The notes under the pieces were generated by a model. It searched no databases. It was not told where the DNA came from and saw only the letters and a list, made by a program, of their open reading frames with translations. Shown here in pieces: positions 1 through 64,000 of a stretch of 64,000 bases of DNA (position 1 is its first letter; every line of letters starts with the position of its first letter). This DNA comes from Methanocaldococcus sp. (GTDB lineage Archaea; AGJL01; Methanococci; Methanococcales; Methanocaldococcaceae): contig NZ_JACCLX010000026.1 in the NCBI RefSeq assembly GCF_024490875.1, positions 1-64,000 of the forward strand, given 5' to 3'. The translations under genes were made by a program, and so were the position numbers.

Positions 1-128
1 GTGTAGAAAGCTTCTTCTCCCTCCTTAAACGAAAAACTAAGTCCTTCTATAATAGATTCCCTAATAATTTCAAATTTATTACCATTATCTCCTGGCTTAA
101 TTCTTTCGCCTCCATCTATAACTACCTC
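1..128 (-). CDS. Partial reading frame of unknown function, cut by the window edge
   Basis: An open frame of about 42 codons runs off the left edge on the minus strand and reads protein-like (it includes [17 protein letters not shown]). An in-frame TAA lies just upstream at 131-129 and no ATG, GTG or TTG follows that would keep this segment. The nearest possible start after a purine-rich AGAGG stretch is an ATA at 119. An ATG at 115 is in another frame and stops after 23 codons. This may be the 5' end of a gene with an unusual start, or a remnant beside the long repeat. I do not recognise the protein. Confidence 0.3.
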
Positions 129-150
129 TTATCCTTATCTTGACAATCTC

Positions 151-386
151 TTTATTTATTTACTTAAAAATTCTTAAAATTTTTAATATTAACCTAATTA
201 TCGTGGAAAATTGAAGATAGAAACAATTAAATAAAATCTCCAAAAAATCTTAATAATTTAATAAAATTAAATATTCAAATTAATTAAAATAAAAGACCCT
301 TCGAAATTTGATAAAAATTTTTAAAATCCAATAATCTCAAATTAAAATCCCCTAAATCAAAAAATAACAATTTTTAGCGAGGGAAG
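151..386 (+). repeat. Long AT-rich dispersed repeat, copy 1
   Basis: This non-coding stretch is a direct repeat of 56604-56839. The best part, 172-386 against 56625-56839, is the same length in both copies and I count about 18 differences in 215 positions. Landmarks shared are AAGACCCTTCGAAATTTGAT and the end AGCGAGGGAAG. The second copy lies beside a CRISPR array. M. jannaschii is known to have long repeats of about 400 bp associated with its short (CRISPR) repeats, so this is probably a relative of that family. No CRISPR repeat is visible next to this copy. Confidence 0.8.
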
Positions 387-411
387 CATTGAGATGTGAA
401 AATTTAAATAT

Positions 412-1179
412 TTAAAGAATATTAATAATTTCTACCTCATCTAAGTAATCTACGCCCAATAATTTTGAAGCATTGTCCATAAATTTAGATATTTCTAAAA
501 ATCTTTCACTATTTATTAAACATATAAAGTTATCTCCTCCTTCAAAATACGATTTAACAAATTTGCATTTAATTATTTTATCTCCATTTTTTGTTTTTAT
601 TTTAATTAAAACATCCTCATAATATTTAAATTTAACTTCAGAAGCTTTAATATTTGTTACTATGTTTCCAAACCTATCTATGTGAATAACTCTCTTTTTT
701 TCATTGTCCAATGTAACTATACTTTTTAATTTCTCTCCCTCATAATCGTTATTTATTAATATCTCTGCTCCAACTACTGCATATACATCTCTGCCATGAA
801 AGGTTGAAGATGGATTATATTTACTTTCGTCAATTTTTATAATCCTCTTTATTCCTAATCTTTCTACAACATAAGTAAATAACCCATTGTCTGGACCTAC
901 TAAGTAATGACCATTTTTTGTTTCAACAACAATTGAATTCCTTTCACTCCCAACTGTTGGATCTATTACAGCAATATGAACTGATGGTGGATAGTAAGGG
1001 ATAGATGTTAATAAAACATAAGCCCCATGATATATATTAAATTGCCTTACTTCATGAGAAATATCAATTATTTTTGCATCTTTATTATGTTTTTTTAAAA
1101 TTTCTAAAATTCTGCCCTTCATTGCTCCTACATATCCTTCACTAAATCCAAAGTCAGTTGTTAATGTTATAATATCCAT
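412..1179 (-). CDS. SAM hydrolase/SAM-dependent halogenase family protein (SAM hydroxide adenosyltransferase)
   Basis: The 255-residue protein belongs to the DUF62 family, whose archaeal members split S-adenosylmethionine into adenosine and methionine with water. The N-terminal TTDFG, the IDPTVGS motif near residue 73, VGPDNGLF near 94 and FHGRDVYA near 127 are family signatures of the substrate site formed between the N- and C-terminal domains. Length is normal for the family. The start is an ATG preceded by GGTGATGAG. It is divergent from dcd, with about 100 bases between the two starts. The physiological role of these hydrolases in methanogens is not settled. The family call is secure; the reaction is inferred from characterised members. 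Confidence 0.88.
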   Translation of the reverse strand: MDIITLTTDFGFSEGYVGAMKGRILEILKKHNKDAKIIDISHEVRQFNIYHGAYVLLTSIPYYPPSVHIAVIDPTVGSERNSIVVETKNGHYLVGPDNGLFTYVVERLGIKRIIKIDESKYNPSSTFHGRDVYAVVGAEILINNDYEGEKLKSIVTLDNEKKRVIHIDRFGNIVTNIKASEVKFKYYEDVLIKIKTKNGDKIIKCKFVKSYFEGGDNFICLINSERFLEISKFMDNASKLLGVDYLDEVEIINIL

Positions 1180-1241
1180 CTCATCACCAAAAAGTTAATT
1201 TATATAGTTCGTATATTTACTTTAAACTAACTTCCTTTTAT

Positions 1242-1272
1242 CCTTACATATTATCATAGATATAATGTAAGG
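1242..1272 (+). promoter_or_regulatory. Inverted repeat able to mask the dcd ribosome binding site
   Basis: CCTTACAT (1242-1249) and ATGTAAGG (1265-1272) are perfect 8-base complements with a 15-base loop. The right arm overlaps the AAGGTGAT ribosome binding site of dcd. A TATA-like TTTATATAG near 1199-1207 would place the transcript start near 1230, so the hairpin would lie in the 5' leader. It could equally be a DNA operator between the two divergent genes. Confidence 0.45.
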
Positions 1273-1279
1273 TGATATT

Positions 1280-1891
1280 ATGATTTTAAGCGACAAAGAT
1301 ATTATTAAGTTGATAAATGAAAATAAATTAATTATAGAACCTTTTAATAGAGAGTATTTAGGCCCGTCATCTTATGATGTAACATTGAGTGATGAATTTA
1401 TAATATATGATGATGAAATTTATGATTTATCAAAAGAATTGAAATATAAAAAGATAAAAATAAAAAAATCTATATTAGTTTGTCCTATAAATTATACTCT
1501 AAATAAAGAAAAAATAGAATACTTTAAAGAAAAATATAATGTTGATTATGTAGTTAAAGGAGGAATATTAGGATCTACAAACGAGTATATAGAACTACCT
1601 AAGGAAATAACATCTTTTTATCAAGGTAGAAGTAGCTTAGGAAGGGTATTTTTAACATCACATCAAACTGCTGGATTTATTGACGCAGGTTTTAAAGGAA
1701 AGATTACCTTAGAGATAGTAGCTCATGATAAACCAGTTATATTATATTCTGGAATGAGAATAGGACAGTTAATATTTTTCAAATTAAATACCCCCGCAGA
1801 AATTGGCTATTGTGAGAAAAAAGGCTCAAAATATGCATATCAAAAAACTGTCATGCCTTCCTTAATACATAATGATTTTAAAGGGTTTTAA
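1280..1891 (+). CDS. dcd: dCTP deaminase, probably the bifunctional dUMP-forming type
   Basis: The 203-residue protein matches archaeal dCTP deaminases. It carries the family motifs GPSSYDVTLSDEF near residue 28, YQGRSSLGRVFLTSH near 112, the catalytic segment DAGFKGKITLEIV near 134 (with the expected glutamate) and RIGQLIFFKL near 160. In Methanocaldococcus the homologue converts dCTP to dUMP in one protein, combining deaminase and dUTPase activity, which supplies dTMP synthesis and keeps dUTP low. The ATG is preceded by AAGGTGAT. Methanocaldococcus has more than one homologue, so which paralogue this is, and hence whether it is bifunctional, is inferred. Confidence 0.88.
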   Translation: MILSDKDIIKLINENKLIIEPFNREYLGPSSYDVTLSDEFIIYDDEIYDLSKELKYKKIKIKKSILVCPINYTLNKEKIEYFKEKYNVDYVVKGGILGSTNEYIELPKEITSFYQGRSSLGRVFLTSHQTAGFIDAGFKGKITLEIVAHDKPVILYSGMRIGQLIFFKLNTPAEIGYCEKKGSKYAYQKTVMPSLIHNDFKGF

Positions 1892-1917
1892 GTGTTCATA
1901 ACTAATTTTTATATTTA

Positions 1918-2135
1918 CATATTTATATACTTTCCAAGAGTAATAACAAGTCTCGGGAAAATTTCCTTTTGAATAATACAAAATAAGAAAAATATCAAAA
2001 AAATATTATAGCAATATGAAAAATATCAAAATCATAATATTGTTATAATAAAAAATAGAAAATTTTTATGATTTGATATTATCAAGTCTCGAGAGTAAAT
2101 ATTATACAAATATGAAAATTCATAAAAATAGTATT
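1918..2135 (-). repeat. 220 bp dispersed repeat, copy A (inverted)
   Basis: The gap between dcd and the M42 peptidase holds no gene. On the minus strand it matches two copies at 55638-55862 and 55959-56184. Shared landmarks read on the minus strand are TACTATTTTTAT, TTTACTCTCGAGACTTGATA, an AT-rich middle, and an end reading TTATTACTCTT. Each copy contains the small palindrome TTGATAATATCAA or a close variant. No protein is encoded. Its nature (old mobile element, regulatory or structural repeat) is unknown. Confidence 0.75.
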
Positions 2136-2217
2136 ATTTATAAGATATCAAAACAGAACTATTAGGTGTTTCAAAAAATATTTATTTTCTGACATTAATG
2201 AAAAATATTGAAAATAA

Positions 2218-3285
<1,068 letters not shown>

Positions 3286-3290
3286 GATTT

Positions 3291-3908
<618 letters not shown>

Positions 3909-4718
3909 TTATTCCTCAGTTTTTATTAAATCTTTATATTGTTGTTTAGTAGCATCTAATACTGTATAACTAATTTTTGCATTATCTAACCTTTTAATAA
4001 CTTTCTCAGCCATTTTTCCAGTTATTAAAGCGATAACATTAGATCCTCTATTGCAAGCATTTACTATACCTTCTAAAACAGCAAATCTTATATCTGGTTT
4101 AATATTTAACTTTCTCGCTACAACATAGGCAACAGTTCCCATTGTCGCTACAACATAATTATCGGTCTTATTAAGATAATCTTTAATTAAATCAAAATTG
4201 ACAGCCCTTGATCCACCAATAATTTCTGGTGGGATTTTGAATACTATAACTCTACCCTTTGGAACATCTATAATTCCTTTGATTTCACAGATAGAAATAT
4301 CTTCTCCCTTTTTACCTCCATACAATACTTTAGCCTTTGCTTCTCCTTTAGGTTTCTTTGAAGCATACAATAAACCTTCTTTCATATATAAATAAACTGT
4401 ATCACCATCTTTAACATCCTCATCTGCAATTGCTGGCCATATATCTTTATATCTATAAACCGCAGAATTAATTTCATCTAAATATTCTTTAAATTCAGAT
4501 AACCAATTTTTTAACTTTCTTAAACCTTTTTCAGTAACTACATACTCTCCTCTACCTCTTGACTTAACATAACCTTCTTTGATTAAATTTCTTATATGCT
4601 CTGAAACTGCCTGAACTGTTATTCCCAAATTTTCAGCAATATCCTTTTGTTTTATGTGTGGTTGTTTTCTTATAATTTCAGATAAAACTTGAAATTCAGT
4701 TATACTTCTCTTCTTCAT
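3909..4718 (-). CDS. Winged-helix transcriptional regulator with a conserved archaeal C-terminal domain
   Basis: Residues 5-70 form a winged helix of MarR-like type (KQKDIAENLGITVQAVSEHIRNL is the helix-turn-helix). The remaining ~200 residues form a domain conserved in methanogens, rich in glycine turns, including IADEDVKDGDTVYLYMKEG near 95 and NVIALITGKMAEKVIKRL near 232. The C-terminal part could sense a ligand, but no binding motif is recognisable and the target genes are unknown. It sits directly upstream of nep1. The start MKKRS follows GAGGGAG. This looks like a close relative of an M. jannaschii regulator adjacent to Nep1. Confidence 0.8.
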   Translation of the reverse strand: MKKRSITEFQVLSEIIRKQPHIKQKDIAENLGITVQAVSEHIRNLIKEGYVKSRGRGEYVVTEKGLRKLKNWLSEFKEYLDEINSAVYRYKDIWPAIADEDVKDGDTVYLYMKEGLLYASKKPKGEAKAKVLYGGKKGEDISICEIKGIIDVPKGRVIVFKIPPEIIGGSRAVNFDLIKDYLNKTDNYVVATMGTVAYVVARKLNIKPDIRFAVLEGIVNACNRGSNVIALITGKMAEKVIKRLDNAKISYTVLDATKQQYKDLIKTEE

Positions 4719-4856
4719 AAGAACTCCCTCATAAAATTTAGTTTGTAATATAATCTATATCTCCCTGCTATTTAAATGTTAAAGATAACTTTAATAGATT
4801 AATATAATGTATCTATAAAAATGTGAAACTGAATTATAAATTATAGGTGATTAGAT

Positions 4857-5663
4857 ATGGATATATTATTAGTAAATGATGATGGTATTTACTCTCCCTC
4901 ATTGATAGCATTATATAAATCTTTAAAAGAAGAGTTTCCTGAGGCTAACATAACCATAGTAGCCCCAACAAATCAGCAGAGTGGTATTGGAAGAGCAATA
5001 AGTTTATTTGAACCTTTAAGGATGACAAAAGTTAAATTAACTAAAGATATTGTTGGTTATGCTGTTTCAGGAACTCCTACTGACTGCGTAATTTTAGGAA
5101 TCTATCAAATATTAAAAAAAGTTCCTGATTTAGTTATATCAGGAATAAATATTGGAGAAAATCTTGGGACTGAAATAATGACCTCTGGAACCTTGGGAGC
5201 GGCATTTGAAGCTGCTCACCATGGATCTAAGGCAATAGCATCATCTTTACAGATAACATCAGACCATTTAAAATTTAGAGAGTTAGAAATTCCTATAAAT
5301 TTTGAAATTCCTGCAAAGATTACCACAAAAATTGCTAAAAAATATTTAGATTATGATATGCCCTGCGATGTTTTAAATGTAAATATTCCAGAAAAAGCCA
5401 ACTTAGAGACACCAATAGAGATTACAAGATTGGCTAAGAAGATGTATTCCACTCATGTAGAGGAGAGAATAGATCCAAGAGGTAGAAGTTATTACTGGAT
5501 TGATGGATATCCAATATACGAAGATGAGGAAGATACTGATGTTTATGTTTTGAGAAAAAAAGGACATATTTCAATAACTCCCCTAACATTAGATACTACT
5601 ATTAAAAATTTAGAGGAATTTAAAAAGAAATATGGAAAAATTTTATGTGATATTAAAAAATAA
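4857..5663 (+). CDS. surE: 5'/3'-nucleotidase SurE
   Basis: The 268-residue protein is a SurE phosphatase, which removes phosphate from nucleoside 5'- and 3'-monophosphates with a divalent metal. The start LLVNDDGIYSPS contains the metal aspartate pair, TNQQSGIGRAIS supplies the metal-binding asparagine and loop, SGTPTDCVILG and VISGINIGENLG complete the active site. Length is typical. The ATG follows AGGTGATTAG. It is a single gene, divergent from the HTH regulator with about 140 bases between, and is followed by purA after 99 bases. Confidence 0.93.
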   Translation: MDILLVNDDGIYSPSLIALYKSLKEEFPEANITIVAPTNQQSGIGRAISLFEPLRMTKVKLTKDIVGYAVSGTPTDCVILGIYQILKKVPDLVISGINIGENLGTEIMTSGTLGAAFEAAHHGSKAIASSLQITSDHLKFRELEIPINFEIPAKITTKIAKKYLDYDMPCDVLNVNIPEKANLETPIEITRLAKKMYSTHVEERIDPRGRSYYWIDGYPIYEDEEDTDVYVLRKKGHISITPLTLDTTIKNLEEFKKKYGKILCDIKK

Positions 5664-5762
5664 TGTTAAATTTATTAATCCTTATTGTTTAATATTGATT
5701 AATTTTAAATATTACAATCACAAAAAAATATAAGGTTTTGAACAGTAAAAAAGGTGGTTTTA

Positions 5763-6788
5763 TTGACTTGCACTATAATAGTTGGAGGACAATGGGGAGA
5801 TGAAGGGAAAGGAAAGATAATAAGCTATATTTGTGATAAAGATAAGCCCTCAATTATTGCAAGAGGTGGAGTAGGACCTAATGCAGGACATACAGTAACT
5901 ATTGGAAATAAATCTTATGGTATTAGGATGATTCCAACGGGATTTCCATACAAAGAAGCAAAATTAGCAATAGGGGCTGGTGTTTTGGTAGACCCAGAAG
6001 TTTTACTAAAAGAAGTTGAAATGCTCAAAGATTTTAATGTTAAAGAGAGATTAATTGTAGATTATAGATGTGGAATTATTGAAGAAAAACATAAAATTAT
6101 GGATAGAAGTGATGAACACTTAGCCAAAGAAATTGGAACTACTGGAAGCGGTTGTGGTCCTGCAAATGTTGATAGAGTTTTGAGAGTTCTAAAACAGGCA
6201 AAAGATATAGAGGAGTTAAAAGAATTTTTAGGAGATGTTTCTGAGGAGGTAAATGATGCATTAGATAGAGGAGAAAATGTTTTAATTGAAGGAACACAAG
6301 GGACTTTATTATCATTATATTATGGAACCTATCCTTATGTAACTTCTAAGGATACAACTGCATCATCATTTGCCGCTGATGTTGGAATAGGTCCTACTAG
6401 AGTAGATGAAGTTATTGTAGTATTCAAAAGTTTCCCTACAAGAGTAGGTTCAGGACCATTTCCAACTGAGATGCCTTTAGAAGAAGCAGAGAAATTGGGA
6501 ATAGTAGAGTATGGGACAGTTACTGGAAGAAGGAGAAGAGTAGGTTATTTTGATTTTGAATTAGCAAGAAAAGCTTGTAGGTTGAATGGAGCGACACAGA
6601 TTGCTTTAACTGGATTGGATAAATATGATAAGGAGTGTTATGGAGTAACAGATTATAATAAATTGAGTGATAAGGCAAAAAAGTTTATAAACAAGATTGA
6701 AGAAGTTACTGGAGTTCCAGTTACTATAATTTCTACTGGCCCAGAAATGCATCAAACAATAGATTTAAGAGATGAAAAATTGAAGTAA
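5763..6788 (+). CDS. purA: Adenylosuccinate synthetase
   Basis: PurA makes adenylosuccinate from IMP, aspartate and GTP, the first committed step to AMP. The glycine-rich loop [11 protein letters not shown] is at the N-terminus; [18 protein letters not shown] and [13 protein letters not shown] follow in the expected order. At about 341 residues it is the short form found in methanogens, roughly 90 residues shorter than bacterial PurA. I place the start at the TTG at 5763, which lies five bases after AAGGTGG; an in-frame GTG at 5754 lies inside that ribosome binding site. PurP, another purine enzyme, is at the far end of this window but is not linked. Confidence 0.95.
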
Positions 6789-6800
6789 TTTAATATACAT

Positions 6801-7538
6801 TTAACTATTAGATTTTAATTTTTTCATTTCTTTAATTTTTTTAATTAACAATTCATTATCCTCTTCACTTAATTTTTCCATTCTTTTTATTCTATCTTTC
6901 TCCTCCCATTTTTTTCCAGTGTATCTCTTACCTATAACATAAACTTCAGCACTTTCCTTTCTTGATGCCTGTGGCTTTGTAATATAAACTTTTTCAAAGT
7001 ATTTTTTAACCAAATTAACATAATCATTTACCATATCTCCATAGAATACTTTGGCAACAAAATTTCCTCTCTCTTTAAGCATTTCAGTTGCTATCTGTAA
7101 AGCAGTTGTTACCAAATCTATTGAACGAGCGTGATCTACATCCCAATAACCACTTATGTTTGGAGAAGCATCACATATAACTACATCTACCTTTTTCTCT
7201 TCGTTTGGAATTAATTCCCTAATTTTGTTTAGATTTTCTTCCAAAGTAAAATCTCCTCTTATTGCTACTACATTGTCATATTCAAATGGCTTAACTGGTT
7301 GTAAATCTATACCAATAACAAAACCTTTATCTCCAACGATTTCTCTTGCAACTTGCATCCAGCCACCAGGAGCACATCCTAAATCTAAAACTATCTTTCC
7401 AGGCTTGATAATATTAAACTTTTCGCTTAACTGCATAAGTTTGAATGAGGCTCTTGAACGATATTTAAGTTTTTTAGCCAATTTGTAGTAAAAATCTCTC
7501 TTTCTTTGTAATAACCATCTTTTGTCTTTTCTACCCAT
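6801..7538 (-). CDS. rlmE: 23S rRNA 2'-O-methyltransferase of the RrmJ/FtsJ family
   Basis: This 245-residue protein has the RrmJ fold. The SAM motif DLGCAPGGW is near residue 55, and the K-D-K-E catalytic tetrad is visible as the lysine in SRASFKL, the aspartate in [10 protein letters not shown], the lysine in FVAKVF and the glutamate in ESAEVYV. The enzyme methylates a ribose in the large-subunit rRNA A-loop. A basic ~40-residue C-terminal tail follows the fold, longer than in E. coli. I moved the start to the ATG at 7538, which follows GGTGA. It converges on purA. Confidence 0.92.
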
Positions 7539-7674
7539 AAATTTCACCAATAATTTTTTAATATCTTTATATATTTATTTGTTTTATTTGTAGGTTGTTG
7601 TTCAATGTTTAAATATAATGCTATAAAAAATAAAAACCAATAAAAAATAACAAAAATTAAAAAAGTTGATTCTT

Positions 7675-8961
7675 ATGAGTTTGGCAAAGGATAGCATTTA
7701 CATATTATTGGCAAATTTGTATTCAAAAGGTATGGCTTATTTATTTTATTTTATAACTGCAATTTTATTAGGAACAGAGGCGTTTGGAATTTTGAAAGGG
7801 TTAATGCCAATTGCTGACACTTTAACTATTTTTTTCTCTTCTGGAATTCCTCCTGCAATAGCAAAATTCTTAGCAGAGGAAAAAGATGTAAATATTAATA
7901 AATACATTCCAATACTGTTATCTATGGTTTTACTTTCTATTATTGGCTTTTTAATAACTCCCTACATAAAATACATATTGGGAGGATACTATTTATCTAT
8001 AAATAACTCACTATATTTTGCGATTGGTTTATGTATAATAACATCAACTTTAATAGCCTTTTCAAGAGGAATACTACAAGGATTATTAAAAATTAAACAT
8101 CTATCAACTACATGGATAGTTGAATACACTGTAAAGGTTATTTTAGTATTTGTTTTAACATTATATTTTAAAATTTTTGGCTCATTATTGTCTATATCTC
8201 TCTCTTACTTAATATCTGGGATTTTTGGAGTTTATTTGATTTATAGGATATTATATAAAGAAAGTAATAAATCAAACAAAGAAGTAAAATTAGAACTTAA
8301 ATTAAAACTTCAAAAAATAAAAAACATAGTAAAAAGCAGTATAAAAAACATTTTCTCAGATTTCAATTTAAAGGTTTTGAAATACTCTATACCTATCGCC
8401 TTAACTTCATCATCTTACAGGTTATTTGGAGACATTGATAACATTATAATAATGTCTATTATGGGGGGATTTTGGAGTGGAATTTATGGATACTCTTCTC
8501 TAATATCAAGAGGAATTTTTATGTTTGCTTCTGCTATTTCTATCCCTTTACTTCCAAGAATTTCAAAATCCAAAGATTTAAAGATATTAAAAAATGGTAT
8601 AATTCAAAATACTCTTTTTTCATCAATTTTTGTTATTGGTTGTTTATTTTTCCCAGAAATTCCTTTAAAGGCATTTTTTAATGTTGTAAATCCAGAAGGT
8701 GTCTTATGTTTAAGAATTTTAGCAATCTCTTCATTATTTATGAGTTACTATACCTTAATATCTACAACATTACAGGGCTTAGGATATGCAAAAATATCCT
8801 TCTATATAATTTTATTTGGAATAATTTTAAATATTATTCTAAATTTAATTTTAGTAAAACTCTATGGAATCGTTGGGGGTAGTTTAGCCACATTAATAAC
8901 ATCAATAACCATATTTTTAGTTGGAGTTTTTGTAATTTTAAAGAAAAATAGAAATCTTTAA
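7675..8961 (+). CDS. Multidrug/oligosaccharidyl-lipid/polysaccharide (MOP) flippase
   Basis: The ~428-residue protein is almost wholly membrane-spanning, with 12 or more hydrophobic segments spread through its length and a basic loop near residues 195-235 (SNKSNKEVKLELKLKLQKIK). It fits the polysaccharide-export (Wzx/MVF-like) branch of the MOP superfamily, which flips lipid-linked sugars across the membrane, perhaps for S-layer glycosylation. The start ATG at 7675 follows GTTGAT, a weak binding site; a TTG 9 bases upstream is less likely. No glycosyltransferases are adjacent, so the substrate cannot be inferred. Confidence 0.82.
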   Translation: MSLAKDSIYILLANLYSKGMAYLFYFITAILLGTEAFGILKGLMPIADTLTIFFSSGIPPAIAKFLAEEKDVNINKYIPILLSMVLLSIIGFLITPYIKYILGGYYLSINNSLYFAIGLCIITSTLIAFSRGILQGLLKIKHLSTTWIVEYTVKVILVFVLTLYFKIFGSLLSISLSYLISGIFGVYLIYRILYKESNKSNKEVKLELKLKLQKIKNIVKSSIKNIFSDFNLKVLKYSIPIALTSSSYRLFGDIDNIIIMSIMGGFWSGIYGYSSLISRGIFMFASAISIPLLPRISKSKDLKILKNGIIQNTLFSSIFVIGCLFFPEIPLKAFFNVVNPEGVLCLRILAISSLFMSYYTLISTTLQGLGYAKISFYIILFGIILNIILNLILVKLYGIVGGSLATLITSITIFLVGVFVILKKNRNL

Positions 8962-8969
8962 TTTTTAAA

Positions 8970-9770
8970 TTATTTCATTAACTGATACTTATAATAGCCA
9001 TTTAAAAGTTCAACTTTTAATCCTAACTTTGCTGGAATTACTTCAATTCCTGTGTTTTGTGAAATATACTCCGCCTCTATTTGGGGGTTAGTCATTCTAA
9101 CTCCCATATGTGTCATTATTAACAATTCTGGCTTCTTCTTCATTGAATTTATTAAATCTATAACGTCGTTTGAACATAAATGTCCTTTAATTCTTTCATT
9201 TTTCTTTCTAACAACATTCGCTATTAAAATCCTAACTCCGTCAAAATCCTCAATAAGTTCTGGAATAAATTCTGTATCCGAAGTATAACCAATATCTCCA
9301 AAAATTGTTGATAATCTAAAACCAATACCAAAAGGATCTCCATGCTTAGTATGAGTTGCTTTAAGTTTAGTGTCATATAAACTTATTTCATCTCCTGGAT
9401 ATAAAACCTGAACTTTTTCAAGTTTTGACTGATGATACTTAGATATAACATACTCATACTCTCCAAAACCTTCAACAACTGAGAGATTTCCTAAAAAAAT
9501 TCCTCTTTTTTTTGTCATTCCTTGAGTTATAGCCTCAACAATAATCTCTCCATCTGTATAATGATCTGGATGACAGTGAGAGATAAATAAAACATTAGTT
9601 CTCCAAGGAGATATTTTTAGTTCGTTTAATCTTACAATAGCCCCTGGTCCAGGATCTACATGCATTCTAAGTTCATTAGTATGTATTCTAAATCCTCCTG
9701 TGGCTCTTTTTTGAGTAATTGTAGCCCATCGACCACCACCACTACCTAAAAATATAATCTCTACCCTCAA
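8970..9770 (-). CDS. Metallo-beta-lactamase fold hydrolase, RNase Z-like
   Basis: The 266-residue protein has the metal motif SHCHPDHYTDGE near residue 84 (HxHxDH), a later aspartate in GYTSDTEF and a histidine in MTHMGVRM, the set of ligands for a two-zinc hydrolase. The N-terminal FLGSGGGRW resembles the RNase Z/PhnP branch. Archaeal relatives are annotated only as beta-lactamase domain proteins and the substrate is not known. It starts with TTG, with GTGGT just upstream, and converges on the flippase gene. It is co-oriented with the downstream reading lipoprotein and uppS cluster but separated from it. Confidence 0.82.
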   Translation of the reverse strand: MRVEIIFLGSGGGRWATITQKRATGGFRIHTNELRMHVDPGPGAIVRLNELKISPWRTNVLFISHCHPDHYTDGEIIVEAITQGMTKKRGIFLGNLSVVEGFGEYEYVISKYHQSKLEKVQVLYPGDEISLYDTKLKATHTKHGDPFGIGFRLSTIFGDIGYTSDTEFIPELIEDFDGVRILIANVVRKKNERIKGHLCSNDVIDLINSMKKKPELLIMTHMGVRMTNPQIEAEYISQNTGIEVIPAKLGLKVELLNGYYKYQLMK

Positions 9771-9819
9771 AATACCACAACTCCATTTATTTTAAATTTA
9801 TAATTTTATAGTCTTAAAC

Positions 9820-10323
9820 TTATTTATTAACATTCCTACATTTCACATTGTTGTATGATCCATTTACACATATCTCTATATAGGGATAAGTTATAACCAT
9901 CGTAGCAAAATCCTTTGGAGGAGTAACATTATAATAAACTATAATTCCATTAGATGTTTTTGTTACATTTATAATGTTTATTTTATATCCTGCTGTGGGC
10001 ATTTCTCCTAAATTTATAACTATAAAGGTTTTATTATCTTTATTATAGAAATAATATCCACTATGTTTTTCTCCAAAAGAGCCATAGGCGATTATTTCAT
10101 AATTTAAAAGTTTTACTGAGTTATTTTTAATTTTATTTTCAGTTATATTTTGTAATTTAGAATTATTAAAATAAACGGTATTATTATAATCATAACAAGA
10201 TGAATTTTCTATATTTGATTTATTTATAATAGAATAGTTTTTATGTATTTCAGGGTTTTCAAAACATCCACAGAATAATACAACAAAAATAAGAAAAAGG
10301 AAGAATATTTTTATAGTTTTCAT
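9820..10323 (-). CDS. Secreted lipoprotein with a PrcB-like C-terminal domain
   Basis: The 167-residue protein begins with a hydrophobic signal segment (IFFLFLIFVVLFCGC) ending in a lipobox-like sequence with cysteine as the probable lipid anchor. An asparagine-rich linker with several N-x-S/T sites follows. The C-terminal ~75 residues, with GEMPTAGYKINIINV and a final PYIEICVNG, fit the PrcB C-terminal family of small beta-sandwich domains, first noted in a spirochaete protease complex. The ATG overlaps the uppS stop by 4 bases, so it is translated from the uppS message. Its function is unknown; it may act on the cell surface or be a protease partner. Confidence 0.7.
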   Translation of the reverse strand: MKTIKIFFLFLIFVVLFCGCFENPEIHKNYSIINKSNIENSSCYDYNNTVYFNNSKLQNITENKIKNNSVKLLNYEIIAYGSFGEKHSGYYFYNKDNKTFIVINLGEMPTAGYKINIINVTKTSNGIIVYYNVTPPKDFATMVITYPYIEICVNGSYNNVKCRNVNK

Positions 10324-11192
10324 TTACCAAACCTCCTATGTCTCCTTTGATATTCTCTTATAGCCCTTAAAAAATCAATTTTTCTAAATAATGGCCAGTA
10401 TATATCGCAAAAATATAACTCTGAATAGGAACTCTGCCAAATTAAAAAATTGCTAATTCTCTCTTCTCCAGAAGTTCTAATAATTAAATCTGGGTTTGGA
10501 TATTGTAAATCAGAAGTATATAGATGTTTATCTATTAATTCTTTGTCAATATCTTCTGGATCAATTTCTCCAATTTTAACTTTCCATGCTATCTTTTTAA
10601 CTGCGTCAATTATTTCCTGTTGTCCTCCATAGGCAATGGCGATATTTACAAAAAAATTGTTATAGTTTTTCGTTTTATTTTCAGCATATTTTATGGCTTT
10701 TTGAACATTTTCAGGTAATAAGTGAATTCTACCAATTGCTCTAACTCTAACTTTATATTTATGTATTTCTTTGTCATCAGCAATTTCATAAAACTTTTTT
10801 TCAAAGAGTTCCATAAGTTTATTAACTTCTTCCTTAGGTCTATTAAAATTTTCAGTTGAAAAAGCATATAATGTAACTACTTTAATCCCCAATTCTCTCG
10901 CCCATTTTAAAACCTCTCTAACTTTCTCAGCCCCTAAGTAGTGCCCATAATATTTATCCTTCCCATAAATTTCAGCAGTTCTTCTATTACCATCCATAAT
11001 TATGGCTATGTGTTTTGGTAAATTATCTTTATCAATAGATTCCTCTAATATTTTCTCGTAAATTTTTAAAATCTTTGACTTTTCCAAAAATTTATAAAAA
11101 TCTAAAACTACCCTTTTACCAATACTCTTTAATTTTTTGGTTAATTTATAGTTATTTTTTACATTAATTGAGCTATTTTTTGAATAAATCAA
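10320..11192 (-). CDS. uppS: Cis-prenyltransferase (undecaprenyl/polyprenyl diphosphate synthase)
   Basis: UppS-type enzymes elongate prenyl diphosphates to long polyprenols that carry sugars for glycosylation. The signature HIAIIMDGNRRTAE near residue 64 holds the catalytic aspartate, followed by FSTENFNRPKEEV, and the C-terminal LIIRTSGEERISNFL and YSELYFCDIYWP are also family motifs. The ~60-residue N-terminal extension is longer than in bacterial enzymes. I prefer the TTG at 11192, five bases after AGGTGA, over the GTG at 11201 that lies within that site. It overlaps the end of mtxX by 20 bases and the lipoprotein start by 4. Confidence 0.93.
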   Translation of the reverse strand: MIYSKNSSINVKNNYKLTKKLKSIGKRVVLDFYKFLEKSKILKIYEKILEESIDKDNLPKHIAIIMDGNRRTAEIYGKDKYYGHYLGAEKVREVLKWARELGIKVVTLYAFSTENFNRPKEEVNKLMELFEKKFYEIADDKEIHKYKVRVRAIGRIHLLPENVQKAIKYAENKTKNYNNFFVNIAIAYGGQQEIIDAVKKIAWKVKIGEIDPEDIDKELIDKHLYTSDLQYPNPDLIIRTSGEERISNFLIWQSSYSELYFCDIYWPLFRKIDFLRAIREYQRRHRRFGK

Positions 11193-11913
11193 AACTTTCA
11201 CCTGCTAAAAATTTGACAGCATTGTAATATCTCTCCCAATTAGCGTTTCTACTCGTATCTATAAAGTTTATATTTTTATCTGATAAAATAACTGCCCCAT
11301 ACCCATGAACTTTGCAAATTAATCCTAAGCATCTAAAAATAAGATTTCCAGAAATTCCATCAATACCTATAATAATATTGCAATCATCCTTTAAATATTC
11401 TTCTATTAATATACCTTTATGTATTATATTAAACTTACCTTTAAAATACTCTAAGATCTTTTCAGCTTCGTATATTGTCTCATCTACTATTTTATTTCTA
11501 CCTAAATCATTTAATCTTCCACCAGAGAGTAAAGCAACTTTTGGCTCAATATTATAGGATTTTAAAAATTTAATTGAATAATTAATAATTTTTATTTTGT
11601 CTTTTATTCTTTCATCTTTATTTTCAGATATATCATCAATGCCAACTGGTGAAAGTAAAAAAATATTGTTTGTGAAAGGGTTTTTTAAAATAGATGCTCT
11701 ATAAAATTTCCCTATTTTTTCTCTTAAATATGGAATAACTTTTGATGAAGATAAAGAACCTCTAATAGCCCCTTTCAATTCTTTTGATAATAATTTATCA
11801 ACCAATTCTTTTGCATTATCAATTAATACAACATCAATTCCCTCTTCTTTTAATTTATTGTATGCTTTTAAAATTTCTTCTTTATTTTCTTTTCCTAAAC
11901 CTATCGCATACAT
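11173..11913 (-). CDS. mtxX: Methanogenesis marker protein 4, MtxX (phosphotransacetylase-like)
   Basis: The ~246-residue protein belongs to the MtxX family (methanogenesis marker 4), present in nearly all methanogens and distantly related to the phosphate acetyl/butyryltransferases. Supporting segments are YAIGLGKENKEEIL at the start, KVALLSGGRLNDLGRN near 130 and IIIGIDGISGNLIFR near 180, the usual Pta-like glycine-rich positions. Its reaction is not established; an early proposal linked it to methyltransferases. The ATG at 11913 follows AGTGATAA; the longer form starting upstream would overlap the marker 12 gene. The gene lies between marker 12 and uppS. Confidence 0.85.
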   Translation of the reverse strand: MYAIGLGKENKEEILKAYNKLKEEGIDVVLIDNAKELVDKLLSKELKGAIRGSLSSSKVIPYLREKIGKFYRASILKNPFTNNIFLLSPVGIDDISENKDERIKDKIKIINYSIKFLKSYNIEPKVALLSGGRLNDLGRNKIVDETIYEAEKILEYFKGKFNIIHKGILIEEYLKDDCNIIIGIDGISGNLIFRCLGLICKVHGYGAVILSDKNINFIDTSRNANWERYYNAVKFLAGESFDLFKK

Positions 11914-11923
11914 AGTTATCACT

Positions 11924-12907
11924 TTAAAACTCCACTTCAATACCTAAAATATCTCTCTTCCCTTTTAAAATATCTTCTGCTATTAACGCCCCTCCAATTG
12001 CTCCACTCTCTCCATATAAAACATATATTTTATATTCAACAAATTCTTTAATTCTTTTTGGAATGTTTATAGGCTCTTTGAGAGTTCCAATAGATCCTGC
12101 TAAAACAACTCTCCTTTTGTTTTTATCTAACAAAGGTAATAAACTGTTAATTTCCATAGAAACACTTAAAATTAAACTGTCAATAGCCAACCTACAATTT
12201 TCATCAGTAAGGTAATTTTTAATAATTTCTTCTTTTGTATTTTCTACACCTTTGTAAAGTTTTGCTATTTTAACAACTCCTGCCTTAGAAAAAGCCTCAT
12301 TTGCCGTTATTTTTTTACTATCTATATCTCTAATCATCTCTAAATCAATAGGGCCGTGTAAAATACCTAATGCCCCTACACAGGCATCAAACCCTCCAAA
12401 AATTTTGCCATTTTTTATTAGCAAAGTTACAGTATTTGATGAAATGTCTGATAAAACAAAATCTTTAAATCCAAATAATTTGTGAGCATAATAAGAAATT
12501 GAAACTTTCTCTGGAGAGGCGATGTGGGAATATAACGCTCTAAATCTCCTATCTAAGCACTCTATTCCTCTATGTAGCCCTGGAATAACTACTGTTGGAA
12601 TATTTGATTCTTTAATTTCATCATAAACTTTTGTTCCTCCTCCAACCTTTTCTCCAGCCCCTTCTATGCTTAAAACTCCTCTGTTTTTGACTTTTTCTAT
12701 TGGTAGAATTTTGTTTATACCATCTCCCATTGAGTAAGTCAAAGCAATTAAATCAATATCCTCCAAAGAAACATGTTTTTTTAACTCATCTAAATAAGAT
12801 TTTTCTTTTAATTCACTCCTTTTTAATTTGAATATTATTTTTTTGTGATTATTTTTTATACATGTTGTAATTCCAGATGTTCCGTGATCTATGCCTACTG
12901 TTATCAT
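11924..12907 (-). CDS. Methanogenesis marker protein 12 (ASKHA-type ATPase fold)
   Basis: The protein of 327 residues from the ATG at 12907 (after AAGGTGA) starts with ITVGIDHGTSGITT, a phosphate-binding loop of the actin/Hsp70/sugar kinase superfamily. A second loop, VVLAGSIGT, lies near 290 and GESGAIGGALIAEDIL near the end. It matches methanogenesis marker 12, a family found in methanogens of unknown function; the fold suggests an ATP-dependent acyl or sugar kinase, or a chaperone-like ATPase. Ten bases separate it from mtxX, whose relatives handle acyl phosphates, so a shared small-molecule phosphate reaction is possible but unproved. Confidence 0.85.
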   Translation of the reverse strand: MITVGIDHGTSGITTCIKNNHKKIIFKLKRSELKEKSYLDELKKHVSLEDIDLIALTYSMGDGINKILPIEKVKNRGVLSIEGAGEKVGGGTKVYDEIKESNIPTVVIPGLHRGIECLDRRFRALYSHIASPEKVSISYYAHKLFGFKDFVLSDISSNTVTLLIKNGKIFGGFDACVGALGILHGPIDLEMIRDIDSKKITANEAFSKAGVVKIAKLYKGVENTKEEIIKNYLTDENCRLAIDSLILSVSMEINSLLPLLDKNKRRVVLAGSIGTLKEPINIPKRIKEFVEYKIYVLYGESGAIGGALIAEDILKGKRDILGIEVEF

Positions 12908-12981
12908 ACTCTTCACCTTATGTTCATTAATATAAATTAACATAAATTTTATATAGTTAAGTAGTTTAATTACCACTGGGG

Positions 12982-13746
12982 ATGAGTATGGAAAAATTCG
13001 ACATTTTAATGTCAATATTTTTAATAATAATATTTCTGTTCATATTTTTGCCAATTGTCTATATGTTAATAAATCCAGGAGATTTAAGAGTGTTGTTAGA
13101 TAATGAAGTTATAGATGCATTTAAAACGACATTGTTAGCTGGGACTGTATCTACATTAATAGCCTTAATCTTTGGAATTCCTACTGGATATATTTTGGCA
13201 AGATACGATTTTAAATTTAAAAATTTTGTTGAGGCTGTTTTTGATTTGCCAATGGCAATTCCTCATAGCGTTATTGGGATTTTAATATTATCTTTTATCT
13301 ATGGAGTTAATGTAATAAAGTTTATTGAAAATTATGTTGTTGATAACTTTTTTGGAATAGTTATTGTTTATCTATTCGTAGGGATTCCTTTTATGGTTAA
13401 TAGTATAAGAGATGGGTTTTTAAATGTAGATGAAGAAATTGAATATGTATCAAGAACTTTGGGGGCTTCAAAGATAAGGACATTTTTTGAAATTTCCCTA
13501 CCATTAATAAAAAATAATATTATTTCTGGAGTAATTTTAAGTTTTGCAAGAGGAATTAGTGAAGTTGGAGCATTATTAATAATTGCATACTATCCAAAAA
13601 CAGTTCCAGTTTTAATATTGGAGAGATTTATGAGTTTTGGTTTAAATGCATCGAAACCAATATCTGTAGCAATGATTATAGTTAGCATTATTTTGTTTGC
13701 AATACTTAGAATGCTAAGAAAACAGAGAATAAAAAATACTGGATAA
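12982..13746 (+). CDS. ABC transporter permease, molybdate/tungstate or sulfate type
   Basis: The 254-residue membrane protein has about six hydrophobic segments and the permease coupling motif EYVSRTLGASKIRTFFEISLPLI near residue 154, where it contacts the ATPase. It resembles ModB/WtpB permeases that import molybdate or tungstate, needed for formylmethanofuran and formate dehydrogenases. No substrate-binding protein is adjacent, so the ion is inferred. The ATG at 12982 directly follows GGGG; a second ATG 6 bases on is equally possible. It is divergent from the marker 12 gene, about 75 bases apart, and followed by the cognate ATPase after 30 bases. Confidence 0.85.
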   Translation: MSMEKFDILMSIFLIIIFLFIFLPIVYMLINPGDLRVLLDNEVIDAFKTTLLAGTVSTLIALIFGIPTGYILARYDFKFKNFVEAVFDLPMAIPHSVIGILILSFIYGVNVIKFIENYVVDNFFGIVIVYLFVGIPFMVNSIRDGFLNVDEEIEYVSRTLGASKIRTFFEISLPLIKNNIISGVILSFARGISEVGALLIIAYYPKTVPVLILERFMSFGLNASKPISVAMIIVSIILFAILRMLRKQRIKNTG

Positions 13747-13776
13747 AATAAAAAGTTAAAGTTAATAGGGATAAAG

Positions 13777-14673
13777 ATGCTTAAAGTTTGTAATCTATCA
13801 AAGATTTGGAAAGATTTTAAATTGAAAAATGTTTCTTTTGAAATAAGTAATGAATACTGCGTAATTTTAGGACCAAGTGGTGCGGGAAAGTCAGTTCTTA
13901 TAAAATGCATTGCAGGGATTCTAAAGGTAAACTCTGGGAAAATTATATTAAATAGTAGGGATATAACAAACCTACCTCCAGAAAAAAGAAATGTTGGATA
14001 TGTTCCACAAAATTATGCATTATTTCCAAATAAAAATGTATATAAAAACATTGCCTACGGTTTAATAATAAGGAAAGTTGATAAGTTAGAGATTGATAGA
14101 AAAGTTAAAGAAATTGCAGAATTTTTAAATATATCTCATCTATTAGACAGAGATATTAAAACATTGAGTGGAGGAGAGCAACAAAGAGTATCTTTAGCGA
14201 GGGCGTTAGTATTAAATCCATCTATTTTACTCTTAGATGAGCCAACTTCTGCATTAGATATTAGAATCAAAGAAAGCATAATATCAGAACTAAAAAAAAT
14301 AAAAGATATTCCTGTTTTGCATATAACTCACGATTTAGCAGAGGCAAGAACATTGGGAGAAAAAGTAGGCATATTTATGGACGGAGAACTTATAGCCTTT
14401 GGAGATAAGGATATATTAAAAAAACCTAATAATAGAAAAGTAGCAGAGTTCTTAGGATTTAATGTAATAGATAATGAGGCAATATCTCCTGAAGATGTAA
14501 TTATAAAAAATGGAAATGATGGAATAGTTATAAATGTTATTGACTATGGAAAGTATAAAAAGGTGTTCATTAAATATAAAAATTACTTAATCAAGTCATT
14601 TACAGAAATGGATTTAAATATTGGTGATAGAGTAGGTTTAGAGTTTAGAAATAAGATAAAATTATCTTCATAA
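13777..14673 (+). CDS. ABC transporter ATP-binding protein, partner of the upstream permease
   Basis: The 298-residue ATPase has the Walker A GPSGAGKS near residue 33, the Q-loop YVPQNYALFP near 75, the signature LSGGEQQRVSLARAL near 131, Walker B ILLLDEP near 150 and the switch histidine in HITHDLAEA. The last ~80 residues (from about 215) form a regulatory extension like the TOBE domain of ModC/WtpC ATPases, consistent with oxyanion sensing. It lies 30 bases after the permease and 16 before prs. The binding protein for this importer is not within the window. Confidence 0.88.
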   Translation: MLKVCNLSKIWKDFKLKNVSFEISNEYCVILGPSGAGKSVLIKCIAGILKVNSGKIILNSRDITNLPPEKRNVGYVPQNYALFPNKNVYKNIAYGLIIRKVDKLEIDRKVKEIAEFLNISHLLDRDIKTLSGGEQQRVSLARALVLNPSILLLDEPTSALDIRIKESIISELKKIKDIPVLHITHDLAEARTLGEKVGIFMDGELIAFGDKDILKKPNNRKVAEFLGFNVIDNEAISPEDVIIKNGNDGIVINVIDYGKYKKVFIKYKNYLIKSFTEMDLNIGDRVGLEFRNKIKLSS

Positions 14674-14680
14674 GAAATAA

Positions 14681-15544
<864 letters not shown>

Positions 15545-15562
15545 ACTTTTTATTTTATAATT

Positions 15563-16741
15563 TTATAAAAATCCTACAAACTTACCCAAGCAGTAGAAAA
15601 CACCAATAGATGCTCCTATATTAGAGAGAGTGGCCACTAACAAAACTTTAAATAAATTGTTGTTAAAAAGTTCTTTAATTGATTCAGCATTTAGTAAGCC
15701 AACTATATCCTTATCAGTTATTTCTCTATACTTTAACTCTACAAGTCCAGCAATAGTTCCAACAGCCGCTAAGGGTAGTGGGATTAGAGTAGTTATAGGT
15801 GCTGAAAGAAATGCTATCAATGCGGTTATTAACTTACCTCTCGCTAAAAGAACACCTAAAGCAGACAATCCACCAGTAAATAATACCCATTGAAATGTTA
15901 TCATCTTTAACAACTCTGGATTATTAAATGCATAGTATATAGCATATAAAAATATTAAAAATATAGTAAATGAAATTCCATAAGTTAAAATCTTTGTAAA
16001 TCTTTTATTTTTTCTCTTTACTTTTGTTAATTCATATATATCAATGTCTTCTCCATTTTCAAGTTGTTTTAAATATCTTATAACTCCTTCAACATGCCCA
16101 GCCCCAATTACGGCAACGATTGAATTTTTACCCTTACTAAGTTCAAATAACTCCTTAGCCATATATTTATCTCTCTCATCTACTAAAACCTCATATATAG
16201 TTGGAGAAATATCTTTTAACATCTTTGTAAATTTTTCAGGATTTTTAACCATCTCATTTAGTAAATTTTCATTAAGTTCCAAATTTTCCCCTTCAGTGTT
16301 TAATAAATTCCACAAAACTTTTATTTTTTCTCTAAAAGACATTTTGTCTAATAATCTTGATAATGTTATATCTATCTCTCTATCAATTAAATATATAGGA
16401 ATTCCATTTTTTTGTGCTATTTCTATGGATTTTTTCATTTCGCTTCCAGGATTTATACCAAAACTCTCTCCAATCTTTTTTTGTGAATTAGCCAAAATTA
16501 AATAAATAAAGAATTTTATAAAGTTTCCCTCCTTTAATACCTTTTTAACATCTATTTTTTTATTCTCCTCTGAAATTAAGGATAAAAATCTTTTATAATC
16601 AAGTTCTACTGCAACACCATCAGGATTTAAATTTGTAATAACTTCTTCAACCTCTTTAACGCTATCTTTAGAGACGTGAGCAGTTCCAATTAGGTAAATA
16701 TCGCATTCATTAACTCCATTAAATATTCTTATATGTTTCAA
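15563..16741 (-). CDS. TraB/PrgY family membrane protein
   Basis: The ~392-residue protein has an N-terminal TraB domain with the conserved YLIGTAHVSKDSVKEV near residue 15, AVELDYKRF near 45 and VAVIGAGHVEGV near 210, followed by four or five membrane segments from about residue 255 to the end (ISFTIFLIFLYAIYY, FQWVLFTGGLSALGV and others). The bacterial PrgY relative blocks a peptide pheromone, and the GTAH/GAGH histidines suggest a metalloprotease-like site (Tiki superfamily), but archaeal function is unknown. Start is the TTG at 16741 after AAGGTGGT. It converges on prs and follows truD. Confidence 0.85.
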   Translation of the reverse strand: MKHIRIFNGVNECDIYLIGTAHVSKDSVKEVEEVITNLNPDGVAVELDYKRFLSLISEENKKIDVKKVLKEGNFIKFFIYLILANSQKKIGESFGINPGSEMKKSIEIAQKNGIPIYLIDREIDITLSRLLDKMSFREKIKVLWNLLNTEGENLELNENLLNEMVKNPEKFTKMLKDISPTIYEVLVDERDKYMAKELFELSKGKNSIVAVIGAGHVEGVIRYLKQLENGEDIDIYELTKVKRKNKRFTKILTYGISFTIFLIFLYAIYYAFNNPELLKMITFQWVLFTGGLSALGVLLARGKLITALIAFLSAPITTLIPLPLAAVGTIAGLVELKYREITDKDIVGLLNAESIKELFNNNLFKVLLVATLSNIGASIGVFYCLGKFVGFL

Positions 16742-16797
16742 AACAACCACCTTTAATTTAAAACCTTAAATTTAATTTAAAATTTTAATAATATATT

Positions 16798-17988
16798 TTA
16801 TCTGAATCTTTTTTTAGTTTTAACTCCTAAGAATGCTCTTTTTATTATAATTGTTGCATAACTACCTTTTTCCAATTCATAACTTAAAGTTATTTTGTAT
16901 TTACCTTTATTTAATTCATCCTCTTCAAATTCACCAATATTTAAGTTTTTAGGTATTGATAAAATTTTCCTCTCAGTGTATATAAATCTACCGAAATCTC
17001 CTATATTGTTTAAATCTTCCATTGATAAAACTTCCCTTTTTAAAATTTTATCTATAATTTCTTTATGTTGTTCATTATATTCTATATCAGGGGCTATTGT
17101 TGGAAATTTTTTATCTTTTAGCGTTTCAAAAATCTCATTATCTATTTTCTTATAAAACATTAAAGTTCCTGCCTCATATTCGTAATAAATTCTATCTTCT
17201 TTGGGAATATAACTTATTAAAAGTTCTTTTACGCATTCATTCCATAGATAACTCTGATATGCCGCTACAAATATCTTTTTTAATCTATCATCAACATAAC
17301 TCAATGCTTTTTTGTAATCATTACTCTTTTTTAATTCTTTAACCATATTTACATATAATCTTGCCTTTATATTATTTTCTTTAATGTAGTTCCAAACTTT
17401 TTCCCAATCTCCCCAATTTTTATTTATAAATCTTTTTAAATCTTTTATTATCTTTTTTTCAGACTTTTTATACTTTGTTAATATTATTTTTACTGCCTCT
17501 TCATAATTTCCTTTTATAATTTCCTTTGCAATAAATTTTCTATCAAAAACGCTTCCAAATCTCTGACTATCAAAATAATTTGGTGCTCCATAATGTAAAT
17601 ATTTCAAATTTTTTTTAATTTTTGGAATATCATCTTTTTTTAATCCTCTAACAGTTATAGTAAATTTATTTCCTTCTAAATCCCCTAATAATAAAAATTT
17701 TGACTCCCCTACGAGGTCTAATTTTAAATTTATCTCATCTAAATGTAATTTTCCATATTTTTTTGGGATAGAGATATATTGAGTAGTTAATGCATGCTTA
17801 TCTTTCAATCCACAGTATCCAATATCTTTTAAGGGAATTCTAAATTTCTTAGAAATGTATGAAGATGCTTTTAAACTTTCAATGTTTCTCTTTGTTAATT
17901 TATATAAATAACATTTTTTTCCTGATATCTTATTAAAATCGATAATTTCTTCAACGATAAAATCCTCCGGTTTCATCCTAAGTTTCAT
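16798..17988 (-). CDS. truD: tRNA pseudouridine synthase TruD
   Basis: The 396-residue protein makes pseudouridine 13 in tRNA. The catalytic aspartate sits in IGYCGLKDKHALTTQ near residue 71, NKFTITVRGL and APNYFDSQRFG near 138 follow, and the TRUD insertion domain occupies roughly 155-310. Length matches other archaeal TruD proteins. I start at the ATG at 17988, which is preceded by GGTG, rather than an ATG 12 bases upstream. It is transcribed away from the tRNA-Val gene and is followed after 56 bases by the TraB gene. Confidence 0.92.
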   Translation of the reverse strand: MKLRMKPEDFIVEEIIDFNKISGKKCYLYKLTKRNIESLKASSYISKKFRIPLKDIGYCGLKDKHALTTQYISIPKKYGKLHLDEINLKLDLVGESKFLLLGDLEGNKFTITVRGLKKDDIPKIKKNLKYLHYGAPNYFDSQRFGSVFDRKFIAKEIIKGNYEEAVKIILTKYKKSEKKIIKDLKRFINKNWGDWEKVWNYIKENNIKARLYVNMVKELKKSNDYKKALSYVDDRLKKIFVAAYQSYLWNECVKELLISYIPKEDRIYYEYEAGTLMFYKKIDNEIFETLKDKKFPTIAPDIEYNEQHKEIIDKILKREVLSMEDLNNIGDFGRFIYTERKILSIPKNLNIGEFEEDELNKGKYKITLSYELEKGSYATIIIKRAFLGVKTKKRFR

Positions 17989-18077
17989 AATATACACCAT
18001 CTATAATTAAAATAAAAAAGTTAAAATAATTAAAATCATATTAAAATAAAGAAAAATCAAAGTATAGTTATAAAGAT

Positions 18078-18154
18078 TGGTGGGCTCGGCGGGATTTGAA
18101 CCCGCGACCACCGCCTTGTGAGGGCGGCATCATAGCCATCTAGACCACGAGCCC
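18078..18154 (-). tRNA. tRNA-Val (anticodon CAC)
   Basis: On the minus strand the sequence folds as a full cloverleaf: acceptor GGGCTCG pairs with CGAGCCC, the anticodon stem CCGCC/GGCGG closes the loop CTCACAA with anticodon CAC, and the T arm CGCGGGTTCAAATCCCGC is intact. The discriminator is A and CCA is encoded. No intron is seen. The high GC content stands out from the AT-rich flanks, as expected for stable RNAs in a hyperthermophile. Confidence 0.96.
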
Positions 18155-18206
18155 ATAGTAATTATTTAAAAAGTTACTGTTTGCCAATATAAAATTTTCC
18201 AACGCA

Positions 18207-18218
18207 ATATTTATATAC
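18207..18218 (+). promoter_or_regulatory. TATA box of the Ehb operon
   Basis: TATTTATATACT lies 52 bases before the first Ehb start codon and matches the archaeal TATA element TTTATATA. A transcript starting about 25 bases downstream would have a leader of about 25-30 bases. No other good candidate is present between the tRNA and the operon. Confidence 0.6.
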
Positions 18219-18269
18219 TTTTAGTTGTAATCTGTCATTAATGATAATGATAAATTTCTGGTGAAGGAA

Positions 18270-18626
18270 ATGGATTTTCAGATTGTTTCCTTTATAGCAT
18301 CAGGAATTTTAGTAATTATAGGGTTGTATGGAGTATTTTTTGTTGATAATATTTTGAAAAAAATAATAGCCTTAGAAATTATGGGAAGTGGAATAAATTT
18401 AGTTTTAATAACCATTGGATACAATGGAGGAACAATTCCTATAAAACTTCCAAATGTTCCAGTAGAGGTTTTTGCTAATAAATCTGCATATCCTTTAACT
18501 CAGGCATTGGTTTTAACCAACATAGTTATTGAAGCATCTATGCTTGCAGTAATGCTTGGAGTTTCTATAATTTTATATAAAAAGTATAAAACACTAAAAA
18601 GTTCTGTAATATTGAAAGAAGATTAA
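18270..18626 (+). CDS. ehbE: Energy-converting hydrogenase B subunit E (NuoK/MnhC-like)
   Basis: The 118-residue protein has three membrane segments and the NuoK/MnhC pattern, including KKIIALEIMGSGINLVLI and the PLTQALVLTNIVIEAS segment with a conserved glutamate. In Ehb, a membrane-bound [NiFe] hydrogenase that uses the ion gradient to reduce ferredoxin with H2 for carbon fixation, this subunit belongs to the Mrp-like ion module. The ATG at 18270 follows GGTGAAGG; the GTG at 18261 lies within that site. It is first in an operon of seven genes. The letter is assigned from order and similarity. Confidence 0.8.
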   Translation: MDFQIVSFIASGILVIIGLYGVFFVDNILKKIIALEIMGSGINLVLITIGYNGGTIPIKLPNVPVEVFANKSAYPLTQALVLTNIVIEASMLAVMLGVSIILYKKYKTLKSSVILKED

Positions 18627-18648
18627 TATAATTTTTTGAGGGGAGAGA

Positions 18649-20094
18649 ATGAATTATCTTCCAATGATAATTATATTTCCACTCATTATGGCAATAATAA
18701 TGAATTTACTGCATGGAAAGGAAAAGATAGTTAAATATCTAACATTTTTAATAGCAATTATTTTAATTATTCTTCCATTTATTGGGCAGTATGGATATTA
18801 CTACTTTGGAGGCTATGGAGTTCTTGATGGATGGGTTTCAGGGATTGCCTATTACTACAATCCATTAAAGCAGGTTGTTCTTGTAGTTTTAGCAATAATT
18901 GTTTCTCTTGTTTTAATTACAGGAATGGGAGAAAAATTAAAAAATAATATGTTTGTAACTCTCTCTTTAATGGGATTTGCAAGCGTTGCGGCAATGGTTT
19001 TAGCTGATGATCTATTTAACTTCTATGTATTTTTTGAAATAATATCAATTGTTCAAGTAGGATTATTATTCTTATCTGGAACTGAAGAGGCATATAAATC
19101 TGGATTAAGATATCTTATAATGGGGAATATTGCCGCTTCGTTAATGCTGTTAGGAATTGCCTTTTTATTGGCATCTACGGGAACTTTAAACATAACAGAT
19201 ATGAAAAAATATATTTTGTCTGACAATCCTATGATATATGGAGGTTTGTTACTATTAGTAGTAGGTTTAGCTTATGGTTCTGGACTTCCTCCATTCCACA
19301 ATGTTAAAGCAGACATATATGCAAAGGCAAAGGGATTTATTTCTGCAATACTGCAAACATATTCAAAATTTATATTAGTTGGATTTATGCTGATTATTTT
19401 AAAACTATTCAATGGATTGCCTTATTTTTCAGGAACTCATGCAGTTTTATTGGCATTGGGAATTTTAGCAATGGTGTTTGGAGTAGTAATGGCTCTATTA
19501 CAGAGTGATTATAAAAAACTTTTATCTTATCACGCTATAAGTCAGGCGGGATATGTTGCCACAGGATTGGCATTAGGAACGCCTTTGGGAATAGTTGCTG
19601 GAATTTTTCACGCAATAAACCACGTTATTTATAAAAGTGCCTTGTTTTTGGGGGCGTATATTGTAAGCCATAAAAAAGGTAGTGATTTACACAAGTTGGG
19701 GGGGTTATTACCAATAATACCTTCTGTTGCGTTTATGGTTTTGTGTGCTAAACTTGCCATTTCAGGAGTTCCACCATTTAATGGGTTTCAGAGTAAATGG
19801 ATGCTTGCTCAGGCGGCAATGCAAGTAAATATGCCAGAAATAGCTATAATAATGATAATTGTTAGTATTGGAACTTTTGTTTCTATGATGAAGGCATTCT
19901 ATTTGATATATTTAAAGCCAGTTGATGAAGAGACTATAAAAGAATATCAAAGTAAGGGAGTTCCTAAACTTGCAATATTTAGTTTATTTATATTAACATC
20001 ATTGTGTATAATCCTTGGAATTTATCCAGAGATCGTAACAAAGTATCTTTTTAACTATGCAAATGAATTGGGAGTTTCTTATTGTTTAAAATAA
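18649..20094 (+). CDS. ehbF: Energy-converting hydrogenase B subunit F (NuoN/MrpD-like ion pump)
   Basis: The 481-residue protein spans the membrane about 14 times and is the proton or sodium pumping subunit of the antiporter type. Conserved features are the glutamate-bearing FFEIISIVQVGLLFL near 128, LPPFHNVKADIYAKAKGF near 213 with the lysine of the channel, and the KLLSYHAISQAGYVATG and FHAINHVIYKSALFLGA segments near 290-330 typical of NuoL/M/N proteins. Start ATG follows GAGGGGAG. It sits second in the Ehb operon, 22 bases after ehbE. Confidence 0.9.
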   Translation: MNYLPMIIIFPLIMAIIMNLLHGKEKIVKYLTFLIAIILIILPFIGQYGYYYFGGYGVLDGWVSGIAYYYNPLKQVVLVVLAIIVSLVLITGMGEKLKNNMFVTLSLMGFASVAAMVLADDLFNFYVFFEIISIVQVGLLFLSGTEEAYKSGLRYLIMGNIAASLMLLGIAFLLASTGTLNITDMKKYILSDNPMIYGGLLLLVVGLAYGSGLPPFHNVKADIYAKAKGFISAILQTYSKFILVGFMLIILKLFNGLPYFSGTHAVLLALGILAMVFGVVMALLQSDYKKLLSYHAISQAGYVATGLALGTPLGIVAGIFHAINHVIYKSALFLGAYIVSHKKGSDLHKLGGLLPIIPSVAFMVLCAKLAISGVPPFNGFQSKWMLAQAAMQVNMPEIAIIMIIVSIGTFVSMMKAFYLIYLKPVDEETIKEYQSKGVPKLAIFSLFILTSLCIILGIYPEIVTKYLFNYANELGVSYCLK

Positions 20095-20107
20095 GTTAGG
20101 TGATTTT

Positions 20108-20428
20108 ATGGACTATGACAAATTTCAAAAAGAGTTAGATAAAGATTCACATGGCGATGGAATTACTGTTGGAGCAGTGTTTGCTGGAGAATACACATTA
20201 TACTTATTGTTTATATTTGGCTCTATAATTATTGGTAGAATATATGGAAAAACATTAATGACTTTATTTGGTTTAGCCACCTTAGCTTTCTCTCTATCTG
20301 TATCTCCTTTAATTTTTAGGTTTAAAAAGGAAAATTCAAATGCTATAAATTATCAACTATTCTGGCTCTCCATATTTTTGGGAGCAATAGCCTTCTGCAT
20401 TTATATGACCAACTTTGAGTTTATGTAA
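20108..20428 (+). CDS. ehbG: Energy-converting hydrogenase B subunit G, small membrane protein
   Basis: The 106-residue protein has a polar N-terminus of about 28 residues and three hydrophobic segments (YTLYLLFIFGSIIIG, LMTLFGLATLAFSLSV, FWLSIFLGAIAFCIYM). It is recognised mainly from its place between EhbF and the MnhB-like subunit in an Ehb operon. Function within the complex is unknown. The ATG follows TAGGTGATTTT. It lies 13 bases after ehbF and 13 before the next gene, so translation is probably coupled. Confidence 0.7.
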   Translation: MDYDKFQKELDKDSHGDGITVGAVFAGEYTLYLLFIFGSIIIGRIYGKTLMTLFGLATLAFSLSVSPLIFRFKKENSNAINYQLFWLSIFLGAIAFCIYMTNFEFM

Positions 20429-20441
20429 TTAGGGTGGTAAA

Positions 20442-21233
20442 ATGAACTCTAAAAGAGATTTAGTTGCTGGAATATCATTCTTTGTGTTTGGAGCGTCTAT
20501 ACTATACAGTTTATCTAATATGCATGTAAATCCAGGAGTTAATTTAGTTTATTTAACTCATTATATTATTCCAAACTATGTTTGTTCAGTTATATTTGGA
20601 TGGAGGGCGTATGATACTTTTGGAGAATGTTTAGTTTTAGTTGTTGCAGTTATGGTTTCTTGGGTAGTATTTGGAAAATCTTTATATGATAATACATACT
20701 TAAAAGAACTTTTTAAGGCTCCGGAAACTGATGATTATATAACTTTAAAAGGATGGGGAGAATATACACCAATAATTAAATTTTTAGCATTTCCTGCAAG
20801 TGTTTTTATGGTTGCCTTGGGAATTGTAACAATATTAGGAGGACACATAACTCCTGGGGGAGGTTTTCAAGGAGGAGCATTAATAGCATCTGCTTTGATA
20901 TTGTCAGTTGTAGCATTTGGTTCTAAAAGTCCATTGTGGTTTGATCACAAATACTTAGAAAAGTTAGAGGCAATAGGGGCTTTAACATATCTGTTGTTGG
21001 GAGTCGTAGGAATGTTTATTGGTGGCTATTATCTGTTTATCTTTACAAGTTTTGATAATATTCCAATATTCCCAGCACCAAAAGAAATAGTTACTGCTGG
21101 AATAATACCATATCTAAATATTGCCGTTGGATTAAAAGTTTTAGCAGGATTATCTACTGCTGCCTTTTTACTATCTTGTGAAAAAGTTATTATTGAGAGA
21201 ATTGAAAAGTCAGAAGAAATTTTAAACAAATAA
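20442..21233 (+). CDS. ehbHI: Energy-converting hydrogenase B MnhB-like membrane subunit (EhbH/I)
   Basis: The 263-residue protein carries six or seven membrane segments. The C-terminal half has the MnhB signature GGHITPGGGFQGGALIASAL near residue 132, as in MrpB subunits of Na+/H+ antiporters and membrane-bound hydrogenases. The N-terminal ~95 residues resemble the short DUF4040/MbhE-like unit that precedes MrpB in other operons, so it appears to be a fusion of two subunits. It probably helps couple ion flow to ferredoxin reduction. The start ATG follows AGGGTGGT. Confidence 0.8.
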   Translation: MNSKRDLVAGISFFVFGASILYSLSNMHVNPGVNLVYLTHYIIPNYVCSVIFGWRAYDTFGECLVLVVAVMVSWVVFGKSLYDNTYLKELFKAPETDDYITLKGWGEYTPIIKFLAFPASVFMVALGIVTILGGHITPGGGFQGGALIASALILSVVAFGSKSPLWFDHKYLEKLEAIGALTYLLLGVVGMFIGGYYLFIFTSFDNIPIFPAPKEIVTAGIIPYLNIAVGLKVLAGLSTAAFLLSCEKVIIERIEKSEEILNK

Positions 21234-21253
21234 TGTTAATGTGGTGAAGGAAA

Positions 21254-21490
21254 ATGTTAGATATCTCTTTATATTATCCCTCAATTCTTGCCTTTATTAT
21301 TGGAGTATTTATTGGGGCAAAGTATAGAATGAAAATAAAAAATATTTTTGGATATCTTGTATTATCCATAGTTATTGCCTATTTTTTAAAGGCATTTCCT
21401 TACTACAATTTACCATTATCTTTGACATTTGTCTCTTCTGTAATTGGAATAATTTTGGGCAATAGAGTATTTGGAGGAAAGATGTCCTAA
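21254..21490 (+). CDS. ehbJ: Energy-converting hydrogenase B subunit J, small membrane protein
   Basis: The 78-residue protein is mostly hydrophobic with about three short membrane segments (SILAFIIGVFIGAKYRM at the start, YLVLSIVIAYFLKAF in the middle). It has no enzymatic motif and is assigned by operon position between the MnhB-like subunit and the polyferredoxin. The ATG follows GGTGAAGGAA. Gaps to its neighbours are 20 and 28 bases. Confidence 0.68.
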   Translation: MLDISLYYPSILAFIIGVFIGAKYRMKIKNIFGYLVLSIVIAYFLKAFPYYNLPLSLTFVSSVIGIILGNRVFGGKMS

Positions 21491-21518
21491 AATCTTAATT
21501 ATTTTTTGGTGATATGTT

Positions 21519-22934
21519 ATGATCATAACAATATTGGACAGATGTAGAGTAAATGAAGAGTGTAAAACCTACCCATTTTATAGTAAAACATCAAAATGCA
21601 TTGAAGCATGTCCTACCGATGCGATATTTTTGTTAAATAATAAGAGTTTTTCCTGTTTAACCTGTGGAGAGTGTGAGAGAAATTGCCCAAATAAGGCAAT
21701 TAAAAGAAACAAGTTTGGAGGACTTTATGTTGATAGGAGAAGATGTAACGGTTGTGGAATTTGTGCAAATGTCTGTCCTATAAATATAATAAAAATTGTA
21801 GAAAAAGATGGGAAAAAGTTTCCAATGGGAATTTGTTCGATGTGTGGAGTTTGCGTTGAAGTATGTCCTTATAATGCGAGAGTAAGTTCTTATGAATTAA
21901 TACAAACTAAAAGAGAAAAATTATCAGAAAGTTATTTAAAAGTATTAGAAACTCTCACAAAAGTTAAACTTGTAGAATCTTCAAAACCACAAAAAAATAT
22001 TATTATTGAGAAGAAAGAGAGAAAATCTATTAAAATTGATAGAGATAAGTGCGTTGGATGTTTAAGATGCTCCTATCTATGTCCAAGAGAAACAATAATT
22101 CCTGATTCTATAAATGGATGTACTTCCTGTAATCTCTGTGGGGAGAATTGTCCAAAAGACGCTATTAAAAATGGAGTAGTAGATTATGATAAATGTATTC
22201 TTTGCTTTAAATGTGTAGAAATCTGCCCAAATGATGCTTTAAAAGTTGAAAACTTTAAAGTTGTTAAAGTTAAGGAAGATAAAAAGATTCAACCTACAAG
22301 TTACTGTATAAACTGTGGATTGTGCTCTCTGAATTGTCCAAGTGGATCTTTGAGATTTGAGAATGGAAACTTATTTTATAGCCCAGATGTGTGTTGGAAA
22401 TGTTTTAAATGTGTAGAAATCTGCCCTAACGATGTTAGAAGGTTAAAAAACGATATAATTGTTGGAGGATGCTCTTTGTGTGGTATATGTATAAATAACT
22501 GTAAAGAGGAGGCAATATCAATAACAACTGTTGAATTCAAGAGTATTAAAGATGAAAACTGCATACTCTGTGGAACTTGCTCAAATGTGTGTCCAAAAGA
22601 TGCCATAATTATAGATAGGAGTAATAAAGTGGTTTTATTTACTGATGACTGTATATTGTGTGAAACTTGTGCTATTCATTGTCCAAGAGATGTAATTCCA
22701 AATACAACAGGTTATAAGAAAATAGTTGATAGAGAAAATTCATTTATTAGAACTGATATGGATTTCTGTATAAAATGCGGCTTATGTAATAAAGTCTGTC
22801 CAAACAACTGCATAGATTATGGAGTTATTGATACAGATATTTGTGAATACTGTGGAGCCTGTTACAACATTTGTCCTACAAGAGCTATATATCTCCACAG
22901 AAAGTGGAAAGTTAAAGAGCCAATAAGAGATTAG
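21519..22934 (+). CDS. ehbK: Energy-converting hydrogenase B polyferredoxin EhbK
   Basis: The 471-residue protein is a string of ferredoxin modules. I count thirteen canonical C-x2-C-x2-C-x3-C motifs, from [13 protein letters not shown] near residue 46 to [13 protein letters not shown] near 449, plus an atypical cysteine cluster at residues 9-31, so up to about fourteen [4Fe-4S] clusters. It should act as an electron wire from the hydrogenase to acceptors in the cytoplasm. A linker at about 125-165 divides the first four motifs from the rest. The start ATG follows GGTGATATGTT. The small ferredoxin EhbL follows after 28 bases. Confidence 0.92.
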
Positions 22935-22962
22935 AATAAATTTTAAAAATTTGGTGATTACC

Positions 22963-23469
22963 TTGGAAGAGATTAAAAATTTTGCTAAAATATTTTTAAC
23001 TGGGATATATGAAAACTTAGAAAGAATTATTTTTGGTTCAGGAAGATATACAAGTTTAGAAATTAGAGAGGCTATATTATCTGGAAAGATTAAGATTCCA
23101 AGAACAGTAATTGAAGATCTCTGTATAGGTTGTGAAGGATGTGCAAATGTTTGTCCAACTAAGGCAATTGAGATGATACCTATTGAGACTATCAAAATAA
23201 CTGAAAATTATGTAAAGGACAAGATTCCAAAAATTAATTATGAAAAATGTGTATATTGCCTATACTGTCACGATTTTTGTCCTGTTTTTTCTGTATTTAA
23301 TGAAATATCTCCAATACACCCAAGAGATGTTGGAGAGGATTATGTAGAGATTGATATTTCAAAAATATTAAAGAAAAAAGTTGAAATTTCTGAAGAACAA
23401 TTAAATAGAATTTGTTCTATATTATCAATTAATTTAAGAAAGATACTTAATGAGGGTAAAAATAAATAA
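22963..23469 (+). CDS. ehbL: Energy-converting hydrogenase B ferredoxin EhbL
   Basis: The ~168-residue protein has two [4Fe-4S] motifs, LCIGCEGCANVCP near residue 54 and KCVYCLYCHDFCP near 93, flanked by an N-terminal helical part and a C-terminal tail. This matches the NuoI/HycF-like electron-transfer subunit that links the hydrogenase small subunit to the polyferredoxin. I choose the TTG at 22963 because GGTGATT lies five bases before it; the TTG at 22951 would overlap that site. It ends the operon. The hydrogenase small and large subunits themselves are not in this window. Confidence 0.85.
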   Translation: MEEIKNFAKIFLTGIYENLERIIFGSGRYTSLEIREAILSGKIKIPRTVIEDLCIGCEGCANVCPTKAIEMIPIETIKITENYVKDKIPKINYEKCVYCLYCHDFCPVFSVFNEISPIHPRDVGEDYVEIDISKILKKKVEISEEQLNRICSILSINLRKILNEGKNK

Positions 23470-23471
23470 AC

Positions 23472-24857
23472 TTATAAATCAGCCTCTTTTATTGCCTCGT
23501 ATAAAGCGTTGCATAAATATTTAATCTCTTCTTCAGTAATTGACAGAGGAGGACATATGATAATAACATTTCCTATTGGTCTCATATACACTCCTTTTTC
23601 AAGAAGTTTTTCAGCAACTCTATATCCTGCCTTATAACCATAAGGATATGGCTCTTTTGTTTCTTTGTTCTTTACAAGCTCTATACCTACCATAAAACCT
23701 CTTCCTCTAATATCTCCAACGTGTTCAAGTTCTTTTAATTTTCTTAATTCTCTATGCAAAAGATCTATTTTTGGTTGAATTTTTTCTATTACATTCTCTT
23801 TTTCAAAAATTTCTAAGGTTGCCAATGCCGCAGAGCATAGAAGTTGATTTCCAGTATATGTATGTCCATGATATAGTTGTTTGCTCTCTCCAAACTCTCC
23901 TAAGAATTGATTGTATATTTCATCAGTTGTTAGAGTTGCCGCTAATGGCAAATATCCTCCAGTTATACCTTTACCTAAGCAGAGAATATCTGACTTTTCT
24001 AATTTTTTTAATTTCTCATTATCACAAAAGAACATCTTTCCAGTTCTTCCAAATCCTGTCGCTACTTCATCAAGAATAAAGATTATATCATTCTCTTTAC
24101 ATGCCTTTGCTACTTCCTCAATATATCCATCTGGGAATGGTATCATTCCAGCAGAGCCCATAACTCCTCCTTCAAGGATAACACAAAATACCTCATCAGC
24201 ATGCTTCTCAATTAAATTAATCATCTCATTTAAACATTCCATATTACAGCCTTTTTCATTTCTCTCATCAGTATCTTTAAAGTTGTAGTATTTGCATCTA
24301 TAACAGTATGGAGGATTTGCATGATATCCTTTAAACAAAAGAGGTTTAAATACCCCATGGAATAATTCGCTTCCTCCAACACTCATTGCTCCAAAAGTGT
24401 CTCCATGATAACCCTCTTTAACTGAAATGAATTTAGTTCTTCCTTTATCTCCTCTCAAAACATAATATTGATAAGCCATTTTAACTGCAATCTCAACAGC
24501 CTCTGCCCCATCTTCAGAATAAAACACCTTTGTTAAATGCTTTGGAGTAATGTCTATTAATTTTTTTGCCAATAAAATAGAAGGGACGTTTCCACAACCT
24601 AAGAGTGTTGAGTGACAAATTTTATCAGCCTGATTTTTTATTGCTTCAATAATTTCCCTCCTATTGTGTCCAAATAGATTACACCATATAGATGAAACAG
24701 CATCTAAATATTTATTTCCATAAATATCAATTAAATAATTCCCTTCCCCTCTCTCTATAATTAAATTTTTTGATTCTCTATATTCTTTCATTTGTGTATA
24801 TGGATGCCAAACATATTCTTTATCCCATTTTTCAAGTAAATTTTTATCAATATTCAT
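23472..24857 (-). CDS. bioA: Adenosylmethionine-8-amino-7-oxononanoate aminotransferase
   Basis: BioA transfers an amino group from SAM to 8-amino-7-oxononanoate (KAPA) to give DAPA in biotin synthesis. The WHPYTQMKEY segment near the start, the pyridoxal phosphate-binding YHGDTFGAMSVGG near 152, the IFILDEVATGFGRTG segment and the LCLGKGITGGYLPLA segment with the Schiff-base lysine near 290 identify it. Length (461) is slightly above bacterial BioA. A cysteine-rich stretch PPYCYRCKYYNFKD near 185 also contains further cysteines, which could bind metal. ATG at 24857 follows CAGGTGAATAAA, inside which the bioD stop falls. Convergent with ehbL. Confidence 0.93.
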   Translation of the reverse strand: MNIDKNLLEKWDKEYVWHPYTQMKEYRESKNLIIERGEGNYLIDIYGNKYLDAVSSIWCNLFGHNRREIIEAIKNQADKICHSTLLGCGNVPSILLAKKLIDITPKHLTKVFYSEDGAEAVEIAVKMAYQYYVLRGDKGRTKFISVKEGYHGDTFGAMSVGGSELFHGVFKPLLFKGYHANPPYCYRCKYYNFKDTDERNEKGCNMECLNEMINLIEKHADEVFCVILEGGVMGSAGMIPFPDGYIEEVAKACKENDIIFILDEVATGFGRTGKMFFCDNEKLKKLEKSDILCLGKGITGGYLPLAATLTTDEIYNQFLGEFGESKQLYHGHTYTGNQLLCSAALATLEIFEKENVIEKIQPKIDLLHRELRKLKELEHVGDIRGRGFMVGIELVKNKETKEPYPYGYKAGYRVAEKLLEKGVYMRPIGNVIIICPPLSITEEEIKYLCNALYEAIKEADL

Positions 24858-24858
24858 T

Positions 24859-25521
24859 TTATTCACCTGATAATATTTTTTTAAAGTCAATCACAAAATC
24901 TTCTTTATTTTTGACAATACCAATTATCTCAATATTTCCAACTTTTTCAATAGTTTCAAATGTTTTTTCATAATATAAAACTTTATTTAAATCAGTTATG
25001 CAGTTAATAATAACTCCTCTAACATTAATTCCTTTATTCCTCAAATGTTCAATAGTTAATAATGTATGGTTTATAGTCCCTAAATTAGGTCTTGAAATCA
25101 CAACTGCATCCAAATTTAAAAACTTAATCAAATCACTCATTAAAAAGTTTTCTTTTATTGGAACATAAACTCCTCCTGCCCCTTCAACAATTAAAAAATC
25201 GTATTTGTTTTTTAAAGTTTTATAGGCATTTTTTATTTTCTTTTTTATCTCATCTAAAGTTAAATAAACATTTTCAACATCAAAAGCAATATTTGGAGAC
25301 AAAGGTAGTTTTAAATTAATGGGATTCATCAAATCCAAATCATCATCATTTTTTAATACATTTTTTAAAGTTAAAGTATCTTCTCTCCCTCCGGTCTCAA
25401 CTGGCTTTAAATATCCAACATTAACTCCCATTTTTTTCAAATTCTCTGCCAAAATTGCTGAAACATAAGTTTTTCCTACATCTGTATCTGTTCCTGTTAC
25501 AAATATTATAATCTCACCCAT
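24859..25521 (-). CDS. bioD: Dethiobiotin synthetase
   Basis: BioD closes the ureido ring of DAPA with CO2 and ATP. The P-loop FVTGTDTDVGKTYVSAIL is at the N-terminus, followed by YLKPVETG, IVEGAGGVYVPI near 106 and VISRPNLGTINHTLLT near 139. The first ATG at 25521 has the ribosome binding site GGGTGA inside its own codons 2-3, so translation may begin instead on the ATA at 25509 (or ATT at 25512), giving a protein four residues shorter. The gene reads straight into bioA. A strong inverted repeat lies upstream. Confidence 0.9.
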   Translation of the reverse strand: MGEIIIFVTGTDTDVGKTYVSAILAENLKKMGVNVGYLKPVETGGREDTLTLKNVLKNDDDLDLMNPINLKLPLSPNIAFDVENVYLTLDEIKKKIKNAYKTLKNKYDFLIVEGAGGVYVPIKENFLMSDLIKFLNLDAVVISRPNLGTINHTLLTIEHLRNKGINVRGVIINCITDLNKVLYYEKTFETIEKVGNIEIIGIVKNKEDFVIDFKKILSGE

Positions 25522-25536
25522 TAAAAATTTTAATCA

Positions 25537-25579
25537 GTTATTTAAATAACTTACTAAAATGATAATTACAATTATCATT
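25537..25579 (-). promoter_or_regulatory. bioD promoter with two palindromes
   Basis: In the 113-base gap between bioF and bioD, GTTATTTAAATAAC (25537-25550) is a perfect palindrome that also serves as a good TATA element for bioDA. Just upstream of it, AATGATAATT AC AATTATCATT (25558-25579) is a perfect inverted repeat with 10-base arms. It does not look like the bacterial BirA site. The position next to the TATA/BRE region fits an operator for a dimeric regulator. Confidence 0.55.
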
Positions 25580-25634
25580 GATATTGAAAACCAAATAAAT
25601 GCTTATTTTATTTAAGAAAAATCTAAAAAAGATT

Positions 25635-26744
25635 TCAACAGGCCTCTTTAATCTTCTCACACAACAATTCAAAATCTTCCTTTTTATGCCCAACGTTTAT
25701 ACTTACTCTTATCCTCTCTGAACCTTTGGGAACTGTTGGATATCTAATTCCCACACAAAAGATGTTATTTTTTATTAAATATTCTGCTATTTCCATTGTC
25801 TTTTTTTTAAAAATGAATGGATAAATTGGAGTTAAATTATTATTTTTAATAAACCCATTTTTCTTAAAAATCTCATTTGCTATTTTTATGTTTTTTTGAA
25901 GTTTTTTAACAACATCTCCCCTCTCAATAATCTCAAATGCCTTAGTGCAACCTTCAACAACATGAGGAGGGAGAGCGGTTGAAAAAATAAAACTCCTCGA
26001 AGTGTTTATTAAATACTCTATAACTTCCTCAATTCCACAAACAAATCCTCCTAATCCCCCAATTGCCTTTGATAAAGTCCCAATTTGTATAATATTATCA
26101 GAAGGTTTTAAATTAAAATGTTTTAAACTTCCTTTCCCATTTCCCAAAACTCCTGTCCCATGTGCATCGTCAATAATTAAAATGGCATTAAACTCATCCG
26201 CTATCTTTTTTAAATCTTTAAGTGGGGCTATATCACCATCCATACTAAAAACGCCGTCAGTTATAATAAATAAATTGTTGTATTTTTTCCAATTTTCCTC
26301 AATTAAATTGTATAGATGTTCTACATCACAATGATTGTAAATCAAAACATCTGCCTTACTTAACCTACAGCCATCAATGATAGAGGCATGATTAAGTTTA
26401 TCACTTAAAATTAAATCTCCTTTTTTGCATAATGCAGAGATAACTCCAACATTTGTAGCATAGCCAGATGAATAAACCAAAGATCTCTCTGTTTCTTTAA
26501 ACTCCGCTATTTTTTCTTCCAATCTTTGGTGGTTTATATTTCCAGATGTTAATCTTGAACCAGTTGAACCAGTTCCATATTTTAGCCCTTCTTTAACCGC
26601 TTCAATAACCTCTGGATGTTTTGATAAGCAAAGGTAATCATTTGAGGAAAAATCTAAAATATTATCTCCTTTTTCTCTTAAAAATCTATACAATCCATTG
26701 TTTTTTATGACTTCAATCTCTCTTTTCAATTTTTCTCTAAACAT
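25635..26744 (-). CDS. bioF: 8-amino-7-oxononanoate synthase (KAPA synthase)
   Basis: BioF condenses pimeloyl-CoA and alanine to KAPA using pyridoxal phosphate. FSSNDYLCLSKHPEVIEAVK near residue 32, GTGSTGSRLTSGN near 56, the aspartate/histidine segment LIIDDAHGTGVLG near 190 and the Schiff-base lysine in IGTLSKAIGGLGGFV near 221 identify the alpha-oxoamine synthase family; the biotin neighbours set it apart from the related KBL and SPT enzymes. Length (369) is normal. The ATG follows AGGGATTTCCT. It lies 59 bases after bioW. Confidence 0.93.
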   Translation of the reverse strand: MFREKLKREIEVIKNNGLYRFLREKGDNILDFSSNDYLCLSKHPEVIEAVKEGLKYGTGSTGSRLTSGNINHQRLEEKIAEFKETERSLVYSSGYATNVGVISALCKKGDLILSDKLNHASIIDGCRLSKADVLIYNHCDVEHLYNLIEENWKKYNNLFIITDGVFSMDGDIAPLKDLKKIADEFNAILIIDDAHGTGVLGNGKGSLKHFNLKPSDNIIQIGTLSKAIGGLGGFVCGIEEVIEYLINTSRSFIFSTALPPHVVEGCTKAFEIIERGDVVKKLQKNIKIANEIFKKNGFIKNNNLTPIYPFIFKKKTMEIAEYLIKNNIFCVGIRYPTVPKGSERIRVSINVGHKKEDFELLCEKIKEAC

Positions 26745-26803
26745 AGGAAATCCCTTTTATAGTTGTGAGCAAAAAAAGGAAACTTTTAATTTTTAAATTT
26801 AAA

Positions 26804-27505
26804 TTATTTTATAATAAATGGCTTGTTTTCTAATTTATATATCAAATCTTCTATATCAACATCATTTTTAACAAAAAATACTCTCCCCCCTTTCTCTCCT
26901 TTTTCTTTTAAATTTGTAATCCTAAAATAGCCCTTTTTAGTTGCAACATAACCAGTAGTATAACTCTTATTATCAGATGTGCATAACTCAGCTATAACTC
27001 CTAAGTGAATAACCTTAGATGCTATTGCAATAGCATCAACAGTCCTTTCAGTCCCTAATTTTTCATTTAAAATCTTCTCTTTTAGTTCTTTTGTCGTATC
27101 TATATTTTTAACTCTAATTCCTCTTTCTTTATCTACCTCTAATCTCTCCCCTCTTAAATTTAAAATTGCCGCCCCTCTCATTCCTCCTTTATCAATAATC
27201 TTAAATGCATAATCTATTAATTCATCTGGAATGCCCTCATTTCTTAATAACTCTCTTGCCTTTTCTCTTGCCTCCTCTTTATTTTTACATTCTATTGTTT
27301 TTATTGGTAAGTGATTAATGTAGGTTATATTTTCTTTAATCTCCTCAATTTTTATGTTTATAAAGTCAGGAACTCCATTTTCATGCATTAATGCCCTTCT
27401 TATTAATTCTTTTGCAACATCCTCAATTTCCTCTTTATTTACAATTCTTTCAGCCCCAGAAATGTGTTTTCCATCTTTTGATGCCCTCATTTTTATGCTA
27501 TACAT
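26804..27505 (-). CDS. bioW: 6-carboxyhexanoate-CoA ligase (pimeloyl-CoA synthetase)
   Basis: The 233-residue BioW activates pimelate with CoA and ATP. The N-terminal [16 protein letters not shown] and [28 protein letters not shown] near 108-135 are family signatures; the C-terminal [22 protein letters not shown] holds further conserved glycines and basic residues. With BioF, BioD and BioA this covers the route from pimelate to dethiobiotin; biotin synthase is not here. It starts 26 bases after the HAD gene. Confidence 0.92.
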
Positions 27506-27531
27506 ATTCTCCCATTTTAATTCATTTTAGT

Positions 27532-27981
27532 TTAATCTCTCATTGTAGCCTTCAATCTTTTTTCCTTTAAAATTAAATCTAAACCGTCATCAATATCTTT
27601 AACAACAATGTCAGCATTTAGTAAAGTTTTAGTCCAAGCCCCTTCATCCCCCAAAACACATATTCCTAAATCAGCATTTTTTAATAATAATTCATCATTA
27701 GCCCCATTTCCAAAGGCTACAATTTTTTCATTTTTGTATTTTTCTCTAATCTCCTTCAAAATTTCATTTTTTGCTATTTTTTCACTTTTAAACTTTTCTT
27801 TGTCAATTTTTATTCCTTTTACTCCTAACTCTCTTTCTATATCTTTCAATGTTCCAAATGTATCAGCAGATAATATAAAAATTTGGTGATTTTTACATAA
27901 TTCTTTTATTTTTTCTTTCGTTGAATCTTTTATAACTCCATCTGTTGCTATTGTTCCATTTAAGTCAAAAATTATGATCAA
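27532..27981 (-). CDS. HAD-superfamily hydrolase, soluble P-type ATPase-like
   Basis: The 149-residue protein has the HAD nucleophile motif IFDLNGT at residues 4-10, SADTFGT near 39, a lysine in the middle and the acidic motif GNGANDELLLKNAD near 92. It resembles the small group of free-standing HAD domains that look like the catalytic domain of P-type ATPases. Motif I has asparagine where hydrolytic HADs usually have the second aspartate, as P-type ATPases lack that residue too. It starts with TTG after GGGTGAT and is first in the run that leads to bioW; a link with biotin is possible but unsupported. Confidence 0.75.
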   Translation of the reverse strand: MIIIFDLNGTIATDGVIKDSTKEKIKELCKNHQIFILSADTFGTLKDIERELGVKGIKIDKEKFKSEKIAKNEILKEIREKYKNEKIVAFGNGANDELLLKNADLGICVLGDEGAWTKTLLNADIVVKDIDDGLDLILKEKRLKATMRD

Positions 27982-28081
27982 ATTATCACCCTGTTATTAG
28001 ATTTTTTAATGATATGTTTATATATTCTAATTACTATAAATATATTAGGTGCATAATATCTTATAAAGATGGTGGTCATTT

Positions 28082-28744
28082 TTGATTGGGGCATGTGTTA
28101 GAATTAAAAATAATAAAGAGATTAAAAAATTTGAACAATTTGAATATATCGATTGGGGCTTACATTTCTGCCCATACAATAAAAAAATGGATAATATTGT
28201 TGGCTTTCACGCTCCAATCGTGGATTTGGGAAAAGCAAATAACAATGCTCTGAATATATTGAAAAATATCATTGATAAAATTTCTGACTATGATTATTTA
28301 ACACTTCATATAACTAATAGAAAAGAGCCAAATATTGATGTTTTAATTTCTAACTTATCTAAATTGGTTGATTATGCTAAAAAAAGAAATGTAAAAATTT
28401 GCATTGAGAATTTAAGGGTAGGATTTTCATCAAATCCAAATAATTTAATTGAGATAGCAGACCTTACAGATTGCTTAATAACTTTTGACATTGGACATGT
28501 TGATTATGAAAATAGAGTTGAATACATTGAGATTTTTTCAGATAGAATATATAATGTCCATGTTTATGAATTAGAGATTCCAAAAATTGGACATATTGCT
28601 CCAAAAAATCTTAAAAACTTAAAATTAACATTAGATAAACTTTTAGATGTTGGGTGTGATTTCTGGCTCATTGAGTTGATGAATATTGATGATATAATAA
28701 GAACTAAAAAGATGTGTGAAGAATATTTAAAAGAGTATAGGTGA
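28082..28744 (+). CDS. TIM-barrel protein of the xylose isomerase-like superfamily
   Basis: The 220-residue protein fits the sugar phosphate isomerase/epimerase (AP endonuclease 2) fold: LTLHITNRKEP near 79, KICIENLRVGF near 104 with the metal glutamate, CLITFDIGHVDY near 139 with aspartate and histidine, and IYNVHVYELEIP near 160 with another histidine. WLIELM near the end supplies the last glutamate. The substrate is unknown. It starts with TTG after GGTGGT. Its stop overlaps the ribosome binding site of the PP-loop gene that follows, so the two are made together. Confidence 0.75.
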   Translation: MIGACVRIKNNKEIKKFEQFEYIDWGLHFCPYNKKMDNIVGFHAPIVDLGKANNNALNILKNIIDKISDYDYLTLHITNRKEPNIDVLISNLSKLVDYAKKRNVKICIENLRVGFSSNPNNLIEIADLTDCLITFDIGHVDYENRVEYIEIFSDRIYNVHVYELEIPKIGHIAPKNLKNLKLTLDKLLDVGCDFWLIELMNIDDIIRTKKMCEEYLKEYR

Positions 28745-28749
28745 ATCAA

Positions 28750-29559
28750 ATGTATTACATTGATTTTAAAACTTCATTTAATAAGTTAGAACTTTCAGAG
28801 GAGACATTTAAAATTATAGAAGAGTTTGGAATAAATCTGAAAGATATAGCAATTGGAGAATTTTCTGGAAAGGATAGTGCTGCTGCAATAATAGAGGCAT
28901 TTAAAGAAGTTGATGTTATACTACCGGTGGTTGCATTTACTGGAACAGATTATGGAGATAAAAATATATTTTACAAAAATTGGGAATTAATAAACAAAAG
29001 AGTAAAAAATCTTTACAATGATGATAAAATTCTTTTACCTCTGCATTACATGTTTGAGCCAAAATTGTGGAATGCACTAAATGGAAGATTTGTCTCATTA
29101 ATCATTAAAAAATTTGGTTTCTATACTCCATGTATAGGTTGTCACGCATATTTAAGAATTTTGAGAATACCATTATCAAAGCAGTTAGGGAGAATAATAA
29201 TAGGAGGAGAAAGAGTTTATCATAACGGTGATTTTAAAATTGATCAAATAGAGATGGTTTTAAAAGTGTATGAAAAAATATGTAAAGATTTCAATGTAGA
29301 ATTAAAACTTCCAATAAAATATGTTAAAGAAAACAAAAAAATAAAGGAAATTATTGGTGTAGATTGGGAACAGGGAAAGAGGCAATTTTCATGTGTATTT
29401 AGTGGAAATTACAGGGATAAAGAAGGAAAAGTTATATTTGAAGAAGAAAAAGTTAGAAAATTTTTAGATGAGTTTATATATCCTGTTTCTGTTGAGATTA
29501 TTAAGAGATGTTATAAAGGAGATTTTAGATATATTGAAATCGTTAAAGAGTTTATTTAA
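28750..29559 (+). CDS. PP-loop (adenine nucleotide alpha hydrolase-like) protein of unknown function
   Basis: The ~269-residue protein has a PP-loop variant IGEFSGKDSAAAIIEAFK near residue 36, as in ATP pyrophosphatases that adenylate substrates. A cysteine pair in YTPCIGCHAYLRILRI near 126 could carry sulfur or bind metal, and KRQFSCVFSGNYRDKEG near 208 has another cysteine. The family is confined to archaea as far as I can tell. I start at the ATG at 28750, after AGGTGAATCAA. Tightly coupled to the upstream TIM-barrel gene, with apgM 14 bases downstream. Confidence 0.72.
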   Translation: MYYIDFKTSFNKLELSEETFKIIEEFGINLKDIAIGEFSGKDSAAAIIEAFKEVDVILPVVAFTGTDYGDKNIFYKNWELINKRVKNLYNDDKILLPLHYMFEPKLWNALNGRFVSLIIKKFGFYTPCIGCHAYLRILRIPLSKQLGRIIIGGERVYHNGDFKIDQIEMVLKVYEKICKDFNVELKLPIKYVKENKKIKEIIGVDWEQGKRQFSCVFSGNYRDKEGKVIFEEEKVRKFLDEFIYPVSVEIIKRCYKGDFRYIEIVKEFI

Positions 29560-29573
29560 AATAAAGTGATATT

Positions 29574-30860
29574 ATGAGAGCAATAATAGTTTTATTGGAT
29601 GGTTTAGGAGATAGACCCTCAAAAATTTTAGATTATAAAACTCCTTTGGAGGCGGCAAATACTCCAAATTTAGATGAGTTAGCAAAAAGAGGCTCTACTG
29701 GATTAATTGTCCCTTATAAGGAGGGAGTTCCATTAGGGACAGAAGTAGCTCATTTTTTACTCTGGGGATACAGTTTAAAAGAATTTCCTGGAAGGGGATT
29801 AATTGAGGCTGTTGGTGAAGATATAGAGGTTAAAGAAAATGAGATTTATTTAAGAGCTACTTTTGGCTTTGTTGAAAAACACAATGGAGAATTGCTCGTA
29901 AAAGACAGGAGAACAAAAAACATAACAAAAGAGGAAATAGAAAAACTTATAGATAGTTTGCCAAACTATGTCAATGGTTATGGGTTTGAGTTAAAATATT
30001 CTTATGATACTCATTGCATTTTAATAGTTAGAGAAGAAAATGGTTGGATTTCTGACAAAATTTCAGATAGTGACCCATTTTATAAAGATAGGCATGTTAT
30101 GAAAATCTGTCCAGTAAAAGAGCTTTGTGATAGTAAAATAGAGTATAATAAAGCAAAATCTACAGCAGAGGCGTTAAATGAATACTTAATAAAGTGTTTT
30201 AAAGAATTGGATAACCATGATATAAATAGAAAAAGGGCAAAAATTGGAAAACAAAAGGCAAACATGCTATTAACAAAATGGGCTGGGAAATATAAAAAAG
30301 TAGAGGAATTTAGTGAAAGGTGGGGAATGAGAGGGATTGTTATTGCAAATAGTTCAGTTTTTAGAGGTTTGGCTAAGTTTTTAGGAATGGATTATATTAA
30401 ATGTGGAGATTTTAAAAAGGCAGTTGAGATGGCTGTTGATTTAGATTATGATTTCATTCACATCCATACTAAGGAGATAGATGAAGCTGCCCACACAAAA
30501 AATCCAGAATTTAAAAAGGAAGTTATTGAGAAAATTGACGCATGTTTAGAGCCATTATTGAGTTTAGAGGACGATTTAATTATTATTACTGGAGATCACT
30601 CTACTCCTTCTGTTGGGAACTTAATCCACTCTGGGGAGAGTGTTCCAATAGCAATAGTTGGAAAGAATGTTAGGAGAGATGATGTTAAGGAATTTAATGA
30701 AAGAGCCTGTGCAAAGGGAAGTTTATATATAAAAGCAAATGATTTGATGAATATTATTTTAAATTACACAGATAGGGCTTTATTGTATGGTTTAAGGCCA
30801 AATAAAATTTTAAGATACATTCCAGATGACAGTAAAACAAAACATTTAAGAGTTGAGTAA
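29574..30860 (+). CDS. apgM: 2,3-bisphosphoglycerate-independent phosphoglycerate mutase, archaeal type
   Basis: ApgM interconverts 3- and 2-phosphoglycerate and belongs to the alkaline phosphatase superfamily. IVLLDGLGDRPS (metal aspartate), ANTPNLDELAKRGSTGLI (nucleophile region), IHIHTKEIDEAAH near 296 and IITGDHSTPSV near 339 hold the two-metal site. Length 428 is usual. The start ATG follows GTGATATT. It closes the three-gene run that starts with the TIM-barrel protein. Confidence 0.94.
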   Translation: MRAIIVLLDGLGDRPSKILDYKTPLEAANTPNLDELAKRGSTGLIVPYKEGVPLGTEVAHFLLWGYSLKEFPGRGLIEAVGEDIEVKENEIYLRATFGFVEKHNGELLVKDRRTKNITKEEIEKLIDSLPNYVNGYGFELKYSYDTHCILIVREENGWISDKISDSDPFYKDRHVMKICPVKELCDSKIEYNKAKSTAEALNEYLIKCFKELDNHDINRKRAKIGKQKANMLLTKWAGKYKKVEEFSERWGMRGIVIANSSVFRGLAKFLGMDYIKCGDFKKAVEMAVDLDYDFIHIHTKEIDEAAHTKNPEFKKEVIEKIDACLEPLLSLEDDLIIITGDHSTPSVGNLIHSGESVPIAIVGKNVRRDDVKEFNERACAKGSLYIKANDLMNIILNYTDRALLYGLRPNKILRYIPDDSKTKHLRVE

Positions 30861-30866
30861 CTAATC

Positions 30867-31622
30867 TTATAAATCCACTAACTTAAAAATTAAATCTGAT
30901 TTTTTACAGTATTTTTTTAATCTTTCTCTAACTTCATAAGATTTTCCGAGGACAGGCCAAAGAATAGAATCTATATGTAGTGGAGGAATGTTAGTTTCCT
31001 TACCAATTTTTTTCCAAAATTTTATAGGATCTTCGTTAGTGAATTTTTTTGTATATTTTTCAATTCTACTATCTTTTGGTATCTCTATTTCCATAGGGTA
31101 TGGGATGAAGTTATTAAACGATATTCTCGAAGCATATCCAAACATTTTAACTGTAAATACTACTGTCTTAGATTCTTTTTTTGTTTTTAATTGATTTGCT
31201 ATATGATTTCTAAATATATTCATATTTTTGTAATATTCTTTAATATCTTCAATATTTAGATTTTCTAAAAAGGGTTTTATCTTATCAATTCTTTTTATTT
31301 TTATATTTAAAAGTCTTCTATTACTTTTACAATTTAATAAAAAATCTTTGTATTCTTTAAAAATATCATCATCTTTAATCTCTTTATCTGACCAATAATT
31401 TGAAAATTCTTTCCACCAGAGTTCTCCCGTTGACGATAGTTGATAACTAACCAATGCATTGAGAATAACCAATTTAATAAATAATTCATCATCTTTAAGA
31501 TTTTTTTGGAGATTTTTTAAATACAAATACTGTAAATCAACATTTTCCTCTAATTCTCTTGCAGTATTTATACCAAGTTCTTTTAATATTGATTTTAGTT
31601 TCTCTATTTTTTCACTGTTCAT
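30867..31622 (-). CDS. AGOG-type 8-oxoguanine DNA glycosylase/lyase
   Basis: The ~251-residue helical protein fits the archaeal GO glycosylase family, a helix-hairpin-helix enzyme that excises 8-oxoguanine and nicks the strand. NALVSYQLSSTGELWWKEFSNYW near residues 48-70 and SKTVVFTVKMFGYASRI near 150 are family segments; the lysine in the latter and the aspartate of IEIPKDSRIEKYT near 181 fit the catalytic pair. I start at the ATG at 31622, after GGTGA. Convergent with apgM. Confidence 0.8.
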   Translation of the reverse strand: MNSEKIEKLKSILKELGINTARELEENVDLQYLYLKNLQKNLKDDELFIKLVILNALVSYQLSSTGELWWKEFSNYWSDKEIKDDDIFKEYKDFLLNCKSNRRLLNIKIKRIDKIKPFLENLNIEDIKEYYKNMNIFRNHIANQLKTKKESKTVVFTVKMFGYASRISFNNFIPYPMEIEIPKDSRIEKYTKKFTNEDPIKFWKKIGKETNIPPLHIDSILWPVLGKSYEVRERLKKYCKKSDLIFKLVDL

Positions 31623-31760
31623 AATAAAACTCACCATTAGGACTAATTATCAATTAAAAAATATTAATATAATTAAGCCAGATTATGTTGAAAAATCTTA
31701 ATAAAGATATTTAACTTTATCTAACTTTATCTAAATCTGTATCAAACAATTGGTGATAAG

Positions 31761-32414
31761 GTGAGATATGATTTTCATACGCATACGGTATTTAGCGATG
31801 GAGAGTTAATACCTTCTGAATTAGTTAGGAGGGCTATGGTTTTAAAGCATAAGGCAATAGCAATAACTGACCACGCAGATGCGAGTAATTATAAGGAGTT
31901 AATTGAAAAAACAATCCTTGCAAAAGAAGAATTAAAAAAATACTGGGATATTATTGTTATTGTTGGAGTTGAGCTAACACACATCCCACCAAAATCTATT
32001 CCAAAGTTGGCAAAAAAATCTAAAGATTTGGGGGCTGAGATTGTTGTTGTTCATGGAGAGACAGTTGTTGAGCCAGTTGAAGAAAAAACTAATTATTATG
32101 CATCAATATCTGAAGATGTTGATATCTTAGCTCATCCAGGATTTATTGATAAAGAAACTGCTGAAAATTTGAAAGAAAATGATGTATTTGTTGAAATTAC
32201 TTCAAGAAGAGGGCATAATATAACAAATGGTTTTGTTGCCAATATTGCCAGAGAGTTTGAATTAAAAACTTTAATAAATACTGATGCACATTCACCAGAT
32301 GATTTAATAGATATAGAATTTGCAAAAAAGGTTGGTTTAGGAGCAGGATTAACAAATAAAGAATTGGAAAATACTTTATTACATTATCCAAAAGAGTTAT
32401 TGAAGAGAATTTAA
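31761..32414 (+). CDS. PHP-domain phosphoesterase (histidinol phosphatase-like)
   Basis: The 217-residue protein has the PHP metal motifs: YDFHTHTVFSDGEL at the N-terminus, AITDHADASN near 38, VVHGETV near 97, DILAHPGFID near 120 and INTDAHSPDDL near 172. These bind three metals in phosphoesterases such as HisK. The substrate is unclear; histidinol phosphate is one option. It starts with GTG, preceded by GGTGATAAG. A 10-base unit AACTTTATCT is repeated in tandem upstream at 31713-31732. The fumarase alpha gene follows after 44 bases. Confidence 0.82.
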   Translation: MRYDFHTHTVFSDGELIPSELVRRAMVLKHKAIAITDHADASNYKELIEKTILAKEELKKYWDIIVIVGVELTHIPPKSIPKLAKKSKDLGAEIVVVHGETVVEPVEEKTNYYASISEDVDILAHPGFIDKETAENLKENDVFVEITSRRGHNITNGFVANIAREFELKTLINTDAHSPDDLIDIEFAKKVGLGAGLTNKELENTLLHYPKELLKRI

Positions 32415-32458
32415 TATTTTATAAACAAAAATAAAAAAACTCAAAATTAGGTGAAAGA

Positions 32459-33316
32459 ATGAAAATCTCTGATATTGTTGTTGAATTGTTTAAGGAGGCA
32501 GTTATCTACCTTCCAGATGATGTTAAAAAAGCAATTGAAGATGCCTATAATAAAGAGGAAGGGATATCAAAAAACATTTTAAAAGCAATCATAGAAAATA
32601 ACAAAATTGCAGAGGAAAAAGAGATTCCACTATGTCAAGATACTGGAGTCCCAATAATATTTTTAAAAATTGGAAAAAACATAAATTCATCAGAAATTAT
32701 AAAAATTATCGAAGAAATTAAAGAAGGTGTAAAAAGAGCAACAAACGAAATTCCATTAAGACCTAATGTAGTTCATCCATTGACGAGAGAAAATTTTGGC
32801 ACTAATGTTGGTTTAAATGCTCCATTTATAAATATTGAATTTGATAAAAACTTGGATAGAGAGATAGAAATAACTGTTTTCCCAAAAGGTGCTGGTAGCG
32901 AAAATATGAGTGCTTTAAAGATGCTTACTCCTTCAGAGGGAATTAAAGGAATAAAGAAATTTGTCCTTGAAACTGTTGCAAATGCTGGGGGAAAGCCATG
33001 CCCTCCAATAGTTATAGGCATAGGTATTGGAGGAACATCTGATGTAGCATTAAAGTTAGCTAAAAAAGCATTGTTAAGAAATATAGGAGAGAGACATAAA
33101 GATGAAAATATAGCAAAATTGGAAAGGGAACTTTTAGAAGATATAAATAAATTGGGTATTGGACCTATGGGTTTGGGAGGCAAAATAACTGCCTTAGATG
33201 TATTTATTGAAATATCTGGATGTCATACTGCCTCATTACCAGTAGGAATTTGCATTCAATGCTGGGCGGATAGAAAAGCATATAAAAAAGTAAAAATAGA
33301 TGAAATAACCATCTAA
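32459..33316 (+). CDS. fumA: Fumarate hydratase class I, alpha subunit
   Basis: The 285-residue protein is the N-terminal part of class I fumarase, split into two subunits in archaea; it hydrates fumarate to malate in the incomplete reductive TCA cycle of methanogens. [12 protein letters not shown] near residue 57 and [21 protein letters not shown] near 250 contain the cysteines that hold the [4Fe-4S] cluster; [16 protein letters not shown] near 141 and [21 protein letters not shown] near 185 are also conserved. L(+)-tartrate dehydratase is a close relative. The beta subunit is not in this window. ATG follows TTAGGTGAAAGA. Confidence 0.9.
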
Positions 33317-33439
33317 TTAAGTATCGAAAAATTATATAAATTATGCAAAGTTCTATATTTTTATAGCCTTTGGTAGATAGGTTTATAAATGCCAATTCTC
33401 TTAATTTAATTATAAAATTATAAGTTAAAGGTGAGATAA

Positions 33440-34723
33440 ATGTTTACAGAACCAGTAAAGGAAATAATGACAAGAGATGTTGTTACAGTAACTCCTGAAA
33501 CCCCAATATCAAAAGCAATAGGTATAATGGAAGAGAATGGCTTTCACCATTTAATTGTAGTTGATAAGAAAGATGATAAAGAGGAATACTATTTAATAAG
33601 TATAAGAGATTTATTATTAGCATCATCAGTTCAGGAAGAAGTTAGAACATTAATGTATAAGCCACACTACATACACGAAGATACTCCTGTTTTAGACGCT
33701 GTATGTGAAATGCTTGAAAGTGGGCAAAGAGCAGCACCAATAGTAAATGATGAAGGAAAATTAGTAGGAATAATTACTGACTATGACATTATGGCAAGAG
33801 CCGCAAGATCAAAGATAATGAAAGATACTAAAATTACAAAGATAATGACGAGAAATATAATAACAATCAATGAAAATGATTCTATTGGTAAGGCAAGAGC
33901 ATTAATGAGAGATAATAACATTGGTAGGTTGGTAGTTGTTGATGATGAAGGAAATCCTGTTGGAATGGTTACTGAGGTAGATATTATCAAAAAGATTTAC
34001 AAACCAAAAAGAAGAATGACTTATGGAGAAGTAAAAGGAGAAAAAGTTCCAAGAATGGGACAGCCAGTTAAGTTAATTATGAATACCCCATTAATAACTG
34101 TTGATGTAGATGCAAGTGCAGCAGATGCGGCAAGAGTTATGCAAGAGTATGATATTAGGGGAGTTCCTGTTGTAAAAGGTAAGTCTTTAAAGGGAATTGT
34201 TACAAGGTTAGACATTATAAAGTATATAGCTGATTTGAAAAAAGGAGCAATGATTGAAGTAGAAATTCATGGAATGTTAGATCCAGAAGTTAAAGATCTT
34301 GCAGAAAGAATTATTGCAACAGAAGTCAAAAAGATGGTTAAACAGGCAGGAAAAATTCACTGGATAAAGATAAATATTAAAAAAGATAGAGATAAGGGAG
34401 GAGTTCCATATTATAGAATTACAACATATGTAAAAACTCCAAATAAGTTGTATGTTGGAGAAGGCAGACCAAAAGCTTCATTACCTAATAAATTAGAAGC
34501 AGAAGGGGAAGATATCGCATATATTTCAGAGCACGAAAGATGGGAATTTATAGACATATTAAAGGAATCATTAGACTCAGTGTTAAGACAGTTGGAGGCT
34601 GATTTTGATAAATATCATCCAAAACATATAGGAAGAGAAATTAAAGAGCAACTATATGAAGAATATGTTCCCGAAGAATATACCAAAGAAAATGAAAATA
34701 TAGAACAAAATAAAGAAAAATAA
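33440..34723 (+). CDS. Four-CBS-domain protein with a ribosome-hibernation-like C-terminal domain
   Basis: The 427-residue protein has four CBS motifs, at about residues 5-60, 70-125, 132-185 and 208-265, each with the MTRDVVTV or GIVTDYDIM type of signature, which bind adenosyl ligands such as AMP or SAM. The last ~160 residues (EIHGMLDPEVKDLAERIIATE onwards) resemble proteins of the ribosome hibernation/S30AE kind, my inference only. Such a protein could report energy or SAM status to translation. The ATG follows AAGGTGAGATAA, with TATA-like GTTTATAAAT near 33380. It lies 15 bases before pyrI. Confidence 0.8.
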   Translation: MFTEPVKEIMTRDVVTVTPETPISKAIGIMEENGFHHLIVVDKKDDKEEYYLISIRDLLLASSVQEEVRTLMYKPHYIHEDTPVLDAVCEMLESGQRAAPIVNDEGKLVGIITDYDIMARAARSKIMKDTKITKIMTRNIITINENDSIGKARALMRDNNIGRLVVVDDEGNPVGMVTEVDIIKKIYKPKRRMTYGEVKGEKVPRMGQPVKLIMNTPLITVDVDASAADAARVMQEYDIRGVPVVKGKSLKGIVTRLDIIKYIADLKKGAMIEVEIHGMLDPEVKDLAERIIATEVKKMVKQAGKIHWIKINIKKDRDKGGVPYYRITTYVKTPNKLYVGEGRPKASLPNKLEAEGEDIAYISEHERWEFIDILKESLDSVLRQLEADFDKYHPKHIGREIKEQLYEEYVPEEYTKENENIEQNKEK

Positions 34724-34738
34724 CACCTTGGTGATCTT

Positions 34739-35179
34739 TTGAGTGAACTCAAAGTAAAAAAAATTAGAAATGGAACTGTAATTGATCACATAGATGCAGG
34801 AAAAGCGTTAATGGTATATAAAATTTTAAACATTCCTAATGAAACCTCTGTAATGATAGCAATAAATGTTCCTTCAAAAAAGAAGGGTAAAAAAGATATT
34901 CTAAAAATTGAAGGAATTGAATTAAAAAAGAAGGATGTTGATAAAATATCTTTAATTTCTCCTGATGTAACTATAAATATCATTAGAAATGGAAATGTCG
35001 TCAAAAAACTTAAACCACAGATACCAAATAACATAGAGGGAATATTAAAATGTACAAATCCAAACTGCATAACAAATAAAGAGAAAATTAAAGGAAAGTT
35101 TATAATAGAAAATAAAAATCCATTAAAAATTAGATGTTACTATTGTGAAAAAGTTTTAAATAAAATAGTTTTTGAATAA
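34739..35179 (+). CDS. pyrI: Aspartate carbamoyltransferase regulatory subunit
   Basis: The 146-residue PyrI binds the nucleotide effectors of aspartate transcarbamoylase in pyrimidine synthesis. The N-terminal VKKIRNGTVIDHIDAGKAL is the effector domain signature, and the C-terminal four-cysteine zinc site is CTNPNC near residue 105 plus CYYCEK near 136. It starts with TTG after CTTGGTGAT. The catalytic subunit pyrB is elsewhere. It overlaps none but is followed at once by the DUF126 gene. Confidence 0.94.
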   Translation: MSELKVKKIRNGTVIDHIDAGKALMVYKILNIPNETSVMIAINVPSKKKGKKDILKIEGIELKKKDVDKISLISPDVTINIIRNGNVVKKLKPQIPNNIEGILKCTNPNCITNKEKIKGKFIIENKNPLKIRCYYCEKVLNKIVFE

Positions 35180-35192
35180 TTTAGGGATTTTT

Positions 35193-35585
35193 ATGGAATT
35201 AAAAGGTAGAAGTATATCAAAAGGAGTTGTTAAGGGAATTGCAATTGTCTCAAAAAAACCCTTCTCTTTTTTGGGAGGAGTTGATAAGGATGGAAAGGTT
35301 ATAGACAAAGATAGCGACATATATGGACAATCATTGAAAGGAAAAATTTTTGTATTCCCTTATGGAAAAGGGAGTACTGTTGGTTCTTATGTTATATATG
35401 GTTTGGCAAAAAGAGGAATTTTAAAAGGGATAGTTAATAATGAATGTGAGCCTATTGTAGCTACTGGTGCTATTTTAGGAGGAATTCCATTGGTTGATAA
35501 AGTAGATATAGAAAAAATAAAAACAGGAGATACAATAATAGTTGATGGAAATAGAGGAGTTGTAAAGATTTTAAACAAAGAGTAA
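35193..35585 (+). CDS. Phosphomevalonate dehydratase small subunit (DUF126)
   Basis: The 130-residue protein is the small (swivelling) subunit of the aconitase X family. In archaea the complex dehydrates mevalonate 5-phosphate to trans-anhydromevalonate phosphate in the modified mevalonate route to isoprenoids. FVFPYGKGSTVGSYVIYGL with the conserved serine near residue 61, NNECEPIVATGAILGGIPLV near 87 and DTIIVDGNRGVV are characteristic. I start at the ATG at 35193 after TTAGGGATTTTT; an earlier ATG overlaps pyrI. The large subunit is in this window too, at 42573-43781. Confidence 0.88.
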   Translation: MELKGRSISKGVVKGIAIVSKKPFSFLGGVDKDGKVIDKDSDIYGQSLKGKIFVFPYGKGSTVGSYVIYGLAKRGILKGIVNNECEPIVATGAILGGIPLVDKVDIEKIKTGDTIIVDGNRGVVKILNKE

Positions 35586-35716
35586 TATATTTATTTTTAA
35601 TTATTTAATTGGATTTTAAGTTCGTTATTTTTAGTTTTTAATGATTTTGATATAATTTATTTGTAGGTCAAATTTTTTAAATTTTTAAAATTTTAAACTA
35701 AAATGTGGTGAAATTT

Positions 35717-36742
35717 ATGAGTAAAGAAGAAAATCCTTTTAAAAAAATGCCTACTATATTGATGCCTGATGAATTAATATCTAAGGCATTAAGAAGGGGA
35801 GAAAAAGTAGCCAATGAAATGAGAAAAAAAGAATTACCTTGGTTGTTAAAGGCGAGATATGTAGAGGAGCATAAAGTTAGAACTATTGCGTCAGTTGTGG
35901 CAGACAATTTACAAAAGGTTATAGATAAAACTCCCCCAGTAAGAGAACTACCTAAATTTTATCAGGAAATGGTTGAAGTTTTAGTAGGAGTAGATGAATT
36001 TAAAAAGTCAATGGGTGCATTTAAGTGGGCCTCTGAATTAGTTAGAAAATTAGGTAATGAGTATGCTAAAAAGATTAGAAAAGCAAGAACTCCACAACAG
36101 GCAGGAAAATTAAGAAAAGAATTCGTTGGGAGAGTAAAGTCTATATTAAATCAAATTCATCCAAAAATGGCTTTTGTAGCAGTTGCAAGGGAGAAATTGA
36201 AAAATTTACCAACATTTAAAAATCTTCCAACTGTTGTAATCGCTGGCTATCCAAATGTTGGAAAATCCACATTGTTAAAAAAATTGACAGGGGCGGATGT
36301 TGAAATAAACAACTATCCATTTACAACTAAAGGAATAAATATGGGATATATGGAAGATATTCAAATTGTAGATACTCCTGGATTGTTAGATCGTCCATTA
36401 TATGAAAGAAATGATATAGAGTTGCAGGCAATATTGGCATTAAACTATTTAGCAAATTTAATTTTGTTTATTATAGATGCAAGTGAGTTTTGCGGCTATA
36501 CAATTGAAGAGCAATTAAATTTATTAAAAGAGATAAAAGAATTATTTAAGGTTCCTATTGTTGTAGCAATAAATAAAATTGATTTAGTTGAGGATGAAGG
36601 AAAAATTAAAAATATAGAGGAAAAGTTAAAAGAGATAGGAGTGGAGAAAATATTTAAAATATCTGCTGATAAAGGAATTGGTTTGGAGGAGTTAAAAGAA
36701 TATTTCTTTAAAAAACTTTTATCTCCAAATAATAGTAATTAA
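35717..36742 (+). CDS. Nog1-type GTPase, probably in large-subunit ribosome assembly
   Basis: The ~341-residue GTPase has an N-terminal helical part of about 165 residues (ERLEE-like, basic) typical of Nog1, then the G domain: P-loop AGYPNVGKSTLL near residue 179, switch II VDTPGLLDRP near 220, AINKIDLV near 279 and the G5 region KISADKGIGLEEL near 315. Nog1 is needed for large ribosomal subunit maturation in eukaryotes and its archaeal form is presumed to act likewise. I start at the ATG at 35717, after GGTGA; earlier GTG codons lie in that site. Confidence 0.9.
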   Translation: MSKEENPFKKMPTILMPDELISKALRRGEKVANEMRKKELPWLLKARYVEEHKVRTIASVVADNLQKVIDKTPPVRELPKFYQEMVEVLVGVDEFKKSMGAFKWASELVRKLGNEYAKKIRKARTPQQAGKLRKEFVGRVKSILNQIHPKMAFVAVAREKLKNLPTFKNLPTVVIAGYPNVGKSTLLKKLTGADVEINNYPFTTKGINMGYMEDIQIVDTPGLLDRPLYERNDIELQAILALNYLANLILFIIDASEFCGYTIEEQLNLLKEIKELFKVPIVVAINKIDLVEDEGKIKNIEEKLKEIGVEKIFKISADKGIGLEELKEYFFKKLLSPNNSN

Positions 36743-36753
36743 TTTTTTATTTT

Positions 36754-37557
36754 TTATTCATTTTCAATTTCGTTAATTAAGTTTAATGAATCAGCATCAC
36801 CATATTTGTTAGCAATATTTTTGATTTTTTCGAGAATCTTTGGCTTTTTGTTAGTTAATTTTTTTAACTCCTTACAGTATTTTATAACATCTCTATATCC
36901 TATCTCTAACACTTTACTTTTAAATTTTGAAAGTTCATAAGATAAAAGACCTCTTAAAACATCATCATTTGAGAATAAAAATACAGGATGTATCCAAATT
37001 ATTATTTTGTCATCATCATATTTTTCTACAAAGTTCTCTATTTTATTTATATCCATAAACACATCTACATAAACTGATATTTCTTCTTTTATGTTTATAT
37101 TTTCCAATAAATCTTCAAGTATATTGTTAATTTTAGTATCAAATTCAATAATCTTTTCATCTAATTCTTCATCATTTAACTCCATCCATTTTAACAGTCT
37201 CTCTTTAAGTTCTATTGTTGTGTTGTTATTTGAAGGATAAACTATTGAGTAATTATTTCCCTCAAATTTGTAGTTTTTACTAACTCTTGAAGATAAATTA
37301 ATAATCATTAAACCATCGTCTAAATTTTTTAAATTAATACTTTTTAATTTATACTTCCTCATTTCTACTTCAAAATCTTCCAAGTTTTTAAAATCTTCTA
37401 AATTTCTAATATAAACTTTCTCCCCATTTTTTCCTTTTATGTAAAATCCTTTAAATTCAATTTCAGCAAGATCTCCTCTAATTATGTCCTTTGAAAATTC
37501 ATCTAAATTTTTGTAAATATCATATAAAATTTTTTGAGCTAATTCCTTAGACTTCAT
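36754..37557 (-). CDS. Hypothetical protein, methanococcal
   Basis: I do not recognise this 267-residue protein. It is acidic, without membrane segments. The N-terminal half is rich in charged beta-type stretches (VYIRNLEDFKNLEDFEVEM); the middle has a helical acidic run (NDEELDEKIIEFDTKINNILEDLLENI). Near residue 200, IWIHPVFLFSNDDVLRGLLSYELSKFK has the spacing of a zinc-peptidase helix but lacks the HExxH residues, so it is either a degenerate peptidase or chance. The ATG at 37557 follows AGGTGAAATTA. It lies 36 bases after the PUA protein gene on the same strand. Confidence 0.7.
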   Translation of the reverse strand: MKSKELAQKILYDIYKNLDEFSKDIIRGDLAEIEFKGFYIKGKNGEKVYIRNLEDFKNLEDFEVEMRKYKLKSINLKNLDDGLMIINLSSRVSKNYKFEGNNYSIVYPSNNNTTIELKERLLKWMELNDEELDEKIIEFDTKINNILEDLLENINIKEEISVYVDVFMDINKIENFVEKYDDDKIIIWIHPVFLFSNDDVLRGLLSYELSKFKSKVLEIGYRDVIKYCKELKKLTNKKPKILEKIKNIANKYGDADSLNLINEIENE

Positions 37558-37593
37558 TAATTTCACCTAAATTAGTTATATGGTATCTATAAC

Positions 37594-38073
37594 TTATCCT
37601 CCTTCTCTTAAATACCATCCTTTATCTTTTATATTTTTAATAATATTATTTTCTAAAAATCCTATACCTAAAACTTCTTTATTCTCATTAAAGACAACTA
37701 TTCTCCCAGAGCCCTTAACCTCTATAATTGACTCTTTAAATATATCTCTTCCATATAAAAATAATGTTTCACCTTTTTTATTTACAACTGCATAGTTATT
37801 TATTATATATGGAGATATTAATGTAAAACCCTCTAAAGATAATCTAAATTTTCTTTTAATTTCACCAAATATATTTCCTACTGAAAATATCTCCTCAAAC
37901 TTATTTAAATTTTTTATTGTTTCTTCATTGGTGTAGCAAACAGTTAACCAATTTCCCTCTAAAACAACTAAATTTTCATATTTAAAATTATTAGCGTAAC
38001 TTTTTTCAGTATATCTACATAACTCCTCTTTTATCAAATCAATTTCTCTTTTTTTTAATTTTCTAAATTTCAT
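37594..38073 (-). CDS. PUA-domain protein of the Nip7 type
   Basis: The 159-residue protein has an N-terminal alpha/beta domain ([20 protein letters not shown]) and a C-terminal PUA domain from about residue 80 ([31 protein letters not shown] and [14 protein letters not shown]). This order matches Nip7, an RNA-binding factor in large ribosomal subunit biogenesis, though the match is by eye. It starts with ATG after AAAGTGAAACT-like sequence, and is co-oriented with the hypothetical gene. About 200 bases between its start and the tRNA-Ser hold nothing I can identify. Confidence 0.75.
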
Positions 38074-38274
38074 AGTTTCACTTTTTGCTTAATTTTACAT
38101 AATTTAATTTATGGAAATATTTGGATATACTTGGATTTAAAATCTTATAACTATATAATATCTACTATATCAAAATATAGTCCTTTCAAAGATTCATTGA
38201 GATATTACATAAAAGGAGAGTAAAATATTGTAGGACTTAAACAAATAAGCTCAAATAAAAAAGTAAAAGTATGA

Positions 38275-38359
38275 CGCGGGGGCCGGGATTTGAACCCGGG
38301 CTGGGCGATGCCCAACGGGATTAGCAGTCCCGCGCCGTACCAGGCTGGGCCACCCCCGC
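38275..38359 (-). tRNA. tRNA-Ser (anticodon GCT)
   Basis: On the minus strand the acceptor GCGGGGG pairs with CCCCCGC, the anticodon stem CGGGA/TCCCG closes the loop CTGCTAA with anticodon GCT, and a long variable arm (TGGGCATCGCCCA) identifies the class II serine tRNA. The T arm is CCGGGTTCAAATCCCGG. The discriminator is G, and CCA is not encoded (TCA follows), unlike the tRNA-Val of this window. No intron. Confidence 0.96.
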
Positions 38360-38493
38360 ACTAAGAAAGCAAACAGTATTTGGTTATAAGATATATATAT
38401 ATTTTTCGTTTCGAAATGTAATTTGTGAAAAATAATATATAAAATAATTATAACAATTATAACGTTATCTTTAAATAATAAGTAGGTGATATT

Positions 38494-40308
38494 ATGAAAA
38501 AAATACTAACATTGCTATTCTTATTTATATTTTTAAATTCATCCCTTGCTATAATTATAAAAGCTCCAGCAGTTTCTTTAACTGATAGAGGTCCAGAAGG
38601 GGTCCCTATAAGTATACAAATAAATGTTACTAAAGGAAATGGACGTGTTTTTATGGATACTTTGCCATTAACACAGTTAGATATGCAAGGTTCAGCAAGA
38701 ATTGCGGCAAAAGTTGCTGGAGAGATTACTGGAAAGGATATGAATAAATATAATGTCTATATTACTGTAAGAAGTGATGTTCCAGTAGTTGGAGGACCTT
38801 CTGCCGGAGCAACAATGACTATTGGAATTATCTGTTCATTAATGAATTGGAGCATTAACCACAATGTTATGATGACTGGGACTATAAACCCAGATGGAAG
38901 TATTGGCCCAGTTGGAGGAATATTAGAAAAAATAGAAGCCGCTAAAAAGGCAAACTGTACAATTATGTTAATCCCAAAAGGGCAAAGATATGTTACTGAA
39001 AATAATATGAAAATAGACGCTGTTAAATTTGGACAAAAATTGGGTATTAAGGTTATAGAGGTCGGAAGTATTTATGAAGCACTTCCATACTTTACAAATA
39101 AAAAGATTACTATGAAGAAATATCCTGAAAATCCAATTATTGAAGAAAAATATCAAAAAATAATGAAAAAATTATGTGATAAAATTTTGAAAACAGCAAA
39201 TGAGAAATATGATAATATCTCCAATGAATTAAATAACGAATATTTTGGATATAATTATCAAAATAAGCTATCATCTGAATTAAAAGAAGCTAAAAAATTA
39301 TTAGATAAGGCAAACGATGAATATATGGATGAAAAATATTATTCAGCAACATGTTCAGCATTTAACGCACTAATTAAATTAGAAACAATCGACCATACAA
39401 TAAAATATCTTACAGGAGATGAAAATATTAAAACGTATCTTAACAATGTTCAGAGTCAAATAGATTATGATAAAAAAGTAGTTTATTCAAAAAATTTAAC
39501 TTTAAATAACTTTGAAGAGATTTTAGCTGGAAGAGTTAGAATATCTGAGGCTGAGAGTTTATTAAATAAAGCATGGAAATCTTACTATTTAGGAAACTAT
39601 GATGATGCTATAAAATACGGTAGTTTTGCAAAGTTGAGAGGTGAAAGTGCAATTTGGTGGGTTACATTATGTGAAAATAATTATAATAATAGCAATAATA
39701 AAATAATAAATGAATCCTCTCTAAAATCTTTAGCTCAGCAATATTTAGATAATGCTGAAACAATTACAACATATGTTGACACCTTATATCCTAATTTAGT
39801 AAGTGATGAAGCTATAGATGATTTAGATGCCGCTAAAAAAGCATATAATCATGGAGATTATTTACTAACAATTGCTAAAAGTATAGATTCATGTGTAGAA
39901 TCTGAAATACCTTTAGTAATTTTTGAAGATAAAGATTATCTAAATTACTTAAAAGAATATGCACGGAATAAAATAAATATGGCTGAAGCCTTAGGAATTA
40001 TCCCAATTTCAGCCTTAAGTTATTATGAATATGCTGGAAGTTTAGATAATGATTTATTAAAAATAATGTACTATAAATATAGTTCATACTATGCTCAAAT
40101 GGATGTAGATGTTATAAAAGAGTTAAATAAAAATAATAAAGAGATTCAAAAGGTATTGGAAAATGAAGTTATAATATCTAACAGTAGTTATGTAGTTAAT
40201 GAAAGTTCTTCAAATAACAATATTTCTGATATAATAATTTCTGCAATAGTTGGAGGATTAATTGGATTCACTGGAGGTTATTTCTCAAGAAAAGTTTTAT
40301 CTTCATAA
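38494..40308 (+). CDS. Secreted or membrane-anchored Lon-type (S16) serine protease
   Basis: The 604-residue protein begins with a signal peptide ([16 protein letters not shown]), then an S16 protease domain to about residue 185. The catalytic serine is S103 in [13 protein letters not shown] and the lysine K146 in [13 protein letters not shown]; the 43-residue spacing is that of Lon. There is no ATPase domain. Residues 215-570 form an all-helical region with repeated short hairpins that resembles TPR-like packing, and a membrane segment ([18 protein letters not shown]) ends the protein. So the active site faces outside the cytoplasm and must work without ATP. The ATG follows TAGGTGATATT. Confidence 0.85.
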
Positions 40309-40314
40309 ATCATT

Positions 40315-40560
40315 TTATTTAATCTTTTTATATAAAACTTCTCCTGTCATTTTGTTTCTAATCTCTAATATTCTATGTAATGGAATGTAAGTATCTTCAT
40401 ATATCAAATACAAATAATTTCCTTTAATTTTAACCTCACTTAATGGAATTACTTTTTTATTATCTTTACCTCCTCTATGTATTATAACAATCTCAAAATT
40501 ATCTATGTTATCCTTATAATTTGGATGCCAAAAGAGTTTATTTAATATTTCCTTGAGCAT
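40315..40560 (-). CDS. MJ1316-family RNA repair domain protein (UPF0248)
   Basis: The 81-residue protein matches the MJ1316 family, a small beta domain thought from its fusions to recognise RNA ends carrying cyclic phosphates during repair or ligation. Characteristic parts are LNKLFWHPNYKDNIDNFEIVI, the basic IHRGGKDNKK and YIPLHRILEIRNK with the conserved arginine. It is next to, and downstream of, the polynucleotide kinase gene, which fits a common role in RNA end processing. The start ATG follows TTATGCTC-type sequence without a strong binding site. Confidence 0.85.
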   Translation of the reverse strand: MLKEILNKLFWHPNYKDNIDNFEIVIIHRGGKDNKKVIPLSEVKIKGNYLYLIYEDTYIPLHRILEIRNKMTGEVLYKKIK

Positions 40561-40579
40561 AATTCCAGATCTATAAGTA

Positions 40580-41653
40580 TTATATTAAATCTCTATCTAA
40601 TAAACCAAGTTCTTCCCCATTTTCATTAACTTTTATTCTTCCAAACCTTATTTCTTTAAGATTTTTAATTTCATCTTCATTAATGGGGGATAGTATCTCT
40701 AATGTTTCATTCTCAAAATTTATATTTTTTAATATACCCAATCCAATGCAAAAGCCCTCTTCATCAATTAATCCAACTATTAAGTTGTTAAATCTTTCTG
40801 GCTCAATGTAGTATAGAATGTTTTTATCAACCTGTCTTGGCATATTTACCAAATCTCTTTTTACTATTGTATATCTTCCCTCACATTTAATTCCATAGAG
40901 TATTTTCCATTTAAAAAGTGATTCTAATAGGTATTTTTCATCTTCCAAAATCTTCTCTCCTTGAAATATCTTAGTTCCACTAATAATTACATCATTAAAA
41001 CCAATATTATAAATTTTTGAAGTTTTAAAGTATTCTCTCCATTTTTCTACTCTAAGTTCTTTTCTCTCTTCCCTACTAAATGATTTTGCATTTTCATAAA
41101 CTTTTAAGTAAAAAATTTTAATTTTATCTTCAAAGACCTTTAATATAGGTTTAAGTTCATTTCTTTTTTGCAAACCTATTATAACATCTGGCTTAATCAT
41201 CTCTATTTTCATCCTCTTTAACTCTGCCCCAGAGCCAGAAATTAATCCAGTTGTATCAACTATAACAACATCTGCCATATCCTTAGCACAATCACACAGT
41301 AACTTAGTTCCTACAATCATCTCCCCAAAAAATTGAATTGGAGTAGTTGAACCAACAAAATAACTTTTATAAGGTTTAAGTTCATACAAATTGTTAAAAT
41401 TTGTTTCTGGAAATGCTAAACTTATAGTTGCTGGGGGTAGAATACTTTTTTGTCCGATATCACAATCAATTATAGCCACTTTATAATTTAAATTTAAAAG
41501 TTCATTAGCTAAAAAAGTAGTTAGAGTAGTTTTTCCACTGTCTAATCCTCCAAGTATTAAAATTTTAATGGGCTTTTGACTATCTTTAAGATTATTTAAA
41601 ACCTCAAATCTATCATCTGGAACTTCTGATGGATAATGAGATTTGTTCATCAT
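40580..41653 (-). CDS. Clp1/Grc3-family polyribonucleotide 5'-hydroxyl-kinase
   Basis: The ~357-residue NTPase phosphorylates 5'-OH ends of RNA in its characterised archaeal relatives. Walker A is LILGGLDSGKTTLTTFLAN near residue 34, then VAIIDCDIGQKSILPPATISLAF near 58 and VVIVDTTGLISGSGAELKRMK near 130, a family signature. The C-terminal ~100 residues form a small beta domain. The ATG at 41653 overlaps the cbiB stop (ATGA) and follows GGTGGTTACT. Its downstream neighbour is the RNA repair domain gene, suggesting a joint function. Confidence 0.9.
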   Translation of the reverse strand: MMNKSHYPSEVPDDRFEVLNNLKDSQKPIKILILGGLDSGKTTLTTFLANELLNLNYKVAIIDCDIGQKSILPPATISLAFPETNFNNLYELKPYKSYFVGSTTPIQFFGEMIVGTKLLCDCAKDMADVVIVDTTGLISGSGAELKRMKIEMIKPDVIIGLQKRNELKPILKVFEDKIKIFYLKVYENAKSFSREERKELRVEKWREYFKTSKIYNIGFNDVIISGTKIFQGEKILEDEKYLLESLFKWKILYGIKCEGRYTIVKRDLVNMPRQVDKNILYYIEPERFNNLIVGLIDEEGFCIGLGILKNINFENETLEILSPINEDEIKNLKEIRFGRIKVNENGEELGLLDRDLI

Positions 41654-42573
41654 AGTAACCACCAGATTAAACTGTAAATTATTAAAAATGTAATTACTGT
41701 AAAATCAACAGCCTTAAAAGCCATTAGAGATTTTTCAATGTCTATTTTTCCAGAACCCAATTTATAATGCCCAATTTTTTCTAAGGTTATGTTTAGAGCG
41801 TTAGCCAATGTAGCCATTGTATAGCCAGAGTTAGGAGATGGAACTTTATTAGCTTCCTTTAAAAATCCATATATTGCTTTTTTTATGCTTCCTTTATAAA
41901 ATGGAGCAGTTATTATTAATAATAGTCCAGATATTCTTGAAGGGATAAAATTTGCTATATCATCCAATCTTGCTGCTAATTTTCCATACCATAAATATTT
42001 TTCATTTTTATAGCCAATCATTGCATCTAATGTATTTATTGCTCTATATACAAAAGCTCCAGGCAATCCAAAAATAATTGCATAAAATAAAGCTCCAATT
42101 ATACTGTCAGTTATGTTTTCAGACAAACTTTCTATAGCAGCAGAGAGAATATGTTCCTTATCTAACTTAGATGCATCCCTACTTACAATATGCTGAACTG
42201 ATTCTCTTGCTTTTTCAATGTTACCCTCTTTAATGTACAAAATTGGTTTTTTACAGAATTCGAATAAAGATTTATATCCAATAGTTGTTGATAGTAAAAA
42301 AGCATATACTAAATAGTTTAAAGGAAAATATAGAGATAAAACAATTTTTTCTACACAAATTGAAATTATAGCAACAACAGATATTGTTATTAAAGTAATT
42401 ATAGAACCAAATAAAAAATCCTTATATATATTCTCACAGTTCGTAGATTTAAATATTTTTTTTAAGGAATATATTAATTTACCTATCCAAACAGTTGGAT
42501 GAATTTTTTCAGGAAGTTCTCCAATTATTCTATCAAAAATAACTGCTAAAATTAGTATTGCTGGATTTAACAT
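41650..42573 (-). CDS. cbiB: Adenosylcobinamide-phosphate synthase CbiB
   Basis: CbiB (CobD) attaches aminopropanol phosphate to adenosylcobyric acid in cobalamin synthesis, needed for the methyltransferases of methanogens. The protein has about five membrane segments, and the family signatures ILAVIFDRIIGELPEKIHPTVWIG at the N-terminus, SLSENITDSIIGALFYAIIFGLPGAF near 155 and NKVPSPNSGYTMATLANAL near 244. Length (307) is normal. The start overlaps the phosphomevalonate dehydratase stop at one base and the stop overlaps the next gene, so three genes are translationally coupled. Confidence 0.93.
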   Translation of the reverse strand: MLNPAILILAVIFDRIIGELPEKIHPTVWIGKLIYSLKKIFKSTNCENIYKDFLFGSIITLITISVVAIISICVEKIVLSLYFPLNYLVYAFLLSTTIGYKSLFEFCKKPILYIKEGNIEKARESVQHIVSRDASKLDKEHILSAAIESLSENITDSIIGALFYAIIFGLPGAFVYRAINTLDAMIGYKNEKYLWYGKLAARLDDIANFIPSRISGLLLIITAPFYKGSIKKAIYGFLKEANKVPSPNSGYTMATLANALNITLEKIGHYKLGSGKIDIEKSLMAFKAVDFTVITFLIIYSLIWWLL

Positions 42574-43781
42574 TATTTCCCTATTATATTCTTTAAATCA
42601 TCAAAAATTACCTCACTTTTACAAAAGCTTGGTAAATAAACTGCAGCTTTTCCAGAATTTGTTGCTACAACTTTATAACCTAAATCTTCAATTGGAGAGA
42701 CAACCATACAAGTGTCTTTAATTATTTTTCCTCCTGCCTTTTCAATTATCTTTGTATATCCCATTCTATCTGCTATACTATTAATATGTAAAGAGCAGCA
42801 AACCCATAAATCAGATTTTAATTTCTTATCCTTTAACATTTCAGCAATTTTTTTAATTTCCATTAGAGAGCAGTGGGGACAGCCAATACAAATTAAATCA
42901 GGCTCTTCGTTTGTTGTATTTAATTTTTCATAACTCTCTTTTATATCATCAATTCCAATAGTTATCTTTTCAACTTTATCATTAATAACATTTTTAACTT
43001 TACACTCTGCTGTCAAATTTTTAGCATGGTATAAGGCAACTCCACCACTTGCTGCCATTGCCGCCCCTAAGGATTTTAAGTCATCATTATTGGGATTTAG
43101 TTTGTATAAATTTTCAAAATAAGGAACTCCATTTTTTACAATTTTTCCAACTAAGTAACCTAAGGCACCATAAAAACTCTCTTCTTTATCAATATTTTTT
43201 ATTAATTGGCTGTCTAACTCTATAATATAATTTGCTTTTCTATTTTCATCTAAGTGATAACCATAGTATGGTGTTTTTCCAATAATTGCTGATGCTAATG
43301 CTGAAGGTCCTCCTTCTCTATTTGTTCGTGCTCCAATAACTGAATTTGCAAAACATACTGCTGAACTTTCTGCCCAACTTATATGTTCTCCAAATTTAGG
43401 TAGGTTTCCAGTTAAATAAGGAGTACAAGTGCAACCAATTTCAACGCCCATTTTTTTAAACGCCTCTATTATTCTTAACTGTTTTTTAGCAAATTCTTCA
43501 CTTATGCCTAATTCTTTCCATATATCTAAATCCATTCCAGCTGGGTTTAATGTAGAATGAACCTTAACTTTAACATTTTCTTTAGAAAAATCCTCTAAAA
43601 ATTCCAATCCAATGTCTCCTATTGTCTTATATGAAACCCCAGAAATTTGAGCAGATTTTATTGGAATTAATCTTTCAGCCCCATATATTTCTCCTAACGA
43701 AACAAGTAAATTCATACATTTTCTTAAAATTTCTCCATATTCTCCATCTAAAATTTTCTCCTCCTCTTTTGTAAGATACAT
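42573..43781 (-). CDS. Phosphomevalonate dehydratase large subunit (aconitase X, DUF521)
   Basis: The 402-residue protein is the large subunit of the archaeal mevalonate 5-phosphate dehydratase, an Fe-S enzyme. Conserved are IPIKSAQISGVSYKTIGDIGLEFL near residue 41, VEIGCTCTPYLTGNLPKFGEHISWAESSA near 110 (with cluster cysteine), GARTNREGGPSALASAIIG near 147 and DLICIGCPHCSLMEI near 295 with more cysteines. The small subunit is encoded at 35193-35585. ATG follows GGTGGAATAA. Here it heads an operon with cbiB and the RNA kinase, an unrelated mix. Confidence 0.88.
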   Translation of the reverse strand: MYLTKEEEKILDGEYGEILRKCMNLLVSLGEIYGAERLIPIKSAQISGVSYKTIGDIGLEFLEDFSKENVKVKVHSTLNPAGMDLDIWKELGISEEFAKKQLRIIEAFKKMGVEIGCTCTPYLTGNLPKFGEHISWAESSAVCFANSVIGARTNREGGPSALASAIIGKTPYYGYHLDENRKANYIIELDSQLIKNIDKEESFYGALGYLVGKIVKNGVPYFENLYKLNPNNDDLKSLGAAMAASGGVALYHAKNLTAECKVKNVINDKVEKITIGIDDIKESYEKLNTTNEEPDLICIGCPHCSLMEIKKIAEMLKDKKLKSDLWVCCSLHINSIADRMGYTKIIEKAGGKIIKDTCMVVSPIEDLGYKVVATNSGKAAVYLPSFCKSEVIFDDLKNIIGK

Positions 43782-43881
43782 TTATTCCACCAAAATCTTT
43801 TTTAGGTTAAAATAACCAAACTTTAGAATTAAAATAAAAATAATTTAACCAAAAAATAAAATAATAAATTACTCTTTTATT

Positions 43882-44703
43882 TTATTTTTTTTCAAACAAT
43901 CTTTCATTAGCAATTTCTAAATATTCCTTTAAAATGTCCTTACTTTTTACAGCATCTCTTATATTTTTATTTTCTATACTTATTATTCCATCATACTTAA
44001 TTTCTTTTAATTTTTCTAAAACTTCAATAAAGTTAATATTTCCTTCTCCAATCTTTAAATGTTCATCCTCATATCCATTATTGTCATGGGCATGAATATG
44101 AATTATCCCAATTCCAATGTTTTGAAGTTTTTCAACGAATTCTGAAGGATTTCCAACAGTATTTGCATGCCCTATATCAAAAGTTATTCCTAAATTTTTT
44201 GAATCAAGCTCTTTGACAATTTCTAATAAAGACTCAGGAGTAGTTCCTAAGAGCCCTTTATAATTTGGCATATTTTCCAAGCCAATTTTTATTCCATAAT
44301 CTTCTGCTATTTCTACGATTTCTGAGAGAGTTGAAAAGTTGTTATCTAAGATGTCATTTACATAGTTACTCCAAAGTTCTGGAATGTATCCAGGATGAAC
44401 TACAACAACTTCAGAATCTAATTCAAAAGCCCCTTCAATGGCATCTCTTATACACTCAACAGTTAATCTTCTAACTCTTTCATTCATAGATGCTGGATTT
44501 AAGTCAGCAAAAGGAGCATGAACTACAATATCAACTTCATATTTGTTTTTTAACTCCATAAGATACTTTATGTTTTTTGGAGATAAATAATGAGTTCCTT
44601 CGCAAACAATTTCCCAAGCATCAAAGTTGTGCTCAGCAATCTTTTCCAATGAGGATGTTAAACTCTCTGGTAAAAAAACTAATGATGAAACTCCAAATCT
44701 CAT
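43882..44703 (-). CDS. TIM-barrel protein of the xylose isomerase/AP endonuclease 2 superfamily
   Basis: The 273-residue protein has FGVSSLVFLPESL at the start, IVVHAPFADLNPAS near residue 57, VVVHPGYIPELW near 98, IGLENMPNY near 145, LGITFDIGHANTVG near 171, IIHIHAHDNNGYEDEHLKIGEGNI near 203 and ISIENKN near 240. These supply the histidine, glutamate and aspartate ligands of a metal site in this fold. The set resembles sugar phosphate isomerases more than endonuclease IV. Substrate unknown. ATG follows TTTGGTGATTAAAT. It lies 21 bases after the PIN-domain gene, on the same strand. Confidence 0.78.
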   Translation of the reverse strand: MRFGVSSLVFLPESLTSSLEKIAEHNFDAWEIVCEGTHYLSPKNIKYLMELKNKYEVDIVVHAPFADLNPASMNERVRRLTVECIRDAIEGAFELDSEVVVVHPGYIPELWSNYVNDILDNNFSTLSEIVEIAEDYGIKIGLENMPNYKGLLGTTPESLLEIVKELDSKNLGITFDIGHANTVGNPSEFVEKLQNIGIGIIHIHAHDNNGYEDEHLKIGEGNINFIEVLEKLKEIKYDGIISIENKNIRDAVKSKDILKEYLEIANERLFEKK

Positions 44704-44724
44704 ATTTAATCACCAAACTATTTT

Positions 44725-45117
44725 TTATAGCATTCCAAAAACTTCAAAGTATTTTTTCTGCCTAACCACCATAACTGGAATATTATTTTCTATCAATTTC
44801 TCTTTAAGTTCTTTATCATTCGTAGCCACGATAACATTTTTATTTTGTAGGGCATACTTTAAAATAGCTTCGTCTGCATAACCTTCATAGTTTATTACTT
44901 TATAATTTTTTATTTTATTAAGAGCCAATTTAATAGATAATTTTTCTTTACCTTTTAAATTTGGATTATTTAATAACTTTTCTAACTCTTCTTTTATAGG
45001 GGATAATATAACAATTTCAAATTTTGAGTTTATAGCCCTCTCTATTTCATAGTCAAAGTTAATCTTATGTTTAAAAACATAAATTAGAAAGTTTGTGTCT
45101 GGAACTATTTTGTATAT
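44725..45117 (-). CDS. PIN-domain ribonuclease (Fcf1/VapC9-like), probable ATA start
   Basis: The frame encodes a ~131-residue PIN domain: YKIVPDTNFLIYVFKHKI with the first acidic residue at the N-terminus, SPIKEELEKLL with the next glutamate, and YADEAILKYALQNKNVIVATNDKELKEKL with the last aspartates, then VMVVRQKKYFEVFG. This is the Fcf1-like group. No ATG, GTG or TTG lies before the essential DTNF segment, and an in-frame TGA at 45126 closes the frame. GGGTGAT at 45129-45123 is placed six bases from ATA at 45117 (ATT at 45120 is the alternative). It follows nurA by about 37 bases, and no antitoxin gene is beside it. Confidence 0.8.
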   Translation of the reverse strand: MYKIVPDTNFLIYVFKHKINFDYEIERAINSKFEIVILSPIKEELEKLLNNPNLKGKEKLSIKLALNKIKNYKVINYEGYADEAILKYALQNKNVIVATNDKELKEKLIENNIPVMVVRQKKYFEVFGML

Positions 45118-45154
45118 AATTAATCACCCTCTTTTATTTTTTATTTAGAAATTA

Positions 45155-46495
45155 TCACTCCAAAGGAGACCTACCATATTTTATGAAAACTCTCAACTCT
45201 TTATTTTTTCTCTTTAAGTAATTCATTAGGGCATCGAGTTCTATCCTAAATATATGTTGCTCAATCTTTACTCCCTCATGAGATTTTTGAAGAGGTCTTA
45301 TGTAACCACTATTTTCGTGCCAAAGAAGTTTTCCTATTAGTTCATCATCAATTAGGTTATTAGATTGAAGTAAATATATTACTCCCCCCTTCATCGTCCT
45401 GATGTATGCTGAGGGAACTCCTTTTTCTATGAACTCCTGAACTGTTGGAAAGTAGTTTCTTAAAACCCTTGGTAAGCAGTGAGATATATTCTTTTTATAA
45501 TCTCTTTCTGGGTCGTAAATAACATAGTATCCCGGAATTTCTTCACCGTAAATTTTTAATAAATATACATCAAGGAATGGAACATCAACTGTATTGATGC
45601 CAAGTTTTGAAGTAATTTTTCTACTGTAGAAGCTCTTTGCAATGTATATAAGTTCTCTTTGGAGAAGTCTTTCAAGGGAGTAGAGATATTCAAGGTAACT
45701 CAAAACTACATGGATAGTGTTTTTAGCATCTTCAATAGTTAGTGTTCTTTCTTCTCCATATTCAGAAAGATAGTGATATATAACATCTTCAATTGTCTTC
45801 CCTTTTTCAGCAGATTCCATCAGACTTTCTAATGAAACTTTCAGTTTTTTAAGATTACTTGGAATTGGAGCATCTCTATATGAATAACCTTCCATAGCTT
45901 TATAAAATTCTGAATATTCTTCTACAACATCATCTGCCAATATTACAGAATCATATATTTCTCTTTTTTCTTCAAGCTTTTTTTCAAGTTCTTCATAGTG
46001 ATAATTAAGTCTATTGATAAAATCATCAATAAGTTTTTTTAAACATTTCTCACCTAAAGCATTCATCACAGTAGTTATTCCTCTAACGCTCTCTGGATAA
46101 ACTGGAGGTCTCGTCAAAGAACCTGTAAGAGTTCCATCCATTAATATAGTATATTCATTATTTCCAACTATAGAGCCAAGCATATTTTCAAGTGTTTCCA
46201 TCTGCAACCTAATAATTTGGTCGGAAATTCCATGATTGTATGTCATAGCATTAGTATAGACAAAACGAGCATTTTTTCCATTACCAAAGGCATAAGATGC
46301 AACAGTATAGATAATAGTTCCACTAAGCCTTGCCTTTCCTTGACTACCATCAATGGCATAAACCTTACTTTCTCTCTTTTCTGGTAGAGGTTTCCAATCA
46401 ATTTTTTCATTTAAAATATATTCTACCTCTTTAAGTTCATCGGTGAGCATTTTTAAAATTTTATCAGCGTGATTTTTTGAAATTAAACGATACAT
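45155..46495 (-). CDS. nurA: NurA 5'-3' nuclease of the DNA end resection system
   Basis: NurA is the nuclease that works with the HerA translocase. The ~446-residue protein has VYAIDGSQGKARLSGTIIYT near residue 46, with the first metal aspartate, ILMDGTLTGSLTRPP near 118 with the second, and GVPSAYIRTMKGGVIYLLQ near 366, consistent with an RNase H-like core. The central ~150 residues are helical and charged. I start at the ATG at 46495, two bases after the rad50 stop; a GTG at 46504 overlaps rad50. Last of the four-gene repair operon. Confidence 0.9.
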   Translation of the reverse strand: MYRLISKNHADKILKMLTDELKEVEYILNEKIDWKPLPEKRESKVYAIDGSQGKARLSGTIIYTVASYAFGNGKNARFVYTNAMTYNHGISDQIIRLQMETLENMLGSIVGNNEYTILMDGTLTGSLTRPPVYPESVRGITTVMNALGEKCLKKLIDDFINRLNYHYEELEKKLEEKREIYDSVILADDVVEEYSEFYKAMEGYSYRDAPIPSNLKKLKVSLESLMESAEKGKTIEDVIYHYLSEYGEERTLTIEDAKNTIHVVLSYLEYLYSLERLLQRELIYIAKSFYSRKITSKLGINTVDVPFLDVYLLKIYGEEIPGYYVIYDPERDYKKNISHCLPRVLRNYFPTVQEFIEKGVPSAYIRTMKGGVIYLLQSNNLIDDELIGKLLWHENSGYIRPLQKSHEGVKIEQHIFRIELDALMNYLKRKNKELRVFIKYGRSPLE

Positions 46496-46497
46496 TT

Positions 46498-49152
46498 TTA
46501 ACACACCTCAACCTCTTCCACTTTCGAGACACCATTCTCAAGTCTAATTCTAACTACTTTATCTGCGGCATCTTTTAATTCCTCATCGTGAGAAACTATT
46601 ATCACTTGAGGAATTTTTTTAAGGTAGCACTCCATTATATCAACGAGCCTTCTCCTTCTTTCATCATCAAGATATGGTGTTGGCTCGTCCATTATTAGTA
46701 ATGGGATTTCTCCAGCAAGGTATAAAGATAGTGCAAGTCTAAAAGCTAATCCAAGTGCTATTCTTTCCCCACCACTAAGGAAGGATAACTCTCTCTCTTT
46801 TCCATCATAAACAATTCCAAGAACAACTTTATTATCTTTAGCCTTTACAGTTACATTGGAATACTTTTCCTCTGTTAGTTCTTCAAAAATTTCACTTGCA
46901 TATTCTCCAACTTTTGCCAAGGCATCTTCTTTGAGGATATTTTTAAACTTTCTAACTTTTTCTCTTAGTTCTTGAACTTTTTCTTTAACTTTCTTTAAGT
47001 TTTCAAGGTCTTTTTTCTTAATTTCAACTTTTTCTTTTTCATTTTTTAATTTATCTAAGTTTTTGGAAAGGTCTTCTTTCCTCTTTTCAAGATTTTTAAG
47101 TTCAGTTTCTGCCTCTCTAAGGGATTCCCTCTTTTCAATATACTCATTTCTAACTCTTTCATGTTCTTCTTTGCTATAACTATTTTCAAGATTTTCTAAC
47201 TTTTCTTTTACGTCATTTAATTCTTTTTCTACTTCAAATTTTTTCTTTTTAAGGAAATTTAATTCATTTATTTCATTTTCAAGTAGATTTTTTTCTTTTA
47301 TTAATTCTTTAACTGAATCAGAGAGTTTTATATATTTTTCATAAATTAGTTTTAATCTCTCAATCTCATCTTTTAAAGTTTCTATATTTTCAAATCCAAG
47401 ATTTTTAAGTTTAACATTATATTTTTGTAAATAATTTTTAATTTCATAAATTTTTCTCTCTAAATATGTTTTTCTTTTTTCTAATACAGTTTTATTCCTT
47501 AATTCATCATGAATACCCTTTAATCTACCTTCGAGTTTATTTTTTTCAGATAAAAGATTATTATATTTATTAAATTTTTTTTCAAGTTCTTCAAGATTAT
47601 ATTTAGAAAGTTTCTCTTCGTTTTCTTTTATTTGATTGAGAATCTCTTCATTGGCTATAATAATCTTCTCTTTCTTTAAAATATTTTCAACTCTTACTTG
47701 TTCTGCTCTAAGGTTTTGTTCTCTATTATGTAGATGTTTCAATTCTTTTCCATAATTCTCTATTTCTAAAGTGTATTTTTTAATTAACTCTTGTCTATGT
47801 TCCTCTGTTAGTTCAGAACCACAGACTGGACATTTACCTTTGGCTTTTCTAAGTTCAAGAATAGCCTTTTCCTTCTCCCTTATAGCATTTTTTAATTCCC
47901 CTTTTCTCTTTTCAATTTCTCTAATTTCATTGAGAATCTCTTCTTTTCTTAATTTGGCTTTTTCAATTTCAGATTTGAGTTCTTTTAGATTATCTTCATC
48001 TAAACTAAGCCGTTTTCTAAGAGATTCAATAGTATTTTTAATTCTTAAATATTCCTCATACTGTTTAACATATTCTTCCAGTTCTTTAAGCTGTTTATCA
48101 ATTTCTGATATTTTCTCTTGTAATTCTTTAAGTTCATTAGCCTTTTTCTCCAACTCATTAAGTCGTTCTTCAATCTGAGATATTTGTCCCTCATAACCTT
48201 TAATCTCTCTATCTGCCTTAGATTTTATTTCACTGTATTCATTATAAAATTTTTCAAGTTCTATATACTTTTCTGCATCATCTTTAATTTTCTCAAGTTC
48301 TTTAACTTTTTCTTCAAGGTCTTTAACTTTTGACTCTCTCTCAGCTATGGAATTATTAAGGGATTTTACCCTTGTATCTATTCTTTCAAGTGTTTTCTCA
48401 ATTTCAGATTTCTTTTCTTTTAAGTTTTCAATATCTTTGGCAATTTTATCAAGTTTTTCTAATTTTTTTCTAAGGGCATCAATTTCATTTCTAATTTTTG
48501 GAATTTGAGGGGAAATTTCTTCTATCTCTTTAATAACATTATTTAAATTATTTTTATACTCTTTAATCATATCATCTATGTTTTTCATAGCATTTAAATA
48601 TTCTTCAATTCCTTTAATTTTTGATTCAATCACTTTTCTTACTTCAAGGAGATTTTTATATGCATTTTCATATTTATCAAGCCCTAACACCTTTCTCACA
48701 ACTTTTTCTCTACTTTCATCACTTTCAAGAATTGCATCAATTTCTCCCTGCCTTATATAAATAGCATTGACAAAAATGTCATAAGGAATTAGTTTCTCTA
48801 CCCAATTTTTAACAGAAATGTGATTTGCCTCAGTTACATGGTGCCAAGTGCCATTATCATAGTATTTAGCAAAGGCGATATTCCTCGTTATGTTTCTATG
48901 AACTTGATACTTTACTCCATCTTTTTCGAAGAATATCGTTATTTCTGTACTCTTCCCATTAACTCGGAGGAAGTTATCTTTTTTAAGGTCTTTAGGTCTT
49001 GTGGGCCAGTATAATCCAACAAGAATAGCATCAAGTAGAGAACTTTTTCCAGAACCATTCTGTCCAATTATAAGATTTATTCCAGATGTAAAACTTACTT
49101 TGGTAAATTCATGGGAACGAAAGTCCCTCACAATGATTTTTTCTATTTTCAT
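46498..49152 (-). CDS. rad50: Rad50 ATPase, SMC-like DNA repair protein
   Basis: The 884-residue protein is an SMC-type ATPase that tethers DNA ends with Mre11. Walker A is IIGQNGSGKSSLLDAIL near residue 28, long coiled coils run to and from the zinc hook CPVCG near residue 440, and the signature LSFLSGGERIALGLAFRLAL near 790 and Walker B LLIMDEPTPYLD near 820 close the head. At 884 residues the arms are shorter than in some methanococcal Rad50 proteins of about 1,000. The ATG follows GGGTGAGAAGA. Confidence 0.95.
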   Translation of the reverse strand: MKIEKIIVRDFRSHEFTKVSFTSGINLIIGQNGSGKSSLLDAILVGLYWPTRPKDLKKDNFLRVNGKSTEITIFFEKDGVKYQVHRNITRNIAFAKYYDNGTWHHVTEANHISVKNWVEKLIPYDIFVNAIYIRQGEIDAILESDESREKVVRKVLGLDKYENAYKNLLEVRKVIESKIKGIEEYLNAMKNIDDMIKEYKNNLNNVIKEIEEISPQIPKIRNEIDALRKKLEKLDKIAKDIENLKEKKSEIEKTLERIDTRVKSLNNSIAERESKVKDLEEKVKELEKIKDDAEKYIELEKFYNEYSEIKSKADREIKGYEGQISQIEERLNELEKKANELKELQEKISEIDKQLKELEEYVKQYEEYLRIKNTIESLRKRLSLDEDNLKELKSEIEKAKLRKEEILNEIREIEKRKGELKNAIREKEKAILELRKAKGKCPVCGSELTEEHRQELIKKYTLEIENYGKELKHLHNREQNLRAEQVRVENILKKEKIIIANEEILNQIKENEEKLSKYNLEELEKKFNKYNNLLSEKNKLEGRLKGIHDELRNKTVLEKRKTYLERKIYEIKNYLQKYNVKLKNLGFENIETLKDEIERLKLIYEKYIKLSDSVKELIKEKNLLENEINELNFLKKKKFEVEKELNDVKEKLENLENSYSKEEHERVRNEYIEKRESLREAETELKNLEKRKEDLSKNLDKLKNEKEKVEIKKKDLENLKKVKEKVQELREKVRKFKNILKEDALAKVGEYASEIFEELTEEKYSNVTVKAKDNKVVLGIVYDGKERELSFLSGGERIALGLAFRLALSLYLAGEIPLLIMDEPTPYLDDERRRRLVDIMECYLKKIPQVIIVSHDEELKDAADKVVRIRLENGVSKVEEVEVC

Positions 49153-49173
49153 TTCTTCTCACCCATATTTAAA

Positions 49174-50499
49174 TTATTTCAACCAATCTAAAAGTGTATA
49201 TTTTTTATTTGGAGTAATTTTTTTAATATTTTCCTCAGTTTTTTGAACTTTTATATTTTCTTCCAATTTTAATTCAGTTTTTTGAAGATTTTCATTTTTT
49301 TCAGTTTTTTCTTCCTCTTTTTCAATATTAATTGGTCTATTTAACTCCTCTAAAATAAGATTTATTATATCATCAAATTCTTCAAAGTCCTTCTCTCCAA
49401 CTCTTTCAATTATTTTAAGTTCTATAGGAGTAAAGAATTCGCTCGCAGTAGTTCCTTTTGTAGATATTGTTCTATGTTTTCCAAATTTTGTTCTTATGTG
49501 TAGATATTTAACCTTAAATATATCATGAAGAAAGGAAACATCAAAAGGTTTTTTCCACTCAATATTAATTCTTAAGAATGCTTCACTTGGAATATAATTT
49601 ACTAACCTCTTTAATTCACTTTTAACAACATTTTCATCTGCCTTTATCTTAACATCATAGAAAGGTCTTACATTTAATTTTATAAATTTAGGCTTAAAGT
49701 CTTCAACTATAAAAAAGCCCTTATCACATCCAGATTGTTGCAGAAATCTATTTCCATCCCATCTATATCTTATCTCATAATCTCCAAAATCCCATCTTTG
49801 CAATGAACCGGGATATGCAACAATTCCATATCCTTTATTTGTTTGCCACATCTTGTGTATATGTCCCATTGCATAATAGAGAAATTCGTCTGGTAAATCT
49901 TTAAGGCTTATTTCAAAGTAATCTCTCTGAGTTTCAAGATATAAATTGTCCATAATTTCCTTTATTCCTTGATGTAGCATTAATATTGCATCTCCATTTG
50001 GTTTGAAGTAATCACTTAAATTATTTCTCTCAAACCACGCGGCACTCATAAATTTCATTCCGTAAATTTCAATACTATTATTACCCTTCTCAAAAATGCC
50101 TTTAACGATTAATTTTCCATTAACATTTTCTGTAATTTGATATTCATTTTCCTTTTTTTTCTCACTGAATCCTATAAGATATATTAATCCCAAAGATTCA
50201 AGGAGATGATAAACAGAAATCTTCTTCTGAGTTCTGTCGTGATTTCCTTCTATAGCAAAAACTGGAATATCATTTTCTTTAGGTATTGATAATATATCTA
50301 TAGCCTCTTTAATTGTTTGAGGACTTGGATTACTCCTGTGGAATAAATCCCCAGATATTAAGATAAAATCAACTTTTTCATCAACAGCCTTTTTTATAGC
50401 CGTTTCAAAGGCATTTTTAAATTCTTCAGATCTATAAGGTAATCTATATTGCTCAAATCCAAGATGCACATCTGCAATATGAGCAAATTTAAAGGTCAT
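49174..50499 (-). CDS. mre11: Mre11 double-strand break nuclease
   Basis: The 441-residue protein has the metallophosphoesterase motifs [23 protein letters not shown] near 49, [11 protein letters not shown] near 80, LHQGIKEI near 186 and MGHIHKMW near 220 for the two-manganese site. From about residue 385 there is a low-complexity tail rich in lysine and glutamate ([16 protein letters not shown]) ending in YTLLDWLK, making it longer than the ~366 of M. jannaschii. The tail end may contact Rad50. The start, after GAGGGGATAA, overlaps herA by 11 bases. Confidence 0.94.
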
Positions 50500-52222
50500 A
50501 ATTTATCCCCTCATCATCATAAATTTTTTGAATTTCTTTCTCTTTTTTTTCTTCAACCTCTCTATTGAGCCATCTTGAAACAACTCCTATATCTTCACCA
50601 CCGTAATCCCCACCCATAGATTTAAAGTTGTGTATTTTAACCAAAGCTGGAAGAGAAATTGCTTGACCAACTATTACTGCCTCACCCTTACCAAGAGAGG
50701 CAATATCTGAGAGTAAATCAGAACTCAGTTGCTCACTCGCTTTGAGAACATAATCCTGATCTTTTGGATTTACAATTCTTAAAATTATCTTCGTGTTTGT
50801 TTGACTTAAAACATCCTCATTTAGTTTATTTGGTCTTTGTGAAACTATTCCCAATCCTACTCCAAATTTTCTACCTTCTCTTGCAATTCTACTTAAAATT
50901 CTTACAGCATCGTTATTTTCTCCTTGTGGAGCAAAGATATGTGCCTCTTCTACAATAAGAAGGATTGGCTCAGCAAGGGCTTTACTCTTAGTTTCAATAT
51001 CCTTCATAGTTTTTTCAAGTTCTTTTATTTCATTTTCAAGTTTTGAAGTTCTAACTACTCTACTTTCTCTCAATTCTTCTTTTATTCGTTCAAGTTTCTT
51101 TCTTGCTTTTTCATAATCTACCCTTGCCTCAAATATGGCATACAAAAGCTTACCAACAACAACCTTCATTTGGCTCTCATCTAAATGACCTAAATCAATG
51201 ACATTGGCTTTACCTGGCTCAATTTGAGAGATTAAATCTTCACTTGTCAATAAAGTTCCATAGTTCCTTAGAAATCTTCTAATTCTTAGAACTACTCCTC
51301 TTAAAGTTTCAACTCTCTCTGCTTTGAGTTCCTCAGTAAAGTAATTCTTCTTTCCCTCATCCCAATATTCTGCTTTTTTATTCCTTATCCAATCGTTTAT
51401 TTTTTCCATGAGTTTTTCAATAATCTCTCTTCCCCCAACATTTGGATTTTCATGTTTAACAGTTTCCCATGCCTTGGCTAAAAACTCTCTCTGAATTGTT
51501 GCATTTTTGGCAATTTCAATTAAATCAGCCAATTCTTCACTGTCCATTTCTTCTGGTTTTATTTTGGCTTCAATTATTTTCACATATTCTTTTCCAGTAT
51601 TTGGAAGTTTTAACTTAATATAATCTCCATGAGGGTCAAGAACTACAACAGTCCCTCTAAGTTTTTCAACAATTTGACTAATCATCACAGATACAGTATT
51701 TGATTTTCCAGCCCCAGTAACAGCTAAAACTGCAAAATGTCTTGAAACGAGTTCATCAGCATTTAAATAAATTGGAACACTTTCTCTCAAAAGGAGATTT
51801 CCTATTTCTATATATCCAATTCCGGGATTGAATATTGCCTTTAAAATATCATCACTTAAACGATAAACCTTTCTACCATTAGGAATAGGCACTCTATTTG
51901 GCAAAACCTCAACTCTTTCTCCATTAATTTTAATTTTTCCAAGGATTCTTACAGTAGCTATGATTTCTTCATTGGATTCAATACTATCTCCATATTGTTC
52001 TAAATCTAATTGTAAAGCATAATATGTGCTTTTTCCTCCACTGAGAAGCCAGTTTATATTTTCAAGTTTTCTAATATTGCCAATAACCCATTCATCCTCT
52101 CTATTTTGAGCTACAACAAATTCTCCAAATCGTAATTCAGCGTCTGGATGAGCAGAAAATTTAAAATTTGTAACTGTTGCCTCTCCTTTGACTATACCAA
52201 CAACATCCTCAATAATATTCAT
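50489..52222 (-). CDS. herA: HerA DNA translocase/helicase
   Basis: HerA is a hexameric FtsK-like ATPase that drives DNA through NurA. The ~577-residue protein has an N-terminal HAS barrel (about 1-110), Walker [18 protein letters not shown] near residue 170, a helical insertion with charged residues at about 370-410, Walker [18 protein letters not shown] near 425, and the sensor region [24 protein letters not shown] near 470. The ATG at 52222 follows AAAGGTGATATTT. First gene of the operon herA-mre11-rad50-nurA. A TATA-like ATATATATATAAAT at 52256-52270 lies between it and divergent mobB. Confidence 0.94.
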
Positions 52223-52326
52223 AAATATCACCTTTAACATACTTTAATATGCTCTAATATATATATAAATCTTTATCAAATAATAGATGAAAAGATTATA
52301 GCAAAATCAATTATAAGGGTGAAATT

Positions 52327-53031
52327 ATGAGAGTAATTGGAATTATTGGATATAAAAATTCTGGAAAAACTTCATTGATTGAAGATATTTTAAAACATTC
52401 CAATGAAAAAATTGGAGTTATTAAACATACTGATAAGGATGTAGAGATTGATATGATAGGTAAAGATACATATAGATTTTTCACATCTGGAGCTAAAATA
52501 GCAGTTCTATCTACTCAAAATAAGACAGTTTTTTTTACTAAAAATATGAGTTTAGAAGACATTTTATCAAAGTTAGTAGATTATGGTTTAGATTTTGTTA
52601 TTATTGAAGGTTTTAAAGAAGAGTTAAAAAGATTAAATATTCCAAAAATCGTTATGATAAAAGATAAAGAAGGTTCAGAGTTAATTGATGATCACACGGT
52701 AAAAGTTATTGAAGATTATAACTATAACATTGAGGAGATTCTAAAAATTATTAAAGAAAAGTCTATTATTCCCACAATGAACTTAAACTGTGGATATTGT
52801 GGATACAACTGTAAATCATTTGTTAAAGCTTTGGCAAAAGGAGAGGCAAAGTGGGATGACTGTATATTAAGTAAAGGAGTAAAAATAATAGTTGATGATA
52901 AAATAATTCCAACTGTGCCTTTTGTTTCTAAGATTATAGGTAAAACGATTAAAGCAATGGTTGAAACATTGAAAGGTGTAGAAAACCCAAAAAATATTAA
53001 GATTATTATAGACACTTCTAAGATAAAATAG
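52327..53031 (+). CDS. mobB: MobB, molybdopterin-guanine dinucleotide factor, with an Fe-S-like domain
   Basis: The 234-residue protein has the P-loop IIGYKNSGKTSLIEDIL at the N-terminus and DFVIIEGFKEELK near residue 93, the MobB GTPase signature. MobB helps make the guanine dinucleotide form of molybdopterin used by formate and formylmethanofuran dehydrogenases. The last ~80 residues contain four cysteines in LNCGYCGYNCKSF and DDCILSKG near 157-180, which look like an added Fe-S or zinc site. ATG follows AGGGTGAAATT. The gene is divergent from herA. Confidence 0.88.
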   Translation: MRVIGIIGYKNSGKTSLIEDILKHSNEKIGVIKHTDKDVEIDMIGKDTYRFFTSGAKIAVLSTQNKTVFFTKNMSLEDILSKLVDYGLDFVIIEGFKEELKRLNIPKIVMIKDKEGSELIDDHTVKVIEDYNYNIEEILKIIKEKSIIPTMNLNCGYCGYNCKSFVKALAKGEAKWDDCILSKGVKIIVDDKIIPTVPFVSKIIGKTIKAMVETLKGVENPKNIKIIIDTSKIK

Positions 53032-53195
53032 ATACCGAAATATTTAAATAATATCAATGTATTATAGTAAAGTTAGATAATAATTAAACATCGATATAAA
53101 AAAATATAAATTCAGTAATAATAATAAAAATATATATATTCTAAATTAAAAATAAATAATAAAATACTATTTTAAATTAAAATAAAGGTGAAAAA

Positions 53196-53468
53196 ATGGA
53201 AGAAAAATATGAAAGAGCGGCAGAAATATTTAAGGCATTTGGAGACCCAACAAGGTTAATGATTTTAAAGTTGTTGGCAGACAATGGAAGCATGTGCGTC
53301 TGTAATATAATTAATGAGTTGAAAAAGCCACAGCCAACAATCTCCCACCACTTAAATATTTTAAAGAAGGCTGGGATAGTTAAAGCAAGAAAAGAAGGGA
53401 CTTGGAACTTCTACTACATAGTAAATGATAGAGTTAAAGAGATAATTAAATTAGTAGATGAATTATAA
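53196..53468 (+). CDS. ArsR-family transcriptional regulator
   Basis: The 90-residue winged-helix protein starts with YERAAEIFKAFGDPTRLMILKLL and has the recognition segment ELKKPQPTISHHLNILKKAGIVKARKEG. The SMCVCNI segment near residue 32 carries the ELCVC-like cysteine pair that binds metal or arsenite in ArsR repressors. The target is not obvious: the nearest downstream gene is a housekeeping GTPase. Upstream about 160 AT-rich bases hold no gene but probably its promoter. ATG follows AAAGGTGAAAAA. Confidence 0.88.
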   Translation: MEEKYERAAEIFKAFGDPTRLMILKLLADNGSMCVCNIINELKKPQPTISHHLNILKKAGIVKARKEGTWNFYYIVNDRVKEIIKLVDEL

Positions 53469-53593
53469 ATTTATCAATTTATTTCACTCTCTTTTTTATT
53501 TTTAAATTTTCCATCTATATATTAATAATAGTAATTTTTTTATAATTTTTTAAATTTAGTAGATGTTAGTATTTTCTATTTTTTGGTGAGACT

Positions 53594-54697
53594 ATGGGAA
53601 TTGAAGAAGAGATTAAAAAAATAGAAGAGGAGTTAAAAAGAACTCCTTATAATAAGGCTACTCAAAAACACATTGGTAGATTAAAGGCAAAATTGGCAAA
53701 ATTAAGGGAGATGGCTCAAAGTAGAGGGGGAGGTGGAGGAGGGAAAGGATATGCTGTAAAAAAGAGTGGAGATGCTACTGCTGCATTTGTGGGATTTCCA
53801 TCAGTTGGTAAATCTACACTATTAAATAAATTAACTAATGCTAAATCTGAGGTTGGAGAATATGCATTTACAACATTAACTATTGTTCCTGGTATCTTAG
53901 AATATAAAGGGGCTAAAATTCAACTTTTAGATGCTCCTGGTATTATTGTTGGAGCCTCATCAGGAAAAGGTAGAGGGACAGAAGTTCTATCTGCTGTTAG
54001 AAGTGCTGACTTAATATTATTGACTGTTGATATTTATACATTGGATCATCTTCCAGTTATTGAAAGAGAGTTGTATAATGTAGGGATTAGATTGGATCAA
54101 AAACCTCCAGATGTTAAAATTAAAGTTAAAGATAGAGGAGGAATTAATGTAAGTTCTACTGTTCCATTAACACATATTGATGAAGACACTATAGAGGCAA
54201 TATTAAATGAATATAAAATACACAACGCAGATGTAGTTATAAGGGAAGACATAACTTTAGAGCAGTTCATAGATGTTGTTGCAGGAAATAGAGTATATAT
54301 TCCCTCATTAGTAGTTGTCAATAAGATAGATTTAGCAGATGAGGAATATCTAAAATACATAAAAAAGAAATTGGAAGAGTTTGGAAAGGATTATGTTTTA
54401 GTTTCTGGAAATAAAAATATTAATTTAGATCTATTGAAAGAAAAGATTTATGAAAAGTTAGGATTTATAAAGATTTACTTAAAGCCACAAGGAAAAAAAC
54501 CTGACTTTGATGAACCTTTAATTATGAGAAGAGGTGCTACAGTAAAAGATGTTTGTGAAAAACTACATAAGGATTTCGTTAGAAATTTCAGATATGCCCA
54601 AGTTTGGGGTAAGTCAGCAAAGCATCCTGGGCAGAGAGTGGGATTAGATCACAAATTAGAAGATGAAGATATTTTAACAATTGTTATAAAGAGATAA
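53594..54697 (+). CDS. DRG-family (Obg-like) GTPase with TGS domain
   Basis: The 367-residue protein has a helical N-terminus, a glycine-rich stretch (SRGGGGGGKGY), the P-loop VGFPSVGKSTLLNKLTNAKSE near residue 66, LLDAPGIIVGASSGKGRGTEVLSAVRSAD near 110, VVNKIDLADEEYL near 236 and a C-terminal TGS domain (GATVKDVCEKLHKDFVRNFRYA). DRG proteins are conserved in archaea and eukaryotes and act at the ribosome. The ATG follows TTGGTGAGACT. It lies 24 bases before map, another translation gene. Confidence 0.93.
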   Translation: MGIEEEIKKIEEELKRTPYNKATQKHIGRLKAKLAKLREMAQSRGGGGGGKGYAVKKSGDATAAFVGFPSVGKSTLLNKLTNAKSEVGEYAFTTLTIVPGILEYKGAKIQLLDAPGIIVGASSGKGRGTEVLSAVRSADLILLTVDIYTLDHLPVIERELYNVGIRLDQKPPDVKIKVKDRGGINVSSTVPLTHIDEDTIEAILNEYKIHNADVVIREDITLEQFIDVVAGNRVYIPSLVVVNKIDLADEEYLKYIKKKLEEFGKDYVLVSGNKNINLDLLKEKIYEKLGFIKIYLKPQGKKPDFDEPLIMRRGATVKDVCEKLHKDFVRNFRYAQVWGKSAKHPGQRVGLDHKLEDEDILTIVIKR

Positions 54698-54721
54698 TTT
54701 AAAAATTAAAGAGATGAAATT

Positions 54722-55606
54722 ATGGAAATTGAAGGTTATGAAAAGATTATAAAGGCAGGAAAAATTGCTTCAAAAGTTAGAGATGAAGCAGTAAAATTAA
54801 TAAAACCTGGCGTTAAGTTATTAGAGGTTGCAGAATTCGTTGAAAATAGAACTAAAGAATTGGGAGGAGAGCCAGCATTTCCATGTAATATATCAATTAA
54901 TGATATAGCCGCACATTATACTCCAAAATTAAATGACTCTTTGGAGTTTAAAGATGAGGATGTTGTTAAGTTAGATTTAGGGGTTCATGTTGATGGATAT
55001 ATTGCAGATACAGCCATAACAGTAGATTTATCAAACTCATATAGAGATTTAGTAAAGGCTTCTGAAGATGCTTTATATACTGTTATTAAGGAGATAAATC
55101 CACCTATGAACATTGGAGTGATGGGAAAAATAATACAGGAAGTTATTGAAAGTTATGGATTTAAACCAATATCCAATCTATCTGGACATGTTATGTATAG
55201 ATATGAATTACATACTGGAATTAATATTCCAAATGTTTATGAAAGAACTAATAAAGTTATTGATGTTGGAGATTTAGTGGCAATAGAACCATTTGCTACT
55301 AATGGTTTTGGTATGGTTAAAGATGGAGAGCCGGGGAATATATATAAATTTTTAGCTAAAAGACCTGTTAGATTACCCCAAGCAAGGAAACTCTTAGAAG
55401 TTATAGCAAAAAACTATGCTTATTTACCATTTGCTGAAAGATGGGTTATAAAAAATGAGCATGAGAGATTGGCGTTAAATTCATTAGTAAGATCTTCATG
55501 CCTATATAGTTATCCAATATTAAAAGAAAGAAAAAATGGCATAGTTAGTCAAGCAGAGCATACAATATTAATAACTGAAAATGAAATAGTAATAACAACA
55601 AGATAG
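54722..55606 (+). CDS. map: Methionine aminopeptidase, type II
   Basis: Map removes the initiator methionine. The metal ligands are visible: aspartates in VKLDLGVHVDGYIADTAITV near residue 82, histidine in ISNLSGHVMYRYELHTG near 153, glutamate in VAIEPFATNG near 187 and glutamate in VSQAEHTILI near 280; FPCNISINDIAAHYTP near 58 has the substrate histidine. The ~60-residue insertion of type II enzymes is present. ATG follows AAAGAGATGAAAT. It ends just before the repeat and CRISPR region. Confidence 0.95.
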   Translation: MEIEGYEKIIKAGKIASKVRDEAVKLIKPGVKLLEVAEFVENRTKELGGEPAFPCNISINDIAAHYTPKLNDSLEFKDEDVVKLDLGVHVDGYIADTAITVDLSNSYRDLVKASEDALYTVIKEINPPMNIGVMGKIIQEVIESYGFKPISNLSGHVMYRYELHTGINIPNVYERTNKVIDVGDLVAIEPFATNGFGMVKDGEPGNIYKFLAKRPVRLPQARKLLEVIAKNYAYLPFAERWVIKNEHERLALNSLVRSSCLYSYPILKERKNGIVSQAEHTILITENEIVITTR

Positions 55607-55637
55607 TTTAATCTTTTATATTTTTAGAAACTCTTTT

Positions 55638-55862
55638 CATACTATTTTTATAAATTTTCATATTTTCATAATATTTACTCTCGAGACTTGATAATATCAA
55701 ATCGTAAAAATTTTCTATTTTTTATTATAGTAATATTATAATTTTAAAATTTCTCATATTGTTATAATATTTTTTTAAAATTTTTATGATTTTGTAATAT
55801 CCAGATCAAGATTTTCCCAGGGTTCGTTATTACTCTTAAAAAAGATGTAGATATATAAACCT
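55638..55862 (+). repeat. 220 bp dispersed repeat, copy B
   Basis: This non-coding segment is a direct relative of 55959-56184 and an inverted relative of 1918-2135. It opens with ATACTATTTTTATAAATT, contains TTTACTCTCGAGACTTGATA and TTATTATAGTAATATTATAA, and closes with GTTATTACTCTT followed by AAAGATGTAGATATATAAA. It begins 30 bases after map. No coding potential. Confidence 0.75.
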
Positions 55863-55958
55863 ATGAATTTAAGGTATAATAAAGGATATTTTGTCTTTCT
55901 TTTATGCCTAAAAATATTACAACTACATCAGAAAATTTAAATTTATAATATCTATTTG

Positions 55959-56184
55959 TAATACTATTTTTGAAAATTTTCATATATACATAATATTTAT
56001 ATATGGATCTTGATAATATCAAATCATAAAAAATTTTAAGTTTTTATTATGGCAATATTATGATTTTGATATTTCTCATATTACTATAATATTTTTTAGA
56101 TATTTATATGATTTTATAATATTCAGATCAAGAATTTCCCGAGGGTCAGTATTACTTTTAAAAAGATGTAAATATAAAAATTTG
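55959..56184 (+). repeat. 220 bp dispersed repeat, copy C
   Basis: Second copy of the same family in tandem orientation, about 100 bases after copy B. It opens with AATACTATTTTTG, shares CTTGATAATATCAAATCATA and GGGTCAGTATTACTTTT, and is more diverged than copy B from the copy at 1918-2135 (TATATGGAT in place of CTCTCGAGA). It ends about 38 bases before the CRISPR array. Confidence 0.75.
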
Positions 56185-56222
56185 TAAATATTTTATGTTA
56201 TTAAAAAATAAAAAATTTAAAT

Positions 56223-56473
56223 ATTTTTATCCTCTTTGGGGCATGATTTTAAACGATTTTAAACTTGATTTGGCATCACCCTAATTTAGCAAAACCTACA
56301 ATTTCCATCCCCTTTGGGGCATGATTTTAAACTAACTATAATCTCTAAATAGAAATCGTATGAAAAAGAAGATTTCCATCCCCTTTGGGGCATGATTTTA
56401 AACCATATTACCCCCCAATCAATTTTAAAAACTCAATCAGTATTTCCATCCCCTTTGGGGCATGATTTTAAAC
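56223..56473 (-). CRISPR. Short CRISPR array: four repeats, three spacers
   Basis: Four 32-base repeats lie at 56223-56254, 56301-56332, 56372-56403 and 56442-56473. On the plus strand they read ATTTCCATCCCC, TTTGGGGCATGATTT, TAAAC. The last three are identical; the first has three changes in its first twelve bases. Spacers are 46, 39 and 38 bases; the first holds a 10-base tandem copy of GATTTTAAAC next to repeat 1. A degenerate repeat normally marks the leader-distal end, so transcription should run on the minus strand, where repeats end in GATGGAAAT like other Methanocaldococcus arrays. No cas genes are in the window. Confidence 0.92.
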
Positions 56474-56539
56474 AGGGCACGATTTGAAGAGATAATTTTC
56501 TAAAATTACCTTATAATTCTCCTATAATAGGGGGTTATA

Positions 56540-56593
56540 GTTCGGAGGGTCAATTATCCCTGTTATTTATATACCTCCGAACTTATATATAAA
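56540..56593 (-). promoter_or_regulatory. Leader-side promoter and inverted repeat of the CRISPR array
   Basis: Between the array and the long repeat, GTTCGGAGG (56540-56548) and CCTCCGAAC (56574-56582) form a perfect 9-base inverted repeat around 25 bases. On the minus strand a TATA-like TTATATATAAG lies just outside it (about 56581-56591) and a second TATATAAAT sequence lies inside the loop. This would start a transcript about 60-90 bases before the first repeat. Confidence 0.5.
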
Positions 56594-56603
56594 TTTTTCT
56601 ATT

Positions 56604-56839
56604 TTGGTTTATTGTCTTTAAAATCCTTAAAATTTTTAATTTAAACCTAATTATCAGGGAAAATTGAAGATAAAAACAATTAAATAAAATCTCTAAAAAA
56701 TCCCAATAATTTAGTAAAATTAAATATTCAAATTAATCAAAATAAAAGACCCTTCGAAATTTGATAAAAATTTTTAAAATCAAAAAATTTCAAATTAAAA
56801 CCCTCTAAATTAAAAAATAAAAATTTTTAGCGAGGGAAG
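56604..56839 (+). repeat. Long AT-rich dispersed repeat, copy 2
   Basis: Direct repeat of 151-386, same orientation, no indel over 215 aligned bases. It lies on the leader side of the CRISPR array, 130 bases from the last repeat, as the long repeats of M. jannaschii lie by their short repeats. The other copy has no array. The ~105 bases that follow, to 56946, hold no gene, only AT-rich sequence. Confidence 0.8.
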
Positions 56840-56946
56840 GTATTAAAGAAGAACAAGATAAGTTTTTTAAACTAATCCATATATAAAAAACAATTAATAC
56901 AACAAACTATAATTAATAATTTCATCACATTGAGGTATTAAAAAAG

Positions 56947-57069
56947 TGTATCTACCCTTGGAAAACCGTGGCCTTCATCGAAGCCGTTGTGGCTACTCGG
57001 CACGGCCGCCTTGTGGGTAGATTGCCGAGGTGGTTTCATCCCCTGCGGAAGGTCGCCACCCGGGACATC
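56947..57069 (-). ncRNA. GC-rich structured RNA with H/ACA guide RNA architecture
   Basis: A ~120-base GC-rich island stands out in AT-rich DNA. On the minus strand ATCTACCC (57022-57015) pairs with GGGTAGAT (56957-56950), which is followed directly by ACA (56949-56947), as in archaeal H/ACA RNAs. Inside, unpaired ACAAGGCGG and TTTTCCAA would form the guide pocket, an upper stem CCGTG/CACGG follows, and CGATGAA fits a kink-turn. A second hairpin upstream (GGTGG/CCACC with CGA and GATGAAA) also looks like a kink-turn. A TATA box precedes it and a TTTTTT follows the ACA. High-GC RNAs (Hgc) are known in M. jannaschii; whether this is one of them is not tested. Confidence 0.75.
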
Positions 57070-57084
57070 TATTAATTTATAAAA

Positions 57085-57098
57085 AGAGGTATATATTT
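57085..57098 (-). promoter_or_regulatory. TATA box for the structured RNA
   Basis: On the minus strand AAAAAATATATACC lies about 20-27 bases before the start of the GC-rich RNA, right after the stop of the ribose-1,5-bisphosphate isomerase gene. The spacing fits an archaeal promoter with a start near 57066-57069. Confidence 0.55.
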
Positions 57099-57112
57099 TT
57101 TACTATCGATTA

Positions 57113-58024
57113 TTATTTTTCAAGCCAGCCAAAGTATTTCTCAATTATATACCATGCTCCCTGAGGAGGGATTAAACCAACCTCTGTAATTATTGCATCT
57201 ATATACTTAGAGGGAGTTACATCAAATGCAGGATTCCTCACTTTAATTCCTTTATATTCATCTTCAAATACTACCACTTCCTTAGGATCTCTTTCTTCAA
57301 TCTCTATTAACTCTCCTACTATAGTTTTTGGATGAAATTTGTAAGTTTCTGCGGCTGTTAAAAAAGGAACTCTACTTTCATTGGCAATTAATGCAATTTG
57401 AGAAGTTCCTATTTTATTTACAAGACAACCATTTGCTGTTATACCATCAGCCCCCACAATTACAATATCTATATCTCTCATAAAGTATCTAACTGCAGAA
57501 TCGACTATTAATGTAACATCAATTCTATAATCATAGAGAGTTTTTGCTGTAATGTATCCTTGATTTCTTGGTCTTGTTTCTGTGCAAAAAACTTTAATAT
57601 CTTTTCCTTCATCATACGCAGTTTTTATAACGCTTATTGCCGCCTCAGAATTGCAGTGAGTTAGTATTGTATATCCATCTTTTATTCTATTTGCCCCATA
57701 CTTTCCTATTTTTTCAATAGCCTTTAATGAGGATTCTATAAACTCATCAGCCCTCTCTATAACTCTCTCCTTTGGATTATCTTCATTTAATCCTTTTAAT
57801 ACATATTTAACTGCATTTGGTAAAGAGACAGCAGTAGGTCTGGCAGAGATTAATAAATTTCCCGCCTCTTTCATTTTTTTTATAAATTCTTCTTCACTTA
57901 AATGAGAGATTTTTATAGCATATTCTTTTAAAGCCTTTGCCGCCGCTCTTCCAATTCTTCCAGCCCCTCTAATTTCCATATTTTTAATTTTTTCATAAGT
58001 TTCTTTTATAATGTCTTCACTCAT
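57113..58024 (-). CDS. Ribose-1,5-bisphosphate isomerase
   Basis: The 303-residue protein belongs to the eIF2B-like/MtnA isomerase family and matches archaeal ribose-1,5-bisphosphate isomerase, which makes ribulose 1,5-bisphosphate for the archaeal Rubisco route of AMP breakdown. NMEIRGAGRIGRAAAKAL at the start, LISARPTAVSLPNAVKY near 58, TILTHCNSEAAISVI near 120 (active cysteine), FCTETRPRNQGY near 145 and VIVGADGITANGCLVNKIGT near 195 support it. The ATG at 58024 follows TGGTGCTTAAA. It lies 20 bases after the endonuclease IV-like gene. Confidence 0.92.
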   Translation of the reverse strand: MSEDIIKETYEKIKNMEIRGAGRIGRAAAKALKEYAIKISHLSEEEFIKKMKEAGNLLISARPTAVSLPNAVKYVLKGLNEDNPKERVIERADEFIESSLKAIEKIGKYGANRIKDGYTILTHCNSEAAISVIKTAYDEGKDIKVFCTETRPRNQGYITAKTLYDYRIDVTLIVDSAVRYFMRDIDIVIVGADGITANGCLVNKIGTSQIALIANESRVPFLTAAETYKFHPKTIVGELIEIEERDPKEVVVFEDEYKGIKVRNPAFDVTPSKYIDAIITEVGLIPPQGAWYIIEKYFGWLEK

Positions 58025-58044
58025 TTTAAGCACCATAAATATTT

Positions 58045-58851
58045 TTATAGTTCATTATAACACTTCATAAGCAAAACAGCATCATATTCCAATAAAGGAC
58101 TTTCACATATTACAGTTCCAGAGGTATTAAAATCTTTCAACGCCTTTAATGCATCCTTATAATTAAAATCAGATTCTTTTAAAGGTAGATGCCTTCTTTC
58201 CCCTCCCTTTCCATACTCTATTCCTGATAAATGGATATGCATATCCTTTATAGCGTTTTTTCCTAACATATTCTCAACTTTTTCAAGTATCTTATAAAAG
58301 GAATCATAGTTATTTATTCTTCCTCTACTTCTTGCATAAATATGGGCAAAGTCGATACATGGAAGAAGATTTAAGTCATAGCATAAATTTAAAGTTTCCT
58401 CAACATCTCCAAATTGAGATACTCTTCCAGAAGTTTCTGGTCTTAACATAATATTTAAATTTAATAATTCTAATTTTTCTAAAATTTTTTGAATGTTTGA
58501 CTTTATTATATTATATGTGGTTTCTTTACTTTTCTTTAAGTAATATCCAGGATGAAAAACTAAATTTCTTCCACAGTTATTTAAAACCTTTGCAGTTTTT
58601 ATAATTCTCTCAATACTATTTTTAATTTTATACTCTTCATTTGCATTGAGATTTATAAAGTGAGGAGCATGAGCAGAGAAAACAATATCTTTTCCATACT
58701 CTTTTAACTTTTTAGCATAGTCCTCTTTCATATAAACTCCTTTGACAAATTCCAATTCCATAGCTCCCAAATTTAACTTTCTTAAAACATCTATTCCTTT
58801 AAATTCATCCTCTGCAGATATAGGAACTCCTGCGGTGCCAAATATTAACAT
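58045..58851 (-). CDS. Endonuclease IV-like (AP endonuclease) TIM-barrel protein
   Basis: The 268-residue protein has the ligands expected for a trinuclear zinc site: FSAHAPHFINLNA near residue 57, VFHPGYY near 98, IMLRPETSGRVSQFGDVEETL near 133, LPCIDFAHIYARSRG near 162, DMHIHLSGIEYGKGG near 204 and VICESPLLE near 248. That order fits Nfo, which cuts at abasic sites. One position differs: where E. coli Nfo has D-R-H, this has RRHLPL. The function as an AP endonuclease is probable but could be a related isomerase. Co-oriented with the isomerase gene, just upstream of it. Confidence 0.82.
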   Translation of the reverse strand: MLIFGTAGVPISAEDEFKGIDVLRKLNLGAMELEFVKGVYMKEDYAKKLKEYGKDIVFSAHAPHFINLNANEEYKIKNSIERIIKTAKVLNNCGRNLVFHPGYYLKKSKETTYNIIKSNIQKILEKLELLNLNIMLRPETSGRVSQFGDVEETLNLCYDLNLLPCIDFAHIYARSRGRINNYDSFYKILEKVENMLGKNAIKDMHIHLSGIEYGKGGERRHLPLKESDFNYKDALKALKDFNTSGTVICESPLLEYDAVLLMKCYNEL

Positions 58852-58897
58852 ATTGTCCCCTTCAATATAATAAATGTGTAAATAAAATATTTTTTAT

Positions 58898-58956
58898 TTA
58901 TTTTTCTTCTATATTTTCATTTTCATCTTCTATCTTTTTTGGTGGAACTCTTGCAA
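58898..58956 (-). pseudogene. Displaced former C-terminus of trmI
   Basis: On the minus strand this fragment reads ARVPPKKIEDENENIEEK and a stop. The present trmI ends ARVPPKPIDEE. The shared 16 bases (TTGCAAGAGTTCCACC) appear at both places, with the GC-rich hairpin element between. So an insertion with duplication at this site gave trmI a new end and left the old end downstream without a start. Confidence 0.7.
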
Positions 58957-59141
58957 TCCATAGGGCTCCGCCCTATTGGGATACCCGGGATGCATTGCTT
59001 CGCTAACGCTCAGCAATGCCTCTTAAATTAAAATAAAAAAGACAAAACTCCGGGGGTATACCAATAGGGAGTGGAACCCCCTATGGATGTATTACCTCGC
59101 TTACGCTCGGTAGTGCCTCTTATTCTTCATCAATTGGTTTA
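58957..59141 (-). mobile_element. GC-rich hairpin element inserted at the 3' end of trmI
   Basis: About 185 bases of unlike composition are bordered by direct repeats of 16 bases (58941-58956 and 59142-59157). The element starts TCCATAGGGCTCCGCCCTAT and carries near its other side CCCCCTATGGA and GGTATACCAATAGGG, so its ends are inverted repeats (TCCATAGGG...CCCTATTGG). It also has two direct copies of a ~36-base hairpin unit: GCATTGCTTCGC...GCAATGC at 58991-59018 and GTATTACCTCGC...GGTAGTGC at 59089-59116, each followed by CTCTTA; base changes in the stems compensate. It has no transposase, so it resembles a MITE or REP-like element. The last CTCTTA supplies the trmI stop. Confidence 0.65.
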
Positions 59142-59956
59142 GGTGGAACTCTTGCAACTGTTATATAGCCAGTATGACCTATCATCCTCGTTGAAGGTCT
59201 AACTCCTTTCTCAGAAACTTCAATCTCTCTTTCAATAAGTTCATAAGTATGTATATCCCAGAATCCTTCTTCTTTAAGTTTTTCAACTGTCTTTTTAACC
59301 TGCTCTATGTATGGAAGATATGTAACTATCCTCCCTCTTTTTTTATTCAATGCCTTTTTTGCATTCTCTACAACATTCCAAGGATCTGGCAAATCTAAAA
59401 CGATTACATCCACATCTTTTTCATCAATTTTTTCTCTAACATCACCAATTTTTTGAATTACATTAAATAAACCATCCTCTATTTCAATTTCATCCTCATC
59501 GTCAAAATCTTCATCCAATCCAATAATTTTTTGTCCTTTTCTTATAGCCCCAACTCTTAATAAATTTTTTCTTGCAACTTTGGCAAATTCTGGTCTAATA
59601 TCGTAAGTTATAACTTTTCCAGTTTTTCCAACGGCATTTGACAAATACATAGTTAATGCTCCTGATCCAGTTCCTGCTTCTACAACTGTTTCTCCTTCCC
59701 TAATTCCAGATATACTTATAATAAAGCCAATGTCTTTTGGAAGTAAGGTAGTTACAGTTCTTTTCATTCTTTTTAATATATCAAACATTGTGGGCTCTAC
59801 CAAATAAAATCTATATCCTTTATGAGATTTTAGTTCAAATCCTTCTTCAACATTCTCTAAATCTACTATTCCCAAATCTGTTCCAAATTTTTTAACATCC
59901 TTTTTTAATAAATATCTCTTCCCTCTCTCATCTACTAACAGTTTATAGGCAAACAT
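59120..59956 (-). CDS. trmI: tRNA (adenine-N1)-methyltransferase TrmI
   Basis: The ~278-residue protein methylates adenine N1 at positions 57/58 in archaeal tRNA, which helps tRNA stay stable at high temperature. TLLPKDIGFIISISGIREGETVVEAGTGSGALTMYLS near residues 70-105 holds the SAM site, with the aspartate of ITYDIRPEFAKVA near 118, DVIVLDLPDPWNVV near 190 and the C-terminal VRPSTRMIGHTGYITVARVPPK. The ATG at 59956 follows GAGTGATGTTT. The C-terminus has been replaced: the last few residues and the stop lie next to the GC-rich element. Just after rnhB. Confidence 0.93.
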   Translation of the reverse strand: MFAYKLLVDERGKRYLLKKDVKKFGTDLGIVDLENVEEGFELKSHKGYRFYLVEPTMFDILKRMKRTVTTLLPKDIGFIISISGIREGETVVEAGTGSGALTMYLSNAVGKTGKVITYDIRPEFAKVARKNLLRVGAIRKGQKIIGLDEDFDDEDEIEIEDGLFNVIQKIGDVREKIDEKDVDVIVLDLPDPWNVVENAKKALNKKRGRIVTYLPYIEQVKKTVEKLKEEGFWDIHTYELIEREIEVSEKGVRPSTRMIGHTGYITVARVPPKPIDEE

Positions 59957-59965
59957 AAACATCAC

Positions 59966-60652
59966 TCATAAAGTTAATTTTGTTTGTTTATATTTGTTTA
60001 TTATATTTTGACAAGTTTTCCAGTGTATCCTTGTAATATCTGGAAGTTTCTTATGCTTTTTATAATAATCTTCAAGGAATTTTATAGTTTTTTTATCAGA
60101 TGGATAACCACTTCCAAAATCTCCGTAAATTTTTTTATATTTTTCAATCAAATTATCTCTCTCTACCTTTGCAATTATTGAAGCACTTGAAACTATAGGA
60201 TACTTAGCATCAGCCTTATGTTCAGCTATAATTTTAACATCTAAATTTCTCTCTTTAATTGTGTCTGAAATTAACTCTTTAAATTTATTAACAAATTTTT
60301 CAGAATTGCTAAAAGCATCTATGTAAATCTCCAATTTATCATTTTTTATATCCAATTTATTAATTAAATTTTTAACGACCTTTGAGAATGAATTAAGTTC
60401 TATCTCATTTAAATTAATTTTGTTCATTAGTTCATTTATTTTGTCTGCATCTAAGATTAACTTTTCAGAGTATCCCAAACTTTCAAGAGATTTTTTTAAT
60501 TGACTTCTTTTATTTTTAGTTAATGCTTTACTATCTTTAACTCCTAATTTTTTTAACTCTCCTTCTTTCTCCTTTTCAATGGCATAGGCGCATACTACCA
60601 TAGGTCCTATAACTGGCCCTCTTCCTGCCTCATCAACTCCTATAATTATCAT
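59966..60652 (-). CDS. rnhB: Ribonuclease HII
   Basis: RNase HII removes ribonucleotides from DNA-RNA hybrids. The ~228-residue protein opens with IIGVDEAGRGPVIGPMVV, with the first two metal residues, and has VKDSKALTKNKR near 42, IYIDAFSNSEK near 107 (aspartate), IVSSASIIAKVERD near 153 and GSGYPSDKKTIKFL near 180. The ATG at 60652 follows TTGGTGATTAAA. It lies 9 bases before trmI and runs away from purP with ~180 bases between. Confidence 0.95.
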   Translation of the reverse strand: MIIIGVDEAGRGPVIGPMVVCAYAIEKEKEGELKKLGVKDSKALTKNKRSQLKKSLESLGYSEKLILDADKINELMNKINLNEIELNSFSKVVKNLINKLDIKNDKLEIYIDAFSNSEKFVNKFKELISDTIKERNLDVKIIAEHKADAKYPIVSSASIIAKVERDNLIEKYKKIYGDFGSGYPSDKKTIKFLEDYYKKHKKLPDITRIHWKTCQNIINKYKQTKLTL

Positions 60653-60830
60653 TTTAATCACCAATATAAATTGAAGTTTTTTAAGGTTAAGTTTTACCTA
60701 TTTAAAAATTTCTACTTAATTTAAGAAGTAAGGATTTTATATTATTTCCCCTAAAAGATATTTTAAATAGTTCTTAATTTAACTTTTTTAAATTTGGATT
60801 TTTAAAATTTCAGAATTTTGGAGGGATACA

Positions 60831-61916
60831 ATGATTTCAAAGAACGAGATTTTAGAAGTTTTTGAAAAATATAATAAAGATGAGATAACAATAGCAACAT
60901 TGGGAAGCCATACATCTTTACATATTTTAAAAGGGGCAAAATTGGAAGGTTTTTCTACTGTCTGTATAACTATGAAGGGAAGAGATGTTCCATACAAGAG
61001 GTTTAAAGTTGCTGATAAATTTATATATGTCGATAATTTCTCAGATATAAAAAATGAAGAGATTCAAGAAAAGTTGAGGGAGTTAAACGCTATAGTTGTT
61101 CCTCATGGCTCTTTTATAGCCTATTGCGGTTTAGACAATATAGAGAACAATTTTTTAGTTCCAATGTTTGGTAATAGAAGAATTTTAAGATGGGAATCTG
61201 AAAGAAGTTTAGAGAGAAAACTATTAAAAGAATCTGGAATAAGAGTTCCTAAAAAATATGAGAGTCCAGAAGACATTGATAAAACTGTTATCGTTAAATT
61301 CCCTGGAGCAAGAGGAGGGAGGGGATACTTTATTGCTTCATCAACAGAGGAGTTTTATAAGAAGGCAGAAGATTTAAAGAAGAGAGGAATATTGACTGAT
61401 GAAGATATTGAAAATGCTCATATAGAAGAATATATTATTGGAACTAATTTTTGTATACACTACTTTTACTCTCCATTAAAGGATGAGGTAGAATTGTTGG
61501 GAATGGATAGAAGATATGAGAGTAATATAGATGGATTAGTTAGGATTCCAGCAAAAGACCAATTAGAATTAAATGTTAATCCAAGTTATGTAATTACTGG
61601 AAATATTCCTGTTGTAATTAGAGAAAGTTTATTGCCACAAGTTTTTGAAATTGGAGATAAATTAGTAAGTAAGGCAAAAGAACTAATACCTCCTGGAATG
61701 ATTGGTCCATTCTGCTTACAGTGTTTGTGTAATGAATACTTAGAATTAGTTGTCTTTGAAATGAGCGCAAGAACTGATGGAGGTTCTAATACCTTTATGA
61801 ATGGAAGTCCATACTCTTTCTTATACAATGGTGAGCCATTAAGTATGGGACAAAGAATTGCAAGAGAAATTAAAATGGCTTTACAGTTGAATATGATTGA
61901 TAAGGTAATCTCATAA
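60831..61916 (+). CDS. purP: FAICAR synthetase PurP (ATP-grasp)
   Basis: PurP formylates AICAR using formate and ATP in archaeal purine synthesis. The 361-residue protein starts with TIATLGSHTSLHILKGAKLEGFST near residue 17, has VVPHGSFIAYCGL near 89, the ATP-grasp IVKFPGARGGRGYFIASS near 153, and GPFCLQCLCNE with LVVFEMSARTDGGSNTFMNGSPYS near 300. ATG follows GGAGGGATACA. The preceding ~180 bases hold only a promoter region. Confidence 0.95.
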   Translation: MISKNEILEVFEKYNKDEITIATLGSHTSLHILKGAKLEGFSTVCITMKGRDVPYKRFKVADKFIYVDNFSDIKNEEIQEKLRELNAIVVPHGSFIAYCGLDNIENNFLVPMFGNRRILRWESERSLERKLLKESGIRVPKKYESPEDIDKTVIVKFPGARGGRGYFIASSTEEFYKKAEDLKKRGILTDEDIENAHIEEYIIGTNFCIHYFYSPLKDEVELLGMDRRYESNIDGLVRIPAKDQLELNVNPSYVITGNIPVVIRESLLPQVFEIGDKLVSKAKELIPPGMIGPFCLQCLCNEYLELVVFEMSARTDGGSNTFMNGSPYSFLYNGEPLSMGQRIAREIKMALQLNMIDKVIS

Positions 61917-61962
61917 CTTTTAAAATTTTTTAAGTTTGTGACACAATTTTACACTTTTAAGT

Positions 61963-62051
61963 AATATTTAAATATAACTGATAATTAATTACACTTTGTT
62001 CAATTCGTTCAAAATTTTTTGAACATATTAAACATTTTGAATATATTGAAC
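61963..62051 (+). promoter_or_regulatory. Promoter and inverted-repeat operator of the regulator/RND cassette
   Basis: TATTTAAATATAAC (about 61965-61978) is a good TATA box. Downstream, GTTCAAAATTTTTTGAAC (62007-62024) is an inverted repeat with 8-base arms, and a larger one pairs GTTCAATTCGTTCAAAAT (61998-62015) with ATTTTGAATATATTGAAC (62034-62051). They span the expected transcript start, as a repressor site would. The next gene encodes a winged-helix protein, so autoregulation is likely. Confidence 0.65.
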
Positions 62052-62068
62052 TAACGGATGGGATTGTT

Positions 62069-62515
62069 ATGGAAAATGCTAAAGAAATTATTATTAAGTT
62101 ATTTTCTGGAATTGCTGAGATTCATGGATTGAGCAAGTCTGTTGGAGCAGTTTATGGTATTTTATTTTTTTACGAAAAGCCGATGACAATCTCTGAAATT
62201 ATGGAGGAATTGAAAATTAGCAAAGGAAATGTAAGTATGTCATTAAGAAAGTTGGAAGAACTGGGATTAATTAAAAAAGTCTGGATAAAAGGAGAAAGAA
62301 AAAACTATTATATAGCAGTTGGAGATTTTTCTTCAATTAAAGATATTGCTAAAAAGAAGCATAAACTAATCTCAGAATCTTACGAATCTTTAAAAAATAT
62401 CGCTCAAAGTAACAAAGAAAATAAAGAATTTATTAGCAAAAAATTGGACAAAATAGAAAAAATGAAGAAGGTTTCAGAAAAGATTTTAGATGTTCTTAAT
62501 AGTGAATTGTCCTAA
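62069..62515 (+). CDS. GbsR/MarR-like winged-helix regulator
   Basis: The 148-residue protein has the GbsR-type opening [34 protein letters not shown], a helix-turn-helix [20 protein letters not shown], and the wing [14 protein letters not shown] helical, lysine-rich C-terminal tail of about 60 residues probably forms the dimer. It lies 13 bases before an RND transporter gene, and the palindromic operator upstream suggests that it controls itself and the transporter. Confidence 0.88.
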
Positions 62516-62528
62516 ATGGTGATTAATT

Positions 62529-63683
62529 ATGATAAGAGAGATTTTAAAAGATCTTGCACATTTTTCTGAAAAAAAGCCATTTATTATGGTTTTAATTATA
62601 TTAATTATAACAATATTTGCTGGAATTTCTGCTACAAATATAAAGACACAGACATCTTTTGAAAAAATGCTTCCTCAAAATAATCCTATAGTTCAAACAT
62701 TGTATGAGGTCAGAGATGAATTTGGAGGTACAGATGTTGTAATTTTAGCAGTAAAAATAGTGCCGACAAACAATCCAAATAAGGTTGTAGATATAAGAGA
62801 TCCAAGAGTTATAAGGGCTGTGAAAGAGTTGGAAGAAAGTTTAAGAACTGTTGATGGAATTACAGAAGTGAGTTCTCCAGTAGATACTCTTGAAAAATTA
62901 AATGGAGGAGTTTTACCTCAAGATATTGACACAGTTAAAAGATTGTTAAGTAAACTTCCAGAAGAGCAAAGAAGGAGAATGTTTAATTCAGATTATTCAA
63001 TGATGATAATAAATGCCTTTACAGATGTTGGAGGAAATGAAAAAAAGAATGTCAGATTGATGCAGGATATTAAAGAAAGAATTAATGAAACTCCTTTACC
63101 TCCAGGGGTAGAAATCATACCAACAGGAACTCCTGCATTAAGAGATTTGTTAGATATCCTTATGAAAGAGAGTCAAAGATTTACAACGATATTTGGTTTT
63201 ATAGGGATTTTAATAATATTAATAGCATACTTTAAGAGACCTATAACTTCTATACTACCTTTATTACCTGTAATTATTTCAGTAATTTGGACCGGGGGGG
63301 CTATGGGTCTTTTAGGAATTCCATTAGATATGGCTACTGCTGGTATAGGATCTTTAATTCTTGGGCTTGGTATCGATTATGGAATTCATCTTATACATAG
63401 ATTTCAAGAAGAAAAAAGAAAAGGATTACCTACTGATAAAGCAATAGAGATAGCCGTTGTAGAAACTGGAACAGCGTTATTGGCTACCACTGCAACAACA
63501 GTAGTTGGTTTTTTAGCATTAGTATTTGCACCGTTACCTTTGATGAAACATTTAGGAGAAACTTGTGCAATGGGTATAACATTTTCAATGATTGTAGTTT
63601 TAACGCTATTACCTGCTTTAATAGTCATTGAAGATTACTATATAATTCCATTTATAAAAAGAATAAGATCAAAAGGTGAGTAA
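62529..63683 (+). CDS. RND-superfamily exporter, half-length (sterol-sensing-like)
   Basis: The 384-residue protein has one N-terminal membrane segment (FIMVLIILIITIFAGISAT), a ~170-residue extracytoplasmic loop starting FEKMLPQNNPIVQTLYEVRDEFGGTD, then five membrane segments from about residue 220. GLGIDYGIHLIHRFQEEKRKG near 281 is the RND/HAE2 family motif with the conserved aspartate. At half the usual size it should dimerise. Substrate is unknown; lipids or hopanoid-type molecules are typical for the family. It follows the regulator by 13 bases. Confidence 0.88.
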   Translation: MIREILKDLAHFSEKKPFIMVLIILIITIFAGISATNIKTQTSFEKMLPQNNPIVQTLYEVRDEFGGTDVVILAVKIVPTNNPNKVVDIRDPRVIRAVKELEESLRTVDGITEVSSPVDTLEKLNGGVLPQDIDTVKRLLSKLPEEQRRRMFNSDYSMMIINAFTDVGGNEKKNVRLMQDIKERINETPLPPGVEIIPTGTPALRDLLDILMKESQRFTTIFGFIGILIILIAYFKRPITSILPLLPVIISVIWTGGAMGLLGIPLDMATAGIGSLILGLGIDYGIHLIHRFQEEKRKGLPTDKAIEIAVVETGTALLATTATTVVGFLALVFAPLPLMKHLGETCAMGITFSMIVVLTLLPALIVIEDYYIIPFIKRIRSKGE

Positions 63684-63685
63684 TT

Positions 63686-64000
63686 ATGGATTTTAGAAAA
63701 TTATTAATTGGCTTGCTATCTATGCTCATAATATCAACCATATCAGCAAATTATGGATTACAGATAGAAGAGCCCATCTACCAACCACATATTATACATC
63801 CTGGTGATGATGTAGATTTATGGATTAAAATAGTAAATGATGACTACCAAAATAAAGTTAAAAATATTGTTATTAAAGTATCTCCTCATTATCCTTTTGA
63901 GTTAAAACAGGTTAATCCTATCAAAGGAGAAGTTATTATTGACAGTTTAAATCCTGGGGAAACATATACTGCTTACTTTAAACTACATGTTAATGAAAAT
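63686..64000 (+). CDS. Secreted protein with Ig-like (NEW3-type) domain, cut by the window edge
   Basis: The first 105 residues are visible. A signal peptide (LLIGLLSMLIISTISA) is followed by a beta-rich segment with PHIIHPGDDVDLWIKIVND and VIIDSLNPGETYTAYFKL, the pattern of NPCBM-associated (NEW3) or CARDB-like Ig folds, which occur in surface proteins of archaea. The ATG follows AGGTGAGTAATT, which overlaps the RND stop, so it is coupled with the exporter and may act as its outer partner. Ends at the edge. Confidence 0.8.
   Translation, partial: MDFRKLLIGLLSMLIISTISANYGLQIEEPIYQPHIIHPGDDVDLWIKIVNDDYQNKVKNIVIKVSPHYPFELKQVNPIKGEVIIDSLNPGETYTAYFKLHVNEN

Follow-up and report, generated by a model that had tools for sequence, protein, structure and literature searches.

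The locus and its insert

The window, that is the whole stretch of DNA analysed here, covers the first 64,000 nucleotides of contig NZ_JACCLX010000026.1 from Methanocaldococcus sp. (GCF_024490875.1; genome G000 in what follows). The gene under study is trmI, which is read from the minus strand and encodes a tRNA m1A58 methyltransferase of the GCD14 family. A hairpin-rich insert lies at its 3′ end, followed by a second copy of that gene end (Table 1). The product aligns to solved structures of TrmI and other SAM methyltransferases over query residues 9-272.

The earlier note had described 16-base direct repeats of the ARVPP codons of trmI. These repeats, GGTGGAACTCTTGCAA, are indeed exact, with 185 bases between the two copies. 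However, similarity around them reaches beyond the 16-mer, to 78% over 40 nt, and fades outward; the target duplication at trmI is longer than 16 bases, at about 40, and has partly decayed. As was also read from the letters, the ORF now terminates in VARVPPKPIDEE, and its stop codon TAA (59120-59122, minus strand) is supplied by the CTCTTA end of the second B1 hairpin unit of the insert. The downstream copy extends as far as the former stop codon, near 58898. It was taken for the old end of the gene, and it does retain ENIEEK, but equating it with the ancestral end would be too simple: in relative G006, which is empty, the gene ends ARVPPKPIDENIEEK, and KPIDE stands in the upstream copy. Likewise, the C-terminus of TrmI has truly been rewritten, but the change is small and concerns the last few residues. 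DENIEEK became DEE, a change of about 5 residues in a tail outside the part aligned to solved structures. About 5 residues of a disordered tail are all that TrmI has lost.

Table 1. Features of the trmI locus and of the comparison array in the window
Feature	Position	Strand	Basis or remark
CRISPR array of four repeats, no element; empty comparison site	56233-56477	plus	leader homologous to those of element-bearing arrays
Second copy of trmI 3′ end, adjoining A hairpin (one extra T between)	58917-58956 (exact 16-mer 58941-58956)	minus	direct repeat; single copy in G006
A hairpin, forward, CCATAGGGCTCCGCCCTATTGGGATACCC	58958-58986	plus	outer end CCATAGG, the target-touching end in the family
B1 hairpin unit, GGATGCATTGCTTCGCTAACGCTCAGCAATGCCTCTTA	58988-59025	plus	repeat; pairing kept by compensatory changes in 28 A-B1 units
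AT-rich stretch between the two units	59026-59052		internal part including it absent from G005 composite
Second A hairpin, reversed, GGGGTATACCAATAGGGAGTGGAACCCCCTATGGA	59053-59087	minus	opposite in orientation to the forward A hairpin
Second B1 unit, GGATGTATTACCTCGCTTACGCTCGGTAGTGCCTCTTA	59085-59122	plus	repeat; same junction in G005; source of new trmI stop
Target copy inside trmI	59118-59157 (exact 16-mer 59142-59157)	minus	direct repeat, alignment with 58917-58956
trmI (tRNA m1A58 methyltransferase, GCD14 family)	59120-59965	minus	ORF; Pfam GCD14 (E=1.5e-30); solved TrmI relatives

The insert at 58957-59122 is a composite built from a family of elements in which a constant hairpin, called A here, is combined with a variable one, called B. 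It contains two A hairpins in opposite orientation and two B1 hairpins in the same orientation. The B1 units are the two diverged hairpin units with compensated stems that had been noticed before, and they are 82% alike. The inverted ends were also described correctly, since TCCATAGGG (58957-58965) and CCCTATGGA (59079-59087) are exact reverse complements. Folding of the insert region is far above that of shuffled sequences, with z of -5.3 as DNA and -5.5 as RNA.

Another GC-rich stretch in AT-rich surroundings lies in the window at 56947-57065 and is conserved in G010 (L109). It is a candidate non-coding RNA; Rfam gave no match at the gathering threshold and a weak H/ACA-like hit below it.

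A family of joined hairpins in Methanocaldococcus

Throughout the family, hairpin A (CCATAGGGC..GCCCTATTGGTATACC) is the constant part, and the second hairpin joined to it, B, varies. Copies were found by searches, together with the stretches around the matches. A 15-mer of A with at most one mismatch has 1-39 copies in 12 of 14 Methanocaldococcus genomes, with zero matches for the reversed pattern as control, and a stricter A pattern has copies in 11 of the 14. G003 and G009 have no A copy and G012 has one; at least 20 A hairpins are found in G004. Among 84,980 species genomes, matches to the exact A pattern are confined to records of Methanocaldococcaceae, and searches of viral contigs, plasmids and phages gave no copy. 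The further copies predicted for this genome are also present, with about ten of the 67-base A-B1 part elsewhere at 79-90% identity. Thus, the view of an inserted, repeated palindromic element with many copies elsewhere, often at gene ends, is upheld.

A is nearly constant, whereas the second hairpin is of at least five kinds (GCATTGCC.., CGGGGCTTCAC.., ACACCTCC.., GTCCATTAAG.. and GAACCTTTT..). In the B helix of 28 A-B1 units, both sides have changed at 7 of 10 pairs and 96.4% of cells are paired, which none of 500 shuffles equalled. It is apparently the hairpin rather than its letters that is kept, by selection or by copying. Elements are usually about 60-135 bp long, and sometimes several are stacked to form a larger composite. 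In a single unit, A makes up one end and a hairpin of another kind the opposite end; A stands at both ends only in composites, so that terminal inverted repeats at both ends are not a feature of the single unit. An Rfam scan of the element gave no match up to E=1. The transposase with matching inverted ends that the earlier note expected to lie elsewhere was not found, and neither was an autonomous partner or carrier among the fetched loci, viral contigs, plasmids and phages.

Empty sites and the history of trmI as a target

At all four sites tested, the duplicated stretch is present as a single copy in relatives that lack the element, so the duplication arose together with the insertion. Three of these sites are filled in G004, namely L169 (empty in G011 and G007), L178 (empty in G007, G006, G012 and G003) and L057 (empty in G002, G006, G000 and G010), and the fourth, L112, is filled in G011 and empty in G001, G005, G006 and G000. 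As in a MITE, the elements are short, non-coding and multi-copy, inserted at some sites and missing from the orthologous ones.

A related trmI with one end and no element, as anticipated, is that of G006, whose TrmI is 99% identical. Over 700 bases upstream of the trmI tail region, G006 is 96.3% identical to G000 and is its closest relative there. G005 (94.4%), on the other hand, shares the composite with G000 at the same junction. With the closer genome empty and the more distant one filled, loss or conversion must also happen; loss may plausibly proceed by recombination between the long repeats. In G001, G002, G004 and G010, an A-B element stands right after trmI and is followed by a second copy of the gene end, which starts CTGG directly after CCCTATGG(A). 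The first copies of G001, G004 and G010 share GCGAGAGTT and their second copies GCAAGAGTC, a pattern that fits one old insertion. The second copy of G002 has GCAAGAGTT, and its B hairpin is different. Because the composite of G000 and G005 differs from the element of these four genomes and lies at a different junction, the end of trmI has been struck at least twice.

Long target duplications at the A end

Data from the whole collection showed frequent direct repeats around the elements. Among 101 non-CRISPR clusters, 41.6% had a flank-to-flank repeat score of at least 20, compared with 3.9% when flanks were swapped and 6.2% when the same test was applied at distant places of the same loci. A direct repeat touched the outer end of A in 34% of 122 A-ends and in 0.4% of controls. 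In the loci fetched after this A-contact rule was set, 10 of 14 clusters, a set that includes a few relatives of discovery sites, had an A-touching repeat, against 2.1%. In nearly all clear cases, one copy of the repeat stops at the outer end of A or no more than a few bases from it.

Duplication lengths in 44 cases ranged from 22 to 89 bases, with a median of 40 and the middle half at 34-51, which is unlike the short duplication of fixed length made by MITEs. Several duplications are exact (40/40 at L089, 35/35 at L178 and 34/34 at L057). The longest duplication, at L105 and L333 in G008, is 78-84 bases and exact over 78, and a further partial copy lies in between. About half of the copies have no recognisable duplication, and old age, nesting or another origin are the alternatives for these. 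The duplicated stretches contain no target-site consensus, with at most about 0.4 bits per position. No microhomology was found at the A junction: the next target base is C in 6 of 34 cases, and the next two are CC in none of 34.

The B side is different in that a short filler, mostly AT-rich, lies between hairpin and repeat. We considered whether this filler extends the duplicated stretch, and rejected this because it has no match to the upstream flank.

Mechanism of insertion

Three features are fixed by the data: one precise end, which is A, one ragged end, and a long target duplication of variable length. Our reading, to which we give a probability of about two in three, is that these are non-autonomous insertion elements whose machinery breaks two strands tens of bases apart. 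According to this model, a putative cellular or mobile enzyme that recognises A would make or use the paired breaks, which would then be followed by gap repair. The outer end of A (CCATAGG) would be joined precisely to one end of a target stretch of about 20-85 bp, a short AT-rich filler would link the B side to the opposite end, and gap filling would duplicate the target stretch. Two distant breaks with gap filling form the simplest explanation of both ends and the duplication, the one with the fewest assumptions. Against this reading, duplication lengths vary far more than those of any transposase with a fixed stagger; the copies with no recognisable duplication, the failure to find a partner and the empty G006 at trmI count against it as well. 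Only tentatively do we suggest that the double-hairpin elements represent a new insertion mechanism, possibly with a CRISPR integrase or an RNA/cDNA step, and that one insertion became fixed in a set of CRISPR leaders.

A serious rival is template switching during replication or break repair, in which a strand copies a remote hairpin, returns behind its starting point and copies 20-85 target bases again, so that no dedicated transposase would be required. Variable duplication length, the AT-rich filler on the B side and the modular mixing of B hairpins speak for such switching. It is weakened by the A end, which is precise in nearly all recognisable cases and has no microhomology, and we consider template switching unlikely.

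The element in CRISPR arrays

In 11 CRISPR arrays of this genome (L002-L008, L016, L018, L019 and L023), A-B1 occupies the first-spacer position, with a degenerate first repeat on one side and the following repeat on the other. Besides the empty array in the window (Table 1), further arrays also have homologous leaders without A-B1. The degenerate first repeat is common to the element-bearing arrays, which suggests that one insertion spread or was amplified with its leader. In the arrays, a run of T comes after the B1 hairpin, and this hairpin could serve as an array terminator or attenuator. At L133 in G005 (677-1068), a 182-base unit of CRISPR repeats and A-B1 is tandemly duplicated with near identity.

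An element flanked by repeat copies in first-spacer position brings to mind Cas1-Cas2, which would insert the hairpins as off-target spacers and thereby leave a repeat-sized duplication. Moreover, every high-copy genome has cas1, and the gene is missing from G009 (0 copies of the element) and G012 (1 copy). But G003 has two cas1 genes and zero elements, although the genomes with few copies are at the same time the most distantly related ones, so that relatedness is confounded with copy number. Duplications set by the repeat would be about 30 bases long, instead of spread broadly over 22-89 as observed; a length set by a ruler, as for CRISPR spacers or casposons, is not what the data show. In addition, the element is about twice the length of a spacer or more, and the shared first repeat points to one amplified insertion. 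Off-target spacer integration is thus improbable as the source of the family.

Marginally more improbable is RNA-mediated retroposition, in which a two-hairpin RNA with a fixed A end would be reverse transcribed into a target nick and leave the other end ragged. One precise end, one ragged end and a variable duplication are the usual sign of target-primed reverse transcription, and the hairpins covary. However, no reverse transcriptase (PF00078) was detected in any of the 14 genomes, in a search that detected its controls.

Mobilisation of a REP-like palindrome by a Y1 transposase of the IS200/IS605 or RAYT type is very improbable. The elements are indeed palindromes that are imperfect, contain a bulge and lie dispersed between genes, but PF01797 is absent from this genome and present in only 2 of the 14 congeners, and duplication of the target is not known for IS200/IS605 insertion. 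We therefore rejected Y1 transposase and reverse transcriptase as movers, on the absence of PF01797 from this genome and of PF00078 from all 14. Of the MITE/REP likeness first proposed, being inserted, repeated and empty in relatives holds; a link to REP/RAYT does not, with PF01797 absent, and neither does the ordinary MITE signature of long inverted ends with a short fixed duplication. A local rearrangement, in which the end of trmI was duplicated in tandem and gained hairpins by chance, is just as improbable. Several species do have a duplicated trmI end, but dozens of unrelated genes and tRNAs show this A-anchored geometry too, with single-copy empty sites.

Gene ends, tRNA targets and significance

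An ORF start or stop lies inside the duplicated stretch in 21 of 34 cases, compared with 16.6% of random pairs. A duplication of about 40 bases leaves one whole gene when the insertion falls near its end, so survivors would be expected there with no need for targeting. The duplicate would restore the broken gene end, and insertions near gene starts, stops and tRNA 3′ ends would survive. At trmI, insertion would have swapped about 5 tail residues, and a dead copy of the 3′ end would have stayed behind downstream of the gene.

Transfer RNAs may be an exception to this view. At genes for tRNA Gly, Ile, Leu and Arg (L021, L113, L289, L168, L182 and L172), all repeats start at the T-loop, GTTYGAATC, and at most of these sites the element ends at the T-loop with a hairpin such as GAACCTTTTACTAAAAGGTTC. 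The constant start suggests some target preference at tRNAs. At L177 (G004:C1:343828), an element with a duplication of about 65 bases lies at the end of a putative cas4, which was recognised by eye through its cysteine motif; cas1 is about 100 bases away.

Should our reading hold, what was known only as a family of old palindromic repeats would be an insertion element with no recognised enzyme, and its target duplication would be several times the usual length for elements of prokaryotes. This would explain how essential genes, such as those for tRNAs and TrmI, and gene starts can be struck without lethality, and would offer a route by which protein ends change. It would also draw attention to a hairpin element that fills the place of the first spacer in many CRISPR arrays. 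Moreover, the spread of REP-like palindromes without a matching transposase, a long-standing question, would become testable in tractable sister species with empty and filled sites.

Comparison with known systems

Palindromic elements of M. jannaschii, in groups MJRE1-3, were reportedly the subject of Suyama, Lathe and Bork 2005 (FEBS Lett 579:5281). Judged by their description in citing papers rather than by consensus, our family is almost certainly of the same kind: both belong to one genus and are multi-copy palindromic repeats mostly outside genes. As cited in PMC2229807 and PMC2996958, the repeats described in 2005 (PMID 16182294) are mostly intergenic, with some in coding sequence; the citing text mentions neither long duplications nor empty sites, a precise A end or a position in CRISPR leaders.

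The elements also resemble REP/RAYT and other IS200/IS605 derivatives in being imperfect palindromes between genes, and differ from them by the lack of a Y1 transposase in this genome and by the long target duplication. Compared by description, YPAL/RU-2 of Yersinia is similar in that it is not AT-rich, has internal inverted repeats and makes variable duplications; those are of 3-26 bp (PMC2229807), whereas ours reach about 85 bp, and the hosts are unrelated. Mitochondrial double-hairpin elements and GC clusters are like our elements in that they have GC-rich hairpins within a genome rich in AT, merge in modular fashion and have no known enzyme (PMC4478555, PMC2800124). However, GC clusters have flanking repeats of 2-3 bp (PMC4478555) and the Allomyces double-hairpin elements have none (PMC2800124), in contrast to the long repeats seen here. 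Insertion at tRNA ends or at CRISPR repeats produces a target duplication, as it does for casposons and in CRISPR spacer integration. Casposons encode Cas1 and make target duplications of 1-27 nt with a median of 15 (PMC4046053), whereas the Methanocaldococcus elements encode nothing and their duplications are longer. Thus, next to 3-26 bp for YPAL, 1-27 nt for casposons and 2-3 bp for GC clusters, the length of the duplication is unusual.
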